Of a stretch of DNA of 64,000 nucleotides, positions 1-64,000 are shown piece by piece. Below the pieces are notes generated by a model. It worked only from the letters and a program-made list of their open reading frames with translations, ran no database searches and was not told the origin of the DNA. The DNA is taken from NCBI RefSeq assembly GCF_002831585.1, contig NZ_CP025113.1, forward strand, positions 186,001 to 250,000. Reading direction: 5' to 3'. The stretch comes from Bradyrhizobium sp. SK17 (GTDB lineage: Bacteria; Pseudomonadota; Alphaproteobacteria; Rhizobiales; Xanthobacteraceae). The translations under genes were made by a program, and so were the position numbers. How positions within the stretch are numbered: position 1 is the stretch's first letter; every line of letters begins with the position of its first letter.

Positions 1-140
1 CGGACCTCGGTGCCCTCGCGGTTGATCAGGTCCGCGGTGTTCTTCCGGCACACCAGGGACACGTTGTGCCCCGCCATCAGAAGCTTGGTCCCCAGCAGGG
101 AGCCGTAGGAAGCTCCAAGGATCAGAATGTTGCGCGCCAT
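1..140 (-). CDS. Ketopantoate reductase-like NAD(P)-binding protein, N-terminal fragment
   Basis: Only the first ~46 codons are inside the window; the gene runs off the left edge. The start is the ATG at 140-138 on the minus strand. The visible N-terminus begins MARNILILGASYGSL, a Rossmann strand and glycine-rich loop (GASYGSLLG) that would bind NAD(P)H, followed by a second strand ending SLVCRK, with an Arg suited to the 2'-phosphate of NADPH. This is the layout of the ApbA/PanE (2-dehydropantoate 2-reductase) superfamily, but the substrate domain is not visible and many members are not true PanE. The gene is divergent from the TetR-type regulator, suggesting control through the shared intergenic palindrome. 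Confidence 0.6.
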   Translation of the reverse strand, partial: MARNILILGASYGSLLGTKLLMAGHNVSLVCRKNTADLINREGTEV

Positions 141-158
141 GATCTCTCCAAAAGACTA

Positions 159-177
159 CTGGTGTATGGTATACCAG
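159..177. promoter_or_regulatory. Near-palindromic operator candidate between divergent genes
   Basis: A 19-bp imperfect palindrome (CTGGT-N9-ACCAG with extra matching TA positions inside) lies in the short region between the reductase start (140) and the preferred regulator start (223). TetR proteins usually repress their own divergent promoters from such sites. Assignment is by position and symmetry only. Confidence 0.45.
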
Positions 178-222
178 CGTCTATCGCAGATCGACAAGCG
201 GCTGCCAAGGGGATTATCTCGC

Positions 223-1488
223 GTGCGAGTTTCGCTCCGCGATCAGGAAGGGCATTCGAGCTTGCAAGTCGCCGCCGACCCGACGGATCGGGCTGAAGAA
301 ATCCTGGTCTCAGCTTCCCGGCTGTTTGCCCGCCACTCCTATGCGAATGTGACGATGGAGCAGGTCGCGGCCTCGGTGCGGGCCGTGCCGGGCGCGCTGT
401 ACCACTATTTCCGCGACAAGGAAGATCTGATCTTCCACTGCTACCTGCGCGGGCTGGCGATCTACCGGCACGAGATCGAAGCGGCCGCCGAGCCCGGCAT
501 CGACGGGCTCGAGATCATCAGGCGTTTCGTGCGCGGCAGGCTGCGGCCCGAAGGCCAGCGCATGATCCTGTTCACCGATATCGATGCGCTCGCCGCACCC
601 TATAGCAGCGAAGTCCATGCGAGGCGCTGGCAGAATGCCGCGCTGCTGGCCGATGTCCTCGATCGCGGCGTGGCCGACGGCTCGATCAGCTGCGACGAAC
701 CGCTGCTGACAGCGGTGGCGCTGATCTCGATGCTGGACTGGGTGCCGTTCTGGCTGTCGGAACGCGACTACTACACGCGTCAGCAGGCGATCGATGCCAT
801 CGACGACATCGTCACGCATGGCGTCTACCGGCGCGAGCTCGCGATCCCCGACATGCCCGAGCCGCTCAGCCTCGCCCCGTTCCTCGAGGCGCGCGCCAGC
901 TTGAACAAGCGGGCCGCCAAGTTCGACAGGATGCTGTCGATCGCCTCCGACAGTTTCAACCGAAGGGGCGCGTCAGGCACGTCGCTCGAGAGCATCGCCG
1001 TCGATGCCGGCATGACCCGCGCCGGCATCTACTATCACTTCAGCGAGAAAGAGAGCCTGCTGCTGGCCTGCCTGCGGCGCGGTCTCGCCGGCGAGGTCGG
1101 CATTCGGGAGCACCTGCAACAGCATAGCCTTGGGGCATTCGAGCACACCGTGCAGAGGATCCGCCTGCTGCTGATGCTGCACGACACACCCTGCGGCCCG
1201 AAGGCGACCTACCACAACATCAACTATCTCAACGACCCTGACCGGAAAGCCTATGTCGGACAGGTGCTGGCCTCGATCCGGCAAAGCCAGAGCAGCTATG
1301 AGTGCTGGATCGACGAGGGTCGCATCCGCCGCATCGACACATATTTCGCCGAGCGTATTCTAACCGGAATGGTCCATTGGTATCCGATCTGGTTCAAGAT
1401 CAGGCGTGACTGGCCTTCGGCACAGGTCGCAGATCATTTCGCGCGACTATTCCTGTCGGGCCTCAAGCCGCGTCGGCATCCGGCTTGA
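223..1488 (+). CDS. Tandem (double-domain) TetR/AcrR-family regulator
   Basis: The 421-residue product contains two complete TetR units in one chain, whereas a typical TetR protein has about 200 residues. The first HTH (about residues 20-65) contains FARHSYANVTMEQVAASV and GALYHYFRDKEDL. The second HTH (about 240-285) contains FNRRGASGTSLESIAVDAG and GIYYHFSEKESL. Each is followed by a helical ligand/dimer region. The GTG at 223 is preferred because an AAGGGGA Shine-Dalgarno lies 9 bases upstream and because the upstream ATGs (127, 139, 166) would run through the divergent promoter and the palindrome at 159-177. It probably controls the reductase-like gene and possibly the ABC operon downstream; the ligand is unknown. 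Confidence 0.8.
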   Translation: MRVSLRDQEGHSSLQVAADPTDRAEEILVSASRLFARHSYANVTMEQVAASVRAVPGALYHYFRDKEDLIFHCYLRGLAIYRHEIEAAAEPGIDGLEIIRRFVRGRLRPEGQRMILFTDIDALAAPYSSEVHARRWQNAALLADVLDRGVADGSISCDEPLLTAVALISMLDWVPFWLSERDYYTRQQAIDAIDDIVTHGVYRRELAIPDMPEPLSLAPFLEARASLNKRAAKFDRMLSIASDSFNRRGASGTSLESIAVDAGMTRAGIYYHFSEKESLLLACLRRGLAGEVGIREHLQQHSLGAFEHTVQRIRLLLMLHDTPCGPKATYHNINYLNDPDRKAYVGQVLASIRQSQSSYECWIDEGRIRRIDTYFAERILTGMVHWYPIWFKIRRDWPSAQVADHFARLFLSGLKPRRHPA

Positions 1489-1639
1489 ATCGCCAAATCG
1501 CATCCCGCCGCTATGATGCTTCCGGACGCGAGGGGCTTCGGACGACGTCGGCTCCAATGGCGGGCGGGGATGCCTCATCCAAAAGTTTACTTGCGGTTCA
1601 AATCTGCACCGGATCTCGCGGGATCTCGAAGCGTTTATA

Positions 1640-1700
1640 GCCTATAACATTATAATACCTCACGCTAAAACTTGACGCAATATTCAATGCGAAAGTTGCA
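1640..1700 (+). promoter_or_regulatory. AT-rich promoter/operator region of the LIV-type ABC operon
   Basis: The stretch is strikingly AT-rich for this genome. It holds a short inverted repeat TATAA-CA-TTATA (1643-1654), a TATAAT hexamer at 1651-1656 and a CTTGAC hexamer at 1671-1676. I cannot pair a good -35 and -10 at 16-18 bp, so the exact promoter is unresolved. The rest of 1489-1775 shows no gene. Confidence 0.35.
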
Positions 1701-1775
1701 GAAGCTCGGCAATTGGGGCTAAGAGACGGCTTCGATCGCTCAAGATCAAGAAACACCAGCAAGGGAGAAAGCAGG

Positions 1776-3014
1776 ATGCGTAGACTGATCGTTGCTGCCA
1801 CAACGGCGCTGACGGTGTTGGGAGGCGCGGCCTCCGCGCAGGAAACCGTCAAGATCGGTTACATCGATCCGCTGTCCGGCGGCGGTGCCAGCGTTGGCGA
1901 AGGCGGCCTGAAGACGTTCCAGTATCTCGCCGACGAGTTGAACGCCAAGGGCGGCATCCTCGGCCACAAGGTCGAGATCGTTCCGCTCGACAACAAGACC
2001 AATCCGCAGGAAAGCCTGGTGCAGGCGCAGAAGGCGATCGACGCCGGCGTCCACTACATCACGCAGGGCAACGGCTCATCGGTCGGCGCCGCGCTGGAGG
2101 ATTTCGTCACCAAGCACAATTCGCGCAACCCCGGCAAGGAAGTGCTCTACTTCAACTACGCCGCGGTCGACCCGAGCATGACCAACGAGAAGTGCAGCTA
2201 CTGGCATTTCCGCTGGGATGCGAACTCGGACATCAAGATGGAAGCGCTGACCAACTACATGAAGGGCCAGGCGTCCATCAAGAAGGTCTATCTGATCAAC
2301 ATGGACTATTCGTTCGGTCAGTCGGTGCGCACCACGGCGCGCAAGATGCTGGGCGAAAAGCGGCCGGACATCCAGATCGTCGGCGACGAGCTGCATCCGA
2401 TGCTCAAGGTCACCGACTTCTCGCCCTACATCGCCAAGATCAAGGCGTCGGGCGCCGACACCGTCGTGACCGGCAACTGGGGCCAGGACTTCGCGCTGCT
2501 GCTGAAGGCCGCGGCCGACGCCGGCCTCAAGGTCAACTGGTACACCTATTATGCCGGCGGCGCCGGCGGCCCGACCGCGATCAAGCAGACCGGCCTCGAG
2601 AACCAGGTGTTCCAGATCAGCGAAGGCGTGCCGAACTCCGGCAACAAGGCGGCGATGGATTTCGAAAAGGACTTCCGCGCCAAGACCGGCATTTCGGTTT
2701 GGTATCCGCGCGCGGTCAACGAGATGCGGATGTTCAAGGCGGCCGCCGAGAAGGCCAATTCGATCGACCCGGTGAAGGTCGCGGCCGCGCTCGAAGGCAT
2801 GAAGTTCGAGGTGTTCGACGGCGGCGAGGGCTTCATGCGCAAGGACGATCACCAGTTCTTCCAGCCGATCTACATCTCCTCGTTCGGCGGTCTGGCCGAC
2901 AAGGCCAAGGAGCCGTTCGACGAAGAGAACACCGGCTGGGGCTGGCACATCGTCTCCAAGATCGATACCGCCCAGACCATGCTTCCGACCACCTGCAACA
3001 TGAAGCGGCCCTGA
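1776..3014 (+). CDS. Branched-chain amino-acid-type ABC transporter periplasmic binding protein
   Basis: This 412-residue protein is the periplasmic receptor of the LIV/HAAT-type importer encoded just downstream. A Sec signal peptide (residues 1-21, ending GGAASA before QETVK) precedes the Peripla_BP_6 fold, with the usual start KIGYIDPLSGGGASVGEGG and DELNAKGGILG. Late Cys residues (about 140 and 408) may form a disulphide. The ATG at 1776 is chosen over upstream in-frame starts because it begins the signal peptide and has a GGGAG-type Shine-Dalgarno. Length exceeds E. coli LivK (about 370) and fits the family binding aromatic, amide or other carboxylate ligands. The real substrate cannot be told from sequence. 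Confidence 0.88.
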   Translation: MRRLIVAATTALTVLGGAASAQETVKIGYIDPLSGGGASVGEGGLKTFQYLADELNAKGGILGHKVEIVPLDNKTNPQESLVQAQKAIDAGVHYITQGNGSSVGAALEDFVTKHNSRNPGKEVLYFNYAAVDPSMTNEKCSYWHFRWDANSDIKMEALTNYMKGQASIKKVYLINMDYSFGQSVRTTARKMLGEKRPDIQIVGDELHPMLKVTDFSPYIAKIKASGADTVVTGNWGQDFALLLKAAADAGLKVNWYTYYAGGAGGPTAIKQTGLENQVFQISEGVPNSGNKAAMDFEKDFRAKTGISVWYPRAVNEMRMFKAAAEKANSIDPVKVAAALEGMKFEVFDGGEGFMRKDDHQFFQPIYISSFGGLADKAKEPFDEENTGWGWHIVSKIDTAQTMLPTTCNMKRP

Positions 3015-3031
3015 TCGGCCGCCTTCCAATC

Positions 3032-3063
3032 CGCCTCCGCGCCCCTTCGGGGTCGCGGAGGCG
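3032..3063 (+). terminator. Strong intercistronic hairpin after the binding-protein gene
   Basis: A perfect 10-bp stem (CGCCTCCGCG with CGCGGAGGCG) is capped by an inner CCC/GGG stem closing a C(TTCG)G tetraloop. No T-tract follows, so it looks less like a full terminator than a partial terminator or 3'-end stabiliser that would raise binding-protein mRNA over permease mRNA. A second smaller stem (TCCGGCA/TGCCGGA, 3071-3091) follows. Confidence 0.6.
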
Positions 3064-3152
3064 TTCGTCATCCGGCAGCGTCGGTGCCGGACCTCAATTC
3101 CCTCGACAGGTCTTTGATCACGTGAACCGTTCATCTCTCAAGCGGGTGCGCC

Positions 3153-4100
3153 GTGGCTGAGTTGATTGTCATCTCGACGCTGAACGGCGTCCTGTTCGGC
3201 ATGCTGCTGTTCCTGTTGTCCAGCGGGCTGACCGTCATCTTCAGCATGATGGGCGTGCTCAACTTCGCCCATGCCAGCTTCTACATGCTGGGCGCGTTCT
3301 TCGGCTATCAGCTGACGCGCTGGATCGGCTTCTGGCCGGCTCTGGTGCTGGCGCCGCTTCTGGTCGGCGCGGTCGGCATGGCGGTCGAGCGCTACGGCCT
3401 GCGCAACACCCACAAGCACGGCCATGTCGCCGAACTGCTGCTGACCTTCGGGCTCGCGTTCGCAATCGAAGAGATCGTCTCGATGATCTGGGGTAAGAGC
3501 CCGGTCGACTACCGGGTCCCGGCGGTGCTCGACTTCCCGGCCTTCACCGTGTTCTCCACCAACTACCCCGCCTACAAGATCTTCATGCTGGTCGTGTCCA
3601 TCGTGATCTTCATCGCGCTGCTGGTCACGCTGAAGCGGACCCGGGTCGGCCTGATCGTGCAGGCCGCGCTGACCCATCCGAGCATGGTCGGCCATCTCGG
3701 CCATAATGTCGGCCGCGTCTTCATGCTCGTGTTCGGCGTCGGCAGCGCGCTCGCCGGCCTTGCCGGCGTGATCGCCGGGCCGTCGCTGGTGACGCAGTCC
3801 GACATGGCCGCGCTGCTCGGCCCGATCCTGTTCGTCGTCATCGTGTTCGGCGGCCTCGGCTCGCTGCCCGGCGCCTTCATCGCCTCGCTGCTGATCGGCC
3901 TGATCCAGACCTTCGCGGTCGCGCTGAACGGTTCGCTCGCCAGCGTGTTCGGTCCGCTCGATCCGAGCCTCGGCCCCTCGCCGCTCACCGACATCTGGAA
4001 TGTCACGATCGCGCAGATCGCGCCGATCCTGCCCTATCTGCTGCTGGTGCTGGTCCTGATCTTCCGCCCCATGGGCCTGTTGGGGACGCGTGAGTCATGA
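3153..4100 (+). CDS. livH: LIV-type ABC transporter permease LivH
   Basis: This 315-residue integral membrane protein is one of the two channel subunits of the importer. The start is GTG, giving (M)AELIVISTLNGVLFGMLLF. About eight hydrophobic segments are visible. The LivH signature surrounds GVLNFAHASFYMLGAFFGY near the N-terminus, and the cytoplasmic coupling segment lies before GAFIASLLIGLIQTF. It follows the binding-protein gene after a 138-bp gap containing a strong hairpin and overlaps livM by 11 bp. The family moves branched-chain amino acids and related compounds inward, powered by LivG/LivF. Confidence 0.9.
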   Translation: MAELIVISTLNGVLFGMLLFLLSSGLTVIFSMMGVLNFAHASFYMLGAFFGYQLTRWIGFWPALVLAPLLVGAVGMAVERYGLRNTHKHGHVAELLLTFGLAFAIEEIVSMIWGKSPVDYRVPAVLDFPAFTVFSTNYPAYKIFMLVVSIVIFIALLVTLKRTRVGLIVQAALTHPSMVGHLGHNVGRVFMLVFGVGSALAGLAGVIAGPSLVTQSDMAALLGPILFVVIVFGGLGSLPGAFIASLLIGLIQTFAVALNGSLASVFGPLDPSLGPSPLTDIWNVTIAQIAPILPYLLLVLVLIFRPMGLLGTRES

Positions 4101-5388
4101 GCAACGCTGCCCCCCCGCTCCTGCCGCGACCAAACAGGAATCCGGCGGCGCCCTCGGCTTCTATGGCGTCTGGCTGCTCGCAGCCGCGGCGCTCGTCGTG
4201 CTGCCGCTGGTGTTCTCCTCCGGCGGCTCGCTGACCTCGTTCAGCCTGATCGGCATCGCGATCATCTTCGCGCTGTCCTACAACATCCTGCTCGGCCAGA
4301 CCGGCCTGCTGTCGTTCGGCCACGCCGTGCAATACGGCCTCGGCGGCTTCCTCGCCGTCCACGCCATGAACGCGGTCGCGAGCCACAACTGGCCGATCCC
4401 GCTGCCGGTGATTCCGCTGGTCGGCGGCATCGGCGGCATGGCCTTCGCGGTCGTGGTCGGCTGGGTCATGACCAAGCGCGCCGGCACGGTGTTCGCGATG
4501 ATCTCGCTCGGCATCGGCGAACTGGTCGCCTCGTCGTCGCTGATCCTGCGCAGCGTGTTCGGCGGCGAGTCCGGCATCACCACCGACCGCACCTCGCTGA
4601 TGCCGCTGTTCGGCTGGACCTTCGGACCGCAGCTCCAGGTCTATTACCTGATCGCGTTCTGGGTGCTGGTCTCGGCGATCGCGATGTATGCGCTGACCCG
4701 GACGCCGCTCGGCCGGATCTGCAACGCGGTGCGCGACAATCCCGAGCGCGTCGAGTTCATCGGCTACGATCCGCATGTGGTGCGCTACCTCGCCTACATG
4801 TTCGCGGGCTTCTTCGCCGGCATCGCCGGTGGACTGACCGCGATCAATTTCGAGATCGCCAACTCGGCCTATCTCGGCGCGACGCAATCCGGCCTGGTGC
4901 TGTTCTCCGCCTTCATCGGCGGCACCGCCTATTTCTTCGGGCCGATCCTCGGCGCCATCCTGGTGACCTACCTGCAACTCGGGCTGACCAGCGTCACCTC
5001 GGTCTGGCAGCTCTATTTCGGCATCATCTTCATCGGCATCGTGATGTTCGCGCCCGGCGGCATCGCCGGCATCCTGATGAAGCATCGACCGCTGATCCGC
5101 GCCGGCACGCTTGGCACCGTGATCCCGTCCTATCTGGTCGCCGCGATCCCGACCCTGGCGTTTGCGCTCGGCATCATCCTGACCATCGAGACCGTCGCGC
5201 GCTTCTCCGGCGGCGATCCGATCAAGCTGCTCGGCATCCCGTTCATCGCGACCGCGCCGACGACCTGGGTGACTGCTGCGGTGCTGCTCGTCGGCGGCTT
5301 CATTGTCGCGCGCATCACCTGGAGGCGCGTCGCGGAAGCCTGGGATCGCGCCGCGACGGTGGCCCGTGATCGGGGGTATCTCGCATGA
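4090..5388 (+). CDS. livM: LIV-type ABC transporter permease LivM, with C-terminal extension
   Basis: This is the second channel subunit. The family core runs from about residue 20 to 330 (SYNILLGQTGLLSFGHAVQYG; GLTAINFEIANSAYLGATQSG). It is followed by about 100 extra residues with two more hydrophobic segments (SYLVAAIPTLAFALGIIL; TTWVTAAVLLVGGFIVARI), longer than classical LivM. The open frame requires a GTG at 4090 giving VSHEQRCPPAPAATKQ. However, an ATG at 4097 forms the ATGA overlap seen elsewhere in this operon and sits in another frame. One extra C in the C7 run at 4110-4116 would join it, giving MSNAAPPAPAATKQ. The stop overlaps livG's ATG. Confidence 0.88.
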   Translation: MSHEQRCPPAPAATKQESGGALGFYGVWLLAAAALVVLPLVFSSGGSLTSFSLIGIAIIFALSYNILLGQTGLLSFGHAVQYGLGGFLAVHAMNAVASHNWPIPLPVIPLVGGIGGMAFAVVVGWVMTKRAGTVFAMISLGIGELVASSSLILRSVFGGESGITTDRTSLMPLFGWTFGPQLQVYYLIAFWVLVSAIAMYALTRTPLGRICNAVRDNPERVEFIGYDPHVVRYLAYMFAGFFAGIAGGLTAINFEIANSAYLGATQSGLVLFSAFIGGTAYFFGPILGAILVTYLQLGLTSVTSVWQLYFGIIFIGIVMFAPGGIAGILMKHRPLIRAGTLGTVIPSYLVAAIPTLAFALGIILTIETVARFSGGDPIKLLGIPFIATAPTTWVTAAVLLVGGFIVARITWRRVAEAWDRAATVARDRGYLA

Positions 5389-6134
5389 CCGCTGCCATTC
5401 AAGTCAACGCCGTCGAGAAGAGCTTCGGCAATGTGCAGATCATCCGCGACCTCAACCTGAGCGTCGCCAAGGGCGAGCGTCACGCCATCATCGGCCCGAA
5501 CGGCGCCGGCAAGTCGACGACGTTCAACCTGATCTCCGGCCACATCAAGCCGACCTCGGGCGAGATCCGCCTCAACGGCGAGGTCACCTCGGGGCTGCGG
5601 CCGTTCGAGATCAACCGGCGCGGCCTGTCGCGCTCGTTCCAGGTGACCAACGTGTTCGCCCGCATGACGGTGTGGGAGAACGTCCGCTGCGCCGTGCTGT
5701 GGGCCACCGGCCACCGCTATGCGTTCTGGAAGAACGTCGACGGTCTGCCCGAGGTGAAGCAGCGCACCGCGCAGATCCTCGACGACATCCATCTCAGCCA
5801 TCGCCGCGACGTGCCGGCGGGCCTGTTGACGTACGCCGAGCAGCGCGAGCTCGAGATCGGCATCACGATCGCCGGCGGCGCCAGCGTCATCATGCTGGAC
5901 GAGCCGACCGCCGGCATGAGCCACGCCGAGACCGATCGCGCGGTCGCGCTGATCCGCCGCCTCACCGAGGGCCGCACGCTCGTCATCGTCGAGCACGACA
6001 TGAGCGTGGTGTTCGGCCTCGCCGACCGCATCTCGGTGCTGGTCTACGGCCACATCATCGCCTCCGGCACGCCGGAGGAGATCCGCGGCAACCCGAAGGT
6101 CAAGGAAGCCTATCTCGGCGAGGAGGTCGACTGA
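5385..6134 (+). CDS. livG: LIV-type ABC transporter ATP-binding protein LivG
   Basis: This 249-residue cytoplasmic ATPase of the importer has an intact Walker A (GPNGAGKST, about residues 36-44), a long LivG-type insert after the Q-loop (SFQVTNVFARMTVWENV), a divergent signature LTYAEQRELEI and a Walker B with catalytic Glu (VIMLDEPTAGMS). The H-loop is in VEHDMSVVFGLADRI. It overlaps both neighbours by ATGA/TGATG-type junctions, indicating translational coupling and equal stoichiometry. It should pair with LivF to form the ATPase heterodimer. Confidence 0.92.
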   Translation: MTAAIQVNAVEKSFGNVQIIRDLNLSVAKGERHAIIGPNGAGKSTTFNLISGHIKPTSGEIRLNGEVTSGLRPFEINRRGLSRSFQVTNVFARMTVWENVRCAVLWATGHRYAFWKNVDGLPEVKQRTAQILDDIHLSHRRDVPAGLLTYAEQRELEIGITIAGGASVIMLDEPTAGMSHAETDRAVALIRRLTEGRTLVIVEHDMSVVFGLADRISVLVYGHIIASGTPEEIRGNPKVKEAYLGEEVD

Positions 6135-6829
6135 TGCTCGAGGTCAGGAATCTTCACGCCTATTACGGCAAGAGCCACATCCTGCAAGGCGTCGATCTCG
6201 ACATCGCCGCCGGCGAGGTGGTGAGCCTGCTCGGCCGCAACGGCGTCGGCCGCTCCACCACCGTCAAGGCGATCATGGGCGAGGTGCCGCCGCAAGGCAC
6301 CATCCGCTTCAAGGGCAAGGACATCGCGGGCCTGCCGAGCCACAAGATCGCGCGCCTCGGGCTCGGCTATGTGCCGGAGCATCGCGACATCTTTCCGAGC
6401 CTGACGGTGCGCCAGAACCTGCTGCTCGGCATCAAGGACCCGCGCCGCCCCGGCAAGTGGCGGTTGCAGGAGATGCTCGACATGTTCCCCAACCTCGCCC
6501 GCCGCGCCGACACGCCGGCCGGCGTGCTGTCGGGCGGCGAGAAGCAGATGCTGACCACCTGCCGCACCCTGCTCGGCGATCCCGAATTGATGATGATCGA
6601 CGAGCCGACCGAAGGTCTGGCGCCGCTGATCGTGCAACAGGTCGGCGAATTGATCGCGCGGATCGCCAAAGCCGGCGTCGCCATCCTGCTGGTCGAGCAG
6701 AAGCTGTCGATCGCGATGAAGATCTCGAATCGGGTCTACATCATGGGCCATGGCCGCGTCGTGTTCGAAGGCACGCCCGAGCAACTCAAGAGCAACGCCG
6801 CGATCCGCGAGGAATGGCTGGAGGTGTGA
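6134..6829 (+). CDS. livF: LIV-type ABC transporter ATP-binding protein LivF (Arg in Walker A)
   Basis: This is the 231-residue partner ATPase of LivG. The Walker A reads GRNGVGRST, with Arg where Lys normally contacts the ATP phosphates. The remaining motifs look normal: signature LSGGEKQM, Walker B LMMIDEPTEGL, and the distal VEQKLSIAMKISNR typical of LivF. The start ATG shares its A with the livG stop. If the Arg weakens one site, the LivG/LivF dimer would have one canonical and one modified ATP site, as in several heterodimeric ABC proteins. I recall Arg-type Walker A loops in other proteobacterial LivF proteins, so this is probably a lineage feature rather than decay. Confidence 0.9.
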   Translation: MLEVRNLHAYYGKSHILQGVDLDIAAGEVVSLLGRNGVGRSTTVKAIMGEVPPQGTIRFKGKDIAGLPSHKIARLGLGYVPEHRDIFPSLTVRQNLLLGIKDPRRPGKWRLQEMLDMFPNLARRADTPAGVLSGGEKQMLTTCRTLLGDPELMMIDEPTEGLAPLIVQQVGELIARIAKAGVAILLVEQKLSIAMKISNRVYIMGHGRVVFEGTPEQLKSNAAIREEWLEV

Positions 6830-6866
6830 GGCGGCCGATCTCGCCCGACCGGACGCGGAAACGCGG

Positions 6867-7613
6867 TCAGGTGATCAGGCGGAGCCGCAGCAGTTCGGCG
6901 ACGGCTTGAGCGGTGTTGCGCGCCTGCACCTTCTCGCGCACTGACCTCAGGTGCTTGTCGACGCCGTGGCCCGAGATGCCCATCTTCGCGCCGATCTCGC
7001 GCTCGTTGAGCCCGGAGGCCGCGAGCTGCACCGCTTCACGCTCCCGCAGGGTGACGTTGATCGCCGGATGCAGCTGCGCCATGTTCCACAGACGAAGCGC
7101 GCGGCCGACGGCATAGGTCGCGATGATGCGCAGCTCATGCCGCTTCCGTGCATCGACGTTCAAGCTTTCGCCGGCGATCACAAAGCCGATCAGGTTGCCG
7201 TCCAGCGACGGCAGCGAGATCGCAAAACCCTCCTTCAATCCGAACGCGGCGAGCTCGGCGACGATCCGGCGGGATAATGGATGCTCCAGATATTGCGGAG
7301 CGATCTCACTCCAGAGAAAGGGCCGGTGGCGCTCCCGGATGCAGCGCCGGATCGGATCATGCTCGGAGTAGTTCATGGAGGTGTAGCGTTGCAGCCAATC
7401 TGCCGGCCAGGAGTTCAGCAGGATGCACCGGGAGTCCGCGGCTTGCATTCCCTGTTGCGGCATAACCCACGCAATGAACGAACTCGCCCCGTAGCCAGAG
7501 ACCTGCCGCATCACCTCGGCCACGATTTCCGCTTCAGTGCTGGCGCTCTCAAGCCGGGTCACGAATTCCGAAGTCGCTTCCAATGGGCGCTCTGATGGCG
7601 ACCTTGACCGCAT
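6867..7613 (-). CDS. LuxR-type regulator with autoinducer-binding domain (LuxR solo)
   Basis: The 248-residue protein has an N-terminal autoinducer-binding domain (about 15-165). It carries the usual acyl-homoserine-lactone pocket residues: Trp and Tyr in DWLQRYTSMNYSEHDPIRR, Asp in HDPI and Trp in FLWSEI. A GerE-type HTH follows (about 185-245: LTLREREAVQLAASGLNEREIG). ATG at 7613 is chosen over one 18 codons upstream because AAGGAGG precedes it by 10 bases. It is convergent with livF, 37 bp apart. No luxI-type synthase is in the window, so it is a solo that may sense a self or exogenous signal. Its targets are unknown. Confidence 0.85.
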   Translation of the reverse strand: MRSRSPSERPLEATSEFVTRLESASTEAEIVAEVMRQVSGYGASSFIAWVMPQQGMQAADSRCILLNSWPADWLQRYTSMNYSEHDPIRRCIRERHRPFLWSEIAPQYLEHPLSRRIVAELAAFGLKEGFAISLPSLDGNLIGFVIAGESLNVDARKRHELRIIATYAVGRALRLWNMAQLHPAINVTLREREAVQLAASGLNEREIGAKMGISGHGVDKHLRSVREKVQARNTAQAVAELLRLRLIT

Positions 7614-8275
7614 TTTAAAGCATCCTCCTTCAACGATGGCCCACACTGGCATAAGCGGACTCTTCACCGTGCGATGGTACGGCGCGTCTCTTGTTGTTGG
7701 AGAGGCTGCTGGCGCCGCATCTCGGAAAGTGAATCACCTTGGCTTCAATTCACGAGATCGTCAAATGCGATGTGCCTGCCGCGTTCGCACCGACACAAAG
7801 TTCGCACCCGAGTTTGATCGGACAGGCTGCGCCAGCTCAAGCCTCGCGTCAGCCTCGCGCGCTCGCGCAGCAGCAGCTACGGAATTGCGTACTTACAATC
7901 GCAAATCATGTCGCCGATAATTTTCAACGCCTAGCAACGATTCTTGCGCGCCGCAAAGACAAGCCTGGAGTGGAGGGACGACGGCTATCGGTTTGGCGCA
8001 GCGGAAAACGCGTGAATCATCGCGTCGCCGGGCAGCGGAAGCAATTCAAGATCTGACCGGCCTGCTTGCCGGATCGCCCTGAGGCGATGGCGACACGGCG
8101 TCAGCGCAAGAGGGCGCGCCTGCCGCTGCGCACGCAGCGGCAGCAGGCGATGTCCGGACATTTGCGCCGTCGCAGCAGCGGCCATGTCGGCATTGTCCGC
8201 TGCGCGATTTATGAGTGTCCATTTCCGAGCGTGAGCACCAAAGCACCTTGTTGAAGATCGGACCTGCCGACGGCC
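7614..8275. other. Intergenic region without a convincing gene
   Basis: This 662-bp stretch separates the divergent LuxR and GGDEF/EAL genes. It contains the LuxR Shine-Dalgarno (7624-7630) and promoter sequences that I cannot pin down. Open frames inside it have biased Arg/Ala-rich composition and no recognisable domain. An unrecognised small RNA is possible but I see no terminator-like hairpin. Confidence 0.5.
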
Positions 8276-10651
8276 ATGACTCCCGCACCCGCTAATCGGA
8301 TGCTCGCGACGCTCGGCGTCGTGAGCGAGACCATCCTGCGTGCCAAGAACAACACGGAACTGTTCGAAGGCGTTGCGGTCGCGACCGCCCACGGCGGCAA
8401 CTTTCTCGGAACCGCAATCCTGATGCGCGGCGCGGATGGAAGCACTCATCTCGCGGCGTCTGCGGGGATCGGCATTCCCGGGCTCGATGCGCGGCAGCCG
8501 GCAGGTCCCGGCGGCGTGATCGGCGCGACGCTGCGCTCCGGCGAGCCGAGCATCGCACACGACTGCTGGACCGACGAACTGCTCGCGCCATGGCATGAGG
8601 AATACAAGGAACTCGGGGTGCGCGCCGCGGCGGCGATCCCGATCCTGTGCAGGGGCAGCACGGCTGGAGTCCTGGTCGTTCTTGCGAGCTCACCGACCGC
8701 GCTGACGTGGCGCAATATCCTGGCGCTGACCCGCATTGCCGACAACGTCGCATTCGGCCTCGACACGTTCGATCGCTCGTCGCAGACCGCGGCCTTGACG
8801 CGGATGCTCAGCGCGTTGACCGAGACCGACGAAGCGATCATGCGCTCCGCGACGCAGGACGAACTGTTCCGGCTGGTGTGCGAGGCCACGATCAAGGGGG
8901 CGCGCTTCAGCTCGGGAAGCGTGATGCTGGTCGAGCCCGGGAACCCGACGTGCAAACTCGCGGCGAGTGCCGGTATCGCCGCCGACTATGTCAGGTCGCT
9001 CACCCTGTCGATCGATCCCACCATCCCGGAAGGACAAGGCCTGACGGGAACGGCCTACCGGACCAGGCGCCCCGCCATCGCCAACGATTTTCAGCGGGAT
9101 CCCAGGACTGCCCACTGGCACGGTCGCGCGATCGAGACCACGCGCTCGGGCGGCGCATTTCCGCTCACCGACGACGAGCGCGTCATCGGGGTGCTGCTGC
9201 TGCTGTCGCTCGAGGTCGATACGTTCACGCCGGAGTTCGTCGACATCCTGGAGAGGCTTGCCGCCAACGTCTCGTTTGCGCTGACCAACCTCGCGCGGCA
9301 CGAGAAGAAGCGGATTGCCGAGAGGCGGATCGAATATCTCGCGTCGCATGACGACCTGACCGGCCTCTCCAACAGGGCGATGTTCAACCGGGTGCTCGAT
9401 CTGTGCGTCGAGGACGCCCGCGCCTGCAACGGCTGCTGCGCCGTCATGTTCATCGACATCGACGGCTTCAAATCGGTCAACGACACGCTGGGTCACCACG
9501 CCGGCGACAGGCTCTTGACCGTGATCGCCGGCCGCCTCAAGGGCGTGGTGCCGAATGCGCGGACGGTGGCGCGGATCGGCGGCGACGAGTTCGTGATCAT
9601 CCTCGACGATGAGACGAATAGCGTCGCCTTGCAGTCGACCACGCTCGCACTGCTGACCGAGCTGTCGCGGCCGATCCAGATCGACAATGACGAATGCCGC
9701 GTGTCCGGCAGCATCGGTGTCGCCGTATACCCGCAGGACGGCAGTTCGCCATCGGCGCTCATCAAGCACGCCGACATGGCGATGTATTCGGCGAAGACCT
9801 CCGGCAAGGATACCTGCTGCTTCTTCACGCCCACGATGGAGCAGCGCATCCAGGAACGGCGCGACGTCGTGTCCGGTCTGCAACGGGCGCTGGAGCGAAG
9901 CGAGTTCGTGCTGTTCTTCCAGCCCAAGGTCGACGCCTGCTCATCGAACATCGGCGGCCTCGAAGCGCTGATCCGCTGGAACCGCCCGGATGTCGGTCTT
10001 GTGCCACCCAGCGAATTCGTTCCGATCGCCGAGGAGTCGCGGCTGATCGTGCAGATCGGCCGTTGGGTCATCCTGGAAGCTTGCAGGCAGATGGTCGAAT
10101 GGCTGGCCGCGGGCGCGCCGCCCATCACCATCGCCGTGAACCTGTCGGCGCCGCAGTTCTCGGACATCGAACTGCCGAGCTATATCGACGCCGTGCTGCG
10201 CGAGACCGGCCTGCCGGCCCGCCTGCTCCAGATCGAGATCACGGAAAGCATGGTCATGGCGAACGAACCGGAGATCGCGCAAAACCTCGATGCGCTGCGC
10301 AGCCGCGGCATCAGGCTTGCGATCGACGACTTCGGAACCGGTTACTCGCTGATGTCGCTGTTGCGGAAGTATCCGATCGACGTGATCAAGATCGACCGTG
10401 CGTTCGTCTCGGGCATCCCCGACAGCGCGCATGACTGCGCCATCACCGAAGCGATGATCACGATGGCGAAGGGACTGGGGCTGATGGTCGTCGCCGAGGG
10501 CGTCGAAACCCGGCGCCAGGAGCAATTCCTGCTGCAACGGCGGTGCGACTACTTGCAGGGCCATCTCTATTGCCCGCCGATTCCGGCCGCGGACATGCTG
10601 AGGCTGCTACTGACAAACAGGAATTTCAGCGCCAGCGACCCAGTGACCTAG
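8276..10651 (+). CDS. GAF-GAF-GGDEF-EAL cyclic-di-GMP turnover protein
   Basis: This 791-residue soluble protein should make and/or degrade the second messenger c-di-GMP. Two N-terminal GAF sensor domains (about 10-165 and 185-345) have no transmembrane segment. A diguanylate cyclase domain follows with an intact GGDEF near residue 435 (RIGGDEFVIIL), then a phosphodiesterase domain with EAL near residue 563 (EALIRWNRP), DDFGTGYSLMSLL and AEGVET. Both catalytic motifs look complete, so either activity is possible, biased by GAF ligands. I see no classic RxxD inhibitory site just before GGDEF. The ATG at 8276 has only a weak ribosome site, so the start is uncertain. Confidence 0.9.
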   Translation: MTPAPANRMLATLGVVSETILRAKNNTELFEGVAVATAHGGNFLGTAILMRGADGSTHLAASAGIGIPGLDARQPAGPGGVIGATLRSGEPSIAHDCWTDELLAPWHEEYKELGVRAAAAIPILCRGSTAGVLVVLASSPTALTWRNILALTRIADNVAFGLDTFDRSSQTAALTRMLSALTETDEAIMRSATQDELFRLVCEATIKGARFSSGSVMLVEPGNPTCKLAASAGIAADYVRSLTLSIDPTIPEGQGLTGTAYRTRRPAIANDFQRDPRTAHWHGRAIETTRSGGAFPLTDDERVIGVLLLLSLEVDTFTPEFVDILERLAANVSFALTNLARHEKKRIAERRIEYLASHDDLTGLSNRAMFNRVLDLCVEDARACNGCCAVMFIDIDGFKSVNDTLGHHAGDRLLTVIAGRLKGVVPNARTVARIGGDEFVIILDDETNSVALQSTTLALLTELSRPIQIDNDECRVSGSIGVAVYPQDGSSPSALIKHADMAMYSAKTSGKDTCCFFTPTMEQRIQERRDVVSGLQRALERSEFVLFFQPKVDACSSNIGGLEALIRWNRPDVGLVPPSEFVPIAEESRLIVQIGRWVILEACRQMVEWLAAGAPPITIAVNLSAPQFSDIELPSYIDAVLRETGLPARLLQIEITESMVMANEPEIAQNLDALRSRGIRLAIDDFGTGYSLMSLLRKYPIDVIKIDRAFVSGIPDSAHDCAITEAMITMAKGLGLMVVAEGVETRRQEQFLLQRRCDYLQGHLYCPPIPAADMLRLLLTNRNFSASDPVT

Positions 10652-10701
10652 CATGGTCGTTGCAATGAAAGATCAAGAGCGATGGCAAGGCGGAGACTGA
10701 C

Positions 10702-11598
10702 GTGACTGAATCCTGCAATGTTGCATTTCTTGGCATCGGCCTGACCGGCGGAATCATGGCCCGGCGACTGATCGCCGCCGGCTTTCCAACGACGCTCTGG
10801 GACAACGCAAGCGACGAAGCAGCGGCCGTCGCCTCGATCGGCGGCACGGTCGCGGCGTCGCCGGCCGATGCGGTCCGGGACGCCCATGTCGTGCTGACCA
10901 TGCTCGGCCGCAACCCGGCGGTCGCCGACATCATCCTCGCGGAGGCGACCGCGCAGGCGCTGCAACCCGGCACGGTCGTGATCGACATGAGCCTGATCAG
11001 TCCGTCCGAAGTCAGGGAGAACGCTGCGCGCCTCGCCGAGCTGCGGGTCGCGCATATCGACGCGCCGGTCTCGGGCGGCGTCCGCGGCGCCGAGTTCGGG
11101 TCGCTCGTGATCGTGGCCGGCGGCGATCCCGCGGTGTTTGCGCGGGTCGAGCATTTGCTGCGCGTCCTGGGGCGTCCGATCCATGTCGGCCCCGCGGGAA
11201 CGGGCCAGTTGGCGAGGCTCACCAACCAGATCATCGTCGGCGCCTCGATCGGCGCCCTTGCCGAGGCGCTCGTGCTGGCCGAGCACGGCGGCGCGGATCC
11301 GATCAATGTGCGCAAGGCGCTGCGCGCAGGCTTTGCCGAGAGCCGGGTGCTGGAGTTGCAGCTCGAACGGATGGTCGCGCGCAATTTCACGACGAAGACG
11401 GGGTCGGCGGGCCAGCTGAGCGCGCTCGAAGATGCGCTCGATACGGCGCGCGCTCTCGATCTGAAGCCGATGCCGTACACCGCACTGACCGCTGACCTGC
11501 TGCGAACGCTCGTCGAGCGGTCCGGCGATATCGACCACAGCGCCATGATCCTCGAGCTGGAGCGGCGCTGCGGCACGGCGTCGCTCTTGGTCGATTGA
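10702..11598 (+). CDS. Beta-hydroxyacid dehydrogenase (HIBADH/6PGDH family), catalytic Lys replaced by Arg
   Basis: This 298-residue NAD(P)-dependent oxidoreductase starts with GTG preceded by AAGGCGGAG. The N-terminal Rossmann loop is FLGIGLTGGIMA, and the substrate motif DAPVSGGVRGAEFGSL is well conserved. In 3-hydroxyisobutyrate and tartronate semialdehyde dehydrogenases the catalytic Lys sits in GxGxxxKxxN; here the stretch is GTGQLARLTNQ, with Arg instead. Activity may be altered or the protein may belong to a non-classical subgroup. It is convergent with the carboxylase gene, with 92 bp between, and has no obvious link to it. Confidence 0.82.
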   Translation: MTESCNVAFLGIGLTGGIMARRLIAAGFPTTLWDNASDEAAAVASIGGTVAASPADAVRDAHVVLTMLGRNPAVADIILAEATAQALQPGTVVIDMSLISPSEVRENAARLAELRVAHIDAPVSGGVRGAEFGSLVIVAGGDPAVFARVEHLLRVLGRPIHVGPAGTGQLARLTNQIIVGASIGALAEALVLAEHGGADPINVRKALRAGFAESRVLELQLERMVARNFTTKTGSAGQLSALEDALDTARALDLKPMPYTALTADLLRTLVERSGDIDHSAMILELERRCGTASLLVD

Positions 11599-11690
11599 GG
11601 GGCTGGGCCACGGTCGACGGTGCCTCGCTCGGCCGGCCGGGTGACACGCAGCCGGACGTCACCGCAGCAGCGACGTGACCCGCGCGCCGC

Positions 11691-14600
11691 TTACTCCGGC
11701 CCGATCAGGGCGACCACATCCCCCGCACGCAAGGTCTGGCCCGGCTTCACCGGCACCGATGCGATGCGGCCGGCCACCGGCGCGAGCACCGAGATTTCCA
11801 TCTTTATGGACTCGATGATCGCAAGCACGTCGCCGGCCGCGACCTTGGCGCCCTCCTCGGCCAGGACCTTCCAGATGTTGCCCGGCACTTCGGAGAAGGC
11901 GCCGATCTGGCCGTCTGGAATTCCTGTCGTGGCAACGCCCGCATCAATCGTCTCCGCCGGCGTCTCGTCGAGCTTCATCTCGCGCCAGCGCTGGCGCTCG
12001 GCATCGAATGCGGCTTGCTGCGTTGCCTTGAACGCGGCGATCGACGGCTGCGCCGCGGTCAATGTCTTCGCATAGTCGGCGTAGGAGAACTCGCCCTGCT
12101 CGATCCTGATGTCGCACTGCCCGTGCGGGAATGCGGCGCGGGCGTCGAGCAGTTCGTCGGCGTCGACCGGGAAGAAGCGGATCTTGTCGAAGAACCGCAG
12201 CAGCCAGGGATGGCCGGGCTCGAACACTTTCGTCGTGCGCCAGCTATTCCAGACCTGGATGGTGCGGCCGAACAGTTGGTAGCCGCCCGGCCCTTCCATG
12301 CCGTAGATGCACAAATAGGCGCCGCCGATGCCGACCGCGTTCTCCGGGGTCCAGGTCCGCGCCGGATTGTACTTCGTGGTCACCAGGCGATGCCGCGGAT
12401 CGAGCGGGGTCGCCACCGGCGCGCCGAGATAGACGTCGCCGAGGCCGAGCACGAAATAATCGGCGTCGAACACGATGCGGCGGACATCGTCCTCGCTGCC
12501 GAGCCCGTTGATACGCCGGATGAACTCGACATTCGACGGGCACCACGGCGCATCCGCGCGCACCAGTTCCTGGTATTTGCGCATCGCGAGCTCCGCCTCT
12601 GGGTCGCGCCACGACAGCGGCAGGTGCACGGTGCGGCTCGGCACCCGCATCGCATCGACGTCAGGCAGTTCGCGTTCGATCCGCCCGAGGACGTCGAGCA
12701 GCTTTGCGCGCGACAGCGCCGTGCCGTCATAATGGATCTGCAACGAACGGATGCCGGGCGTCAGGTCGATCAGGCCGCCGAGCTTCGCGTCCTCCAGCGC
12801 CTGCGCCAGCACATGGACGCGCAGCCGCAACGCGATATCGAGCTCCATCGGGCCATATTCGACCAGGAGATTGTCGTCGCCGGCGCGGCGATACACCACC
12901 GGAATCGGGCCGTCTTCATTGCGCCCGACGATGGCCGAACCGAGTTCAGGCGCCTTCAGCACCGTGGGACCCGCAGCCGGATCATCGCGTTTCACCGGCA
13001 CGAAGCGCACGGTGTCACCCGGCCTGAGCTGGCCGACTTTCCAGAGCTCGTCACGCGCGACCACCGCAGGGCAGACGAAGCCGCCGAGGCTCGGCCCATC
13101 GGGGCCGAGGATGATCGGCATGTCGCCGGTGAAGTCGATCGAGCCAACCGCATAGGCGTTGTCGTGGATGTTGGACGGATGCAGCCCGGCCTCGCCGCCG
13201 TCGGCACGCGCCCAGCCGGGCTTCGGACCGATCAGCCGCACGCCGGTGCGGGCGCTGTTGAAGTGCACCTCGTAATCCGACGCAAACAGCGTTTCGATGT
13301 CCTCGTCGAGGAAGAAGTCCGGCGCGCCGTGCGGACCGTAGACCACGCCGATCTGCCACGCCGATGTGAGCTGCGGCTGTTCGTCCTCCGTGGCGTGCCG
13401 CGGCGTTGCCAGGCCGGATGATTGCGCGCCGATATGCAGCACATCCCCGGCCTTCAGCGAGCCCGTCGCATGACCGCCGAACGCGCCGAGTGCGAACACG
13501 GCGCGCGAGCCGAGAATTTCCGGCACGTCGAAGCCGCCGCGGACGGCGAGATAGCTGCGCTGCCCTGGCCCCTTGATGCTGCCGATCGTGAGCGTCTGGC
13601 CGGCACGCACCGCGACCGGCTCGTTGTACGCAACCTCGATACCGTCGAGTGACGCCTTCATCTGCGCACCCGAGAGAGCGACGATCGCGTCGGTGTTGAA
13701 GCGCAAGGTCGGCCCGTTGACCGTCAGCTCCAGCGCGGTCGTCGTCTCCGGGTTGCCGACCATGCGGTTGGCAAGCCGGAACGACCGCTCGTCCATCGGG
13801 CCGCTCGGCGGCACGCCGACATGCCAGAGATGCAGCCGGCCGGGCAATTCCTGTACGCCGCTTTGCGCACCGGGTGCGACGACATCGATGGTGCGCGGGC
13901 GATAGGCGAATTCGCCGAGCACACTGGTCGCGACCTGCCCGCTGCGGAACACGTCGGATGCGGCGATGGCGCGCAGATAATCGAGATTGGTCTCGATGCC
14001 GGCCACGACCGTGTCATCGAGCGCCTGCGACAACCGCGCGATGGCAGCCTCGCGCGTCTCGGCCGACACGATGATCTTGGCCAGCATCGGATCGTAGAAC
14101 GGCGTCACCTCGGTGCCGGTCTCGATCCAGCCGTCGATTCGCGCATCCGGCGAAAACCTCACCTGCGTCAGCCGGCCCGCGCTCGGACGGAAGCCCGCGC
14201 CCGGATTCTCGGCATAGAGCCGCACCTCGATCGCCGCGCCCTTGGGCGCAAGCGCGCCCGCGGCACCCAAAACGTCCTCACCGGCGGCTTGCCGGATCAT
14301 CCATTCGACGAGATCGACGCCGGTGACCTGCTCGGTGATGGGGTGCTCGACCTGCAAGCGCGTATTCACCTCGAGGAAGTAGAAATCCGCGCGTGCGACG
14401 TCGTAGATGAACTCGACCGTGCCAGCGGATTCGTAGGCGACCGCCTTGCCGAGTGCCACCGCGGCCGCATGGAGACGCCCGCGGGTCTCGGCAGAAAGCC
14501 CCGGCGCGGGCGTCTCCTCGAAGACCTTCTGGTTGCGCCGTTGCAGCGAGCAGTCGCGCTCTCCGAGCGCGACGACGTCGCCCTTGCCGTTGCCGAAGAT

Positions 14601-15233
14601 CTGCACCTCGATGTGGCGGGCGCGGGCGACGAACCGCTCCAGATAGACCCGCGCATCACCGAAACTGGCGCGCGCCGTGCGTTGCACTGAGGCAAAGCGC
14701 TCGCGCAGCGTCGCCATGTCGTGGCAGAGCTGCATGCCGATGCCGCCGCCGCCCGCCGTGCTCTTCAGCATCACCGGAAAGCCGATCCGCTCGGCCTCGC
14801 GCACCGCCTCGTCGATGGTCTCCAGCAGGCCGGAGCCCGGCAGCAGCGGCACGCCGCTGCGCTCGGCGAGCTCGCGTGCCCTGTGCTTGAGGCCGAAGGC
14901 GTCGAGATGCTCCGGCCGCGGCCCGATGAAGGCGATGCCGTGTTCGGCGAGCCGCTCAGCGAAACGGCGATTCTCCGACAGGAAGCCGTAGCCGGGATGC
15001 ACCGCCTGCGCGCCGGTCGCAAGGCATGCCGCCATGATCGCATCGACGTTGAGATAGCTCTCGGCCGCCGGCGCCGGACCGATCCGCACCGCCTCGTCGG
15101 CCGCGAGCACCGGCCGGGTGAAGCGGTCGGCGTCGGAGTAGATCGCGACCGAAGCGATGCCCATACGGCGCAATGTTTCGCCGATCCGCCCGGCGATCTC
15201 GCCGCGGTTGGCAATCAAGACCTTGCTGAACAT
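11691..15233 (-). CDS. Urea carboxylase-family enzyme, probably guanidine carboxylase
   Basis: This 1180-residue biotin-dependent carboxylase starts with a biotin carboxylase half (about 1-450: ANRGEIAGRI, GGGGIGMQ, EVNTRLQVEHP). It continues with the two carboxyltransferase modules of urea carboxylase (related to KipA/KipI and allophanate hydrolase subunits, about 470-760 and 790-1040) and ends with a biotinyl domain holding the target Lys in ESIKME. Enzymes of this family ATP-dependently carboxylate urea to allophanate or, where they lie under a guanidine-I riboswitch beside DUF1989 genes, carboxylate guanidine. The context here (riboswitch at 19549-19667, two DUF1989 genes) favours guanidine. 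It is the last operon gene, 3 bp after the preceding stop. Confidence 0.85.
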   Translation of the reverse strand: MFSKVLIANRGEIAGRIGETLRRMGIASVAIYSDADRFTRPVLAADEAVRIGPAPAAESYLNVDAIMAACLATGAQAVHPGYGFLSENRRFAERLAEHGIAFIGPRPEHLDAFGLKHRARELAERSGVPLLPGSGLLETIDEAVREAERIGFPVMLKSTAGGGGIGMQLCHDMATLRERFASVQRTARASFGDARVYLERFVARARHIEVQIFGNGKGDVVALGERDCSLQRRNQKVFEETPAPGLSAETRGRLHAAAVALGKAVAYESAGTVEFIYDVARADFYFLEVNTRLQVEHPITEQVTGVDLVEWMIRQAAGEDVLGAAGALAPKGAAIEVRLYAENPGAGFRPSAGRLTQVRFSPDARIDGWIETGTEVTPFYDPMLAKIIVSAETREAAIARLSQALDDTVVAGIETNLDYLRAIAASDVFRSGQVATSVLGEFAYRPRTIDVVAPGAQSGVQELPGRLHLWHVGVPPSGPMDERSFRLANRMVGNPETTTALELTVNGPTLRFNTDAIVALSGAQMKASLDGIEVAYNEPVAVRAGQTLTIGSIKGPGQRSYLAVRGGFDVPEILGSRAVFALGAFGGHATGSLKAGDVLHIGAQSSGLATPRHATEDEQPQLTSAWQIGVVYGPHGAPDFFLDEDIETLFASDYEVHFNSARTGVRLIGPKPGWARADGGEAGLHPSNIHDNAYAVGSIDFTGDMPIILGPDGPSLGGFVCPAVVARDELWKVGQLRPGDTVRFVPVKRDDPAAGPTVLKAPELGSAIVGRNEDGPIPVVYRRAGDDNLLVEYGPMELDIALRLRVHVLAQALEDAKLGGLIDLTPGIRSLQIHYDGTALSRAKLLDVLGRIERELPDVDAMRVPSRTVHLPLSWRDPEAELAMRKYQELVRADAPWCPSNVEFIRRINGLGSEDDVRRIVFDADYFVLGLGDVYLGAPVATPLDPRHRLVTTKYNPARTWTPENAVGIGGAYLCIYGMEGPGGYQLFGRTIQVWNSWRTTKVFEPGHPWLLRFFDKIRFFPVDADELLDARAAFPHGQCDIRIEQGEFSYADYAKTLTAAQPSIAAFKATQQAAFDAERQRWREMKLDETPAETIDAGVATTGIPDGQIGAFSEVPGNIWKVLAEEGAKVAAGDVLAIIESIKMEISVLAPVAGRIASVPVKPGQTLRAGDVVALIGPE

Positions 15234-15236
15234 GCC

Positions 15237-15875
15237 TCACGCCTCCGGCTCGAAGATCGTGACCTGCACCGGCGTCGGGAAGAAACCGTTGCAGGGATTG
15301 TTGATCTGCGGGCAGTTCGAGATCAGGCACAGCACGTCCATCTCGGCCACCAGCTCGATGGCGTCGCCAGGCCTCGAGACGCCGTCGACCACGGTGAAAT
15401 TGCCGGCGGTGTCGATCGGCACGTTCATGAAGAAGTTGAGGTTGGGCACGATGTCGCGCTTCGACAGGCCATATTTCGCGGCCTCGATCACGAAATTCTC
15501 GCGGCAGGCGTGCTGGTAGCGGGTCTGGTGCCCGAACCGCACGGTGTTGCTCTCGCAGGAGCAGGCACCCGCCGAGGTGTCGTGCAGGCCGCAACTGTCG
15601 GCGGTGACGCGCAGCATCACGCGGCCCTCATTGGACATGATATTCGTGCCGAGCCCGACATAGGCCGAGCCCTGCGCGCGCAGCGTGTCCTGGCCGCTGT
15701 AGCGCTCGCCGAGATCACTGGCGCAATAGAACAGCGTGTCGACGGCCTGCTGGCCATGCGTGTCGGTGATCCGCAGCGTCTGTCCTTTGCGGACGATCGC
15801 CGACCATGGCTTGCGCGCGGGGATTTCGACATCGAGGACGATGCGGGCGCCGGCCCGAGCTGCCTGCGCGTTCAT
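15237..15875 (-). CDS. DUF1989 urea carboxylase-associated protein 2; probable carboxyguanidine deiminase subunit
   Basis: This 212-residue cytoplasmic protein of the DUF1989 (UAAP) family has conserved Cys-rich stretches DSCGLHDTSAGACSCESN and NCPQINNPCNGFFPTPV. In riboswitch-linked operons the two DUF1989 proteins form a heteromeric carboxyguanidine deiminase, converting carboxyguanidine to allophanate plus ammonia. This is established for the family and inferred here. The ATG overlaps the stop of the preceding DUF1989 gene (ATGA) and the carboxylase begins 3 bp after its stop, consistent with a tightly coupled enzyme module. Confidence 0.82.
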   Translation of the reverse strand: MNAQAARAGARIVLDVEIPARKPWSAIVRKGQTLRITDTHGQQAVDTLFYCASDLGERYSGQDTLRAQGSAYVGLGTNIMSNEGRVMLRVTADSCGLHDTSAGACSCESNTVRFGHQTRYQHACRENFVIEAAKYGLSKRDIVPNLNFFMNVPIDTAGNFTVVDGVSRPGDAIELVAEMDVLCLISNCPQINNPCNGFFPTPVQVTIFEPEA

Positions 15876-16717
15876 TGCACCGCTCCTTCGCTAGTCTCGC
15901 CGAAATACAGCGCGTTGTTCTCGAAGGCGCGAATTGCTTCCGCGGTCGCGGTCCGGCACAGATCGTCGGCCGCGGGCCTGGCCGCGTGATAGCGCACGAT
16001 CTCGACGCTGCCCTGCGGATAGCGCTCTGCGGGATCGAGCGGATGCGGGCAGTTCGACAGCGCGATCAACAGGTCCATCTCGGCGCGCAGATCGACGAAG
16101 TCGTCCTTGGCGCGGCGCGGCGCCGACCAGACAAACTTTCCATCCGCGTCGATGGCGACCGGCGCAAAGAAGCTGACACAGGGATGGACGTCGCGGCGGT
16201 CGAGCCCGAGCTTGTTTGCCGCGAGAATGAAGTTGTCGCGGGTGTTGCGGAAATTGCCGTCACCGTATTTCACCTGGTTGGTCGCGGCCGTCGAGCCACC
16301 CACCACCGCGTCATGCGCCGCGCTGGTGTCCTCGGTGATGCCGAGCAGCGCGCGGCCCATGTCGGACAGCAGCACGCGGCCCTTCTGCAGCCGCGCCGCC
16401 CATTGCACCTTGATGGTGTCGGCGTGGTTCAGCCGTTCAGTGGTATCGGCCGCATTCCAGGCGAGCAGGCTGACGGTCGACGCCCCCGATGTGTTGACGA
16501 TGCGCAGCGTATCGCCGCGATTGAGCCGCGTGGTCCAGTACCAGCCGGCTGGAATCACCTCGCGATGGATGATCGCATCAGCGGCGATCGGTGCGGCGTC
16601 GCGCGCCGTCGGTGCCGGCAGCGCGCGCGGCGCATGCTCCTGGCCTGCGGCCTTCAGTTCGTTGTAGCGCCGGGTGTGCGCCGCGACCTCGGCCTTCTGT
16701 TCCTCTGTGAGGATCAT
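15872..16717 (-). CDS. DUF1989 urea carboxylase-associated protein 1; probable carboxyguanidine deiminase subunit
   Basis: This 281-residue paralogue of the next gene has an N-terminal helical extension (MILTEEQKAEVAAHTRRYNE) before the DUF1989 core (about 50-275: STVSLLAWNAADTTERLNHAD, ALSNCPHPLDPAERYPQG). It lacks part of the Cys cluster of its partner (it has AEDTSAAHD-like ITEDTSAAHD instead of DSCGLHDTSAGACSC), suggesting division of labour between a catalytic and a structural subunit. It starts at the ATGA overlap with the ATPase stop. Its role is inferred from the operon and from characterised guanidine-degrading operons. Confidence 0.8.
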   Translation of the reverse strand: MILTEEQKAEVAAHTRRYNELKAAGQEHAPRALPAPTARDAAPIAADAIIHREVIPAGWYWTTRLNRGDTLRIVNTSGASTVSLLAWNAADTTERLNHADTIKVQWAARLQKGRVLLSDMGRALLGITEDTSAAHDAVVGGSTAATNQVKYGDGNFRNTRDNFILAANKLGLDRRDVHPCVSFFAPVAIDADGKFVWSAPRRAKDDFVDLRAEMDLLIALSNCPHPLDPAERYPQGSVEIVRYHAARPAADDLCRTATAEAIRAFENNALYFGETSEGAVQ

Positions 16718-17547
16718 GGTTGCTCCTTCAAGACGAGAGCGCCGGGCCGTCCCGGCTGATGCTCCTTGCCTGACCGGGTCGTCCCGATCGGAGCCGGTTG
16801 AATGGTCCCGCGCGGCTCGGCGCTCCGGCGCGGGAATATCTCGAGATCGCGCGACACCGTGGCGCCGTAGCGCTCGCGCTCCTCGGGCCGGTTGCGCGAC
16901 CGCTCCAGCGCGATCACCCGCGTCGCGAGCCCGAACGCCTCGCTGAGATCGTGCGTGACCATTACGACAGTGAGGTTCGTCTCGTTCCACAGCCGCTTCA
17001 TCAGCACATGGATGTCGGCGCGGATGCCCGGATCGAGCGCGCCGAACGGCTCGTCGAGCAGCAGGATTTTCGGCCCGCGCATGATCGCCTGCGCGAGCGC
17101 AAGGCGCTGCTGCATGCCGCCCGACAGCGCGGACGGATATTTGCCCTCCTGGCCGGCAAGTCCGACCTCGGCGAGCAGCTTCATCGCATCGTCGGCCGCG
17201 GCGCGGCGCGCCGCGCCGAACAGCCGGCCGATCAATTTGGCGTCGCGCAGCTCACGCCCGAGCATGACGTTCTGCAACACCGTGAGATGCGGAAACACCG
17301 AGTAACGTTGAAACACCACGCCGCGGTCGGCGTCCGGCTCGCCGGGCAACGGCTTGCCGTCGACCAAAATCTGCCCGCGGCTCGGCTGCTCCTCGCCGAG
17401 CAGCATTCTGAGCAGCGTGGTCTTGCCGCAGCCGGACGGACCGACCAACGCGATGAACGCGCGCGGCTCGACCTCCATCGTGATGCGCTCCAGCACGATG
17501 TGGTCGCCATATTCCTTCCAGACGTCATCGAACCGGATCGCGCTCAT
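16714..17547 (-). CDS. NitT/TauT-type ABC transporter ATP-binding protein (guanidine/urea operon)
   Basis: The 277-residue ATPase has Walker A GPSGCGKTT, signature LSGGMQQR, Walker B ILLLDEPFGALDP and H-loop VTHDLSEAFGLA. It resembles SsuB/TauB/NrtD-type proteins. A C-terminal tail of about 60 residues (from ERERYGATVSRDLEIFPRR onward) is rich in Pro/Arg/Gly and is of unknown role. The start MSAIRFDDVWKEYGDH overlaps the permease stop by ATGA, and its own stop overlaps the first DUF1989 gene the same way. Together with the permease and binding protein it should import the operon's substrate or a related amidine. Confidence 0.88.
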   Translation of the reverse strand: MSAIRFDDVWKEYGDHIVLERITMEVEPRAFIALVGPSGCGKTTLLRMLLGEEQPSRGQILVDGKPLPGEPDADRGVVFQRYSVFPHLTVLQNVMLGRELRDAKLIGRLFGAARRAAADDAMKLLAEVGLAGQEGKYPSALSGGMQQRLALAQAIMRGPKILLLDEPFGALDPGIRADIHVLMKRLWNETNLTVVMVTHDLSEAFGLATRVIALERSRNRPEERERYGATVSRDLEIFPRRSAEPRGTIQPAPIGTTRSGKEHQPGRPGALVLKEQP

Positions 17548-18362
17548 TCCGCCCTCACCGAGGCAAACCAGGGAAACAGCTTGCGCTGCGTGGCGCGCAG
17601 GCCAACATCGATCAGGAACGCGAGCAGCGTGATCCAGGCGACGTAGGGGATGATGACGTCCATCGCGAGATAGCGGCGCACCAGGAAGATCCGGTAGCCG
17701 AGCCCGGAATCCGAGGCGATCGCCTCGGCCGCGATCAGGAACAGCCACGCCGGGCCGAGTTGCAGCCGCAGCACGTCGATCAGGCGCGGCAGGGTCTGCG
17801 GCATCGCGACCCGCAGCGCGATCTGCCAGGTCGAGGCGCCGAGCGTCTGCGCCTTGACGATCTGCTCGCGCGGCAGCTCCTGCACTTTCATGGCGAGGTC
17901 ACGGACCATGCAGGGCAAGGTCCCGATCACGATCAACGCGATCTTGGAATTCTCCCCTAACCCCATCACGATGAACAGGATCGGCAGCAGCGTCAGCGGC
18001 GGTACCATCGACGTCACCGACACGAACGGCCCGAGCAGGGCATTGGCGCCCGGCAGCAGTCCGATCACGATGCCGAGCACCAGCGCCGCCACCGTCGAGA
18101 TTGCCAGCGCCGATCCCAATCGCCCGAGGCTCGCGACCGTGTCCGACAGCATCAGATAGCTGCCGGTGCGCGGATCGACCTCGAACGCCATCTGCTTGAC
18201 GGCCTGCACCATGCTCGGCAGCGCCGGCAGCAGCTTGTCGTTCGGATTCTGCGCGAGCCGTGCGCTGGAGCCGGCGAAATAGGCGATTGCGACCAACAGG
18301 AACGGCAGCGCGAGAAGATAGAATCGCGTCTGCCGTCCCGGCCGTATGTTCACAAGTCGCAT
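17544..18362 (-). CDS. NitT/TauT-type ABC transporter permease (guanidine/urea operon)
   Basis: The 272-residue inner-membrane permease has about six hydrophobic helices (YLLALPFLLVAIAYFAG; TVAALVLGIVIGLLPGANAL; WLFLIAAEAIASDSGLGYRI). The EAA-type coupling loop is visible around QTLGASTWQIALRVAMPQTLP. ATG at 18362 has AGGAG upstream; more upstream in-frame codons overlap the binding-protein gene in a shadow frame. It follows the binding-protein gene after 46 bp and overlaps the ATPase. The family imports nitrate, taurine, sulfonates and similar small ions; here the riboswitch suggests guanidine or a derivative. Confidence 0.87.
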   Translation of the reverse strand: MRLVNIRPGRQTRFYLLALPFLLVAIAYFAGSSARLAQNPNDKLLPALPSMVQAVKQMAFEVDPRTGSYLMLSDTVASLGRLGSALAISTVAALVLGIVIGLLPGANALLGPFVSVTSMVPPLTLLPILFIVMGLGENSKIALIVIGTLPCMVRDLAMKVQELPREQIVKAQTLGASTWQIALRVAMPQTLPRLIDVLRLQLGPAWLFLIAAEAIASDSGLGYRIFLVRRYLAMDVIIPYVAWITLLAFLIDVGLRATQRKLFPWFASVRAE

Positions 18363-18408
18363 CGTCGGCTCCTGCCTGGAGATCGCGCCGTGGCGTCGGG
18401 GCTTGCGT

Positions 18409-19482
18409 TCAGAGCTTGCCTTTGGCGGCCTCGTCCATGTAGGTCGGATCGAAGCGCAGCTTGACGTTCGCCTTGTCGCCCAGCACCGACTTGTCGGCGA
18501 GCTCGATGCCGACGGCGTCGGCCGATTTCGCGCCCTTGCCGAGCAGGTCCTTCTCGAAAAGGAATTTGCGGACGCGGTCCATCGTCGTGCCAACCGTCTT
18601 GCTGCGCGTGAAGGCCTCGGCGTCGGTTGCCTTGTCGAACAGCTTGGTGGTCGAGAGCTGGCTATCGAAACCGGCGAGATCGGTGCCGGAGGCCTTCGCC
18701 ATTGCCTCCTTGGCGGCCTTCGCTGCCGGATCGTTGGCGGTCATCTTGGCGATCGTCTCGTACCAGATGCCGACCAGCGCCTTGGCAAAATCCGGATTGT
18801 CCTTGGCGACCGCGGTGTTCACCACCATCAGGTCCATGATCTCGCCGGGGATCTGCGAGGAATCGAACACCTTCCTGGCGTCGGGCGAGCCGAGGATTTC
18901 GGTCACGATCGGATTCCAGGTCACCACCGCGCTGACGTCCGCCGTCTTGTAGGCGGCGGCGATATCGGCATCTGACGTGTTGACGACCTTGACGTCCTTC
19001 TCGCTCAGCTTGGAGGTCTCGAGCGCGCGCGCCAGCAGATAATGCGATACCGAGAACTCGACCAGATTGACCGACTGTCCCTTGATGGCAGCGAGGTCGG
19101 CCTTGTTCTTCAGGATCACGGCGTCGTTGCCGTTGGAGAAGTCGCCCATCACGACCGCCGTGGTGTCGACGCCGCCGGCGGCGGGAATCGACAGCGCGTC
19201 CATGTTGGTGATGGTGACGGCGTCGTAACCGCCGGCGGTGTACTGATTGATCGATTCGACGTAGTCGTTGAACTGCTTGACCTCGATCGTGATGCCGTAT
19301 TTGTCGGCCCACTTCTTGACGATGCCGGTGTCGGCCGCGTAGCCCCACGGCATCCACCCGACATAGATCGACCAGGCGACCTTGAAATTCTTCTTCGGTG
19401 CGGCGTCGGCGGCAGGCGCGGCTGCGAGCACGATCGCGCAGCCGATCACAACAGAGCGAAGGAAGAAAACGAATTTGTTCAT
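18409..19482 (-). CDS. NitT/TauT-type ABC transporter substrate-binding protein (guanidine/urea operon)
   Basis: This 357-residue periplasmic receptor is first in the operon. A signal peptide (about 1-31, VVIGCAIVLAAAPAADA) precedes a type-2 periplasmic-binding fold starting FKVAWSIYVGWMPWGYAADTG. Aromatic residues (Tyr, Trp, Trp, Tyr) in that stretch and acidic residues later could form a cation-binding pocket, consistent with guanidinium, but this is inference. ATG at 19482 has AGAGGGA upstream; an upstream in-frame start would extend into the riboswitch terminator. Proteins of this type in urea-carboxylase clusters are often annotated as putative urea binding proteins. Confidence 0.86.
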   Translation of the reverse strand: MNKFVFFLRSVVIGCAIVLAAAPAADAAPKKNFKVAWSIYVGWMPWGYAADTGIVKKWADKYGITIEVKQFNDYVESINQYTAGGYDAVTITNMDALSIPAAGGVDTTAVVMGDFSNGNDAVILKNKADLAAIKGQSVNLVEFSVSHYLLARALETSKLSEKDVKVVNTSDADIAAAYKTADVSAVVTWNPIVTEILGSPDARKVFDSSQIPGEIMDLMVVNTAVAKDNPDFAKALVGIWYETIAKMTANDPAAKAAKEAMAKASGTDLAGFDSQLSTTKLFDKATDAEAFTRSKTVGTTMDRVRKFLFEKDLLGKGAKSADAVGIELADKSVLGDKANVKLRFDPTYMDEAAKGKL

Positions 19483-19506
19483 TGCCGATCCCTCTTGCGA
19501 AACTTC

Positions 19507-19550
19507 ACAAAAAGGGACTGGCGAAAAGACCATCGCTCCGCCAATCCCTT
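19507..19550 (-). terminator. Intrinsic terminator forming the riboswitch expression platform
   Basis: On the minus strand a 12-bp stem (AAGGGATTGGCG with CGCCAGTCCCTT, one G-U pair) is followed at once by a T5 run, between riboswitch and first gene. This is the classic layout of a transcription-attenuating switch. The 5' arm shares bases 19549-19550 with the 3' strand of riboswitch helix P1, and its TTGGC can also compete for P1's GCCAA. Confidence 0.85.
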
Positions 19551-19667
19551 GGCTGACGAGGTCTCCCGGGCTTTTATCCCGCCGTGCACCTGCGGGGATG
19601 TCTCCCCCGCAAGCGGCTGCTCTCGGACCAGCACCTTGCGTGGCAAGGTCGGAACCCTAGCGGCCAA
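19549..19667 (-). ncRNA. Guanidine-I riboswitch (ykkC class)
   Basis: On the minus strand the conserved ykkC/guanidine-I blocks occur in order: CTAGGGTTCCG, then CTGGTCCGAGAG, then ACGGCGGGATAAAAGCCCG with GGGAGACC, joined by variable stems. P1 can form between 19663-19667 and 19549-19553 (TTGGC/GCCAA). This RNA binds guanidinium and switches genes on, commonly guanidine exporters, carboxylases and DUF1989 genes. The intrinsic terminator directly downstream indicates control by relief of termination. Motif matches are essentially complete, so the class assignment is firm; ligand response in this organism is inferred. Confidence 0.95.
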
Positions 19668-19681
19668 CTCGATGCCTGTGA

Positions 19682-19697
19682 TGCACGAGCTGTGCCA
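19682..19697 (-). promoter_or_regulatory. Candidate sigma-54 (RpoN) promoter of the guanidine operon
   Basis: On the minus strand TGGCAC-N5-GTGCA has the invariant GG-N10-GC spacing of a -24/-12 promoter. Transcription would begin near 19671, immediately before the first riboswitch helix. Only the first T of the TTGCA box deviates. I see no clear NtrC box, so the activator is unidentified. Confidence 0.6.
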
Positions 19698-19856
19698 TCA
19701 CGCCGGCAGTTGAATCTGATGAGATTTTCCGGGATGCCGTGCCGGACCACGACGGCACCCTGCTCAAAAACTGCGCAGCCCTGCCCAGAATTGGCTCTGT
19801 CCTTTCGCCGCCGGCGTCAGCAGGATCGGCAGAACGCAAACGCCGAGGGGAGTCCG

Positions 19857-19967
19857 ATGCGCAAGCTGTTGAGTACCCTGTGCGGCGGCCTCTGGCGCGG
19901 CCTGCATGGCCGCTTCGGCTTGGCGCCGGCAAGCGAGGTTGGCGGCCCTAAGCGGACTCGGCCTTAG
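19857..19967 (+). CDS. Possible 36-residue small protein
   Basis: A short frame starts MRKLLSTLCGGLWRGLHG, with GAGGGGAG a few bases upstream, and ends in front of the convergent GST gene. The N-terminus is amphipathic/basic with Gly and Trp. It lies in the region upstream of the riboswitch on the opposite strand. I recognise no family; the support is only the ribosome site and start codon. Confidence 0.22.
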   Translation: MRKLLSTLCGGLWRGLHGRFGLAPASEVGGPKRTRP

Positions 19968-19980
19968 AGCCGTAAGATCT

Positions 19981-20625
19981 TCAAACCTTCACCGTGTTGA
20001 CCGCGACGCTTTCCTTGTAGGCCGGCCGTGCCGTGACGCGGTCGAGATACGGCGTCGCGACGTCGCAGACGCCGACGTTATAGTCGATCGCCCACACCAG
20101 GCAGGTCGCGAGCAGGATGTCGGCGCTGGTGAACTGATCGCCCATCAGGTATTTGCGGCCATCCGACAGCGCCACTTCGACATGCCTGAGCTGCTGGCGG
20201 AAATACTCCGCGGCCTGCCCGACCACTTCGGGCGCGTGGCCGTAGATATGCGCGAGGCCCTTGAGGCCGTGTCTGCGCATCACATAGAGGCTGGTGGAGT
20301 CGAGCTCGGCCACGATGAAGAAGCACCATTCCAGCCACCGCGCGAAATCGCGCGGCCCGGCCGGCACCAGCGTGACATCGGGGTTGGAATAGGTGCGCGC
20401 CAGATAGGCGACGATCGCAGCGCTCTCCCCGATCGTGAAGTCGCCGTCTTGCAACAGCGGAATCTTCTGCCGCGGATTGAGCTGGGTGTATTCCGCGGTC
20501 TTGGTCTCGCCCGAGCGCGGCAGGATCGGCTTGCAACGATAGTCGAGCCCGAGTTCGTGCAGCGCCCAGTGGGCGCGGATGGTCCGCGATGTCCCCACGC
20601 CCCACAGCGTCAAGGTTTCCGGCAT
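19981..20625 (-). CDS. Glutathione S-transferase family protein
   Basis: The 214-residue protein has a thioredoxin-like N-terminal domain (1-80: LTLWGVGTSRTIRAHWALHE; cis-Pro in QKIPLL; GSH-binding Glu-Ser in GESAAI) and an all-helical C-terminal domain. The Thr-Ser-Arg near residues 12-14 may supply the catalytic hydroxyl. It is the last gene of a minus-strand cluster (AraC, CoA-transferase, SDR, GST), only 4 bp after the SDR stop, so a role in the same pathway is likely, for example glutathione-dependent isomerisation or protection from an electrophilic intermediate. Confidence 0.85.
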   Translation of the reverse strand: MPETLTLWGVGTSRTIRAHWALHELGLDYRCKPILPRSGETKTAEYTQLNPRQKIPLLQDGDFTIGESAAIVAYLARTYSNPDVTLVPAGPRDFARWLEWCFFIVAELDSTSLYVMRRHGLKGLAHIYGHAPEVVGQAAEYFRQQLRHVEVALSDGRKYLMGDQFTSADILLATCLVWAIDYNVGVCDVATPYLDRVTARPAYKESVAVNTVKV

Positions 20626-20629
20626 GGCG

Positions 20630-21373
20630 TCACCACTTCTCGACCGAGGGACGCAGATCGAGCTCGTGGCTCCAGCCGTCGCGGCTTTGCTGGTGCAGGA
20701 ACCAATAGGCCTCGGCGATCGAGGACGTCCGCGTCAGCGAATCCGGCGGGATATCGGAAGCCTCGACGCCGGTGGCGGCCTTCATCCGCTGGTGGATCGC
20801 CGGGCTGTCGACACCGGCGTCGATCAGGAGATGGGCGACATGGATGTTCTTCGGCCCGAGCTCGCGCGCCATCGCCTGGGCGACCGCGCGCAGGCCGAAC
20901 TTGGCGGACGCGAACGCCGCGAAGCCGCTGCCGCCACGCACGCTCGCGGTCGCGCCGGTGAACAGCATGGTGCCGCGGCCACGCCGCAGCATGTGCCGCG
21001 TCGCCTCGCGCCCGACCAGGAAGCCGGCGAGGCAGGCGAGCTCCCAGGCCTTGAAGAACAGCTTTTCGCTGGTCTCGTGCAGCTCCTTCTTGACGTTCGA
21101 GCCGGCATTGAACAGGCATACCTCGATCGGCCCGATCTCGCGCTCGACCCGCTCGCACAGCTCCTGCACCTCAGCCTCGCGCCGCGCATCGACGGCGAAG
21201 GCGTGCACCTTGCCGCCGGCGCGCGTCAGCTCCTCCACGAGTTCGCTCGATTTCGCGGGATCGCGCCGCGCGATGCAGACGGAGTAGCCGCCGGCGGCAA
21301 ACCGCCGCGCCACCGCGGCGCCGATCGCATCGCCGGCGCCAACCAATAATGCAGTCTTGTTGTTCTCGGACAT
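20630..21373 (-). CDS. Short-chain dehydrogenase/reductase with Tyr-to-Phe active-site change
   Basis: This 247-residue SDR-fold protein has a coenzyme loop GAGDAIG, the NAG motif in LFNAGSNVK, and an active-site region with Ser in TGATASVRGGSGF. The canonical YxxxK reads FASAK, so the catalytic Tyr is Phe while Lys is kept. Normal SDR hydride chemistry uses that Tyr as acid/base, so this protein may have altered chemistry, bind without catalysis, or partner the CoA-transferase or GST. It lies between those genes in an apparent operon. Confidence 0.85.
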   Translation of the reverse strand: MSENNKTALLVGAGDAIGAAVARRFAAGGYSVCIARRDPAKSSELVEELTRAGGKVHAFAVDARREAEVQELCERVEREIGPIEVCLFNAGSNVKKELHETSEKLFFKAWELACLAGFLVGREATRHMLRRGRGTMLFTGATASVRGGSGFAAFASAKFGLRAVAQAMARELGPKNIHVAHLLIDAGVDSPAIHQRMKAATGVEASDIPPDSLTRTSSIAEAYWFLHQQSRDGWSHELDLRPSVEKW

Positions 21374-21438
21374 AGGACATCTCCCACCGACGGCGGTACT
21401 TCAGGTCAGGACTGGCGAACGTCGCGCGGCGCGGCTGC

Positions 21439-22635
21439 TCAGACCGCGCGCACGGCCTTCTGCGCGATCATCTCTTCGATCGCGGCATCGGCGTAGCCAA
21501 GATCGCGCAGCACTTCTCTCGTGTGCTGGCCGATGCGCGGGGCCGGACCGCCGATCGCGGCCGCATCGACCTCGAAACGCGCCGCGGGCTTCGGCTGCCG
21601 CACCGTGCCGACGCCGGGCTGCTCCAGCTCGGCGATCAGGCCGCGGGCGACGACCTGCTCGTTGGCGATGATCTCGCCGCGCCGCAGGATCGGCGCGCAC
21701 GGCACGTCGGCCGCATCGAGCCGCGCCAGCCATTCGGCGGTGGTGTGCTGGCGGATATAGTCCTGCATCCTGTTGATGCGCGCGGTCGCATTGACCGAAC
21801 GCGAGGCGGGCGTCGCGAACCGCTCATCCCTGGCGAGTTCCGGATCGCCGGTCGCCTTGCAGAAGCCCTGCCATTCGGAATCCGAGATCGTGCCGCAGGT
21901 CAGGTAGCCGTCCGAGGTCTGGAACACGAGATCGGGACGGTCGTTCGGATCGGCCGTCGCCTGCTCGCGGCCGACCACGGTGTATTGCATCATGCCTTCC
22001 GGCCACAGATAGGCGATCATCGCATCGAGCATCGCCACCTGGATATGCTGGCCGCGGCCGGACTTCTCGCGGGCATACAGCGCCGCCGTGATCGCCTGCG
22101 CGGCATAGACCGCCGTGGTCTTGTCGGCGACGATGGTGCGGATCATCTGCGGCCGGTTGGTCACCGGCTGCGCCTGGATATCGCAGAAACCTGACAGCGC
22201 CTGCACGATCGGATCGTACACCCGCTTCTTGGCGTAAGGCCCATCCTCGCCGACCCCGCTGATCGAGACATAGATCAACCGCGGATTCTTCCTGCGCACC
22301 TCGTTCGGGCCGAGCCCGAGCCGCTCCATCGTGCCGGGCCGGAAATTCTGCACCAGCACGTCGGACTGCTGCACCAGCTTGCCCAGCACGTCCCGCCCGG
22401 CATCGGTCTTCATGTCGATCGAGAGCGAGCGCTTGCCGCGGTTCGACGAGATGAACAGCGCCGAGAATTCGCCGGTCTTGTCGACATTGGCGCGGCTGCG
22501 TCGGGTGATGTCGCCGCCGATCGGCTCGACCTTCAGCACATCGGCGCCCTGGTCGGCCAGGAACATGGTCGCGAACGGGCCCGAGACCACGCCGGTCAGA
22601 TCGAGTACGCGAACTCCCGCCAATGGTCCTGACAT
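21439..22635 (-). CDS. CaiB/BaiF (family III) CoA-transferase
   Basis: This 398-residue cytoplasmic enzyme transfers CoA between carboxylic acids. Typical features are GVRVLDLTGVVSGPFATMFLA, ADVLKVEP, the CoA-binding NRGKRSLSIDMK and NFRPGTMERLGLG, and the probable catalytic Asp in YDPIVQALSG. Start ATG 22635 (MSGPLAGVRVLDL) is preferred to one 12 codons upstream by alignment with the family start and an AAGGAAG ribosome site. It lies in a minus-strand cluster with AraC regulator, SDR and GST, suggesting activation of an unknown acid for degradation. Confidence 0.9.
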   Translation of the reverse strand: MSGPLAGVRVLDLTGVVSGPFATMFLADQGADVLKVEPIGGDITRRSRANVDKTGEFSALFISSNRGKRSLSIDMKTDAGRDVLGKLVQQSDVLVQNFRPGTMERLGLGPNEVRRKNPRLIYVSISGVGEDGPYAKKRVYDPIVQALSGFCDIQAQPVTNRPQMIRTIVADKTTAVYAAQAITAALYAREKSGRGQHIQVAMLDAMIAYLWPEGMMQYTVVGREQATADPNDRPDLVFQTSDGYLTCGTISDSEWQGFCKATGDPELARDERFATPASRSVNATARINRMQDYIRQHTTAEWLARLDAADVPCAPILRRGEIIANEQVVARGLIAELEQPGVGTVRQPKPAARFEVDAAAIGGPAPRIGQHTREVLRDLGYADAAIEEMIAQKAVRAV

Positions 22636-22755
22636 GCCTTGCTTCCTTCTCCAGTTCGCGAACGCGATCAAACCTTGTGCGCATCGCCGGCTTACGACGG
22701 AGCAACCCCGCGCGCTTGCGGGAAACCGCCGCGACTTGCAAAAAAGCGTCGAAAC

Positions 22756-23628
22756 TCAGGCCCGGCGCTGCTGCCGGAACAGCGACGGGCTGATGCCGGT
22801 GGCCTGCCGGAACGTCGATGAGAAATGCTGGGCGTGGCTGAAGCCCGATGCCAGCGCGATGCTGGTCACACTCTCGTCGGTCTCGCTCAGGCTGCGCTTG
22901 GCCGCTTCGATGCGCAGGCCGAGCACATAGCGATGCGGGCTGGTGCCCGTGCTTTCCTGGAAGGCGCGCAGGAAATGCCGCTGGCTGAGGCCGGCAACAT
23001 CCGACAGCGCCGACAGCGAAATCGTCTCGTCGAGATTCGCCCGGACGAACTCCTCGATCCTGCGCAGCTTCTGCGCCGGCAATCCGCCGCGGCTGACCGG
23101 CTTCGCTGGTTCGGCGCCGCGCGACAGCCGTGCCATATGGGCGAGCGCCTGGCTGGCCCAGCCCTCGGCGAACAGATCGAACAGATTGTCCGGCGTGGTG
23201 GCTTCCTGGCCCAGTTCGACCAGGCCGCGGGCAAGCTGGTCGTGGCGGAATGCGATCGCCGGCCGTTCGATCAGGCCATGGAGACGCCGCGCGACGAACT
23301 TCGGATCGAGGAAGACCACCGTATAGTCGAACGCCGGCTCGACCGACCATTCCCCTTCGATCTCCGTGCCGGCAGGAAACAGTGCGAGGCTGGCTGCGTC
23401 CGAGAACTGATATTCGACAGGCCGGCCGTCGATCCTGGCCCGCAAACGCGGACAGCCCTTGCCGAACCAGAACAAGGTCAGCTCGGGCTGGCAGAAGTGC
23501 CAGTTCATGCGCGGCCGCGAGGTGCGGCTGAGCAGCTCGACCCTGATCGGCCTCGACCGCGCGATGACGGAAGACACCAGCTCACCGCCGACCTGGCGGA
23601 CAAACCGCTCCGGACGCGCTTCCTCCAT
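22756..23628 (-). CDS. AraC/XylS-family transcriptional regulator
   Basis: The 290-residue protein has an N-terminal ligand/dimerisation region (1-185) and a C-terminal double HTH (about 190-285) with SALSDVAGLSQRHFLRAFQES and SIALASGFSHAQHFSSTFRQ. ATG at 23628 follows GGAGGAG. It stands 120 bp upstream of, and in the same direction as, the CoA-transferase gene, so it probably activates that operon in response to the pathway substrate. The ligand is unknown. Confidence 0.88.
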   Translation of the reverse strand: MEEARPERFVRQVGGELVSSVIARSRPIRVELLSRTSRPRMNWHFCQPELTLFWFGKGCPRLRARIDGRPVEYQFSDAASLALFPAGTEIEGEWSVEPAFDYTVVFLDPKFVARRLHGLIERPAIAFRHDQLARGLVELGQEATTPDNLFDLFAEGWASQALAHMARLSRGAEPAKPVSRGGLPAQKLRRIEEFVRANLDETISLSALSDVAGLSQRHFLRAFQESTGTSPHRYVLGLRIEAAKRSLSETDESVTSIALASGFSHAQHFSSTFRQATGISPSLFRQQRRA

Positions 23629-24274
23629 GGGACATCTCCTCCGCGTTTGGCACGGATGGTAAGTTCCAAATCAGAATTGACGATCAGGAGGTGGAAATCC
23701 AGCCCTTTGTTGGCCGGTCGCGCAGATGTTAGGGCAGCGAGCAGCGGCGCGAGCCCGATCACGGCATATGCGACCTGAATGCAATCCACGGACATGCGCG
23801 TACGACGCGAGGCGCCGGTATTTTCGGGCACGGCGGCATATGAACGCCGTGACCTCGCAGGTCATGATGGCTCATCATGTGACGTACACGAGGGCGGCAC
23901 GCTGCCCGACACGAACCGGCGGGAGACATGTCGAGCCACCGATTTGCCCGACGGGCCTCAGCAGAAATGCGTCAAGCCACCATCGCATGTCGCGAGAATG
24001 CGAAGCTGCGTCCCTAACCACGCTGTCACCCGCGCATGCCTGTGCGGGTGATGACACCGAACAAGCCGTTTGACAGGTTGAAGCTGAAATCGGCCGCCTC
24101 GCCACGACGAAGCGCGGCTTGCCGAGCCGAAGCTCGCGGCCAAAGGCCCGCCTACGCCGGTTGGGCTTCGGTCATCGTCGGTCTACGCTTTCACTTCGTT
24201 CAAGCTACGCCGGACACGCTTCGCTGGCGGTCTCCGGCGTGGCTGCGCCACGCGAAGCCCGTCAGGGCGAAGCG
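23629..24274. other. Intergenic region with several inverted repeats, no convincing gene
   Basis: This 646-bp stretch lies upstream of the AraC gene and downstream of tRNA-Val. It has small adjacent inverted repeats at 23851-23863 (GACCT-N3-AGGTC) and 23864-23878 (ATGATG-N3-CATCAT). Its right part (about 24105-24274) is rich in GAAGC/GCTTC-type repeats resembling dispersed palindromes of Bradyrhizobium. Frames here have no recognisable domain. Confidence 0.4.
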
Positions 24275-24349
24275 TGGTGGGTGCGACAGGGATCGAACCT
24301 GTGACCCCTACCATGTCAAGGTAGTGCTCTCCCGCTGAGCTACGCACCC
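24275..24349 (-). tRNA. tRNA-Val (anticodon GAC)
   Basis: The minus strand gives a 75-base cloverleaf with encoded CCA. Acceptor GGGTGCG pairs with CGCACCC, the anticodon stem CTACC/GGTAG encloses loop TTGACAT (anticodon GAC, reading GUC/GUU Val), and the T loop is GTTCGATCC. No integrase or att duplication is visible beside it. Confidence 0.97.
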
Positions 24350-24428
24350 AAAGCCATGTTTGGATCGGGTCCCTATAACGGACACCGGCGGGGCAGGCAA
24401 GGATACAAAGTGAAGGTTTTTTGGCGAA

Positions 24429-24788
24429 TCAGGCCGCCAGCAACTTGTTCACTTCGCTGACCAATTCCCTGAGGTGCACCGGCTTGGCCAGCACCTTGGC
24501 GTTTTTCGGCGCCTCCGAATCGGAATTCAGGGCCACCGCGGCGAAGCCCGTGATGAACATGATCTTGATATCGGGGTCGAGTTCCGAGGCCCGGCGCGCC
24601 AATTCGATGCCGTCCATCTCGGGCATCACGATGTCGGTGAGCAGCATTTCGAACGGCTCCTCGCGCAGCCGCTGGTAGGCCGACATGCCATTGTCGTGCG
24701 GCGAGACCTTGAAGCCCGCGTTTTCGAGCGCCTTGACCAGGAAGCGGCGCATATCGGTGTCGTCTTCGGCGAGGAGGATTTTCGGCAT
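24429..24788 (-). CDS. cpdR: CpdR-type single-domain response regulator
   Basis: This 119-residue stand-alone receiver has acidic pocket E8-D9-D10, phospho-acceptor D52 (LLTDIVMPEMDG), T80 (FITGF) and K102 (LAKPV). Length and sequence match CpdR of Caulobacter and rhizobia. There, phosphorylation through CckA-ChpT controls polar ClpXP localisation and proteolysis of cell-cycle regulators such as CtrA and PdeA. The C-terminal LLAA resembles the Ala-Ala end through which CpdR is itself degraded. It is divergent from the N-formylglutamate amidohydrolase gene. Confidence 0.9.
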   Translation of the reverse strand: MPKILLAEDDTDMRRFLVKALENAGFKVSPHDNGMSAYQRLREEPFEMLLTDIVMPEMDGIELARRASELDPDIKIMFITGFAAVALNSDSEAPKNAKVLAKPVHLRELVSEVNKLLAA

Positions 24789-24846
24789 GGCAGGAATCGT
24801 CGAATCCGGCTGGAGGATCGGTCCGAACAGTAAGCCCGACAGTCGG

Positions 24847-24866
24847 TAAATTTCGGGTGAAATTTA
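24847..24866. promoter_or_regulatory. Perfect AT-rich inverted repeat upstream of cpdR
   Basis: TAAATTTC-GGGT-GAAATTTA is a perfect 8-bp inverted repeat in the 304-bp divergent region between cpdR and the amidohydrolase gene (24789-25092). A TTGATA-like -35 for cpdR abuts it on the minus strand. It does not match the CtrA box (TTAA-N7-TTAA). Nothing else in the gap is recognisable. Confidence 0.45.
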
Positions 24867-25092
24867 TATCAAGCCAGCGGCAGCCGGCACCACCTATTTG
24901 TGGACCTGACCATGCGTCCAGGCCACCGGCTGCGGCATTTCCTGCGCTTAAGACGCGTTCCAGCCGAAACTGCTCTCTTTTCACTTGGCAGAATGATCGC
25001 GATTACCGACAATGCGTGCCCATAAATCTCCGCTTTTCCGGCAGAATCAGTTCTTGCGGGGCGAGGCGGACGCAAGGGACGGCGCCAAGGGA

Positions 25093-25980
25093 ATGACCGA
25101 ATTTGCTGGCGAATTGTCGCCCCCGTTCGAGATCGTTGAGCCGCAGACTTGGCGCGCGCCGATCATCTTCAATTCCCCGCATTCGGGCTCGGTCTATCCG
25201 GCCGAGTTCCTCGAAGCGTCGCGAATCGATGTGACCTCGCTGCGCCGCTCCGAAGATTCCTTCATGGACGAGTTGATCGCGGGCGTCAGCGGTCGCGGCT
25301 TTCCAATCGTCCGGGTCAACTTCCCGCGTTCCTATGTCGACGTGAACCGCGAGCCCTATGAGCTCGACCCGCGGATGTTCACCGGCCGGCTGCCGAGCTT
25401 TGCCAATACGCGTTCGATGCGGGTGGCCGGTGGCCTTGGCACCATCCCGCGCGTGGTCGGTGACGGCCAGGAGATCTATCGCGAGCGGCTCGACGTCGAC
25501 GAGGCGCTGCGGCGGATCGAGGTGCTCTACAAGCCCTATCACCGCGCGCTGCGCCGGCTGATCAACAAGGCGCACCAGGCGTTCGGGACCGTGATCCTGG
25601 TCGACTGCCATTCGATGCCGTCGATCGGCGTGTCGCGCGACGAGCCGCGCCGGCCCGACATCGTGATCGGCGACCGCTACGGAACGAGCTGCGCGCCGCT
25701 GCTGCCCGATCTGGTCGAGGAGATCATGGGTTCGCTCGGCTATTCGATCGGCCGCAACAAGCCCTATGCCGGCGGCTTCATCACCGAGCATTACGGCAAT
25801 CCGGCGAGCGGCCTGCACACCGTGCAGATCGAGCTCAACCGGGCGGTCTATATGGACGAGCGCCGCCGCGAGCGCGGGCCGCGCTTCGCCCAGGTCGCCG
25901 CCGACTTCGCGACGCTTGCGGACGCGCTGGCGAAGATTCCGTTCGGAGATCTTGGCCCGTTCCAGGCCGCCGCGGAGTAA
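25093..25980 (+). CDS. N-formylglutamate amidohydrolase
   Basis: This 295-residue member of the FGase family hydrolyses N-formyl-L-glutamate to glutamate and formate, the last step of one histidine-degradation route; many genomic copies act on other N-acyl amino acids. Diagnostic metal-site motifs are FNSPHSGSVYP near residue 28 and VDCHSMPSIG near 176. ATG at 25093 fits the family start, but the nearest AAGGGA abuts it and the next is 13 bases away; an upstream ATG at 25012 would add 27 atypical residues. No other hut genes are nearby. Confidence 0.88.
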   Translation: MTEFAGELSPPFEIVEPQTWRAPIIFNSPHSGSVYPAEFLEASRIDVTSLRRSEDSFMDELIAGVSGRGFPIVRVNFPRSYVDVNREPYELDPRMFTGRLPSFANTRSMRVAGGLGTIPRVVGDGQEIYRERLDVDEALRRIEVLYKPYHRALRRLINKAHQAFGTVILVDCHSMPSIGVSRDEPRRPDIVIGDRYGTSCAPLLPDLVEEIMGSLGYSIGRNKPYAGGFITEHYGNPASGLHTVQIELNRAVYMDERRRERGPRFAQVAADFATLADALAKIPFGDLGPFQAAAE

Positions 25981-26095
25981 GCAATTCTTTCTCGGCGCTG
26001 TGATGCCGATGAAGTCATGAACCAAGAATTCGCAGTTGGCGATGCGGTGCGCTCAAACTGGATTCGCAGTTCACTCGCGGGAATGACGACCCAAG

Positions 26096-26184
26096 AAAAA
26101 AGGGCCGCTTGAATGAACAAGCGGCCCAAGTCTAGGGAGGAAACGCCCAAGGAGGGCAGCGATAGCGCGAGGCGCTACCGCACC
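26096..26184 (-). ncRNA. mmgR: mmgR-like (alpha-r8 / Rfam suhB) trans-acting small RNA
   Basis: On the minus strand a CTTGCG-N17-GCATAT promoter (26219-26191) is followed by an about 89-base transcript. It has a first hairpin (GGTAGCGC/GCGCTATC), a second small stem presenting UCCUU, a single-stranded UUUCCUCCC segment complementary to ribosome-binding sites, and a perfect 10-bp terminator stem (GGGCCGCTTG/CAAGCGGCCC, 26102-26127) followed by T6. Three-hairpin layout, anti-Shine-Dalgarno motif, size and position next to hisN (an SuhB-type inositol monophosphatase gene) fit the rhizobial mmgR/suhB family. Identification is by structure and context, without alignment. Confidence 0.7.
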
Positions 26185-26382
26185 GCAACAATATGCGACC
26201 GCGCTGCACAAAACGCAAGAACTTTCGAAACATTTCCTGCGTATTTGTTAGTAGGCTGTCGAAATTGCCACAGGCCTACGCCCTCATTTTTTCCTGTTTA
26301 AAATCAGTAAATTACAGGAAAAACCCAGATCAGATGGCGGTTTGCGCATAGCTTGTATACCAGAACTCGCGACTTCGTGATC

Positions 26383-26434
26383 CGGTCCGGAGCCAGGGAG
26401 ACTTTCGAATCCGAAGCCAATCGAAAGTCCGGAA
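26383..26434. repeat. Extended inverted repeat upstream of hisN
   Basis: Arms GACTTTCGA (26400-26408) and TCGAAAGTC (26421-26429) are perfect, and GGTCCGG/CCGGAACC extends the stem. It may be a dispersed palindrome or part of the hisN 5' region. No gene is visible around it. Confidence 0.4.
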
Positions 26435-26548
26435 CCACGTCATCAGGCTGGGATAACACTTCGTTAATCGTGCGCGCCGCACCGGATTGAGCTAGGCAAG
26501 AGTGCATCCAATTTCTACCGCGCCGTTTGCGCAGTTCGGGGACATGCC

Positions 26549-27328
26549 GTGACGGTCATCGACTTTACCGCCTTCATCGGCCGCCTCGCGACCGCATCCG
26601 GTGAAACCATCCTCCCGTTCTTCCGGACCTCGCTCTCGATCGACAATAAGAGCTCGAACGATTTCGATCCGGTCACCGAGGCCGACCGGGCCGCAGAAGC
26701 GGTGATGCGCCGGCTGATCAAGTCGAACTTTCCCCAGCACGGCATCGTCGGCGAGGAATTCGGCAATGAGCGTGAGGATGCCGACTATGTCTGGGTGCTC
26801 GACCCGATCGACGGCACGAAGTCCTTCATCGCCGGCTTTCCGATCTGGGGCACGCTGATCGCGCTGCTGCACAAAGGTACGCCGGTATTCGGCATGATGC
26901 ACCAACCCTATATCGGCGAGCGCTTCTCTGGCGACAACGGCTCGGCGAACTATTCCGGGCCGTCGGGCGGACGGCGGCTCTCGGTACGGCGCTGCACCTC
27001 GCTGAAGGAGGCGACCACCTTCACCACGAGTCCGCTTCTGATGAATCCGGATGACCGTGCCCGCTACGGCCGGGTCGAGAATGCGGCGCGGCTGTCGCGC
27101 TACGGCGGCGACTGCTACTCCTATTGCATGCTGGCAGCCGGCCATCTCGACCTCGTGATCGAGACCGGGCTGAAATCCTACGACATCGCCGGCCTGATCC
27201 CGATCGTCACTGGCGCCGGCGGCATCGTCACCACCTGGGACGGCAAGCCGGCGCAAGCCGGCGGCCGCATCGTCGCAGCCGGCGACCCGCGCGTGCACGA
27301 AGCCGCGATGAAGCTGCTCAACGCGTGA
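26549..27328 (+). CDS. hisN: Histidinol-phosphatase HisN (inositol-monophosphatase family)
   Basis: This 259-residue Mg-dependent phosphatase catalyses the eighth step of histidine synthesis, L-histidinol phosphate to L-histidinol, in organisms using the IMPase-type enzyme. Metal-site motifs are GEEFG (about 70), WVLDPIDGTKSFIAG (about 82-96) and a late Asp in KSYDIAGLIPI. The start is GTG. SuhB-type phosphatases of other specificity share these motifs, but DADYVWVLDPIDGTKSF and the overall sequence are characteristic of alphaproteobacterial HisN. Confidence 0.87.
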   Translation: MTVIDFTAFIGRLATASGETILPFFRTSLSIDNKSSNDFDPVTEADRAAEAVMRRLIKSNFPQHGIVGEEFGNEREDADYVWVLDPIDGTKSFIAGFPIWGTLIALLHKGTPVFGMMHQPYIGERFSGDNGSANYSGPSGGRRLSVRRCTSLKEATTFTTSPLLMNPDDRARYGRVENAARLSRYGGDCYSYCMLAAGHLDLVIETGLKSYDIAGLIPIVTGAGGIVTTWDGKPAQAGGRIVAAGDPRVHEAAMKLLNA

Positions 27329-27418
27329 TGCCCTAGCCCGCTCTCTCCGCGGCCTGATGTCTTGAGTTGCCGGGCGATCGATCTGCGCCCATCCTGACCG
27401 CAACCAGAAACGTCAGGG

Positions 27419-28396
27419 ATGAGCGACATGACGAAGCGCGGCAGGCTGTTGGCAACCCTTCTCGTGCTTCTCGCGCCCGTTGCGACATCCGCCCAGGAGT
27501 TCCCGGCCAAGCCGATCCGGCTGATCGTGCCGTTCCCGCCGGGCGGGCCGAACGACATCATCGCGCGGGTGATCGGACAGAAGATGTCCGAACTGACCAA
27601 GCAGCCGATCATCGTCGACAACCGCGCCGGCCAGGGCGGCGTGCTCGGCACCGATGCGGTCGCGAAGGCTGCGCCCGACGGCTACACGGTCGCGATCGCG
27701 AGCGCCGGCGCGCTGGCGATCAGCCCGAGCATGGAGAAGATCGGCTACGACACGTTGAGGGATCTCGCGCCGGTGACGCTGGTCGCCACCGTGCCGGAGA
27801 CGCTGGTCGTCGCCACCGACGTGCCCGCAAGGAACATGAGCGAGCTGGTCGCGCTCGCCAAGGCGCAGCCGGGCAAGCTCAACTTCGCCTCCTCCGGCCC
27901 CGGCAGCCTGCCGCATCTGGCCTGCGAACTGTTCAAGCTGACGGCGAAGATCGACATCTTGCACGTACCCTATCGCGGCGCGGCGCCGGCGGTGAACGAT
28001 CTCTTGGGCCAGCAGGTGCAGATGACCTTCCTCGACCTGCCGGTGATCCTGCCGCAGATCAAGGCCGGCGCATTGCGGCCGATCGCACTCGGTGGCCGCG
28101 AACGCGCGCCGACCGCACCCGACGTACCGACCACGGCGGAGGTCGGGATGCCCGACCTGATCATCGAGAACTGGTACGGCATGGTCGCGCCTGCCCGAAC
28201 GCCGCCGGCAATCGTCGCAAAGCTGAACAGGATCGCCACCGAGGCGATGGCCGATCCGGCGATCAAGGCAAAACTCGCCGAGCAAGGCCTGACGCTGGTC
28301 GGCGACACGCCGGAGCATTTCCGCGACTTCATCGCCGCCGACATCAAGAAATGGGCGAAGGTGATCCAGGACGCCGGCGTGGTGACGACGAAGTAG
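27419..28396 (+). CDS. Bug/TctC-type periplasmic solute receptor (orphan)
   Basis: The 325-residue extracytoplasmic receptor has a signal peptide (about 1-25, ending VATSA before QEFPAKP) and Bug-family landmarks IVPFPPGGPNDIIAR, NRAGQGG and PDGYT. Such proteins capture carboxylates or aromatic acids for tripartite tricarboxylate transporters. No TctA/TctB membrane genes are near, so it is an orphan that must borrow a transporter or act as a sensor partner. ATG at 27419 or 27428 could start it. The end is 2 bp from the convergent GST gene. Confidence 0.87.
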   Translation: MSDMTKRGRLLATLLVLLAPVATSAQEFPAKPIRLIVPFPPGGPNDIIARVIGQKMSELTKQPIIVDNRAGQGGVLGTDAVAKAAPDGYTVAIASAGALAISPSMEKIGYDTLRDLAPVTLVATVPETLVVATDVPARNMSELVALAKAQPGKLNFASSGPGSLPHLACELFKLTAKIDILHVPYRGAAPAVNDLLGQQVQMTFLDLPVILPQIKAGALRPIALGGRERAPTAPDVPTTAEVGMPDLIIENWYGMVAPARTPPAIVAKLNRIATEAMADPAIKAKLAEQGLTLVGDTPEHFRDFIAADIKKWAKVIQDAGVVTTK

Positions 28397-28398
28397 AA

Positions 28399-29046
28399 TT
28401 AGTAATCAAGCCGTCCGCGCAGTTCCTCGAACGGGATCATGACGTGCTTGCGAAATGGCGGGCGCTGTTGCAGCGTCCGATACCAGCGCTCGACTGCCGG
28501 CAGCGCCGGCCGCTCGATCTCGAGCTCGAAATAACGATAGAGCGAGGTCCCCGCGGTGATGTCGGCGAGCGACAGCGTCTCGCCGAGCAGGAAAGGTTTG
28601 GCTTCGAGCAGCCGTTCGAGCTTGGCAAAATGCTGCTCACAGCGGGCGAGCGCCGTCTTGATCGCCGGCCAATTGCGTTGCGCCTCGGGGGTGCGGAAGA
28701 ATCCCCAGAACACGCCGCCGAGAAAATCCGGCTGCAATGCGGTCTGCGACCAGTCCATCCAGCCATCGACCCGCGCCCGGACGACGGGATCGTCGGACCA
28801 GAAGCGACCGTTGCCATGGCGTGCTGCGAGGTAGCGCAGGATGGAGTGGGATTCCCAGACCGTCGCGTCGTCATCCCTGATGACGGGCACGCGGCCATGC
28901 GGGTTCATCGCCAGGAACGCCGGCGCATCGAGCCCGCCGAATGCACCGCCGGCATCGATGTGCTGATGCGGCAGATCGAGCTCGCCGATCAGCCACATCA
29001 CCTTCTGCACGTTGAACGAGCTGCGTCGTCCCCACACCCTGAGCAT
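28399..29046 (-). CDS. Glutathione S-transferase family protein
   Basis: This 215-residue GST has an N-terminal thioredoxin-like domain (RVWGRRSSFNVQKVMWLIGE; cis-Pro in GRVPVI; Glu-Ser in WESHSI) and a helical C-terminal domain containing GETLSLADITAGTSLYRY. Ser9 or Asn11 in the RSSFN stretch is the probable glutathione-activating residue of beta/theta-like bacterial GSTs. It lies 18 bp before the LysR gene stop on the same strand, so LysR and GST may be cotranscribed. The substrate is unknown. Confidence 0.86.
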   Translation of the reverse strand: MLRVWGRRSSFNVQKVMWLIGELDLPHQHIDAGGAFGGLDAPAFLAMNPHGRVPVIRDDDATVWESHSILRYLAARHGNGRFWSDDPVVRARVDGWMDWSQTALQPDFLGGVFWGFFRTPEAQRNWPAIKTALARCEQHFAKLERLLEAKPFLLGETLSLADITAGTSLYRYFELEIERPALPAVERWYRTLQQRPPFRKHVMIPFEELRGRLDY

Positions 29047-29064
29047 GGCACTCTCCCGCTTCCG

Positions 29065-29958
29065 TCAGCGCTGCGCCTCGGCGCGCAGATATTCCACAAG
29101 CTGCTTGGCGGCGCGCGGCAGCGCCTTGAAACTGCGGGCGCAGATCGTCAGCCGGCGATTGGCCCAGGCGTCGCGGATCCGTATCGTCGTGATCGGCATC
29201 GCCGCCGCGCAGCGCCGGGCCGCGGTTTCCGGGATCACGGCAATGCCGACATCGGCGGCGACCATCTGGCAGATCGCGTCGAAGCCACGCAGGCGGGCGC
29301 GGAAGCGCAGCCGCGCACCGAGCTTTGCCGCGTGGCGGGAAATATGGACTTGCAGCGCCGAGGTCGCGGTGAGGCCGACGAAATCGCGGCCGACCACCTC
29401 CTGGAAGTCGATCTGGCGTCGGTTGCCGAGATCACTGCGCCGCGGCGCCACCAGCATCAAACGGTCCTCGCTGAACAGGAAGCGCTCGACGCTGTCGGGC
29501 AGCGCGTGCTCCGCGGCGAAGCCGAGATCGGCCGCGCCGCTCGCGATCGCGGTCGCGATGTCGGTGCTCTCGCGCTCCTCGACATCGACGCTGATATCGG
29601 GATGCTCGTGCAGGAACGCCGCGAGCGCCCGCGGCAGGTGCTCCGACAGGCCCGAGGTGTTGGCGAGCAGCAGCACATTGGCGCGGACCCCGCTGGCATA
29701 AGCGGCGAGATCGCTCTGCAAGGCTTCGACATTGTGGATCACGATGCGGGCGTGGCCGAGCAGGCTTTCGCCGGCCGCCGTCAACTCGACGCCGCGACGG
29801 CCGCGCTTGAGCAGTGCGACGCCGAGCGCTTCTTCGAGACCCTTGATACGCTCGCTGGCCGACGCCAGCGCAAGATTTGCGCGCGCCGCGCCCTGCGTGA
29901 TACTGCGCGCATCGGCAACCGCGATGAACAATTGCAAGTCGATCAGGTCGAACCGCAT
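29065..29958 (-). CDS. LysR-family transcriptional regulator
   Basis: The 297-residue regulator has an N-terminal winged HTH (about 3-60: DLQLFIAVADARSITQGAAR, LALASASERIKGLE) and a periplasmic-binding-like effector domain (about 90-295). ATG at 29958 (MRFDLIDLQLF) is used rather than a codon ten residues upstream. It is divergent from the TauE/SafE exporter gene with 92 bp between, the typical place for a LysR protein to control its neighbour. It may also affect the GST gene downstream. Confidence 0.88.
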   Translation of the reverse strand: MRFDLIDLQLFIAVADARSITQGAARANLALASASERIKGLEEALGVALLKRGRRGVELTAAGESLLGHARIVIHNVEALQSDLAAYASGVRANVLLLANTSGLSEHLPRALAAFLHEHPDISVDVEERESTDIATAIASGAADLGFAAEHALPDSVERFLFSEDRLMLVAPRRSDLGNRRQIDFQEVVGRDFVGLTATSALQVHISRHAAKLGARLRFRARLRGFDAICQMVAADVGIAVIPETAARRCAAAMPITTIRIRDAWANRRLTICARSFKALPRAAKQLVEYLRAEAQR

Positions 29959-30050
29959 GATTTTTTCCGCCCCCGGCCTTCGGGCCACGCGAAGGCTAAC
30001 TCCGTAACCTCCAGATTGTGCTGATCGCGTCGATCGGTCAATGTCCCGCC

Positions 30051-30803
30051 ATGGTCGACCATCTCCTGATCTTCATCGCTTTCGCCTTCCTGCTCGCCGG
30101 CTTCGTCAAGGGTACGCTCGGCCTCGGTCTGCCGACGGTCGCGATGGGGCTGTTGGCAACCACGATGGCGCCGGGGCAGGCGATCGCGATCGTGATCGTG
30201 CCGGCGATCGTCACCAACATCTGGCAGACCTTCGTCGGCCCCTATCTGCGCGACATCATCAAACGGCTGTGGCCGCTGATGCTCGGCACGGTGGCCGGGA
30301 TCTGGCTCAATGCCGGGCTGCTGACCGGGCCTTACGCCGCTTACGGCACCGTGGTGCTCGGCGTCCTGCTGGTGATCTACGCGGTCGTCGGCCTCAGCCG
30401 GTTCAACTTCAAGGTCGCGCGGCGCCACGAGAAATGGGTCGGCGGCATCGTCGGCGTCATCACCGGGATGATCTCGGCCGCGACCGGCGTGCAGGTCATT
30501 CCGTCGATGCCGTTCATGCAGGCGATCGGCATGGACAAGGACGAACTCGTCCAGGCGCTCGGCGTCTTCTTCACCACCGCGACCCTGGCCCTCGCCTTCA
30601 ACCTGACAGCATCGGGACTGCTGACGGCAGCCACCGCACTGCCCGGCGCGGTGGCGATGGTGGCGTCATTCACCGGCATGTTCATCGGCCAGGCCGTCCG
30701 CACACGGATGCAGCCGGATGTGTTCCGCCGCTGGTTCCTGATCTCGATGATCCTGCTCGGCATCTACCTCGCCGGCAGCGCGCTGCTCAAGATCCACGGC
30801 TAG
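30051..30803 (+). CDS. TauE/SafE family membrane exporter/permease
   Basis: The 250-residue protein has about eight hydrophobic segments in two related halves, each with the glycine-rich family motif (GFVKGTLGLGLPTVAMG and GVITGMISAATGVQVIPSMP). The family exports or imports sulfite, sulfoacetate, other organosulfonates or unrelated anions. ATG 30051 is preferred, with a GTG at 30018 as an alternative. Its 3' end overlaps the convergent IclR gene by 17 bp. The divergent LysR gene is the likely regulator. Confidence 0.85.
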   Translation: MVDHLLIFIAFAFLLAGFVKGTLGLGLPTVAMGLLATTMAPGQAIAIVIVPAIVTNIWQTFVGPYLRDIIKRLWPLMLGTVAGIWLNAGLLTGPYAAYGTVVLGVLLVIYAVVGLSRFNFKVARRHEKWVGGIVGVITGMISAATGVQVIPSMPFMQAIGMDKDELVQALGVFFTTATLALAFNLTASGLLTAATALPGAVAMVASFTGMFIGQAVRTRMQPDVFRRWFLISMILLGIYLAGSALLKIHG

Positions 30804-31674
30804 GCTCGCGCGCCTTGGCTGATGAACCGCGCCGGTAGGTGCTTCCGGCACCGATTTCGGACATCTGCAACGAAAGACCTTCGCCGCGATAGCCGAGTTG
30901 CCGTGAGATCTGCTCCGCCGCACCGGCAGCAACCTCAATGGCGGTCTCCAGCGAGGCGGTCATGTCCTTCATGGGAAGGAACGGCACCGTCAGCGCCGCA
31001 ATCGTCTCGCCGTGAAAATCCCGGATCGGCAGCGAGATATTGGTGACGCCGGCGACCACCAGCGACGGCCGGATATCGCAAGCCTGGCGCAGGATCGATT
31101 CGATGTATGAATTGACCGTTGCCATGTCTTCGCCAGGGCCAAGCATGCCCGCGACAGTCTCGAGCACGCTGCGACGGCGTTCCGGCGGCAGCCCTGCAAG
31201 CAGCACCAGCCCCGAACTGGTCTCGTGCGCCGGAAACCGCGCGCCAGGCGAAACCGAGTAGCGCATCGCCAGCGGTGAATTGACCTGACAGACGATCGCC
31301 ACCTCGGCGCCGGTCAGGACCGCCACGTGGCAGCTTTGGTTGATCGCATTGACGAGTTCACGCATCGGCCCGATCGCCGCATCGCTCAGTCCACGGATTT
31401 GCTGCGTCGAATGCGCGAGCGTGAACAGCTTCAGCGACGCGACATAGAGGTCACTCGCCGGATCGCGCTGCAGATAGCCGCGGCGCTCCAGCAGTTGGAT
31501 GATCCGATAGACCTCCTGGATCGAGCGGCCTACACCAGCCGCGATCTGGCTCTGCTTCTGCGGCTCCGGCGTGACGGCCATGTACTCCAGGATGTCCAGA
31601 GCCTTTTCCGCAGCAGGCGCTCGATAGGTACCGGCGTCCTTGGCCGGCTCCTGCTCGTCCGCTGTCTTCGTCAA
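30787..31674 (-). CDS. IclR-family transcriptional regulator
   Basis: The 295-residue regulator has a winged HTH (about 18-85: APAAEKALDILEYMA, QSQIAAGVGRSIQEVYRIIQ, LLERRGYLQR) and an IclR effector domain (about 100-275, LAMRYSVSPGARFPAHETSSG). The TTG at 31674 is preferred because GGGAG precedes it by 7 bases and because longer versions (up to 31788) would cover the divergent promoter; starts remain uncertain. It is divergent from the enoyl-CoA hydratase operon, which it most likely represses or activates in response to a pathway acid. Confidence 0.85.
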   Translation of the reverse strand: MTKTADEQEPAKDAGTYRAPAAEKALDILEYMAVTPEPQKQSQIAAGVGRSIQEVYRIIQLLERRGYLQRDPASDLYVASLKLFTLAHSTQQIRGLSDAAIGPMRELVNAINQSCHVAVLTGAEVAIVCQVNSPLAMRYSVSPGARFPAHETSSGLVLLAGLPPERRRSVLETVAGMLGPGEDMATVNSYIESILRQACDIRPSLVVAGVTNISLPIRDFHGETIAALTVPFLPMKDMTASLETAIEVAAGAAEQISRQLGYRGEGLSLQMSEIGAGSTYRRGSSAKAREPSRGS

Positions 31675-31781
31675 ACGATGTCTCCCACGCCGTCCAGCGC
31701 GCTCCGCGTGTGCTTTGCATGCCCGATGGCCATTCGGCTGTCCATTCGTCGCAGGGGGCCGCAACAGCGCCGACCTCCCCG

Positions 31782-31810
31782 TTGACATCCAGTTTTTACA
31801 TATGCAATGT
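31782..31810 (+). promoter_or_regulatory. Promoter/operator of the CoA-catabolic operon
   Basis: A TTGACA hexamer (31782-31787) is followed by the pseudo-palindrome ACAT-ATGCA-ATGT (31798-31810) inside an AT-rich island upstream of the hydratase gene and divergent from iclR. Overlap of -35 region and symmetric site suits IclR control. The -10 box is not clear. Confidence 0.45.
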
Positions 31811-31849
31811 GATTTTACTAATAAAAATTATCCGATCCAGGAGGCTGCG

Positions 31850-32641
31850 ATGGGCGGAAGTGAAGATCTGATTCTCCGCGAGGAGATGCTGCCGGGCGTC
31901 GTGCGGCTCTGCTTCAATCGTCCGGACAAGCTGAACGCGCTCTCGCTGCCGATGTTGCGGCTGTTCGAAAGCCATCTCGACGACATCGCCGCGGATACCC
32001 GGGTTCGCGTCGTCATCCTCGAGGGCGCCGGAGGCCGCGCTTTCGTGGCCGGCGCCGACATCGAGGAGTATCGCGGCGGCCGCCGCGCTGAATTTGCCGC
32101 CTACCAGTTCGAGAGCCGGCGCATCTTCGACAAGCTCGAAGCCCTGCCGAAGCCGACCATCGCCAGCGTGCGCGGTTACGCACTCGGCGGAGGCTTTGAG
32201 CTCGCGCTGTGCTGCGATTTGCTGTTGTGCAGCCGGGACGCGCAGTTCGGCCTGCCGGAAGGCCGGCTTGGACTAAGCCCGGGCGGCGGCGGCACGCAAC
32301 GCCTGACGCGCGCCGTCGGACGCCAGACAGCATCCGACGTCATGCTCGCCGGCTGGCGGTTGAGCGGTGAGCGCGCCTACCACCTCGGTCTGGCGGCCGT
32401 GTGCTGCGAGGGCGCCGAGCTCGACGGACAGGTCAGGACGCGCGCGCAGGCGATGCTGAAGGTCGCGCCATTGGCGCAGGCCGAAATGAAGCGGCTGATG
32501 CGGCAGGGCTTCGATGCGCCCCTGCCCGTCGCCCAGGGCTTCGAACAGGAAGTGCTGCTTCGCCTCTACGCCACCGATGACGGGCAGGAAGGCATCGACG
32601 CCTTCCTCTCCAAGCGCGAACCACGCTTCTCGGGAAAGTAG
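31850..32641 (+). CDS. Enoyl-CoA hydratase/isomerase (crotonase family)
   Basis: This 263-residue crotonase-fold enzyme has oxyanion-hole segments AGADIEEY and GYALGGGFELAL. Both catalytic acids of classical hydratases are present: Glu in GGGFELA and Glu in FGLPEGRLG. ATG at 31850 follows CAGGAGG. It is first of an operon with a binding-protein-fold protein, a CoA-transferase and an MFS carrier, so it probably hydrates an unsaturated acyl-CoA made by the transferase from an imported acid. Exact substrate is not deducible. Confidence 0.87.
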   Translation: MGGSEDLILREEMLPGVVRLCFNRPDKLNALSLPMLRLFESHLDDIAADTRVRVVILEGAGGRAFVAGADIEEYRGGRRAEFAAYQFESRRIFDKLEALPKPTIASVRGYALGGGFELALCCDLLLCSRDAQFGLPEGRLGLSPGGGGTQRLTRAVGRQTASDVMLAGWRLSGERAYHLGLAAVCCEGAELDGQVRTRAQAMLKVAPLAQAEMKRLMRQGFDAPLPVAQGFEQEVLLRLYATDDGQEGIDAFLSKREPRFSGK

Positions 32642-32646
32642 CCGCG

Positions 32647-33837
32647 ATGTCCAGCGAAGTGCTGTCTCCCGCGGCCACAAGCCCGGAGGGCCAACGACCG
32701 CATCTCGGCCTCACCTGGGATCATCCGCGCGGCTATCAGGCGCTGGATGCGGCCGCGAAACTTCTCAATGTCCGGGCCACGACGCTGCTGTGGGAACGGC
32801 AACCGCTCGAAGGATTCGAGTCGCACCCGATCGGCGAGTTGGCCTCGCGCTACGATCTGCTCGTGCTCGATCATCCGCATATCGGCGAGGCGGTTGCACT
32901 GGATTGCCTGCTGCCGCTCGAAGCCGTCTTCTCCAGCGAGCAGATCGCCGCTTGGTCGAAGCACAGTATCGGGCCCGCGATGGCGAGCTACGCCTGGCAG
33001 GGACAGCACTGGGCGATTCCGCTCGATGTCGCCACCCAGGTCATGGCGCTGCGCCGCGACCTCCTCGGCGGAGCCGTGCCGCGGAGCTGGCCGGAGGTCG
33101 TAGAACTATCGAGAAGGAAACCAGTGGCGCTGTCGGTCGCCGGACCACACATCTTCCTGTGCTTGATGTCGATCGCGGTGGCGACGGGTGAAGAACCCGT
33201 CAACGGCGATCTGTTCCTGTCCGATACCACATTCGGCGCCGCGCTCGCGCTGCTCGAGGAATTATACCGTCGCAGCCCGGATTGGACGTTGCATCTCAAT
33301 CCGATCGGCCTGCTGGAGGCGATGTCGGCGCGCGACGATCTCGCTCTCATCCCGCTGGTCTATGGCTATGTGAACTACACCCGGCCCTTGCCGAACCGTC
33401 ACCCGATCGCATTCGCGGACGCGCCGGCGGGAGAATCCGGACGGCGCGGCAGCGTGCTCGGAGGGACCGGCATTGCGATCACGCGGCGGGCCCGGCCTGA
33501 TCGCGCGCTGCTCCAGCATCTGGCCTGGTTGATGTCCGCCGAAATGCAGCGCGGGTTCATTCCGCTGCATGGCGGACAGCCTTCGCACCGCGAAGCCTGG
33601 TCCGATGCCGCGGTCAACCGCAACAGCGGACAGTTCTACGCATCGACCTTCGCGACGACCGAGGAAGCGTTCGTGCGCCCGCGTTTCGACGGCTACATCG
33701 CGTTCCAGAACAGCGCGGCGGACATCCTGCGCAGCGCGCTGTCGGAACGCACCCCGCATGCGCGCGTGATCGAGGATCTGCGACGGATCTGGCGCGCGGC
33801 ACGGCATCAACAAGCCAATAACGGGAGGACGATTTGA
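32647..33837 (+). CDS. Extracellular-solute-binding-protein-fold protein lacking a signal peptide
   Basis: The 396-residue protein resembles family-1 (maltose-type) solute-binding proteins: alternating alpha/beta with LLVLDHPHIGEAV, QHWAIPLDVATQVMALRRDLL, SWPEVVELSRR and LIPLVYGYVNYTRP. No hydrophobic signal is present; it begins MSSEVLSPAATSPEGQRPHL, so it should stay in the cytoplasm. It sits 5 bp after the hydratase gene and overlaps the CoA-transferase start. No ABC permease or ATPase is near. It may be a cytoplasmic ligand or acyl-CoA-intermediate binding protein repurposed within the pathway. Function is not known to me. Confidence 0.7.
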   Translation: MSSEVLSPAATSPEGQRPHLGLTWDHPRGYQALDAAAKLLNVRATTLLWERQPLEGFESHPIGELASRYDLLVLDHPHIGEAVALDCLLPLEAVFSSEQIAAWSKHSIGPAMASYAWQGQHWAIPLDVATQVMALRRDLLGGAVPRSWPEVVELSRRKPVALSVAGPHIFLCLMSIAVATGEEPVNGDLFLSDTTFGAALALLEELYRRSPDWTLHLNPIGLLEAMSARDDLALIPLVYGYVNYTRPLPNRHPIAFADAPAGESGRRGSVLGGTGIAITRRARPDRALLQHLAWLMSAEMQRGFIPLHGGQPSHREAWSDAAVNRNSGQFYASTFATTEEAFVRPRFDGYIAFQNSAADILRSALSERTPHARVIEDLRRIWRAARHQQANNGRTI

Positions 33838-35033
33838 CTGACAAGGCGCTCGATCACATCACCATCATTGATCTCAGCCATCTGTTGCAGGGACCGTTCG
33901 CGACCCAGCTGCTCGCCGACATGGGCGCCAACGTCATCAAGGTCGAACGCCCCGGTCAGGGCGATCTGTTCCGGACGTTGACATTCAACAACCGCTGGGT
34001 CGGAGGCAAGGAGAGCCCGAACTTCCTGGCGTGGAATCGTAACAAGCGATCGCTGGCGCTCGATCTCAAATCGCCGGAGGCGAAGACGATCCTCTACAAG
34101 ATGGCCGAGACCGCGGACGTCGTGGTCCAGAACTTCCGTCCCGGCGTACTGGCCAAGCTCGGCTTCGGCTACGAGGACTTCAAGCGCGTCAACCCGCGGA
34201 TCATCTACTGCTCCGGTTCGGGCTATGGCGAGAGCGGCCCCTATGTCGACCGGCCCGGCCAGGACATGCTGTTGCAAGGCCTCACCGGCATCGCCGCTGC
34301 GACCGGCCGGGGCGACGGCCCACCGGTTCCGGTCGGGTCGGGCTTCTCCGACCAGGTCGGCGCCATGAACATGGTCTACGGCATCCTCACCGCCCTGCTG
34401 TGGCGCGAGCGATCCGGCAAGGGCCAGGAAGTGAAGGTCAATCTGATGTCGGCGATGCTGGCCCATCAGGGCCAGGAATTGCTGACGGCCATGAACTTCA
34501 ACACCGACTTCACGCGGCCGAAGTCCGGCATCGGGCACCCGGGAATGGACGCCCCGTTCGGCGTCTACCCGACATCGGATGGCTGGGTCACGATCGCGAT
34601 GAGCCCGTTCCGCAAGCTGGTCGGCGTGCTCGGCGACGAGACGCTGCTCGTCTATGACGATCCGAAGCTGCTGTTCGAGAAGCGCGACGAGATCTGGGAG
34701 AAGCTCGCGGCACGCACCAGGCTCTGGACGACCGCGGATCTGATGCGCGCCATGCTCGCGGTCGACATCTGGTGCGGCGAGGTCAAGAGCCATCTCCAGG
34801 CCACCGCCGATCCCCAGGTCGAGCATCTCGGCGCGATCACTCACTATGACCATCCGACCGCGGGCCGCGTCAAAGTCGTCGGACCGGCGGTCGCCATGAG
34901 CGAAACGCCGGCAACGATCGAGCGTCATGCCCCGCTTGTCGGCGAGCACTCGCGCGAGGTGCTGATCCAGTACGGTTTCTCGACAGACGAGATCGACGCG
35001 ATGCTCGGGCGCGGCGCGGTCGCTCAAGCCTGA
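33834..35033 (+). CDS. CaiB/BaiF (family III) CoA-transferase
   Basis: The 399-residue enzyme starts with TTG in a TTGA overlap with the preceding stop and a strong GGGAGG ribosome site. Family marks are ITIIDLSHLLQGPFATQLLAD, ANVIKVERPGQGD, NRNKRSLALDLK, QNFRPGVLAKLGFG and the probable catalytic Asp in RPGQDMLLQGLTG. It would activate a carboxylic acid to its CoA ester, feeding the enoyl-CoA hydratase of the same operon. It differs clearly from the other CaiB-type protein in the window. Confidence 0.9.
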   Translation: MTDKALDHITIIDLSHLLQGPFATQLLADMGANVIKVERPGQGDLFRTLTFNNRWVGGKESPNFLAWNRNKRSLALDLKSPEAKTILYKMAETADVVVQNFRPGVLAKLGFGYEDFKRVNPRIIYCSGSGYGESGPYVDRPGQDMLLQGLTGIAAATGRGDGPPVPVGSGFSDQVGAMNMVYGILTALLWRERSGKGQEVKVNLMSAMLAHQGQELLTAMNFNTDFTRPKSGIGHPGMDAPFGVYPTSDGWVTIAMSPFRKLVGVLGDETLLVYDDPKLLFEKRDEIWEKLAARTRLWTTADLMRAMLAVDIWCGEVKSHLQATADPQVEHLGAITHYDHPTAGRVKVVGPAVAMSETPATIERHAPLVGEHSREVLIQYGFSTDEIDAMLGRGAVAQA

Positions 35034-35080
35034 CATCAGACCAAACAAACCAGTCACAAAAATAGCTCTGGGGAGGGCAC

Positions 35081-36358
35081 ATGTTTCACAAGGTGCGTTG
35101 GCAGCTCGTCGCGCTGCTGTTCATTGCAGGCATCATCAACTATCTCGATCGGGCCGCGCTGTCTGTCGCGGCCCCATTGATCACGCAGGAATTGGGGCTC
35201 GATCCGGCGCAGCTCGGCGTGGTCTTCAGCAGCTTCTTCTTCGGCTACGCCCTGTTCTGCTTCGTCGGCGGTTATGCCGCCGACCGTTACGGACCGCGCC
35301 TGGTGATCATCGTCGCGATGACGTTGTGGTCGGTGTTCTGCGGCCTGACGGCGACAGCGACCAGCGTCGCCGCGCTGGTGGTTCTGCGGGTGATCTTTGG
35401 CATGGGCGAAGGTCCCTTCAACACCACGATGGCGAAATTCATCGGCAACTGGTTCCCGAAGTCGGAACAGGCGAGCGCGATCGGGATCGCCAATTCCGGT
35501 ACGCCGCTGGGCGGCGCCATCGCCGGGCCGATCGTCGGCTTCATCGCGCTGTCCTATGGATGGCGAATTTCGTTCATCGCGATCGCCGCGATCGGACTGC
35601 TATGGGTGCTGTTCTGGGCGCTCAGCTCCACCGACAATCCTGCACAGCACGGCCGGGTCAGCGAGGACGAACGCGCCGAGATCCGGCGGGGCCAGGCTAC
35701 CGAGACGGCACAGGCGGAGCTTCCGCTCATGCACTACCTGCGACAGCCCGCGATCCTCGCCACCGCGCTCGCATTCTTCGGCTACGCCTACATCCTCTAC
35801 TTCTTCCTGTCCTGGTTCCCGAGCTATCTGACGATGGCCCTGCATCTCAGCATCCAGAAGATGGCGATCGTCAGCGTCATTCCATGGGCGCTCGGCTTTG
35901 TCGGCCTCGCCTCGGGCGGCTTCGTCTGCGACGCGCTTGGCCGCCGGCTTGGCGACCAGGTCGCGGCGCGGAAGCTCGTCATGGTCGTCTGTCTGCTCGT
36001 CGCGGCGGTGGCCGTGGCGCTCGCCGGCATCGCAACCAGCCTCGAGGCCGTGATCGCGCTGATCGCGATCGCGGTGTTCTTCATGTATCTCAGCGGCTCG
36101 ACCTATTGGGCGATCATCCTGGGGCTCGTCGAGTCCGGCCGGGTCGGCGGAGTCGCCGGCTTCGTCCACCTGATCGCCAACACGGCGGGAATCGTCGCGC
36201 CTATTGTCACCGGCGTGCTGGTCGAGAAAACCGGAAGCTTCGCAAGCGCGTTCGTTCTGGCCGGTGGGCTCGCGACCGTGGGTGCGCTGCTCGTCGCCTT
36301 GCTGGTGCGCGGACCTTCGTCTCGGTCCGCCGCGTTTGCCCAGGCGAGCCGACACTGA
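35081..36358 (+). CDS. MFS transporter, anion:cation symporter (ACS) type
   Basis: This 425-residue carrier has about twelve hydrophobic segments. INYLDRAALSVAAPLI after TM1 and GGYAADRYGPRLVI between TM2 and TM3 are hallmarks of the ACS group, which takes up hexuronates, glucarate, phthalate, 4-hydroxyphenylacetate and similar organic anions with protons. It follows the CoA-transferase after 47 bp with a GGGGAGGG ribosome site and is probably the uptake carrier for the acid degraded by this operon. Confidence 0.88.
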   Translation: MFHKVRWQLVALLFIAGIINYLDRAALSVAAPLITQELGLDPAQLGVVFSSFFFGYALFCFVGGYAADRYGPRLVIIVAMTLWSVFCGLTATATSVAALVVLRVIFGMGEGPFNTTMAKFIGNWFPKSEQASAIGIANSGTPLGGAIAGPIVGFIALSYGWRISFIAIAAIGLLWVLFWALSSTDNPAQHGRVSEDERAEIRRGQATETAQAELPLMHYLRQPAILATALAFFGYAYILYFFLSWFPSYLTMALHLSIQKMAIVSVIPWALGFVGLASGGFVCDALGRRLGDQVAARKLVMVVCLLVAAVAVALAGIATSLEAVIALIAIAVFFMYLSGSTYWAIILGLVESGRVGGVAGFVHLIANTAGIVAPIVTGVLVEKTGSFASAFVLAGGLATVGALLVALLVRGPSSRSAAFAQASRH

Positions 36359-36406
36359 GTCCGTCCGTTCGTCCTCGGCACCCTGGGTATCGAGGACGAA
36401 CTCCTC

Positions 36407-37042
36407 CTAACGCGCCTCCAGCATGGCGACGCGAATGCCGAGATAGATGAACAGTGCGCCGAGCGAGCGGTTGATCCAGGCGACCACGCCCGCCGATTGC
36501 CGGATGCGACCGGCGGCCCTTGCCGCGAAGGCCGCCAGCCCAAGGCACCACAGCGTGCCGCCGGTGATGAAGATCAGCCCGAGCGTCAGGAAGGCGAGCG
36601 TCTTGTGTGGAGAGTCCGCCGCCACGAATTGCGGCAGGAAGGCCAGGAAGAACAGCGCCACCTTAGGATTGAGGACATTGGTCAGCGCCCCCTGCCAGAA
36701 CACCCGCGAGATCGAGGTTTCGACGCCCGGCCCGGCAAGCTCGACGATCAGCTTGGCGCGCGACAGCAGCATCTGGAGGCCGGTCAGCACCAGATAGGCC
36801 GCGCCGATCAGCTTGACCACCAGGAAGGCGGTCGACGACGCCATCAGCAGCGCCGAGAGCCCGATCGCCGCACCCAGCACGTGGACCAGGCAACCGCAGC
36901 TGATGCCGATCGCCGCCGCCGCGCCGCCGCGCCACCCGAGCTGGATGGTGCGCCCGAGGATATAGGCGGTATCCGGGCCCGGCGTGATGTTGAGCAGCAG
37001 GCCGGACAGGACGAAGAGCCAGAGTTCGTGAATTCCCAGCAT
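36407..37042 (-). CDS. LysE/RhtB family amino-acid exporter
   Basis: The 211-residue membrane protein has about six hydrophobic segments. The family motif GLLLNITPGPDTAYILGRTIQLGW appears at the start in two parts, and NPKVALFFLAFLPQF in the middle. The family exports lysine, threonine, homoserine lactone or other amino acids. It is monocistronic and convergent with the MFS gene. Substrate cannot be assigned. Confidence 0.9.
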   Translation of the reverse strand: MLGIHELWLFVLSGLLLNITPGPDTAYILGRTIQLGWRGGAAAAIGISCGCLVHVLGAAIGLSALLMASSTAFLVVKLIGAAYLVLTGLQMLLSRAKLIVELAGPGVETSISRVFWQGALTNVLNPKVALFFLAFLPQFVAADSPHKTLAFLTLGLIFITGGTLWCLGLAAFAARAAGRIRQSAGVVAWINRSLGALFIYLGIRVAMLEAR

Positions 37043-37280
37043 GGCAGCGAGATTAACCTATGTAAGTAACCGCCCAGAAAGGATGCTCAGCTAGGCTGCG
37101 CCATCCCAGCGACACACGAATTCAGTAGAGAAATGGACTATACGATCCGTTGGTCGCATGCCAATTCCTGCTACTATGCATTATAGGTGCCTGCAAACCG
37201 GGCTTCCGCCGGACCCAGCCTGTCTTGTAAGTATCGGATTCGGTCACATCGGCTGAGTGGCCATTCCAGGACAAGGGGAC

Positions 37281-39080
37281 ATGGAAAGACGGCTCGCTGC
37301 AATTCTCTGCGCTGATATCGCCGGCTATTCCCGCATGATGGGTGTCGACGAGGCGGGGACGCATGCCTCGTTCAAGGCGCATCGCAGCGCGATCTACCCG
37401 TTCATCCTCAACCATGGCGGCCGAATCGTCAAAAACACCGGCGACGGTTTCCTGCTGGAATTTCCGAGCATCATCGGCGCGATCGAGGCTGCGGTCGCCA
37501 TGCAGACCCTGATGGCCGAGCGCAACGAACATCTGCCGGCCGACCGCGCCATGCACTTCCGGATGGGCGTCCACATGGGCGACGTCATGGCTGACGAAGA
37601 CGAGGTCTTCGGCGACGACGTCAACATCGCGGTCCGCCTCGAGACGGTCGCCGCGCCAGGCGGTATCGCGGTGTCGGACAAGGCCCGCACCGAAGCGGGA
37701 CGCCGGCTCGCCGTCACGCTGACCGATGCCGGGCCACACCGCTTCAAGAACATCACCGAACCGGTCAGCGTCTGGACCTGGGCACCGGCCGGAGCTGATG
37801 CCCAGGAGCTGGCGCCGGAGGATGGACCGCATCTGCCGGGGCAATACCGTACCGCCATCGTCGGCGTGCTGCCGTTCGACAATCTGAGCGGCGGCGCCGA
37901 CGAGTATTTCTCGGACGGCCTGACCGAGGATTTGATCCACGCGCTGTCGCTGCAATCCTTTTATCGCGTGCTGAGCCGCAACTCGACCTTCGCCTACAAG
38001 GGCAAGAACGTCTCGACCCGCCTTATCGCGCGCGAGATCGACGCGACCTATTTGATCCAGGGCTCGGTGCGCCGCGCCGGCAACAAGATTCGCGTCACCG
38101 CCGAATTGATCGCGCCGGAGCGCGGCGAGCAGCTGTGGACCGGCCGCTATGACCGCGACATGGGCGACCTGTTCGCGATGCAGGACGAGATCACCTCCAA
38201 TCTCTCCGCCGCCGTCGCCCAGGAGATCTATCGCGCCGAGGCTTCGGCGCCGGCGCGCTCGCCCAACTCCGAGCTGACCGCGTGGGACCGCTTCCTGAAG
38301 GGCCTGTCGCACTATTATCACCAGACCAAGGGTGATTTCGAAATCGCGATCGCGCTGTTCAAGGAGGCGATCGAACTCGATCCCGCGCTGTCGATCGCAC
38401 GCGCCTATCTTGCCACCATCCAGATTCAGGGCTCCCAGTTCGGCTGGATCCCGAGCACGCGCGAATTGTGGGTGTCCTCGGTCGGCCTCGCCGAAAGCAG
38501 CGTGCGGCTCGACCCGCGCTCGTCCTTTGCTTTTTCGCTGCTGGCCTATCTGCACGCGATGCAAGGACACTACGAAGCCGCGATGGACGCCATCAAGCGC
38601 GCGATCGAACTCAACCCGTACGACATGGGCGCGCGCGGTGTGCTCGGGATCTGCCACATGGTGATCGGCGACCACCGCAGGGCGGTCGAGCTGTTCTCGA
38701 TGGCGGTGCAGCGCGACAACAGCGATCCCCGCTATCAATGGGGCGCCCTGAACGCATTCAGCCATTATTTGCTCGGACAATACGACGCATCGCTGTCGTG
38801 GTCGCGCGAGACGCTCTACCTCAACCCGAACCACCTTCAGGGCCTTGCGGTGCGCGCCGCGGCGCTCGCCCAGTTGGGACGCGCCGACGAGGCCGCGCAG
38901 GCCGTGCAGTCGCTGCTCGACAACCATCCGGGGCTGACGGTCGAGCGTCACCTGCGCAATTTCCACTGGAAGAACCCGGCCGATATCGCGCTTTACCGCG
39001 ATGGCCTCTTGAAAGCCGGCGTCCCCTTCGGCAAACTCGCCCTGGTTGCATCTGCGTCGAAATTCGCCGTCGACTCCTGA
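37281..39080 (+). CDS. Class III adenylate/guanylate cyclase with TPR tail
   Basis: This 599-residue soluble protein has an N-terminal class III cyclase domain (about 1-165) with metal Asp residues D12 (CADIAGYS) and D55 (NTGDGFLLEF) and the transition-state Asn/Arg in DVNIAVRLE. A middle region (about 190-320: VGVLPFDNLSGG, YFSDGLTEDLIHALS, YLIQGSVRR) of the type found in FlgO/TolB-like cyclase fusions follows, then TPR repeats (about 345-560). ATG 37281 follows AAGGGG; a GTG at 37257 is possible. Bradyrhizobia carry many such cyclases. The product is probably cAMP; the TPRs suggest regulation by partner proteins. Confidence 0.88.
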   Translation: MERRLAAILCADIAGYSRMMGVDEAGTHASFKAHRSAIYPFILNHGGRIVKNTGDGFLLEFPSIIGAIEAAVAMQTLMAERNEHLPADRAMHFRMGVHMGDVMADEDEVFGDDVNIAVRLETVAAPGGIAVSDKARTEAGRRLAVTLTDAGPHRFKNITEPVSVWTWAPAGADAQELAPEDGPHLPGQYRTAIVGVLPFDNLSGGADEYFSDGLTEDLIHALSLQSFYRVLSRNSTFAYKGKNVSTRLIAREIDATYLIQGSVRRAGNKIRVTAELIAPERGEQLWTGRYDRDMGDLFAMQDEITSNLSAAVAQEIYRAEASAPARSPNSELTAWDRFLKGLSHYYHQTKGDFEIAIALFKEAIELDPALSIARAYLATIQIQGSQFGWIPSTRELWVSSVGLAESSVRLDPRSSFAFSLLAYLHAMQGHYEAAMDAIKRAIELNPYDMGARGVLGICHMVIGDHRRAVELFSMAVQRDNSDPRYQWGALNAFSHYLLGQYDASLSWSRETLYLNPNHLQGLAVRAAALAQLGRADEAAQAVQSLLDNHPGLTVERHLRNFHWKNPADIALYRDGLLKAGVPFGKLALVASASKFAVDS

Positions 39081-39140
39081 GCGAATTCATCCACTGTTAT
39101 TGGATGCCTTTTAAGCTGATGTTTTTCAGGATGTGGTTTG

Positions 39141-39800
39141 ATGTCCGATACGCCTGCTCACGAGGCGCCTGCCGCGCAGGTCTCCCCTGACAATCCCTGC
39201 CCGTTCCTGCGCGCGCTGGTCGCCGGCGGCTATGTCGGTGGCCATTTCGTGCCACTGCCGAAGCTGACCGAAACCATCGACCGTGCCACCGGCAAGACCG
39301 GCCTTCCAGCGCTCAGCGCCGGCGCGAAAATCTTCATGGTCGCGCAGATGGCGAACGGCATCGGTCCGTTCAGCCAGGTCCGCAGCCTGTTGCAGGGCGC
39401 GATCCTCGACGAGCTGCGCAACGGTCCGCTCGACAAGCACGGCGCCGGCTCACGCATCCTCGATCAACACGCTGTGGTGCACGAAGACGAGATCGCGCGG
39501 CTCGCGACCTTCGGCCGGGACTACACGTCTCCCGACGGCAGCGTCGAACGCGGGCTGTCGGCCGCCGAGATCAAGACCTTCATGGCGGCGAACTTCCAGC
39601 GCGCCAAGGACGAGCAACCACCGTCCTATGCCATTCTGCACTGCTACTATCCGCTGTTGATGCTCGGCGAGTGGCCGGTGCTGCTCGACATCATGGGCAA
39701 GGGCGAAGGCAAGGACCGCTATCTCAGCGTCGCAGAGGTCAGGACCCTGTTCGTCGAGAAGCGCTTCCCCGACCGCATCGTCGCGCTGCTCAACGGCTGA
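39141..39800 (+). CDS. Divergent peroxidase family 2 (chloroperoxidase-like) protein, putative
   Basis: I do not recognise a bacterial namesake for this 219-residue protein. Its layout resembles heme-thiolate chloroperoxidases/peroxygenases. NPCPFLRALVAGGYV near the N-terminus mirrors their PCPxLNALANHG motif with the heme-ligand Cys. HEDEIARLATFGRDY in the middle is reminiscent of the EHDxSxxRxD acid-base region, and YLSVAEVRTLFVEKRFPD near the end resembles the family's C-terminal xVExVRxFFxxERLPxG. No signal peptide is seen. The similarity is by eye and remote; a different heme or non-heme role is possible. Confidence 0.5.
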   Translation: MSDTPAHEAPAAQVSPDNPCPFLRALVAGGYVGGHFVPLPKLTETIDRATGKTGLPALSAGAKIFMVAQMANGIGPFSQVRSLLQGAILDELRNGPLDKHGAGSRILDQHAVVHEDEIARLATFGRDYTSPDGSVERGLSAAEIKTFMAANFQRAKDEQPPSYAILHCYYPLLMLGEWPVLLDIMGKGEGKDRYLSVAEVRTLFVEKRFPDRIVALLNG

Positions 39801-39819
39801 GACTGGATTCTTTTTTGAC

Positions 39820-39863
39820 GCGTTTTCTTCACGCGAACCGGTATCGACTTCGCTTGAAAACGC
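39820..39863. repeat. Bradyrhizobial-type palindromic repeat
   Basis: Arms GCGTTTTC (39820-39827) and GAAAACGC (39856-39863) frame a spacer with ACGCGAACCGG. I recognise this as a short dispersed element common in Bradyrhizobium intergenic DNA. It lies between convergent genes and could act as a bidirectional terminator. Confidence 0.6.
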
Positions 39864-39869
39864 TATGCC

Positions 39870-40817
39870 TCACTTGAACAGCGGCGTGCCCGGCACGAAG
39901 GCATCGAACGCCGCCCAGAACTGCGCGCGGTAGCGATCCTGCTCCTGGAGGATCTCGTGCTTGGAGCCGGCGATCACGAGATGCGAGCCGGCGCGCAGAT
40001 GATAGGCGAACTCCTCGATCGCCGCGGTCGACACCACCTCGTCATTGCTCGCCGCCAGCATCAGGATCGGCTGGCGGATCTCGGACGGGTACGACATGCC
40101 GCGAAAGGTGCGCATCGCGGTGAATGCGGTGTCGGCCCAGGCGATCGTCGGCGCGGCGATGCCGAGCGTCGGGTCTTCTTCCAGGATCGCGGCGTTACGG
40201 GCGTGGCGCACCGGATCGCTGGTCACGGGATTGCCGATGAAGGGCGCGAGGCCGACCAGTTCGCTGCCGCCGCCGGGCACGTAATTGCTGCCCTGACCGG
40301 TCAGGCGCATGATCCGCAGCAGCGCGGTCGGGAAGAACGACACACGGCGGCGCGGCAGGTCGATCATCGGCGCCGACAGCACCATGCGATCGAACCAGCG
40401 CTTGCCGGCATGCGCGAGGCGCAGCATCACCGCGCCGCCCATCGAATGCGCCAGCGCGAAATAGGGCGGCGGACAATCCGGCAGCACCACCTGCTGGACG
40501 AAGGTCTCGACGTCGACCTCGTAGTCGGCGAAGTTGCGCACATAGCCCTTGCGCGGATCGCGCAGCCGCCGCGACGAATGGCCCTGCCCGCGCCAGTCGA
40601 TCGTCGCCACCGCGAAGCCGCGGTCGCGCAGGTCGCGCACCGTCTCGAAGTACTTCTCGATCATCTCGCCACGACCGCCGAACACGCAGACCGTGCCCTT
40701 GCGGCCGGGCGGCGGCGCCCAGCGCGCGAAGCGCAGCTCGGCTCCGTCCGGGGTCTTGATGGTGCCACTGACAACGTCGTCCGGAACCGGGTTGGCGGGA
40801 ATCGAGACGAGCGTCAT
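39870..40817 (-). CDS. Alpha/beta hydrolase, monoacylglycerol lipase/lysophospholipase type
   Basis: The 315-residue hydrolase has nucleophile elbow AHSMGG, an acid Asp in LAASNDEVVS and His in AGSKHEIL, the full Ser-Asp-His triad of the PldB/MGL-like family (Hydrolase_4). TIDWRGQGHSSR is the usual oxyanion-side motif. There is no signal peptide. It probably cleaves monoacylglycerols, lysophospholipids or similar esters. It is divergent from the heat-shock locus, with 75 bp between its start and the RpoH-type promoter. Confidence 0.88.
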   Translation of the reverse strand: MTLVSIPANPVPDDVVSGTIKTPDGAELRFARWAPPPGRKGTVCVFGGRGEMIEKYFETVRDLRDRGFAVATIDWRGQGHSSRRLRDPRKGYVRNFADYEVDVETFVQQVVLPDCPPPYFALAHSMGGAVMLRLAHAGKRWFDRMVLSAPMIDLPRRRVSFFPTALLRIMRLTGQGSNYVPGGGSELVGLAPFIGNPVTSDPVRHARNAAILEEDPTLGIAAPTIAWADTAFTAMRTFRGMSYPSEIRQPILMLAASNDEVVSTAAIEEFAYHLRAGSHLVIAGSKHEILQEQDRYRAQFWAAFDAFVPGTPLFK

Positions 40818-40892
40818 GAAGGAGACCGGAGTGCTGGGACAGGGTGAGGATCAAGAACGCCGGCGCCGAAAAAAGCGACGCGGTTTCCGCCT

Positions 40893-40920
40893 CTTGAACG
40901 CGACGTGACCCCTCCCATAT
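40893..40920 (+). promoter_or_regulatory. Sigma-32 (RpoH) heat-shock promoter of the hsp20 gene
   Basis: CTTGAA at 40893-40898 and CCCATAT at 40914-40920, 15 bp apart, match the RpoH consensus closely. The expected start is about 40927, giving a 112-base leader that contains the ROSE-like element. Confidence 0.78.
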
Positions 40921-40926
40921 CACCAC

Positions 40927-41038
40927 AGTGCAGGCCGCTACCAGTGTTTCGGAACCGGAACATCAGGCTGCACACATCTAAGCCCGGCCCGATTGGCGGG
41001 CGGGTAACTGAAACAGTCGCTCATTGGAGGACTACCCT
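40927..41038 (+). ncRNA. ROSE-type RNA thermometer in the hsp20 leader
   Basis: The leader folds into stem-loops (for example around the CCCGGCCCG/CGGGCGGG arms at about 40983-41008). It ends with UCGCUCAUUGGAGGA just before the ATG, where UCGCU can pair with the GGAGG ribosome site leaving the unpaired G typical of ROSE elements. These melt near 40 degrees and free translation of small heat-shock genes in bradyrhizobia. Identification rests on the 3' motif, length and gene context. Confidence 0.75.
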
Positions 41039-41511
41039 ATGCGTAGCTACGACCTCACTCCGTTTTATCGTTCCACCGTCGGCTTCGACCGCCTCTTCAA
41101 CCTGCTCGATCAGGTGACCTCGGACGGCAGCCCCGGCTATCCCCCTACAACATCGAGCGCACCGGCGAGAATGCTTACCGGATCAGCGTCGCGGTCTCCG
41201 GCTTCTCGCAAGCCGAGCTTTCGATCGTCGCGAAAGAGAACACGCTGACGATCAAGGGCGAGAAGTCCGCCAACGAGAACTCCGGCAACGGCTCGGAAGT
41301 GCTCTACCGCGGCATCGCCTCGCGCGCCTTCGAGCGTGTCTTCCAGCTTGCCGACTTCGTGCAGGTGAAGAACGCCTCGCTTGAGAACGGCCTGCTCCAT
41401 GTCGATCTCGTCCGCGAGATTCCCGAGGCCAAGAAGCCCCGCAGCATTCCGATCGGCGGCGGTGAGAAGGCCCCGCAGGTCGTCGACGGCTCGGCGAAGG
41501 TCGCTGCCTGA
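41039..41511 (+). pseudogene. Hsp20/IbpA-type small heat-shock protein, frameshifted
   Basis: The first frame gives MRSYDLTPFYRSTVGFDRLF and continues to GYPP at 41145. The homologous continuation YNIERTGENAYRISVAVSGF lies in another frame and then runs without interruption through the alpha-crystallin domain (LYRGIASRAFERVFQLADFV, VREIPEAKKPRSIPI) to 41511. One extra C in the C5 run at 41141-41145 restores an about 157-residue IbpA/HspH-class chaperone. Promoter, thermometer, ribosome site and terminator are all intact, and no other lesion is seen, so a sequencing error or very recent mutation is more likely than decay. Small Hsps hold denatured proteins for refolding. Confidence 0.85.
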
Positions 41512-41550
41512 GCAATGCCCCCCGCGTCAGCAGATATTGGCTGATCGCGA

Positions 41551-41580
41551 AAACGCCCCGGGAAACCGGGGCGTTTTTCT
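41551..41580 (+). terminator. Intrinsic terminator after hsp20
   Basis: An 11-bp perfect stem (AAACGCCCCGG/CCGGGGCGTTT) with GAAA loop is followed by T5CTTT. The A-run on the 5' side makes it usable in both directions, serving the convergent secreted-protein gene. Confidence 0.9.
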
Positions 41581-41592
41581 TTCCGGTAATGG

Positions 41593-42372
41593 CTACTCCA
41601 ACCCCTGCACCTTCGGCATCGCCTGGGTCGGCAGGATTGCCGGCGCCGGCGCCGCCGGCGGTGGAGCCGCCTGCCCCACGGTCGGAACCTCGGCCTGCTG
41701 AACAGGCTGCGGCGCCACCGCCTGGGTCTCTGGCTTCGGCGCGACGGCGGCCTGCTGGGCAGGCTGGGGTGCGGCCGCCTGGGTCGGCGCGGGCTGCGGC
41801 ACGACTGCCTGCGCGGCTGGCGCAGCAGCCTGCGCCGGAGCCTGTGCAGACCTGGCCGCAAGCGGGCTCCGCTTCGGGACCGGCACGCGGCTCGCGACAT
41901 GCGGGATCGGGGCCGGCGGCCGCGGCACCCGGACCCGGATCGGCGGCGGCATCGGGCCAACCGGGCCGTAGGTCGCGCTCAACTCGTCGTCGTAATTGTC
42001 GCCCATCCGATAGGCCGGCGTGAAGCGGATGATGTGCCCGTCGCGGGCATCGATCACCAGGCGCCCGTCATCGCCGCCCTGATCGATCACCGAGATCGTG
42101 TAGACGAAGCCGCGCTGGCGGGGCGCGCCGAGCGGCAGATAGCCGTTCTCGCGGAGCACGGTGTAGACCTCGACCGGCGGCAGCAGGCTCGGGACCCGGC
42201 CAAAGCGGGGCGGCGGTGGAACCTCGGGCATCGCAGCGTAGGGCCCGTCCATGTCCGAGACCCTGATGAACGACGGGCCACCGAGCCGGGCGGACGTCAC
42301 GAGCTGCGCCTCTGCCGAGGCTGCGCTGAGCGCGAGGGCGGCGGCCGCAACCGAACCTGTGAACAACTTCAT
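41593..42372 (-). CDS. Secreted Ala/Pro/Gln-rich protein with PepSY-like region
   Basis: The 259-residue protein has a signal peptide (MKLFTGSVAAAALALSAASA then EAQ). An ordered region of about 110 residues includes EVYTVLRENGYLPLG and RLVIDARDGHIIRFTPAY, similar to PepSY-type repeats. A long low-complexity tail of Pro, Ala, Gln and Val (about 155-259) follows, likely extended through the cell wall or periplasm. I know no defined function; proteins like this are common in bradyrhizobia. It is convergent with hsp20. Confidence 0.72.
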   Translation of the reverse strand: MKLFTGSVAAAALALSAASAEAQLVTSARLGGPSFIRVSDMDGPYAAMPEVPPPPRFGRVPSLLPPVEVYTVLRENGYLPLGAPRQRGFVYTISVIDQGGDDGRLVIDARDGHIIRFTPAYRMGDNYDDELSATYGPVGPMPPPIRVRVPRPPAPIPHVASRVPVPKRSPLAARSAQAPAQAAAPAAQAVVPQPAPTQAAAPQPAQQAAVAPKPETQAVAPQPVQQAEVPTVGQAAPPPAAPAPAILPTQAMPKVQGLE

Positions 42373-42861
42373 CGCCGTGACTCCTGTCTGGCCCGCCGTG
42401 AGGAGCGTTCCCGCTCTCTTGCTGGCTTGCCCGGGAGCAAAATTTCAGTTTGAAATCCGGCGGTCCTTGGTCGCTCCTTGGGCCAGATCACGGCGTGTTT
42501 GCTTCGAATCGGGGGCGCGGCGCAGCCGCCGAGCCGGTCGATCTGAGCATGCGGGCGAGGACTTCCTCGCGCTTGTGTGATAGACAAAAATTTGGCAAGG
42601 TCGAGGTTAGGACAGCAAGGCTGTCTCAATTTCGAGGCCATCCCGGCATGGGGATTGCAACGAGAACCTTCGTGAGGAGGACCTCGGCGCCCCGGGCTTC
42701 GAAAATGCTGCAGGCAGGGCCGTCCCGCAGGGGACGTTGAAACGCCCGTCGTCTGAATTTAGGAAAATGCGGCTCGCGGCGGACGAGCGGTGGCCCGGTG
42801 GGTGCCGCAACGTCCAAGGTGCGCCAAAGCGGTGAGGCCCCTTACGAAAGGGAGAGGACAC
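42373..42861. other. Intergenic/leader region upstream of gltB
   Basis: The 489-bp gap holds the divergent promoters of the secreted-protein gene and gltB. I find no clear sigma-54 box, riboswitch or convincing small gene. The gltB ribosome site (GGGAGAGG, about 42850) is the only element I can place. Confidence 0.5.
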
Positions 42862-47598
<4,737 letters not shown>

Positions 47599-47609
47599 CG
47601 ACGCGAGCT

Positions 47610-47685
47610 CGTCATTGCGAGCGCAGCGAAGCAGTCCATCCGCGGACGGATGGATTGCCTCGTCGCTCCGCTCCTCGCAATGACG
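47610..47685. repeat. Dispersed palindromic repeat between gltB and gltD
   Basis: A long imperfect hairpin has outer arms CGTCATTGCGAG (47610-47621) and CTCGCAATGACG (47674-47685) and an inner TCCATCCG/CGGATGGA stem. This is a familiar REP-like element of Bradyrhizobium and Rhodopseudomonas genomes. It sits inside an operon and may tune gltD expression. Confidence 0.8.
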
Positions 47686-47738
47686 GGACCCGACTGAACA
47701 AATTTGGACGAACACATGATGCAGGGGCATCGGGTTTA

Positions 47739-49196
47739 ATGGGCAAGATCACAGGTTTCCTCGAGATCGAGCGGCACGACCGCAAGTACGAGCCGGTCGC
47801 CGAGCGGCTGAAGAACTTCAAGGAATTCGTCGTTCCGCTGAGCGAGAAGGACACGCGCGACCAGGCCGCGCGCTGCATGAATTGCGGCATCCCGTATTGC
47901 CACGGCACCGGCTCGACCGCACCCGGCACGCCGGGCTGCCCGGTCAACAACCAGATCCCCGATTTCAACGACCTCGTCTATCAGGGCAACTGGGAAGAAG
48001 CCGCGCGCAACCTGCACTCGACCAACAACTTCCCCGAATTCACCGGCCGGATCTGCCCGGCGCCGTGCGAGGCGTCCTGCACGCTCAACATCGACGACAA
48101 CCCGGTCACCATCAAGACGATCGAATGCGCAATCGTCGACCGCGCCTGGGACAATGGCTGGCTGAAGCCGGAGATCGCTGCCGAGAGGACCGGCAAGAAG
48201 GTCGCCGTGATCGGCTCCGGCCCCGCCGGCATGGCGGCGGCCCAGCAGCTCGCGCGCGCCGGCCACGAGGTGCATGTCTACGAGAAGTTCGCCAAGGCCG
48301 GCGGCCTGCTGCGCTACGGCATTCCCGACTTCAAGATGGAGAAGGGCGTCATCGACCGCCGCGTGGCGCAGATGGAGGCCGAGGGCGTCACCTTCCACTA
48401 CGGCAAGGCGGTCGGCGGCTCGACGCCAGGTGCGATTGATCCGCAGGAGCTGGCCAAGCAGTATGACGCGGTGGCGCTGACCGGCGGCGCCGAAGCCCCG
48501 CGCGACCTGCCGATCCCGGGCCGCGACCTCGCCGGCATCCACTTCGCGATGGACTTCCTGCCGCAGCAGAACCGCCGCGTCTCCGGCGAGCCGCTGAACG
48601 GTGCGGCCGACATCCTCGCGGGCGGCAAGCATGTCGTCGTGATCGGCGGCGGCGACACCGGCTCGGACTGCATCGGCACCTCGTTCCGGCAGGGCGCGAA
48701 GTCGGTCACCCAGCTCGAGATCATGCCGGCGCCGCCCGAGCATGAGAACAAGGGCGTGACCTGGCCGAACTGGCCGCTGAAGATGCGGACTTCGTCGAGC
48801 CAGGCCGAAGGCGCGGCGCGCGAGTTCGCGGTGCTGACGACCAAGTTCGAAGGCCAGGACGGCAAGGTCACCAAGCTGCATTGCGTCAAGGTCGACGACA
48901 AGTTCAAGCCGCTGCCCGGCACCGAGTTCACGCTCGACGCCGAGCTGGTGCTGCTGGCGATGGGCTTCGTGCATCCGGTGCACGAGGGCCTGCTCAAGAC
49001 GCTGGGCATCGAGCTCGACCAGCGCGGCAACGTCCGCGCCTCCTTGCAGGATTACCAGACCTCACGCGCGAAGATCTTCTCGGCCGGCGACATGCGCCGC
49101 GGCCAGTCGCTCGTGGTCTGGGCGATCCGCGAAGGCCGCCAGTGCGCGCGGTCGATCGATATGCTCCTGATGGGGAAGACCGACCTGCCGGGGTGA
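47739..49196 (+). CDS. gltD: Glutamate synthase (NADPH) small subunit
   Basis: The 485-residue flavoprotein passes electrons from NADPH via FAD and Fe-S clusters to GltB. N-terminal Cys motifs CMNCGIPYC and CPAPCEASC bind 4Fe-4S clusters, the FAD loop is [10 protein letters not shown] (near 153) and the NADPH loop is GGGDTGSDC (near 303). ATG at 47739 ([18 protein letters not shown]) fits the family; an in-frame upstream start lies inside the palindromic repeat and is rejected. It completes the gltBD operon. Confidence 0.96.
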
Positions 49197-49240
49197 TCGC
49201 CCCGGCTCTCGGCGAGCTATCCTCACACCAGAACCGTGAT

Positions 49241-49270
49241 CGCCCGCGAAAGCGGGCGTTCCAGTTTTCG
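49241..49270 (+). terminator. Terminator-like hairpin after gltD
   Basis: A 7-bp GC stem CGCCCGC/GCGGGCG with GAAA loop is followed by TTCCAGTTTT. It is the probable end of the gltBD transcript. Confidence 0.6.
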
Positions 49271-49360
49271 CGGCCCCCTTTTGGGGTGAAGCGGACCAAG
49301 CGGAACGCGCTGATCGATCCGCGGTCGCTCTCGCCGTGACGGCAACGGGGCGGCTTCGCC

Positions 49361-49687
49361 CTACTTCTTCTTCCACGTCTGCGACCGGCAGAACACGCTC
49401 ATCGCGCAGCCGGTCAGCTCCAGCGTGGAGCCGGCGAGCTTGGCCGTCCCCGAATAGGTCTTGTCGTCCTGCGGGTCCCTGATCGTGCCGGAATATGTCC
49501 CATCACCGGCGGGTTTCATCGAACCGATGGTCTTGCCGGCAAACTTCCCGGTCTTCAACGTGATCGTGCCGCCGGAGATGACGGCGGTGTCACCGCGCGC
49601 GGTGATCCACGCGCCGTCGATCGAATCGGCATAGGCTGCTCCGGTAGCCATGACCAATGCTGCCGCAGCGAAAATAGATTTGCGCAT
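49361..49687 (-). CDS. Small secreted DUF2147-like protein
   Basis: The 108-residue protein has a signal peptide (MRKSIFAAAALVMATGAAYA) and a short beta-rich body. The ending IRDPQDDKTYSGTAKL...LELTGCAMSVFCRSQTWKK follows the C-terminal pattern of DUF2147 proteins (xYDPxxGKxYxGxL, LxLxGC, xTWxR). The family's function is unknown, with lipocalin-like beta structure suspected. The start may be 49687 or 49696, since GGAGG precedes both. Confidence 0.7.
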   Translation of the reverse strand: MRKSIFAAAALVMATGAAYADSIDGAWITARGDTAVISGGTITLKTGKFAGKTIGSMKPAGDGTYSGTIRDPQDDKTYSGTAKLAGSTLELTGCAMSVFCRSQTWKKK

Positions 49688-49712
49688 CGTCCTCATTCCT
49701 CCCTACCGGTTT

Positions 49713-49733
49713 CACTTTTCCGGATCATGCTCT
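49713..49733. repeat. Partial dispersed element between two minus-strand genes
   Basis: On the minus strand GCATGATCCGGAAAAGTGAAACC resembles half of a dispersed bradyrhizobial palindrome (written here in two parts: GCATGATCCGG and AAAAGTGAAACC). The other half is absent. Confidence 0.35.
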
Positions 49734-51429
49734 AATTCTGCACCCGCACGCCCAGCATCACCACCGTCGATGCCGAACTCTGCAACGGCTGGTTCGAGTC
49801 GAGCCAGTCGCGGCGCACGGTGCCCTTGATCCAGAGGCTGCGGGTCATCTTGTAGATCAGGTCGGCCGACACCGAATAGATCGTGTCGTTGCGGTTGTCG
49901 CCCTGATATTCCAGCGTGCCGTAAGTGAACTTGCCGATCGCGGTCAGCCAGCGGCGAAAATCGTGGTCGACCTCGATGGTGTAGGTGCGCGACAGCACGC
50001 CCGAGGTGCCGGGCAGCGTGGTCTCGCCGATCTGGGTGTCGGAATAGAATTTGGCCGTGGTCAACGGCGTCGCGGTCCAGGTCAGCGAAGCGGTGGTGAG
50101 CAGGCCCTCGAGCCGGTTGAGCCGGGTGTCGGCGTAATCGCGCATCGCGTAACCGATCGAGATCTCGCCGAACAGCATCCGCGTGAACTCGAACGAGGTG
50201 CCGACCTTGGCGTAGCCGCCCGATGAATCGCGGGCATAGCCGGCGCGGTCGAGATAGAGATCGTGGACCCGGCTGTCGCCCTGCACCTCGACGAACGGCT
50301 TCACGGCCGGATTGAGCTCGTAGCTGACGCGGCCGACACCGCCATATTGGGTGAAGTTGCGGTCGTCGTTCGACGACGAGGTGCCGTCGGTGAGCTTCGA
50401 CCATTGATAATCGGTGCGGTCGACGGTCGCGCCGAGCGAGACCTGGAGACGGTTGAAATTCTGGTCGATGCCGAAGGTGCCGCCGAGCGTGGTGTAGACC
50501 GGGAACTTGGCGAGGCCGGCCTGCACGTTCGGGCTGCCGGGATTGTCGGTCGAGACCAGCAGGCGGGCCTGTGCCGTCAGATGGGTGTCTTTGGAGACGT
50601 CGAGACGGCCGTCGATATGGCCGGTGAAACTCGGACGGTCGACGTCGAGCGGCGCCGACAGCGGCGTGCCGTCGGCATTGGGTGACAACCCGGAGCCATA
50701 ACCGGTGAAGGAGCCGCGCAGATCGGCGACGATGGCGTGACGCTCCCAATCGGACACCGCGAGGAATTCCGGCGCGACCACATAGAGCCCCCTGCCCTGC
50801 GGCGAGTTCAGCCGGCCCGGGTTTGAGTCGTAGCCGCCCATCACTTCGACCGCGGTCTTGATCAGGAACGAGCCGGCGTAATCGCCGACCGCGCCGAACG
50901 GATCGTCGTCGATCTTGAGGCGCTTGCGCGGCGGCTGGCCGACGATGGTGCCGGCCATCGCCGGCGGCAGCGGCGTCTTGTTGGCGGTGGTCGATGGTGG
51001 AATCGACAGGCGCAGGTCGCCAGTCGGCGTCACCGGCGGCGGCGTGGGCGCAGGCGAACCTGGCCCCGGCGGCGGCTTCGGCTTGGCCTGGCCGGGATAA
51101 TATTTCGGCTTCTGGCGCTTGCGGTTGAGCGAGTCATAGCCCGACGTCGCGGCGCCGTTCGCGGCCGGCAATCCGTAGGTCGGGATCTGTCCGACGCGCT
51201 CCGACGTCGTCGACGGCGAGGCCCGCCGGCTTGGATCGGGATCCGGCAGCTTCAGGCCGTTGAGCGGATCCATGGCGTCGGCCGGGGTCCGGCGCAGCGG
51301 CGAATCCGGCGTAACCACCTGGCTCTGGCGGTTCGGGCTGAACAGGTCGGGCGTCACGGTCTGGGCCCGGGCGAGCCCCGAGGCCGCAGTGAGCGCCAGA
51401 ACAATCAGCAAAGGACATGGCAAAGCCAC
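49732..51429 (-). CDS. Outer-membrane beta-barrel protein with proline-rich N-terminal region
   Basis: This protein of about 565 residues has a signal peptide (ALPCPLLIVLALTAASGLARA), a disordered Pro/Ser/Thr-rich segment (about 30-170) and a long series of alternating amphipathic beta strands (about 190-565: LIKTAVEVMGGYDSN, VYTTLGGTFGIDQNFNR, IWIKGTVRRDWLDS-type). This is typical of outer-membrane barrels of the BBP2 class. It ends in VRVQN rather than Phe/Trp. The start is uncertain: GTG at 51429 or an in-frame GTG at 51516. It is divergent from kdsD. Transport or structural role is unknown. Confidence 0.75.
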   Translation of the reverse strand: MALPCPLLIVLALTAASGLARAQTVTPDLFSPNRQSQVVTPDSPLRRTPADAMDPLNGLKLPDPDPSRRASPSTTSERVGQIPTYGLPAANGAATSGYDSLNRKRQKPKYYPGQAKPKPPPGPGSPAPTPPPVTPTGDLRLSIPPSTTANKTPLPPAMAGTIVGQPPRKRLKIDDDPFGAVGDYAGSFLIKTAVEVMGGYDSNPGRLNSPQGRGLYVVAPEFLAVSDWERHAIVADLRGSFTGYGSGLSPNADGTPLSAPLDVDRPSFTGHIDGRLDVSKDTHLTAQARLLVSTDNPGSPNVQAGLAKFPVYTTLGGTFGIDQNFNRLQVSLGATVDRTDYQWSKLTDGTSSSNDDRNFTQYGGVGRVSYELNPAVKPFVEVQGDSRVHDLYLDRAGYARDSSGGYAKVGTSFEFTRMLFGEISIGYAMRDYADTRLNRLEGLLTTASLTWTATPLTTAKFYSDTQIGETTLPGTSGVLSRTYTIEVDHDFRRWLTAIGKFTYGTLEYQGDNRNDTIYSVSADLIYKMTRSLWIKGTVRRDWLDSNQPLQSSASTVVMLGVRVQN

Positions 51430-51669
51430 GCGGATGAGGCATCCGCGCCGATCTGGGCCGTTTGCTGGCCGCCGCAACACGATGGAAATACTCCAACGAA
51501 TCCATGCACTTGACACACGTACCCCGCCAGGCGGCGGAAAACGTCGTTAATGGAGTTAAAACAATTATGGTTAATGGGCCGTTGAGGATCGGCGGCCGCG
51601 CGTCGCATCGCGGAATCGAACGTGCTAAGGGAGACGCCCGGGTGCATAACCCCTCCCCTGGAATCCGAA

Positions 51670-52677
51670 ATGGCCAAACCGAAACCGCTGATGACCAAAT
51701 CATCCGGCCCCGATGACGGCGCCGTCCAGTCGGCGCTCCGCACCCTCGATGCCGAAGCGAGCGGCGTCGCGGCCCTCTCGGCGGCCCTCAAGTCCGACCT
51801 CGGCACAGCGTTCGTGGCGGCGGCCGAGCTGATCCGCAAGGCCAAGGGCCGGCTGATCGTCACCGGCCTCGGCAAATCAGGCCATATCGGGCGCAAGATC
51901 GCGGCGACCTTCGCCTCGACCGGCACGCCGGCGTTCTTCGTGCACACCGCCGAAGCGAGCCACGGCGACCTCGGCATGATCACCGCCGACGATGCGATCA
52001 TGGCGCTGTCATGGTCCGGTGAGCAGCCGGAGATGCGCAACCTGATCGCCTATGCGGCGCGCTTCGGCATTCCGCTGATCGCAATGACGGCCGACAAGGA
52101 TTCGACGCTCAGCAAGGCCGCCGACGTGCAGCTGACGCTGCCGAAGGCCCGCGAGGCCTGCCCGCACAATCTGGCGCCGACCACGTCCTCGCTGATGATG
52201 CTGGCACTCGGCGATGCCTTGGCGATCGCGCTGCTCGAGGGCCGCGGCTTCACCTCGACTGATTTCAGCGTGCTGCATCCGGGCGGCAAGCTCGGCGCGC
52301 TGCTGAAATATGCCCGCGACCTGATGCACACCGGCGACGCCGTGCCGCTGAAGCCGCTCGGCACCAAGATGTCGGACGCGCTGGTCGAGATGACCTCGAA
52401 GGGATTTGCCTGCGTCGGGATCACCGACCGCAATGGCGATCTCGTCGGCATCGTCACCGATGGCGACGTTCGTCGGCATATGCACCCGAACCTCCTGGCG
52501 CAATCGGTCGACGAGGTCATGACCAGGCCGCCGAAGACGATCGGCCGCGACACCCTCGCCGGCGAGGCGCTGGAGCTGCTCAACAAGCTGAAGATCATCA
52601 CGCTGATCGTGACCGAAGGAAAGAAGCCGGTCGGCATCATCCATCTGCACGATCTGCTGCGCGCCGGCGTGGCTTAG
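51670..52677 (+). CDS. kdsD: D-arabinose 5-phosphate isomerase KdsD/KpsF
   Basis: The 335-residue enzyme converts ribulose 5-phosphate to arabinose 5-phosphate, the first step to Kdo for lipopolysaccharide. A SIS sugar-isomerase domain (about 30-185: RLIVTGLGKSGHIGRKIAAT, HGDLGMI, and the catalytic region VLHPGGKLGALL) is followed by two CBS domains (about 215-335). ATG 51670 (MAKPKPLM) is preferred over an upstream ATG at 51622. Other Kdo genes are not in the window. Confidence 0.92.
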   Translation: MAKPKPLMTKSSGPDDGAVQSALRTLDAEASGVAALSAALKSDLGTAFVAAAELIRKAKGRLIVTGLGKSGHIGRKIAATFASTGTPAFFVHTAEASHGDLGMITADDAIMALSWSGEQPEMRNLIAYAARFGIPLIAMTADKDSTLSKAADVQLTLPKAREACPHNLAPTTSSLMMLALGDALAIALLEGRGFTSTDFSVLHPGGKLGALLKYARDLMHTGDAVPLKPLGTKMSDALVEMTSKGFACVGITDRNGDLVGIVTDGDVRRHMHPNLLAQSVDEVMTRPPKTIGRDTLAGEALELLNKLKIITLIVTEGKKPVGIIHLHDLLRAGVA

Positions 52678-52692
52678 CAAACGCAGTCCGTG

Positions 52693-52768
52693 GGGTGGGT
52701 TAGCGAAGCGTAACCCACCACCTTTGTCGCCGCGAAAATGGTGGGTTACGCCTTCGGCTAACCCACCC
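52693..52768. repeat. Nested palindromic repeat after kdsD
   Basis: Outer arms GGGTGGGTTAGC (52693-52704) and GCTAACCCACCC (52757-52768) are perfect, with nested GCGTAACCCACCA/TGGTGGGTTACGC inside. It is a dispersed REP-like family seen in Bradyrhizobium, here between convergent genes and able to terminate both. Confidence 0.8.
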
Positions 52769-52776
52769 TACGCATC

Positions 52777-53316
52777 TCACTTCGGAAACCGCGCCGCGGT
52801 CGCCTCCAGCGGCAGCGCCAGCGCGTTGGCGAGGTAGGAGACCGTGCGGTAGAAGCCGCACAGCAGGATGATCTCCAGCACCTGATCGTCGTCATAATGC
52901 GCCGACAGCGCGGCGAATTCGGCGTCGTCCAGCGTCGCGCGCGCATGCAGCGCATCGACCGCCGCGATCAGCACCTGTTCCACCGGCGACCAGCACTCGG
53001 CATTGGCGTTGCCGTGCACGGTGGCGTGGACCTGCTCTTCCGACAGTTTGGCGGCGGCGCCGAACGCCGTGACATGGACGCCCCATTCATACTCGCAGGA
53101 ATTGAGCGCGCAGGTGCGGTCGATCACGATCTCCCGTTCCCGCAACGACAGCGGCCCGCGATCGAGCAGGCTGGCGCCGCGGAATTTCTCCCAGGCTCGC
53201 GGATGGCCGGCCATCATCCGGAACAGCACCAGCGGCGGCTTGCCGCGCATGATGCGGTCGAAATGCTGTTGAACGTCCGACGCATAGGGCGGATCGAGCG
53301 GCGCGATACGTGACAT
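52777..53316 (-). CDS. Carboxymuconolactone decarboxylase/AhpD-like protein
   Basis: The 179-residue all-helical CMD-family protein has a core region RTCALNSCEYEWGVHVTAFG carrying two Cys and a His, the signature of AhpD-like peroxidase or of CMD proteins that handle lactones or peroxides. It is divergent from the HxlR-type gene, sharing an intergenic region with tandem operators, so it is very likely the regulated target. Such pairs often respond to electrophiles or reactive carbonyls. Confidence 0.82.
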   Translation of the reverse strand: MSRIAPLDPPYASDVQQHFDRIMRGKPPLVLFRMMAGHPRAWEKFRGASLLDRGPLSLREREIVIDRTCALNSCEYEWGVHVTAFGAAAKLSEEQVHATVHGNANAECWSPVEQVLIAAVDALHARATLDDAEFAALSAHYDDDQVLEIILLCGFYRTVSYLANALALPLEATAARFPK

Positions 53317-53330
53317 GCGGCGACCCTCTT

Positions 53331-53369
53331 GCTACATTTAGTGTAGCGCGACGCTACAATATCTGTAGC
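53331..53369. promoter_or_regulatory. Two tandem palindromic operators for the HxlR regulator
   Basis: GCTACA-N5-TGTAGC occurs twice and perfectly, at 53331-53347 and 53353-53369, centres 22 bp apart (about two helical turns, same face). It lies between the divergent CMD-family and HxlR-type genes. Confidence 0.85.
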
Positions 53370-53405
53370 GAACTATGCAAGAGAGATTCGAGGAGGATTG
53401 ATGCG

Positions 53406-53765
53406 ATGGCGAAGCAGGCTCCAGCCGCCAAACCCGGCGTCCGCGGTTCACGAACCGGCCGCCCGATCATGGCGCTGCTCGATCTGCTGGGACGGCGCTG
53501 GACCCTGCGCATCCTCTGGGAGCTGCGCGATGGCGCGCTGACCTCCCGCGCGCTGCGCACCGCCTGCGACGAGGCCTCGCCGACGATCCTGCAGACGCGA
53601 TTGACCGAGCTGCGCGAAGCAGGCTTCGTCGAACTGGCAGAAGATGGCTACGGCTTGACCGCACTCGGCCGCGAGCTAATTGCGACCTTTGCGCCGCTCA
53701 ATCGCTTTGCCGAGCGCTGGAGCAAGCAGGGAGGAAGCCAGACCTCGGCAACCGCCGGTGCGTAG
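53406..53765 (+). CDS. HxlR-family winged-helix regulator
   Basis: The 119-residue MarR-like HxlR protein has the characteristic opening IMALLDLLGRRWTLRILWEL, DEASPTILQTRLTELREAG and a wing region. ATG 53406 follows GGAGGA; earlier in-frame codons lie within the operators. HxlR proteins such as HypR and YodB sense aldehydes, quinones or disulphide stress, usually through a conserved N-terminal Cys. The only Cys here is in TACDEASP, close to the recognition helix. It probably controls itself and the divergent CMD gene. Confidence 0.88.
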   Translation: MAKQAPAAKPGVRGSRTGRPIMALLDLLGRRWTLRILWELRDGALTSRALRTACDEASPTILQTRLTELREAGFVELAEDGYGLTALGRELIATFAPLNRFAERWSKQGGSQTSATAGA

Positions 53766-53830
53766 CCCGCATGAGCGGAGCGATATGCGGGACCGGTTTC
53801 CCCGGGTATCGCTACGCTCACCCGGGCTAC
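53762..53830. repeat. Dispersed palindromic repeat after the HxlR gene
   Basis: Arms GTAGCCC (53762-53768) and GGGCTAC (53824-53830) frame inner TGAGCGGAGCGATA/TATCGCTACGCTCA-type matching blocks, one more REP-like family of this genus. It overlaps the HxlR stop region and lies between convergent genes. Confidence 0.72.
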
Positions 53831-53857
53831 GGATTATTGGAGCAAGCGGAGCGACGA

Positions 53858-54313
53858 CTAGACTGCCGCAACAGTCAGGCTGGCGCCATCGGCGCGGACC
53901 ACCTTCACGCGGCTGCCGGCCGGCGTATCAGGACCGGCGACCCGCCAGATCGTGTCGTCGATCCGCACCGTGCCCGAGCCGTCGACGATCGGCTTCTCCA
54001 GCGTGAACTCACGGCCGATCAGGGCCTCGTTGCGGCGGTTGAGGAACGGGTTGGTCTTGCTCGCCGGCGTCGCGCCCCGGGCGAAATGCCGCCACGCCGG
54101 CACCGCGAGCGCGGCGAACACGGCGAACACGGCGAACATCAGGAGCTGGGCCTGCCAGGACGGCGTGAACGCGAATGACAGCAGCCCGACCAGCAGCGCC
54201 GCGAGCCCGAGCCAGAACAGGAAGACGCCGGGCGCCGCGAGCTCCAGCGCCATCAGGATGAAACCGAAGATCAGCCAGTTCCAGGTCCCCAGTGTCGAAA
54301 ACATCTCGGCCAT
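53858..54313 (-). CDS. NfeD-like membrane protein
   Basis: The 151-residue protein has two or three N-terminal hydrophobic segments (WNWLIFGFILMALELAAPG, LFWLGLAALLVGLLSFAF, LLMFAVFAVFAALAVPAW) and a C-terminal OB-fold-like domain (about 90-150), the short NfeD type. NfeD proteins are encoded with, and bind, stomatin/SPFH proteins in membrane microdomains. Here it follows the SPFH gene by 36 bp on the same strand, so the pair is an operon. Confidence 0.88.
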   Translation of the reverse strand: MAEMFSTLGTWNWLIFGFILMALELAAPGVFLFWLGLAALLVGLLSFAFTPSWQAQLLMFAVFAVFAALAVPAWRHFARGATPASKTNPFLNRRNEALIGREFTLEKPIVDGSGTVRIDDTIWRVAGPDTPAGSRVKVVRADGASLTVAAV

Positions 54314-54349
54314 GACACGACCTTTCTCGTTGCAGGCGTGACGCCGCCC

Positions 54350-55354
54350 TTACCGCTGCGGCGGCACCGGTGGCGGCGGGGTCGGGCCCGCGGGCGGCAC
54401 CGAGCCGCCGCGCCGTGCGGCGGCGGTCGCCGACGCCGCGCTCTCGCCGAAGGTGGCGCGGGCGATCTCGCCGATGCCGGCCAGCGAGCCCAGCACGCTC
54501 GAAGTCTCGATCGGCAGCATCAGCACCTTCTGGTTCGGCGATTCGGCGAGCTGGCCGAACGCCTTGATGTATTTGTCGGCGATGAAGTAGTTCAGCGCGG
54601 CGACGTCGCCCTTGGCGATCGATTCCGACACCATCTGGGTCGCCTTGGCCTCGGCCTCGGCAAGCCGCTCGCGCGCCTCGGCGTCGCGGAAGGCGGCTTC
54701 GCGGCGGCCCTCGGCCTGCAGGATCTGGCCCTGCTTGGCACCCTCGGCGCGCAGGATCTCGGACTGCCGCTGGCCCTCGGCCTGCAAGATGTCGGCACGC
54801 TTGACGCGCTCGGCCTTCATCTGCCGGCCCATCGCCTCGACGAGGTCGGCCGGCGGCACGATGTCCTTGATCTCGATCCGGTTGACCTTGACGCCCCATG
54901 GCGACACCGCGGCGTCGACCACGCGCAGCAGCCGCTCGTTGATCTCGTCACGATGCGACAGCACCTGGTCGAGATCCATCGAGCCCATCACCGAGCGGAT
55001 GTTGGTCATGGTCAGCACGGTGATCGCCTGATTGAGATTGGCGACCTCGTAGCTCGCCTTTGCGGCGTCGAACACCTGGTAGAACGCGACACCGTCGACC
55101 GTCACGGTGGCGTTGTCCTTGGTGATCACCTCCTGCTCGGGGATGTTGATCACCTGCTCCATCATGTTGATCTTGCGCCCGATGCGATCGAAATAGGGCA
55201 CGATCAGATTGAGGCCGGGCGACAGCGTGCGGGTGTATTTGCCGAACCGCTCGATGGTCCAGTCATAGCCCTGTGGAACGGTCTTGATCCCGGCGAACAG
55301 CGTGACGATGACGAGAAGAACAAACGCGATCGCGAAAATATCGAAGCCAGTCAT
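54350..55354 (-). CDS. SPFH/Band-7 (stomatin, QmcA-like) membrane protein
   Basis: The 334-residue protein has one N-terminal transmembrane helix ([18 protein letters not shown]), a Band-7 domain (about 22-190: [39 protein letters not shown]) and a long Ala/Glu/Arg-rich coiled coil (about 185-260) for oligomerisation. The end is Pro-rich. Such proteins form ring-like membrane scaffolds linked to membrane quality control and FtsH-type proteases. It is cotranscribed with the nfeD-like gene. Confidence 0.9.
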
Positions 55355-55546
55355 AAGGTCCTCCAGGGCCGGCGAGACCGTCGCCGGGCGCGGTCGTCCA
55401 TAAGTCGGCAGGAGCGCTGCGCCGGTTCAGCCGGCCGTTCTTCTATCTATCACATAGGAATGGATTGTGCGGCTGCCAGATGCATGAAGGCTGAACCGAT
55501 GGCGCTGTCCGGTGTCACGGATCGTTAACAAAGCGCTCCAGCCTCG

Positions 55547-56584
55547 CTAGATCCAGCCCTGAAGTTCGCGCAGCACGAGCTGGCGGATCACGTCCATGCC
55601 GCCGTCGCTGTCGTTGAGGCAGGGGATCGCCGCAAACTGCTCGCCGCCATTGTGCCGGAAGATTTCGGCATTCTCCTGTGCGATCTCCTCCAACGTTTCG
55701 AGGCAATCGGCGGAGAAGCCGGGCGTGACCACGGCAATTCGCCGCACGCCATCCTTTGCCAGTTTCTCGACCGTCTTGTCGGTGTAAGGCTGCAGCCACT
55801 CGGCATTGCCGAAGCGCGACTGGAAGGTGAGAAGCAACCGTGAGGCATCGAGCCCGAGCCGCTTGCGCAGCGCGTTGGTGGTGGCGATGCAGTGCGCCTG
55901 ATAGGGATCGCCCTTGTCGACATAGGCCTTCGGCATGCCGTGGAACGAGGCGACGATGATCTCGGGCTGGAACGGCAGCGTCGCGAGATGCCCGTTGATC
56001 GAGACCGCGAGCGCCTCGATGTAATCGGGGTCGTCGTAATACGGCGGCGTCACCCGCAGGATCGGCTGCGCGCGCATGCCGGCCAGCACGCGAAACGCCT
56101 CGTCGCAGACGGTGGCCGAGGTCGCCGCGGAATACTGCGGATACAGCGGCACCACCAGCAGCCGGCCGCAGCCTTGCGCCGCCAGCGCCGCGATTCGTTC
56201 CTTGATCGAGGGATTGCCGTAGCGCATCGCCCAGTCGACCACGACATGGTCGTGGTCGGAAATCGCCTCCGCCAGCTTGTCGGCCTGCGAGCGCGTGATG
56301 GTCTTCAGCGGCGACTCGTTGTTGGCGGTATTCCAGATCTTGAGGTAGTCGCGCGCCTTCCGCGCCGGGCGGACCCGCAGGATGATGCCATTGAGGATCA
56401 GCTTCCAGAGCAGGCCCTGGTCCTCGATCACCCGCGGATCGGACAGGAATTCCCGCAAGTAGACCCGCACGCCGGCGGCATCGGCGGTATCCGGTGTGCC
56501 GAGATTGACCAGCAGCACGCCGACCCGTTCCGGCTTCGGCGCTGCGGCCGGCTTCGCGCTCTCGAAGGGGATCACCGTGCTCAT
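55547..56584 (-). CDS. hemH: Ferrochelatase
   Basis: The 345-residue enzyme inserts Fe2+ into protoporphyrin IX, the last step of heme synthesis. The start VGVLLVNLGTPDTADA, the active-site His in ASFHGMPKAYVDKGDPY (near 214), the Glu region in DCLETLEEIA (near 290) and VVTPGFSADC are all conserved. It lies alone on the minus strand with 192 bp separating its 3' end from the SPFH gene start, where no other gene is visible. Confidence 0.95.
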   Translation of the reverse strand: MSTVIPFESAKPAAAPKPERVGVLLVNLGTPDTADAAGVRVYLREFLSDPRVIEDQGLLWKLILNGIILRVRPARKARDYLKIWNTANNESPLKTITRSQADKLAEAISDHDHVVVDWAMRYGNPSIKERIAALAAQGCGRLLVVPLYPQYSAATSATVCDEAFRVLAGMRAQPILRVTPPYYDDPDYIEALAVSINGHLATLPFQPEIIVASFHGMPKAYVDKGDPYQAHCIATTNALRKRLGLDASRLLLTFQSRFGNAEWLQPYTDKTVEKLAKDGVRRIAVVTPGFSADCLETLEEIAQENAEIFRHNGGEQFAAIPCLNDSDGGMDVIRQLVLRELQGWI

Positions 56585-56698
56585 GATGGCCTTGCGCCTG
56601 ACGTCCTTCGCTTGGGAGCTTTGGGCTTCGCGCGTTGCTCCAACCTTGTCAAGCCGAGCGCGGGTTGGCTACCTTCCGCTCCGTGAATGGGGGGAACC

Positions 56699-57097
56699 AT
56701 GACGATCGCCGAATGGTGCGTCTTCGGGACGCTGATGCTCTCGCTCCTGACCATCGTGTCGGTGAAATGGACCAGCTTTCGCAGCTTCGACAATGCGAAG
56801 CCGCGCGACCCGGACTTCTACGACGACCCGATCCGCTCGCGGGCGCTCGGCGCCCACCAGAACGGCATCGAGACCTTTCCGTTCTTCGCCTTCGCCGTGC
56901 TGCTGGCCGAATTCCGCGTCGGCCCGCTGCGGCTGATCGACGAGCTCGCCGTGCTGTTCCTGATCGTCCGGATCGCCTACGTCTTCACTTACGTCGGCAA
57001 TCGCCCGACGCTGCGCTCGATCCTGTGGAGCATCGGCTTCGCGATCAACATCGCGATCTTCTTCCTGCCGGCGATCAGGGGATATCTGACGAGCTGA
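56699..57097 (+). CDS. MAPEG-family membrane protein
   Basis: The 132-residue protein has four hydrophobic helices and the MAPEG hallmarks RALGAHQNGIETFPFFAFAV and IAYVFTYVGNRPTLRS. Eukaryotic members are glutathione transferases and eicosanoid enzymes; bacterial ones are mostly uncharacterised. ATG 56699 follows GGGGGG. It is divergent from hemH with 114 bp between. Confidence 0.87.
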   Translation: MTIAEWCVFGTLMLSLLTIVSVKWTSFRSFDNAKPRDPDFYDDPIRSRALGAHQNGIETFPFFAFAVLLAEFRVGPLRLIDELAVLFLIVRIAYVFTYVGNRPTLRSILWSIGFAINIAIFFLPAIRGYLTS

Positions 57098-57152
57098 GTT
57101 GCCTCTCTGCCCGGCTCCGTTCTCACGTGAGGTGAGTACGCCGGTCAAGCTC

Positions 57153-57175
57153 CCTCTCCCGCAAGGGGAGAGGGA
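57153..57175. terminator. Hairpin between convergent MAPEG and NicO genes
   Basis: Perfect 9-bp arms CCCTCTCCC/GGGAGAGGG around GCAAG. It is a common bradyrhizobial dispersed hairpin and may end both convergent transcripts; no T-run is present. Confidence 0.5.
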
Positions 57176-57238
57176 ACCCTCGCAGCGATGCGTGCCTCAC
57201 TCAAGAGACCTCTTCCCACAAGCGGAGCCGAGGTGACT

Positions 57239-58360
57239 TTAAAGGCACGTCGCCCGTTCGGCTGCGACATAGCCGAACAGCAGCCCGAGCCCGAACAGCA
57301 GCACCAGCGCGGCGGCGGCGAATTCGAGGCCGCGCATGATCAGCATGCCGCCGCCGTCGCGCGCCGCGCTGAGCCGCTCGGCCATGCCACGCGCCGAGAC
57401 CGCGACCAGCGCGATCGCGGCCACCGTGATGGCGGTGCCCAGACCCATCGCGAAGGTCGCGGCAATGCCGGCCCAGAACAGCCCCTGCGCCAGCGCGAAT
57501 ACCAGCACCAGGATTGCGCCCGAGCACGGCCGGATCCCGACGGTGAGGATCGCGCTCAGACCACGCCGCCAGCCGCCGGGACCGGCAAGCTCGGCCGGCG
57601 TCGGCCCGTGCGAATGGCCGCAATGTTCGTCATGAACGTGACCCGCGTCATGACCATGATCGTGGCCATGATGATCATGGTGGTGATGGTCGTGGTCGTC
57701 ATGGGCGTGACGATGATGGTGATCATGGCCATGGTCGGGGTGCGCATGATCGTGATGGTCGTGCCGATGCGCACCGGCCAGCGCCAGCGCCGGGCGCGGC
57801 ACCTGCAACGCGCGCAGGAAGCCGCCGCCCTTGACCCAGACCAGCCGGGCGCCGAACGCTGCGATCAGTGCGTAGCTGGCGATCTCGATCGCCTTCTCCG
57901 CCCCGCACATCGTCTTCGCGGTCGCGTTGAGCAGCCAGGCGCAGACCCCGACGATGGCGATGGCGACCAGCGACTGCATCAGCGCCGAGGCGAACGACAG
58001 CACGATGCCGCGTCGCGCGGTCTCGCGATTGGCGACCATATAGGACGAGATCACCGCCTTGCCGTGGCCGGGACCTGCGGCGTGGAAAATCCCGTAGGCA
58101 AACGAGATCGCAAGCAGCGTCCAGACCGCCGAACCATCGGACTTCGCGGCGCGGATGGTCGCCGACATCTCGCGATAGAATTCCGACTGTTTTGCCAACA
58201 GCCAGCCGACGATCCCGCCCTGCGGCTCCGCCGCGCGCGGCGCGCCGAATGGATTCTGCGCCAGCAGCGCATGCACCGCGCCATCGAGCAGCGCGAACGC
58301 CGCCAGCACGGCGGCGCCGAGGGCGAAGCCGCGCATCAGGCGGGGGACGATCGGCGTCAT
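57239..58360 (-). CDS. NicO/RcnA-like nickel/cobalt transporter with His-rich loop
   Basis: The 373-residue membrane protein has about six hydrophobic helices. Typical signatures are FAYGIFHAAGPGHGKAVISSY and GIRPCSGAILVLVFALAQG. Between them, at about residues 198-255, lies a loop of alternating His, Asp and Gly with roughly 30 His, expected to bind Ni2+, Co2+ or Zn2+. The ATG at 58360 forms an ATGA overlap with the DUF1007 stop. The pair with DUF1007 occurs in metal transport loci; whether it exports or imports is unknown. Confidence 0.87.
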   Translation of the reverse strand: MTPIVPRLMRGFALGAAVLAAFALLDGAVHALLAQNPFGAPRAAEPQGGIVGWLLAKQSEFYREMSATIRAAKSDGSAVWTLLAISFAYGIFHAAGPGHGKAVISSYMVANRETARRGIVLSFASALMQSLVAIAIVGVCAWLLNATAKTMCGAEKAIEIASYALIAAFGARLVWVKGGGFLRALQVPRPALALAGAHRHDHHDHAHPDHGHDHHHRHAHDDHDHHHHDHHGHDHGHDAGHVHDEHCGHSHGPTPAELAGPGGWRRGLSAILTVGIRPCSGAILVLVFALAQGLFWAGIAATFAMGLGTAITVAAIALVAVSARGMAERLSAARDGGGMLIMRGLEFAAAALVLLFGLGLLFGYVAAERATCL

Positions 58361-59010
58361 GGGCAATCCACCGTGATCTTGTTGGCGAACATCATGCCGA
58401 AATTGGCGTTGGCGCCGTCGAGGAAGTTCTGCTCGCCGAGCTTCTGCGCCGCGGCGGAGCCGTCGTTCGGCCGCTGGAACTGCATCTTGCAGTCGGCCGC
58501 GGCGCCGATCAGCTTGACCGGCTCCTTCTCGGCGAACTGGAAGTCGATGAAGTAGGTCGGATCGAACACTTCGAGCGAGAGCTGCCTGGCCTTGAACGGC
58601 GTCTTCACCGGCAGGGTGAAGTGCAGCGTCAGCGCCGAGTCCTTGTATTCGAGGAAGTAGTCGACCGGCTCGGTGAATTTCTGCTTCTTGCCGTCGCCCT
58701 TGGCGAAGGTGAAGTAGGCGTATTCCTTCAGCGACTCGACATTGGTCTGGGCCAGCGGCGCCAGTTCCTCACGGCTGTAGGCGCCCTTCACCTTGGTCTC
58801 GATGCCCTGCAACGCATAGGTCGAGAACATGTCGTCGAAGGTCCAGGCATGGCGGACCCCGGTGATGGTGCCGTCGGGCGCGTAGATCAGCTCGCTCCTG
58901 GCGGTGATCCAGACATGCGGATGCGCCTCGGCCGCCGCCGTGCCGAGCACGACGGATGCCGCAAGCACGAGCCAGGCGATCGGCCGGCTGAGGGACGACC
59001 TCACGTTCAA
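58357..59010 (-). CDS. DUF1007 periplasmic protein, metal-transport partner
   Basis: The 217-residue protein has a signal peptide (AWLVLAASVVLGTAAAEA) immediately followed by HPHVWI, the diagnostic His motif of DUF1007 that may bind metal at the mature N-terminus. It starts with TTG in a TTGA overlap with the peptidase stop (a GTG two codons later is possible) and overlaps the NicO gene at its end. It probably delivers or captures Ni/Co/Zn for the NicO transporter. Confidence 0.84.
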   Translation of the reverse strand: MNVRSSLSRPIAWLVLAASVVLGTAAAEAHPHVWITARSELIYAPDGTITGVRHAWTFDDMFSTYALQGIETKVKGAYSREELAPLAQTNVESLKEYAYFTFAKGDGKKQKFTEPVDYFLEYKDSALTLHFTLPVKTPFKARQLSLEVFDPTYFIDFQFAEKEPVKLIGAAADCKMQFQRPNDGSAAAQKLGEQNFLDGANANFGMMFANKITVDCP

Positions 59011-61094
59011 GCTGCCTCTGGTGTCTCGAGCAGGCCGCGACGGCGCAGCAGCGCATCCGGCTCCGGCACGCGGCCACGGAACGCGACATAGGCCTCTTCC
59101 GGATCGCGCGAGCCGCCCGACGAATAGATGTCGTCAAGCAGCCGCTTGGCGGTCGCCGGATCGAAGATGTCGCCGGCCTCCTCGAAAGCGCCGAAGGCAT
59201 CCGCGTCCATCACCTCCGACCACATGTAGCTGTAATAGCCGGACGCATAATGGTCGCCGGAGAAGATATGGCCGAACTGGGTCGGCCGGTGCCGCAGCGA
59301 GATTTCCGCGGGCATGCCGATCTTCTCCAGTTCCTTCTGTTCGAAGGCACGGACGTCGCGGCTCGCCGCCGCCGGCTGGGTATGGAACTCAAGGTCGACC
59401 AGCGCCGAGGAGACGAACTCCACGGTGGCGAAGCCCTGGTTGAACTTGCGGGCGGCGAGGAAGCGCTTCAGCAGGTCGTCGGGCAGTGGCTCGCCGGTCT
59501 GGTAGTGGCGGGCGAAGCGCTGCAACACCTCGGGCCGTTCCTGCCAGTGCTCGTAAAGCTGCGAGGGCAGCTCGACGAAGTCGGTGAACACGGATGTGCC
59601 CGACAGCGACGGATAGGTCACGTCCGAGAGCATGCCGTGCAAGCCATGGCCGAACTCGTGGAACAGGGTCCGGGCATCGTCCGGCGACAGCAGCGACGGC
59701 GCGCCGTCGGCGCCCTTGGCGAAGTTGCAAACATTGATGACCAGCGGGGCCACGTCGCCATCGAGCCTCTGCTGGTCGCGCAGCGAGGTCATCCAGGCGC
59801 CGGAGCGCTTCGAGGGCCGCGCGAAGTAGTCGCCATAGAACAGCGCCTTGTGCTGGCCATCGCGGCCCTTGACCTCCCAGACCCGGACGTCCGGGTGCCA
59901 GACCGGGACGTCCTTGCGCTCCGCGAAGGTGACGCCGAACAGGCGGGTGGCGCAGTCGAACGCGGCCTCGATCATATGGTCGAGCACCAGATAGGGCTTG
60001 ATCGCGGAATCGTCGAAATTGGCTTTGGCCTGCCGCAGCTTCTCGGCGTAGTAGCGCCAGTCCCAGGCCGCCAGAGTGAAATTGCCGCCCTCTTCCGTGA
60101 TCAGCGCCTGCAGCGCATCACGGTCGGCGAGCGCCCGCGCCCGTGCCGGCTTCCAGACCCGTTCCAGCAGGCCACGCACCGCCTCCGGCGTCTTGGCCAT
60201 GGAATCCTCCAGCCGATAGGCGGCGTAGGTCGGGAAGCCCAGCAGCTTCGCGGTCTCCTCGCGGAGCGCGAGGATCTCCACGATGGTCGTGTTGTTGTCG
60301 TTGGCGTTGCCATTGTCGCCGCGGGCGGTGAAGGCCTTGTAGACCTTCTCGCGCAGGTCGCGCCGCTGTGAGCTCTGAAGGAACGGCTCGACCGAGGAGC
60401 GCGACAGCGTCACGATCGCCTTGCCACCCATGCCGCGCTCTTCGGCCGCAGCCTTGGCCGCCGCCACGAATGTGTCGGAGAGGCCGGCGCGGTCGCTCTC
60501 GCCGAGCTCCATGAACCATTCCTGCTCGTCGCCGAGCAGATGGTGGCTGAACGAGGTGCCGAGCTGGGCGAGGCGCTCGTTGATCTCGGCCATCCGTACT
60601 TTTGCGGCCTCGTCGAGCCCGGCGCCGGAGCGATGGAAGCGGGTATAGGTGCGCTCCAAGAGCCGCATCTGCTCGCCGGTCAGGCCGAGCGAGGCGCGCT
60701 TCTCGTGCAGCATGGCGATGCGGCCAAACAGCACAGCGTTCATCATGATGGGATTCCAGTGCCGCGCCATTCTCGGCGACACTTCCTTGTCGATCTCCAG
60801 GATCGCCGGGCTCGAATGGGCCGAGACCAGATCGTAGAACACCGCCGAAACCTTCGACAGCAGCTTGCCGGAGCGCTCCAGCGCCGTGATGGTGTTGTCG
60901 AAGTCGGGCTGCGCCGGATCATGGGTGATCGCAGCCACTTCCGCCGAATGGTCGGCGAAGGCCTGCTCGAACGCGGGCAGGAAATGCTCCGGCTTGATCT
61001 CGGCGAAGGGCGGCGTCTCGAGCGGCGTCTGCCATGCCTTCAGGAGGGGGTTGGCAAGAGCCTGGGCTTGCGCCTCTGCGCTGGTTTCTGACAT
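59007..61094 (-). CDS. M3-family zinc oligopeptidase (OpdA/Dcp-like)
   Basis: The 695-residue cytoplasmic metallopeptidase has the zinc site LFHEFGHGLHGML and the third ligand Glu about 25 residues on (FTDFVELPSQLYEHW). N-terminal LLKAWQTPLETPPFAEIKPEHFLPAFE is written here in two parts, LLKAWQTPLETPPF and KPEHFLPAFE, and is typical of oligopeptidase A/PrlC. It degrades short peptides and cleaved signal peptides. Translational overlap with DUF1007 and NicO genes suggests a transcript linking peptidase and metal handling. Confidence 0.92.
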   Translation of the reverse strand: MSETSAEAQAQALANPLLKAWQTPLETPPFAEIKPEHFLPAFEQAFADHSAEVAAITHDPAQPDFDNTITALERSGKLLSKVSAVFYDLVSAHSSPAILEIDKEVSPRMARHWNPIMMNAVLFGRIAMLHEKRASLGLTGEQMRLLERTYTRFHRSGAGLDEAAKVRMAEINERLAQLGTSFSHHLLGDEQEWFMELGESDRAGLSDTFVAAAKAAAEERGMGGKAIVTLSRSSVEPFLQSSQRRDLREKVYKAFTARGDNGNANDNNTTIVEILALREETAKLLGFPTYAAYRLEDSMAKTPEAVRGLLERVWKPARARALADRDALQALITEEGGNFTLAAWDWRYYAEKLRQAKANFDDSAIKPYLVLDHMIEAAFDCATRLFGVTFAERKDVPVWHPDVRVWEVKGRDGQHKALFYGDYFARPSKRSGAWMTSLRDQQRLDGDVAPLVINVCNFAKGADGAPSLLSPDDARTLFHEFGHGLHGMLSDVTYPSLSGTSVFTDFVELPSQLYEHWQERPEVLQRFARHYQTGEPLPDDLLKRFLAARKFNQGFATVEFVSSALVDLEFHTQPAAASRDVRAFEQKELEKIGMPAEISLRHRPTQFGHIFSGDHYASGYYSYMWSEVMDADAFGAFEEAGDIFDPATAKRLLDDIYSSGGSRDPEEAYVAFRGRVPEPDALLRRRGLLETPEAA

Positions 61095-61224
61095 CGAATG
61101 TCCCGTTTTTCGCCTTGAAATTGCGGCCCAATCTATATCACGCGATACGGCATTTTTGGGCCTTTTAAGCTTGATAGATGGGCCCTTTTCGGAGAGATTG
61201 CGCCCCCTGAACAGGACCTATTTC

Positions 61225-61485
61225 ATGAGCATGCAGCCCACCGCCTCAGGCAACAGCCGGATCTACTGGCCGAGCGTCATCACCGTGATCTCGGCGGCGA
61301 TCCTGATCGGCGCGGAAGTGTTCGGCGCGGCGTTCGCCGGCGGCTGGGCGCTCGCGATCCTTTTCGGACTCAACGACGCCGGCGCGCACATCCTGCAAGC
61401 CGTGCTGTTCGGCATCGGCGTGCTGATCATGATCGCCTTCATTCGCGGCGCGCAGCGCATCGAACCGTTCACGCGTCGCGCGTGA
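61225..61485 (+). CDS. Small two-helix membrane protein
   Basis: The 86-residue protein has two hydrophobic helices (IYWPSVITVISAAILIGAEV and HILQAVLFGIGVLIMIAFI) joined by a Gly-rich turn, and a basic C-terminus ending FTRRA. AGGA precedes the ATG. I recognise no named family; similar small membrane proteins occur in related alphaproteobacteria. It is divergent from the M3 peptidase gene. Confidence 0.72.
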   Translation: MSMQPTASGNSRIYWPSVITVISAAILIGAEVFGAAFAGGWALAILFGLNDAGAHILQAVLFGIGVLIMIAFIRGAQRIEPFTRRA

Positions 61486-61633
61486 GTTGGCGCGATTCAA
61501 GAAAGCACTGCGGCACAGGGCTAAAACGCACACGCTTCGTTAGTCATTCTTAACGGCCGTTCATCTTCAACACGCGCTGCACGCGAGATCGCAAGCACGC
61601 GTTAGGGAAATTTGTCGCTATCGCAAAAAAATT

Positions 61634-61662
61634 CTTGCGCCGCGAAGTCAAAAGACTTATTT
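61634..61662 (+). promoter_or_regulatory. Candidate promoter of the speF leader
   Basis: CTTGCG (61634-61639) and TTATTT (61657-61662) are 17 bp apart, resembling alphaproteobacterial sigma-70 promoters. Transcription would start near 61669, giving an about 490-base leader before the decarboxylase. Confidence 0.45.
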
Positions 61663-61689
61663 CCTGCCTTGCCCAATTTCGCACGTGCC

Positions 61690-61995
61690 TGTGGTCGTGT
61701 GTCAGTCGGTAGGTATCCGGACAAGAGGCCGGACAGCCGCCAAGGGGTGGAAGAACCGAGGGTCGCTTACGTCCATTTGGACAGTCCATCTGGACACGAG
61801 GCGGCCAGCATCTCTCTCCAGAGATGCCTTGTTGAAGGTCTCACCACTCTTTGCAACCGTGACTGGCAGCCGGAGGCGAACCGGCGCACCCCGCTCTCCA
61901 CGGGGGACGCGACTTAAAGCAACGACGGATCGGGCTTTTTTGGTCTCTACCGGCGGTCCAACGCCGGCGCGGGCTACTGAAAAGGCTTGTCCTTC
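61690..61995 (+). ncRNA. speF-type structured leader RNA
   Basis: A long structured region precedes the decarboxylase gene. It has two tandem GTCCATNTGGAC mini-hairpins (61771-61782, 61784-61795), a perfect GCATCTCT/AGAGATGC hairpin (61808-61827), a CCCCG/CGGGG stem near 61890-61910 and a CCGGCG/CGCCGG stem (61950-61967). The Rfam speF motif is a conserved element of unknown mechanism in the 5' UTR of alphaproteobacterial ornithine decarboxylase genes. Position, length and stem density fit; boundaries are approximate and no alignment was made. Confidence 0.7.
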
Positions 61996-62160
61996 ATTGC
62001 CAGGTGAGCGGGCGGGAAACTCTCCCAACCAATCCACGGCAGCACAGTCTGGTTTGAGTCTTTTGGCCTCAACGCGCCTCCATCGCGCGATGTGGCCGGA
62101 GCGCTCTCACCCGACGTCACGTTGATGCGGATCCCGTCGCTGGGGCCGTTGGAGAGTGCC

Positions 62161-63303
62161 ATGACTGAACGTATTCAGGAATTCCTGCGCAACCGCCGCC
62201 AGGATGGTCTCGACACCGAGCCGTGCCTCGTCGTCGACCTCGAAGTCGTGCGCGACAACTACCAGACCTTCGCGAAGGCGCTGCCGGACAGCCGCGTGTT
62301 CTACGCGGTGAAGGCCAACCCTGCGCCCGAAGTGCTGTCGCTGCTGGCTTCGCTCGGCTCCTGCTTCGACACCGCGACCGTCGCGGAGATCGAGATGGCG
62401 CTGGCCGCCGGTGCGACGCCGGACCGCATCTCCTTTGGCAACACGATCAAGAAGGAGCGCGACATCGCGCGCGCCTTCGCGCTCGGCATTCGCCTGTTCG
62501 CGGTCGATTGCGCCGCCGAGGTCGAGAAGGTCGCCCGCGCCGCGCCCGGCGCCAAGGTGTTCTGCCGCATCCTCTATGACTGCGCCGGCGCCGAGTGGCC
62601 GCTGTCGCGCAAGTTCGGCTGCGATCCGGAGATGGCGGTCGACGTGCTCGACCTCGCCAAGCGTCTGGGCCTGGAGCCGTGCGGCATCTCGTTCCATGTC
62701 GGCTCGCAGCAGCGCAAGGTGAAGGCGTGGGACCGTGCGCTCGCGATGGCGTCGACCGTGTTCCGTGACTGCGCCGAGCGCGGCATCAACCTGACCATGG
62801 TCAACATGGGCGGCGGCTTCCCGACCAAGTATCTCAAGGACGTTCCGCCGGTCCTGCAATATGGCCGGTCGATCTTCCGCGCGCTGCGCAAGCATTTCGG
62901 CAACCAGATTCCGGAGACGATCATCGAACCGGGCCGCGGCATGGTCGGCAATGCGGGCGTGATCGAGACCGAGGTGGTGCTGATCTCGCGCAAGAGCGAC
63001 GAGGACGAGGTTCGCTGGGTCTATCTCGACATCGGCAAGTTCGGCGGTCTCGCCGAGACGATGGACGAGTCGATCCGCTATGCCATCCGCACCCCGCATG
63101 ACGGGGCGGACATGACGCCGTGCGTGCTCGCGGGCCCGACCTGCGATAGCGCCGACGTGCTCTACGAGAAGCTGCCGTATCCGCTCCCGGTGACGCTCGA
63201 GATCGGCGACAAGCTGCTGATCGAAGGCACCGGCGCCTATACGTCGACCTACTCGTCGGTGGCGTTCAACGGCATTCCGCCGCTGAAGACCTACCACATC
63301 TGA
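62161..63303 (+). CDS. speF: Ornithine/lysine decarboxylase, PLP fold type III
   Basis: The 380-residue eukaryotic-type (alanine-racemase fold) decarboxylase makes putrescine (and possibly cadaverine). PLP Lys51 lies in FYAVKANPAPEVL; HVGSQ, NMGGGFP and EPGRGMVGNAG line the cofactor site; and the second-subunit catalytic Cys is in AGPTCDSADVLYE, followed by GAYTSTYSS. ATG 62161 (MTERIQEFL) follows GGAGAG. The structured leader upstream suggests RNA-level control, plausibly by polyamine status. In Rhizobiales related enzymes act on both ornithine and lysine. Confidence 0.92.
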   Translation: MTERIQEFLRNRRQDGLDTEPCLVVDLEVVRDNYQTFAKALPDSRVFYAVKANPAPEVLSLLASLGSCFDTATVAEIEMALAAGATPDRISFGNTIKKERDIARAFALGIRLFAVDCAAEVEKVARAAPGAKVFCRILYDCAGAEWPLSRKFGCDPEMAVDVLDLAKRLGLEPCGISFHVGSQQRKVKAWDRALAMASTVFRDCAERGINLTMVNMGGGFPTKYLKDVPPVLQYGRSIFRALRKHFGNQIPETIIEPGRGMVGNAGVIETEVVLISRKSDEDEVRWVYLDIGKFGGLAETMDESIRYAIRTPHDGADMTPCVLAGPTCDSADVLYEKLPYPLPVTLEIGDKLLIEGTGAYTSTYSSVAFNGIPPLKTYHI

Positions 63304-63333
63304 GCCGCCTCCCGATCGAGGCCTGATGAACCG

Positions 63334-63360
63334 GGAGCCGGCCCCGCCGGCTCCTTCCTG
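63334..63360 (+). terminator. Intrinsic terminator after the decarboxylase
   Basis: A 9-bp stem GGAGCCGGC/GCCGGCTCC with CCC loop is followed by TTCC and, a little later, T-runs. It separates the decarboxylase from the GNAT gene. Confidence 0.7.
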
Positions 63361-63433
63361 ATCATTTTTGATTTTTCTGAACGACGCTTGCCGCGGCGTA
63401 GAACATGCCGTTGCAAGCGGGGACTGACGTGCC

Positions 63434-64000
63434 ATGACTGCAAAGCGGAACACCCCCGTCGCCCTCATCCGACAAGCCGCCCCGTTCGCGATCCGTGCGG
63501 AGCGTGCCTCGGACGTCGTCGCGCGTGAAGCGCTGCTGGATGCCTGCTTTGGCGAGAACCGCCATACGCGCACCTGCCAGCGCCTGCGTGACGGACGCGC
63601 GCCCGCCCAAGGCCTGAGCCTTGCGGCCGTGCGCCAGGATGGCCGGCTGGCTGGAACCGTGCGGCTGTGGCACGTCAGCGCGGGGGGCCGCAGCGCGATG
63701 ATGCTGGGGCCGCTGGCAGTCAACGACGACTGCCGCGGCCTCGGCGTCGGCGCCGCGCTGCTCCGGCGCGCGCTGGCCGTCGCCAAGGCCCGTGGCCATG
63801 GCGCGGTGATCCTGCTCGGCGACGCCCCCTATTACGCCCGCTTCGGCTTCACCGCCGCCAAAACCGGCGAGCTGTCGCTGCCCGGTGCTTTCGAGCGCGA
63901 GCGGTTGCTTGGCCTCGAGCTCGTCGAGGGGGCGCTGGACGGCACCTGGGGCATGATCACGCCGGCCGGCGCACCGCTGCGGCCCAAGACCAAGGCGACC
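63434..64000 (+). CDS. GNAT-family N-acetyltransferase, C-terminus beyond window
   Basis: At least 189 codons are visible from ATG 63434 (MTAKRNTPVALIRQAAPF); no stop is reached. The acetyl-CoA motif A is MLGPLAVNDDCRGLGVGAAL, with RGLGVG as the pyrophosphate loop, and YYARFGF marks motif B. This resembles YhbS-type acetyltransferases, about 190-200 residues long, so only a few residues are likely missing. Pairing with an ornithine decarboxylase could hint at polyamine acetylation, but YhbS proteins have no established substrate. Confidence 0.85.
   Translation, partial: MTAKRNTPVALIRQAAPFAIRAERASDVVAREALLDACFGENRHTRTCQRLRDGRAPAQGLSLAAVRQDGRLAGTVRLWHVSAGGRSAMMLGPLAVNDDCRGLGVGAALLRRALAVAKARGHGAVILLGDAPYYARFGFTAAKTGELSLPGAFERERLLGLELVEGALDGTWGMITPAGAPLRPKTKAT

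What the first reader, a model, noticed from the sequence alone, without database searches (positions are those of the whole stretch)
11691..19697. Guanidine-riboswitch-controlled uptake and degradation operon usually labelled urea carboxylase
A textbook guanidine-I riboswitch plus terminator precedes ABC transporter, two DUF1989 proteins and a urea-carboxylase-like enzyme, all translationally coupled. Established work on such operons assigns the enzymes as guanidine carboxylase and carboxyguanidine deiminase. The linked NitT/TauT-type transporter is then a candidate guanidine importer, which is less well described than the enzymes.
Basis: partly seen in the sequence, partly recalled or inferred. 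Interest (0 to 1): 0.85.

Follow-up and report, generated by a model that had tools for sequence, protein, structure and literature searches.

The report
Guanidine switch hidden inside transporter gene
A bacterial operon for taking up and breaking down guanidine carries two guanidine-sensing RNA switches, and the second one, not noticed at first, lies inside the protein-coding end of the transporter gene, where evolution preserves the RNA shape and not the protein sequence.

Summary
In detail: a Guanidine-I riboswitch (94.2 bits) with a strong predicted terminator precedes an ABC transporter, two DUF1989 proteins and a carboxylase. The carboxylase carries both published guanidine-carboxylase residues (D700, D933), so the guanidine reading is well supported, and this kind of operon is already known.

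In 26 distinct related sequences the aptamer codons show pS 0.011 against 0.297 in the gene body (lowest of 261 windows), while amino-acid change there equals that of the neighbouring tail. All 468 base-pair cells are intact. Of 44 examined alphaproteobacterial loci with Guanidine-II between ATPase and deiminase genes (33 from one family), 35 have the whole aptamer inside the ATPase frame, 7 part of it, 2 none; the frame differs between lineages. So selection keeps the RNA, not the peptide.

Dual Guanidine-I/II operons are published; a translated aptamer inside a full-length structural gene I did not find in print. Translation of the tail, and how translation and switching interact, are inferred. 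Guanidine specificity of enzyme and importer is untested.

The parts
19561..19671 (-). Guanidine-I (ykkC) riboswitch aptamer
   Evidence: RF00442, 94.2 bits vs gathering 63; the only match in the genome; present in 43 of 45 related named loci scanned
19512..19550 (-). predicted intrinsic terminator of the Guanidine-I switch
   Evidence: -24.2 kcal/mol, z -4.57, followed by a U-tract
18409..19482 (-). [quoted passage not shown]
   Evidence: TIGR03427 556.8 bits, cut-off 333.9; PF13379/PF09084
17544..18362 (-). ABC permease
   Evidence: PF00528
16714..17547 (-). ABC ATPase, 277 aa; its last 25 codons hold the Guanidine-II region; stop overlaps the next start (ATGA)
   Evidence: PF00005
16742..16790 (-). 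Guanidine-II (mini-ykkC) riboswitch aptamer, wholly inside the ATPase coding sequence (codons 253-269); ACGA loop in P1, ACGG loop in P2
   Evidence: RF01068 42.9 bits vs gathering 32; pS 0.011 vs 0.297; 0 of 468 pair cells broken
16761..16794 (-). possible outer helix P0 around P1 (GCUCC 16794-16790 with GGAGC 16765-16761)
   Evidence: 98.2% of cells paired in 22 sequences, but no pair with a change on both sides, so no covariation support
16723..16726 (-). Shine-Dalgarno-like GGAG of the first DUF1989 gene, inside the ATPase coding sequence
   Evidence: sequence; codons 270-277 pS 0.041
15872..16717 (-). DUF1989 protein UAAP1, carboxyguanidine deiminase subunit by homology
   Evidence: TIGR03425 290.7 bits, cut-off 205.95
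15237..15875 (-). DUF1989 protein UAAP2, carboxyguanidine deiminase subunit by homology
   Evidence: TIGR03424 322.3 bits, cut-off 284.7
11691..15233 (-). guanidine carboxylase (annotated as urea carboxylase), biotin-dependent
   Evidence: TIGR02712 1822 bits; D700 and D933

Best explanation
This is a guanidine import and degradation operon under two guanidine switches of different class. Step 1 (aptamer and terminator shown by sequence; action inferred from the family): Guanidine-I with its terminator gates transcription of the whole operon. Step 2 (location and selection shown by sequence; control of the enzyme genes inferred from the family): a Guanidine-II aptamer lies wholly inside the 3' coding end of the ATPase gene, just upstream of the Shine-Dalgarno of the deiminase gene, and is kept by selection on the RNA, not on the peptide. 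Step 3 (inferred): ribosomes translating the ATPase melt the aptamer and reach the overlapping ATGA stop/start, giving the enzyme genes a basal coupled translation; between ribosomes the aptamer refolds and, when bound to guanidinium, favours new initiation there. Guanidine would thus set both operon level and the enzyme-to-transporter ratio. The embedded arrangement is the common one among the alphaproteobacterial guanidine operons examined that carry Guanidine-II, and differs from Guanidine-II upstream of the carboxylase gene as described in enterobacteria. The confidence figure is for steps 1 and 2; step 3 alone is about 0.45.
For: Both aptamers exceed Rfam gathering scores. 43 loci with ATPase identity of 90% or more (found through UAAP1, apart from the window's own genome) gave 26 distinct 277-codon sequences: pS 0.0114 in aptamer codons, 0.297 in codons 1-240, 0.299 in the adjacent tail 221-252; lowest of 261 windows of 17 codons; non-synonymous 0.0995, equal to the adjacent tail (0.0988) and above the body (0.039). 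Controls: permease last 25 codons 0.155 vs 0.218 for the rest; UAAP1 last 25 codons 0.265 vs 0.346 for codons 11-256; 0 of 100000 random 17-codon sets as low; 0 of 468 pair cells broken. Second group, 19 sequences: aptamer pS 0.124 vs body 0.352. Census: whole aptamer inside the ATPase frame in 25 of 33 family loci with ATPase upstream, part in 7, none in 1, and in 10 of 11 further class-level loci, in more than one frame. P1 has 3 pairs with changes on both sides.
Against: Translation of the ATPase tail is inferred from the open frame only. In the window's clade the published switching logic (linker carries an anti-Shine-Dalgarno) is not evident: the linker is SD-like and its duplex with the ribosome-binding region is mostly -6.0 kcal/mol, no better than shuffles. 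The SD-hairpin test is inconclusive (median z -1.29; 4 of 43 at p<=0.05). For 'pairs with a change on both sides' 54 of 500 shuffles do as well, and a slide by +3 columns also gives 3 such pairs. Embedding could be passive drift of stop codons through a stop-free GC-rich aptamer. 8 of 18 class-level loci and 9 of 45 named loci have no Guanidine-II over the gathering score.
Confidence: 0.75

Rival explanations
1. The aptamer is functional, but its embedding in the ATPase gene is a neutral by-product of stop-codon drift and compact operons; passage of ribosomes has no regulatory role (a rival to step 3 only).
For: The core GGGACGRCCC has no stop codon in any frame; the ATPase ends before, inside or after the aptamer in different lineages and reads it in several frames; a likely frameshift between relatives (L016 vs L179).
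Against: Full embedding is the majority state (35 of 44). In the frame-(1,1) group the stop ends 17 nt after the aptamer in 19 of 19 loci from five genera, and in 17 of 19 it reads TGAGGAG, overlapping the Shine-Dalgarno. In the window clade 41 of 43 loci have exactly 277 codons.
Confidence: 0.4
2. The conserved stretch reflects selection on the ATPase C-terminal peptide or on the next gene's ribosome-binding site, and the Rfam match is incidental.
For: It is at the end of a gene next to a start codon; codons 270-277 are also constrained; UAAP1's first 10 codons are somewhat constrained too (pS 0.125).
Against: Amino-acid change in the aptamer codons is as high as in the neighbouring tail; two other gene ends of the operon show little constraint; the same RNA is read in different frames giving unrelated peptides; P1 pairs change on both sides.
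Confidence: 0.03
3. The operon is a urea importer/urea carboxylase system as annotated.
For: TIGR02712 and TIGR03427 carry urea names.
Against: Guanidine riboswitches of two classes; Asp at the K. lactis 1330 position in 48 of 48 named relatives in which it could be scored.
Confidence: 0.04

Closest known systems
Guanidine carboxylase operons with Guanidine-I upstream and internal Guanidine-II (Raoultella, Klebsiella, Erwinia: PMC12186494; Vreelandella: PMC12508155; passages seen)
   Same: Same two riboswitch classes, ABC transporter, deiminase and guanidine carboxylase in one operon
   Different: In the review's enterobacteria Guanidine-II stands before carboxylase and allophanate hydrolase. 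In 7 of 7 phylum loci of that type examined, the aptamer starts after the UAAP2 stop (16-218 nt between; other frames not checked). Here it is inside the ATPase coding sequence and precedes UAAP1; allophanate hydrolase is unlinked
B12 riboswitches with uORFs in M. tuberculosis (metE, ppe2; PMC11260477, passages)
   Same: Translated frame interacting with a riboswitch; AUGA termination-reinitiation relay to the next gene
   Different: Short uORFs and OFF switches for B12; here a full-length ABC ATPase gene contains the entire aptamer, and the class is described as an ON switch
E. coli Guanidine-II upstream of sugE (PMC9300104, PMC9094411, passages)
   Same: Same aptamer class, two ACGR hairpins; proposed to raise translation when bound
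   Different: Leader location with a putative anti-SD linker; here a coding location and an SD-like linker

Membership tests
Guanidine-I riboswitch (RF00442) | covariance model match over gathering score | tested here: met
   94.2 vs 63 bits
Guanidine-I riboswitch (RF00442) | terminator expression platform | tested here: met
   predicted hairpin -24.2 kcal/mol, z -4.57, with U-tract
Guanidine-II riboswitch (RF01068) | covariance model match over gathering score, two ACGR hairpins | tested here: met
   42.9 vs 32 bits; ACGA and ACGG loops
Guanidine-II riboswitch (RF01068) | conserved pairing with covariation | tested here: met
   98.2% of cells paired; 3 pairs with two-sided changes, all in P1; covariation score reached by 0 of 500 shuffles, but the count of two-sided pairs is reached by 54 of 500 (22 sequences)
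Guanidine-II riboswitch (RF01068) | linker anti-SD sequestering the ribosome-binding region | tested here: inconclusive
   weak in the window clade, stronger in some relatives; 10 of 44 at p<=0.05
Guanidine-II riboswitch (RF01068) | guanidinium binding | not testable with these tools
   needs in-line probing or ITC
Guanidine carboxylase | Asp at K. lactis 1330 and Asp at 1584 | tested here: met
   D700 and D933; both Asp in 47 named relatives, D700 alone scorable (Asp) in one more
Guanidine carboxylase | activity on guanidine over urea | not testable with these tools
   needs enzyme kinetics
Carboxyguanidine deiminase (CgdA/CgdB) | paired DUF1989 proteins next to the carboxylase | tested here: met
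   TIGR03425 and TIGR03424 over cut-off; the tree-based definition of PMC11410670 was not applied
Guanidine ABC importer | binding and uptake of guanidinium | not testable with these tools
   TIGR03427 plus operon linkage only

The most novel reading that the evidence does not exclude
A translated riboswitch: in alphaproteobacterial guanidine operons an entire Guanidine-II aptamer works from within the coding sequence of a full-length upstream gene, so that ATPase-translating ribosomes and guanidinium jointly set the ratio of degrading enzymes to importer by a combination of stop/start coupling and ligand-gated initiation.
Probability: 0.45. Interest if true: 0.75.

Novelty: new variant of a known kind. 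Interest (0 to 1): 0.58.

Why it matters
Riboswitches are usually described as elements of untranslated leaders. A metabolite aptamer preserved inside a translated structural gene, with its reading frame free to change, widens where riboswitches should be looked for (searches limited to intergenic sequence would miss it) and poses a testable question about how ribosome traffic and ligand sensing interact. It also offers one signal read twice in one operon, probably once for transcription and once for translation.

Tried and rejected
Urea carboxylase reading: rejected on signature residues. Peptide or ribosome-binding-site constraint as cause of the conservation: rejected by non-synonymous rates, frame changes and gene-end controls; in the UAAP1 control one of 26 sequences differs in length, reads a stop in the fixed frame and was left in. 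Expression platform: linker duplexes, SD hairpin (both with plain letter shuffles) and single-strand folds of 16 sequences gave no consistent switch for the window clade; left open. P0 gets no covariation support; the 'hairpin-core' value of 0.0 is circular (codons picked by exact motif) and is not used; its sequences were found through the aptamer model, so that replicate leans towards conserved aptamers; its 8-sequence subset shows a smaller contrast (0.114 vs 0.226). Frame numbers printed come from a motif with optional bases and are not strictly comparable; frame counts are taken only. The regex caught only P2; redone. Importer specificity was not pursued by structure prediction. Literature: searches (20 of 27 papers listed; 20 of 72; 15 of 468; 12 of 14) showed no report of an aptamer inside a full-length upstream gene; I saw listings, and passages of PMC11260477, PMC2864571, PMC3766115 and PMC10907184. 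Most subscription papers are not held, e.g. 10.1111/mmi.14702, a recalled paper on guanidine use.
Full report
The window is part of an 8.29-Mb genome whose closest named relatives for this operon are Bradyrhizobium species. Guanidine-I is at 19671-19561 on the minus strand at 94.2 bits, the only match in the genome, followed by a predicted terminator hairpin of -24.2 kcal/mol, z -4.57. Behind it lie a TIGR03427 binding protein, a permease, an ATPase, the DUF1989 proteins UAAP1 and UAAP2, and a carboxylase. The carboxylase has Asp at the position of K. lactis Asn1330 (D700) and the Asp1584 equivalent (D933), the criteria that PMC11410670 (passages) uses for guanidine carboxylase; both are Asp in 47 named relatives and D700 in one more where the second could not be scored. 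Allophanate hydrolase is encoded about 1.9 Mb away (805 bits).

Rfam finds Guanidine-II at 16790-16742, 42.9 bits. The ATPase frame runs through the whole of it and stops at ATGA, the start of UAAP1. Of 52 named loci found through UAAP1, 45 were scanned with Rfam: 43 have Guanidine-I and 36 have Guanidine-II. Of these 36, 32 have an ATPase match upstream: the aptamer is wholly inside its frame in 20, partly in 10, outside in 2.

Is the aptamer kept as RNA or as protein? I took 43 loci with ATPase identity of at least 90%; they came from UAAP1 searches, apart from the window's own genome. 41 have 277 codons (the 2 with 278 were dropped) and 26 of these are distinct. Synonymous difference per site is 0.0114 in the 17 aptamer codons, 0.297 in codons 1-240 and 0.299 in the adjacent codons 221-252; the aptamer window is the lowest of 261, and the 25-codon window from aptamer to gene end the second lowest of 253. 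Non-synonymous difference is 0.0995 in the aptamer, 0.0988 in the adjacent tail and 0.039 in the body, so the peptide is not constrained more than its neighbourhood. As controls, the last 25 codons of the permease (which also overlaps the next start) give 0.155 against 0.218 for the rest, and those of UAAP1 0.265 against 0.346; none of 100000 random 17-codon sets from codons 1-252 is as low; all 468 pair cells of P0, P1 and P2 are standard pairs, with variation at two P1 pairs only. In 22 more diverse sequences 98.2% of cells pair and three P1 pairs show changes on both sides; the covariation score is reached by none of 500 shuffles, the number of two-sided pairs by 54 of 500, and a slide by +3 columns also gives three such pairs.

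How general is it? The family-level search for RF01068 listed 118 hits (my count) in 90 of 198 genomes. I examined 92 of them, two of these (L002, L184) below the gathering score: 53 precede an SMR (sugE/gdx-like) gene, 34 precede UAAP1, 5 were not identified. Of the 34, the aptamer is fully inside the ATPase frame in 25, partly in 7, outside in 1, and 1 has no ATPase upstream. The hairpins are read in different frames: (1,1) in 19 loci, (1) in 7, and (2,0), (0,2), (2), (1,2), (0,0) in six others; L016 and L179 share the preceding peptide and then differ by a frame. In the (1,1) group the stop ends 17 nt after the aptamer in 19 of 19 and reads TGAGGAG in 17 of 19. A class-level search with UAAP1 (E up to 1e-40) found 19 of 385 genomes, own included; 10 of the 18 new loci have Guanidine-II over gathering and 8 do not; 9 of the 10 have the ATPase upstream and all 9 contain the aptamer in its frame. 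A phylum-level RF01068 search hit 84 of 398 genomes; of the 29 best-scoring new loci examined, 19 precede SMR genes, 7 precede the carboxylase with the aptamer beginning 16-218 nt after the UAAP2 stop (7 of 7; other frames in that gap were not checked), and 3 precede UAAP1 (1 fully inside the ATPase, 1 outside, 1 without ATPase and from the same genome as a class-level locus). In all, of 44 examined loci with ATPase, 35 are full, 7 partial, 2 outside; 33 of the 44 are from the window's own family.

A replicate in the (1,1) group (19 distinct sequences) gives aptamer pS 0.124 against 0.352, with non-synonymous 0.332 against 0.131; a subset of 8 close sequences gives 0.114 against 0.226. These sequences were found through the aptamer model, so this is weaker evidence than the window clade.

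How the switch works is not settled. The published model has a putative anti-SD in the linker (PMC9300104, PMC9094411, passages). Linkers of some relatives pair well with the SD (L015, L016: -16.3 and -14.9 kcal/mol) or, in a Rhodopseudomonas/Afipia-like group, with the start-codon region (mostly -9.0 to -11.0; L091 -7.0), but in the window clade the best duplex is mostly -6.0 and not better than shuffles; 10 of 44 reach p<=0.05. A hairpin over the SD after P2 is common but mostly not significant (median z -1.29, 4 of 43). The proposed combination of ATGA coupling and ligand-gated initiation is inference. The nearest experimental precedent I found is the B12 switches with uORFs in M. tuberculosis, where an AUGA relay was shown (PMC11260477, passages).

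Already known: dual Guanidine-I/II operons in enterobacteria (PMC12186494, passages) and in Vreelandella (PMC12508155, passages). The review draws guanidine import by ABC transporters as given, while PMC12508155 says that no study had addressed guanidine importers; a search of the held library for importer papers from 2023 on with four terms found none. I found no description of an aptamer wholly inside a full-length upstream gene in searches of an open-licence library, of which I saw the listings and passages of a few papers.

Noticed in passing
L002, 1501-1550 (G000:C1:4818501-4818550, - strand): A sub-threshold Guanidine-II match (31.3 bits) directly upstream of a SugE/Gdx-type SMR exporter gene (NF008512 145.9 bits, cut-off 126), so the same genome may both export and degrade guanidine.
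   Followed up: partly
window 16767-16760 and 16728-16721: In the window the linker of Guanidine-II repeats the Shine-Dalgarno sequence (AAGGAGCA twice), and two GCUC copies could pair with either.
   Followed up: partly
L083 and similar Rhodopseudomonas/Afipia-like loci: The linker contains ATGA: the ATPase stop overlaps an ATG inside the riboswitch, and in some loci (e.g. L005, L007) that ATG is in frame with UAAP1.
   Followed up: no
L030 and L032: Divergent loci in which the ATPase frame covers the aptamer and runs 39 nt past it, with possible overlap of the UAAP1 frame.
   Followed up: no
G000:C1:4878990-4879616: A further DUF1989 paralogue elsewhere in the genome (27% identical to UAAP1).
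   Followed up: no
L194, L197, L199: Two ACGR-type motifs upstream of UAAP1 by pattern but no Guanidine-II match over gathering: possible degenerate or variant aptamers.
   Followed up: no
window 61671-62108 (+): ar45 sRNA and speF leader matches side by side.
   Followed up: no
window 26088-26164 (-): mmgR (suhB family) sRNA match, 74.2 bits.
   Followed up: no
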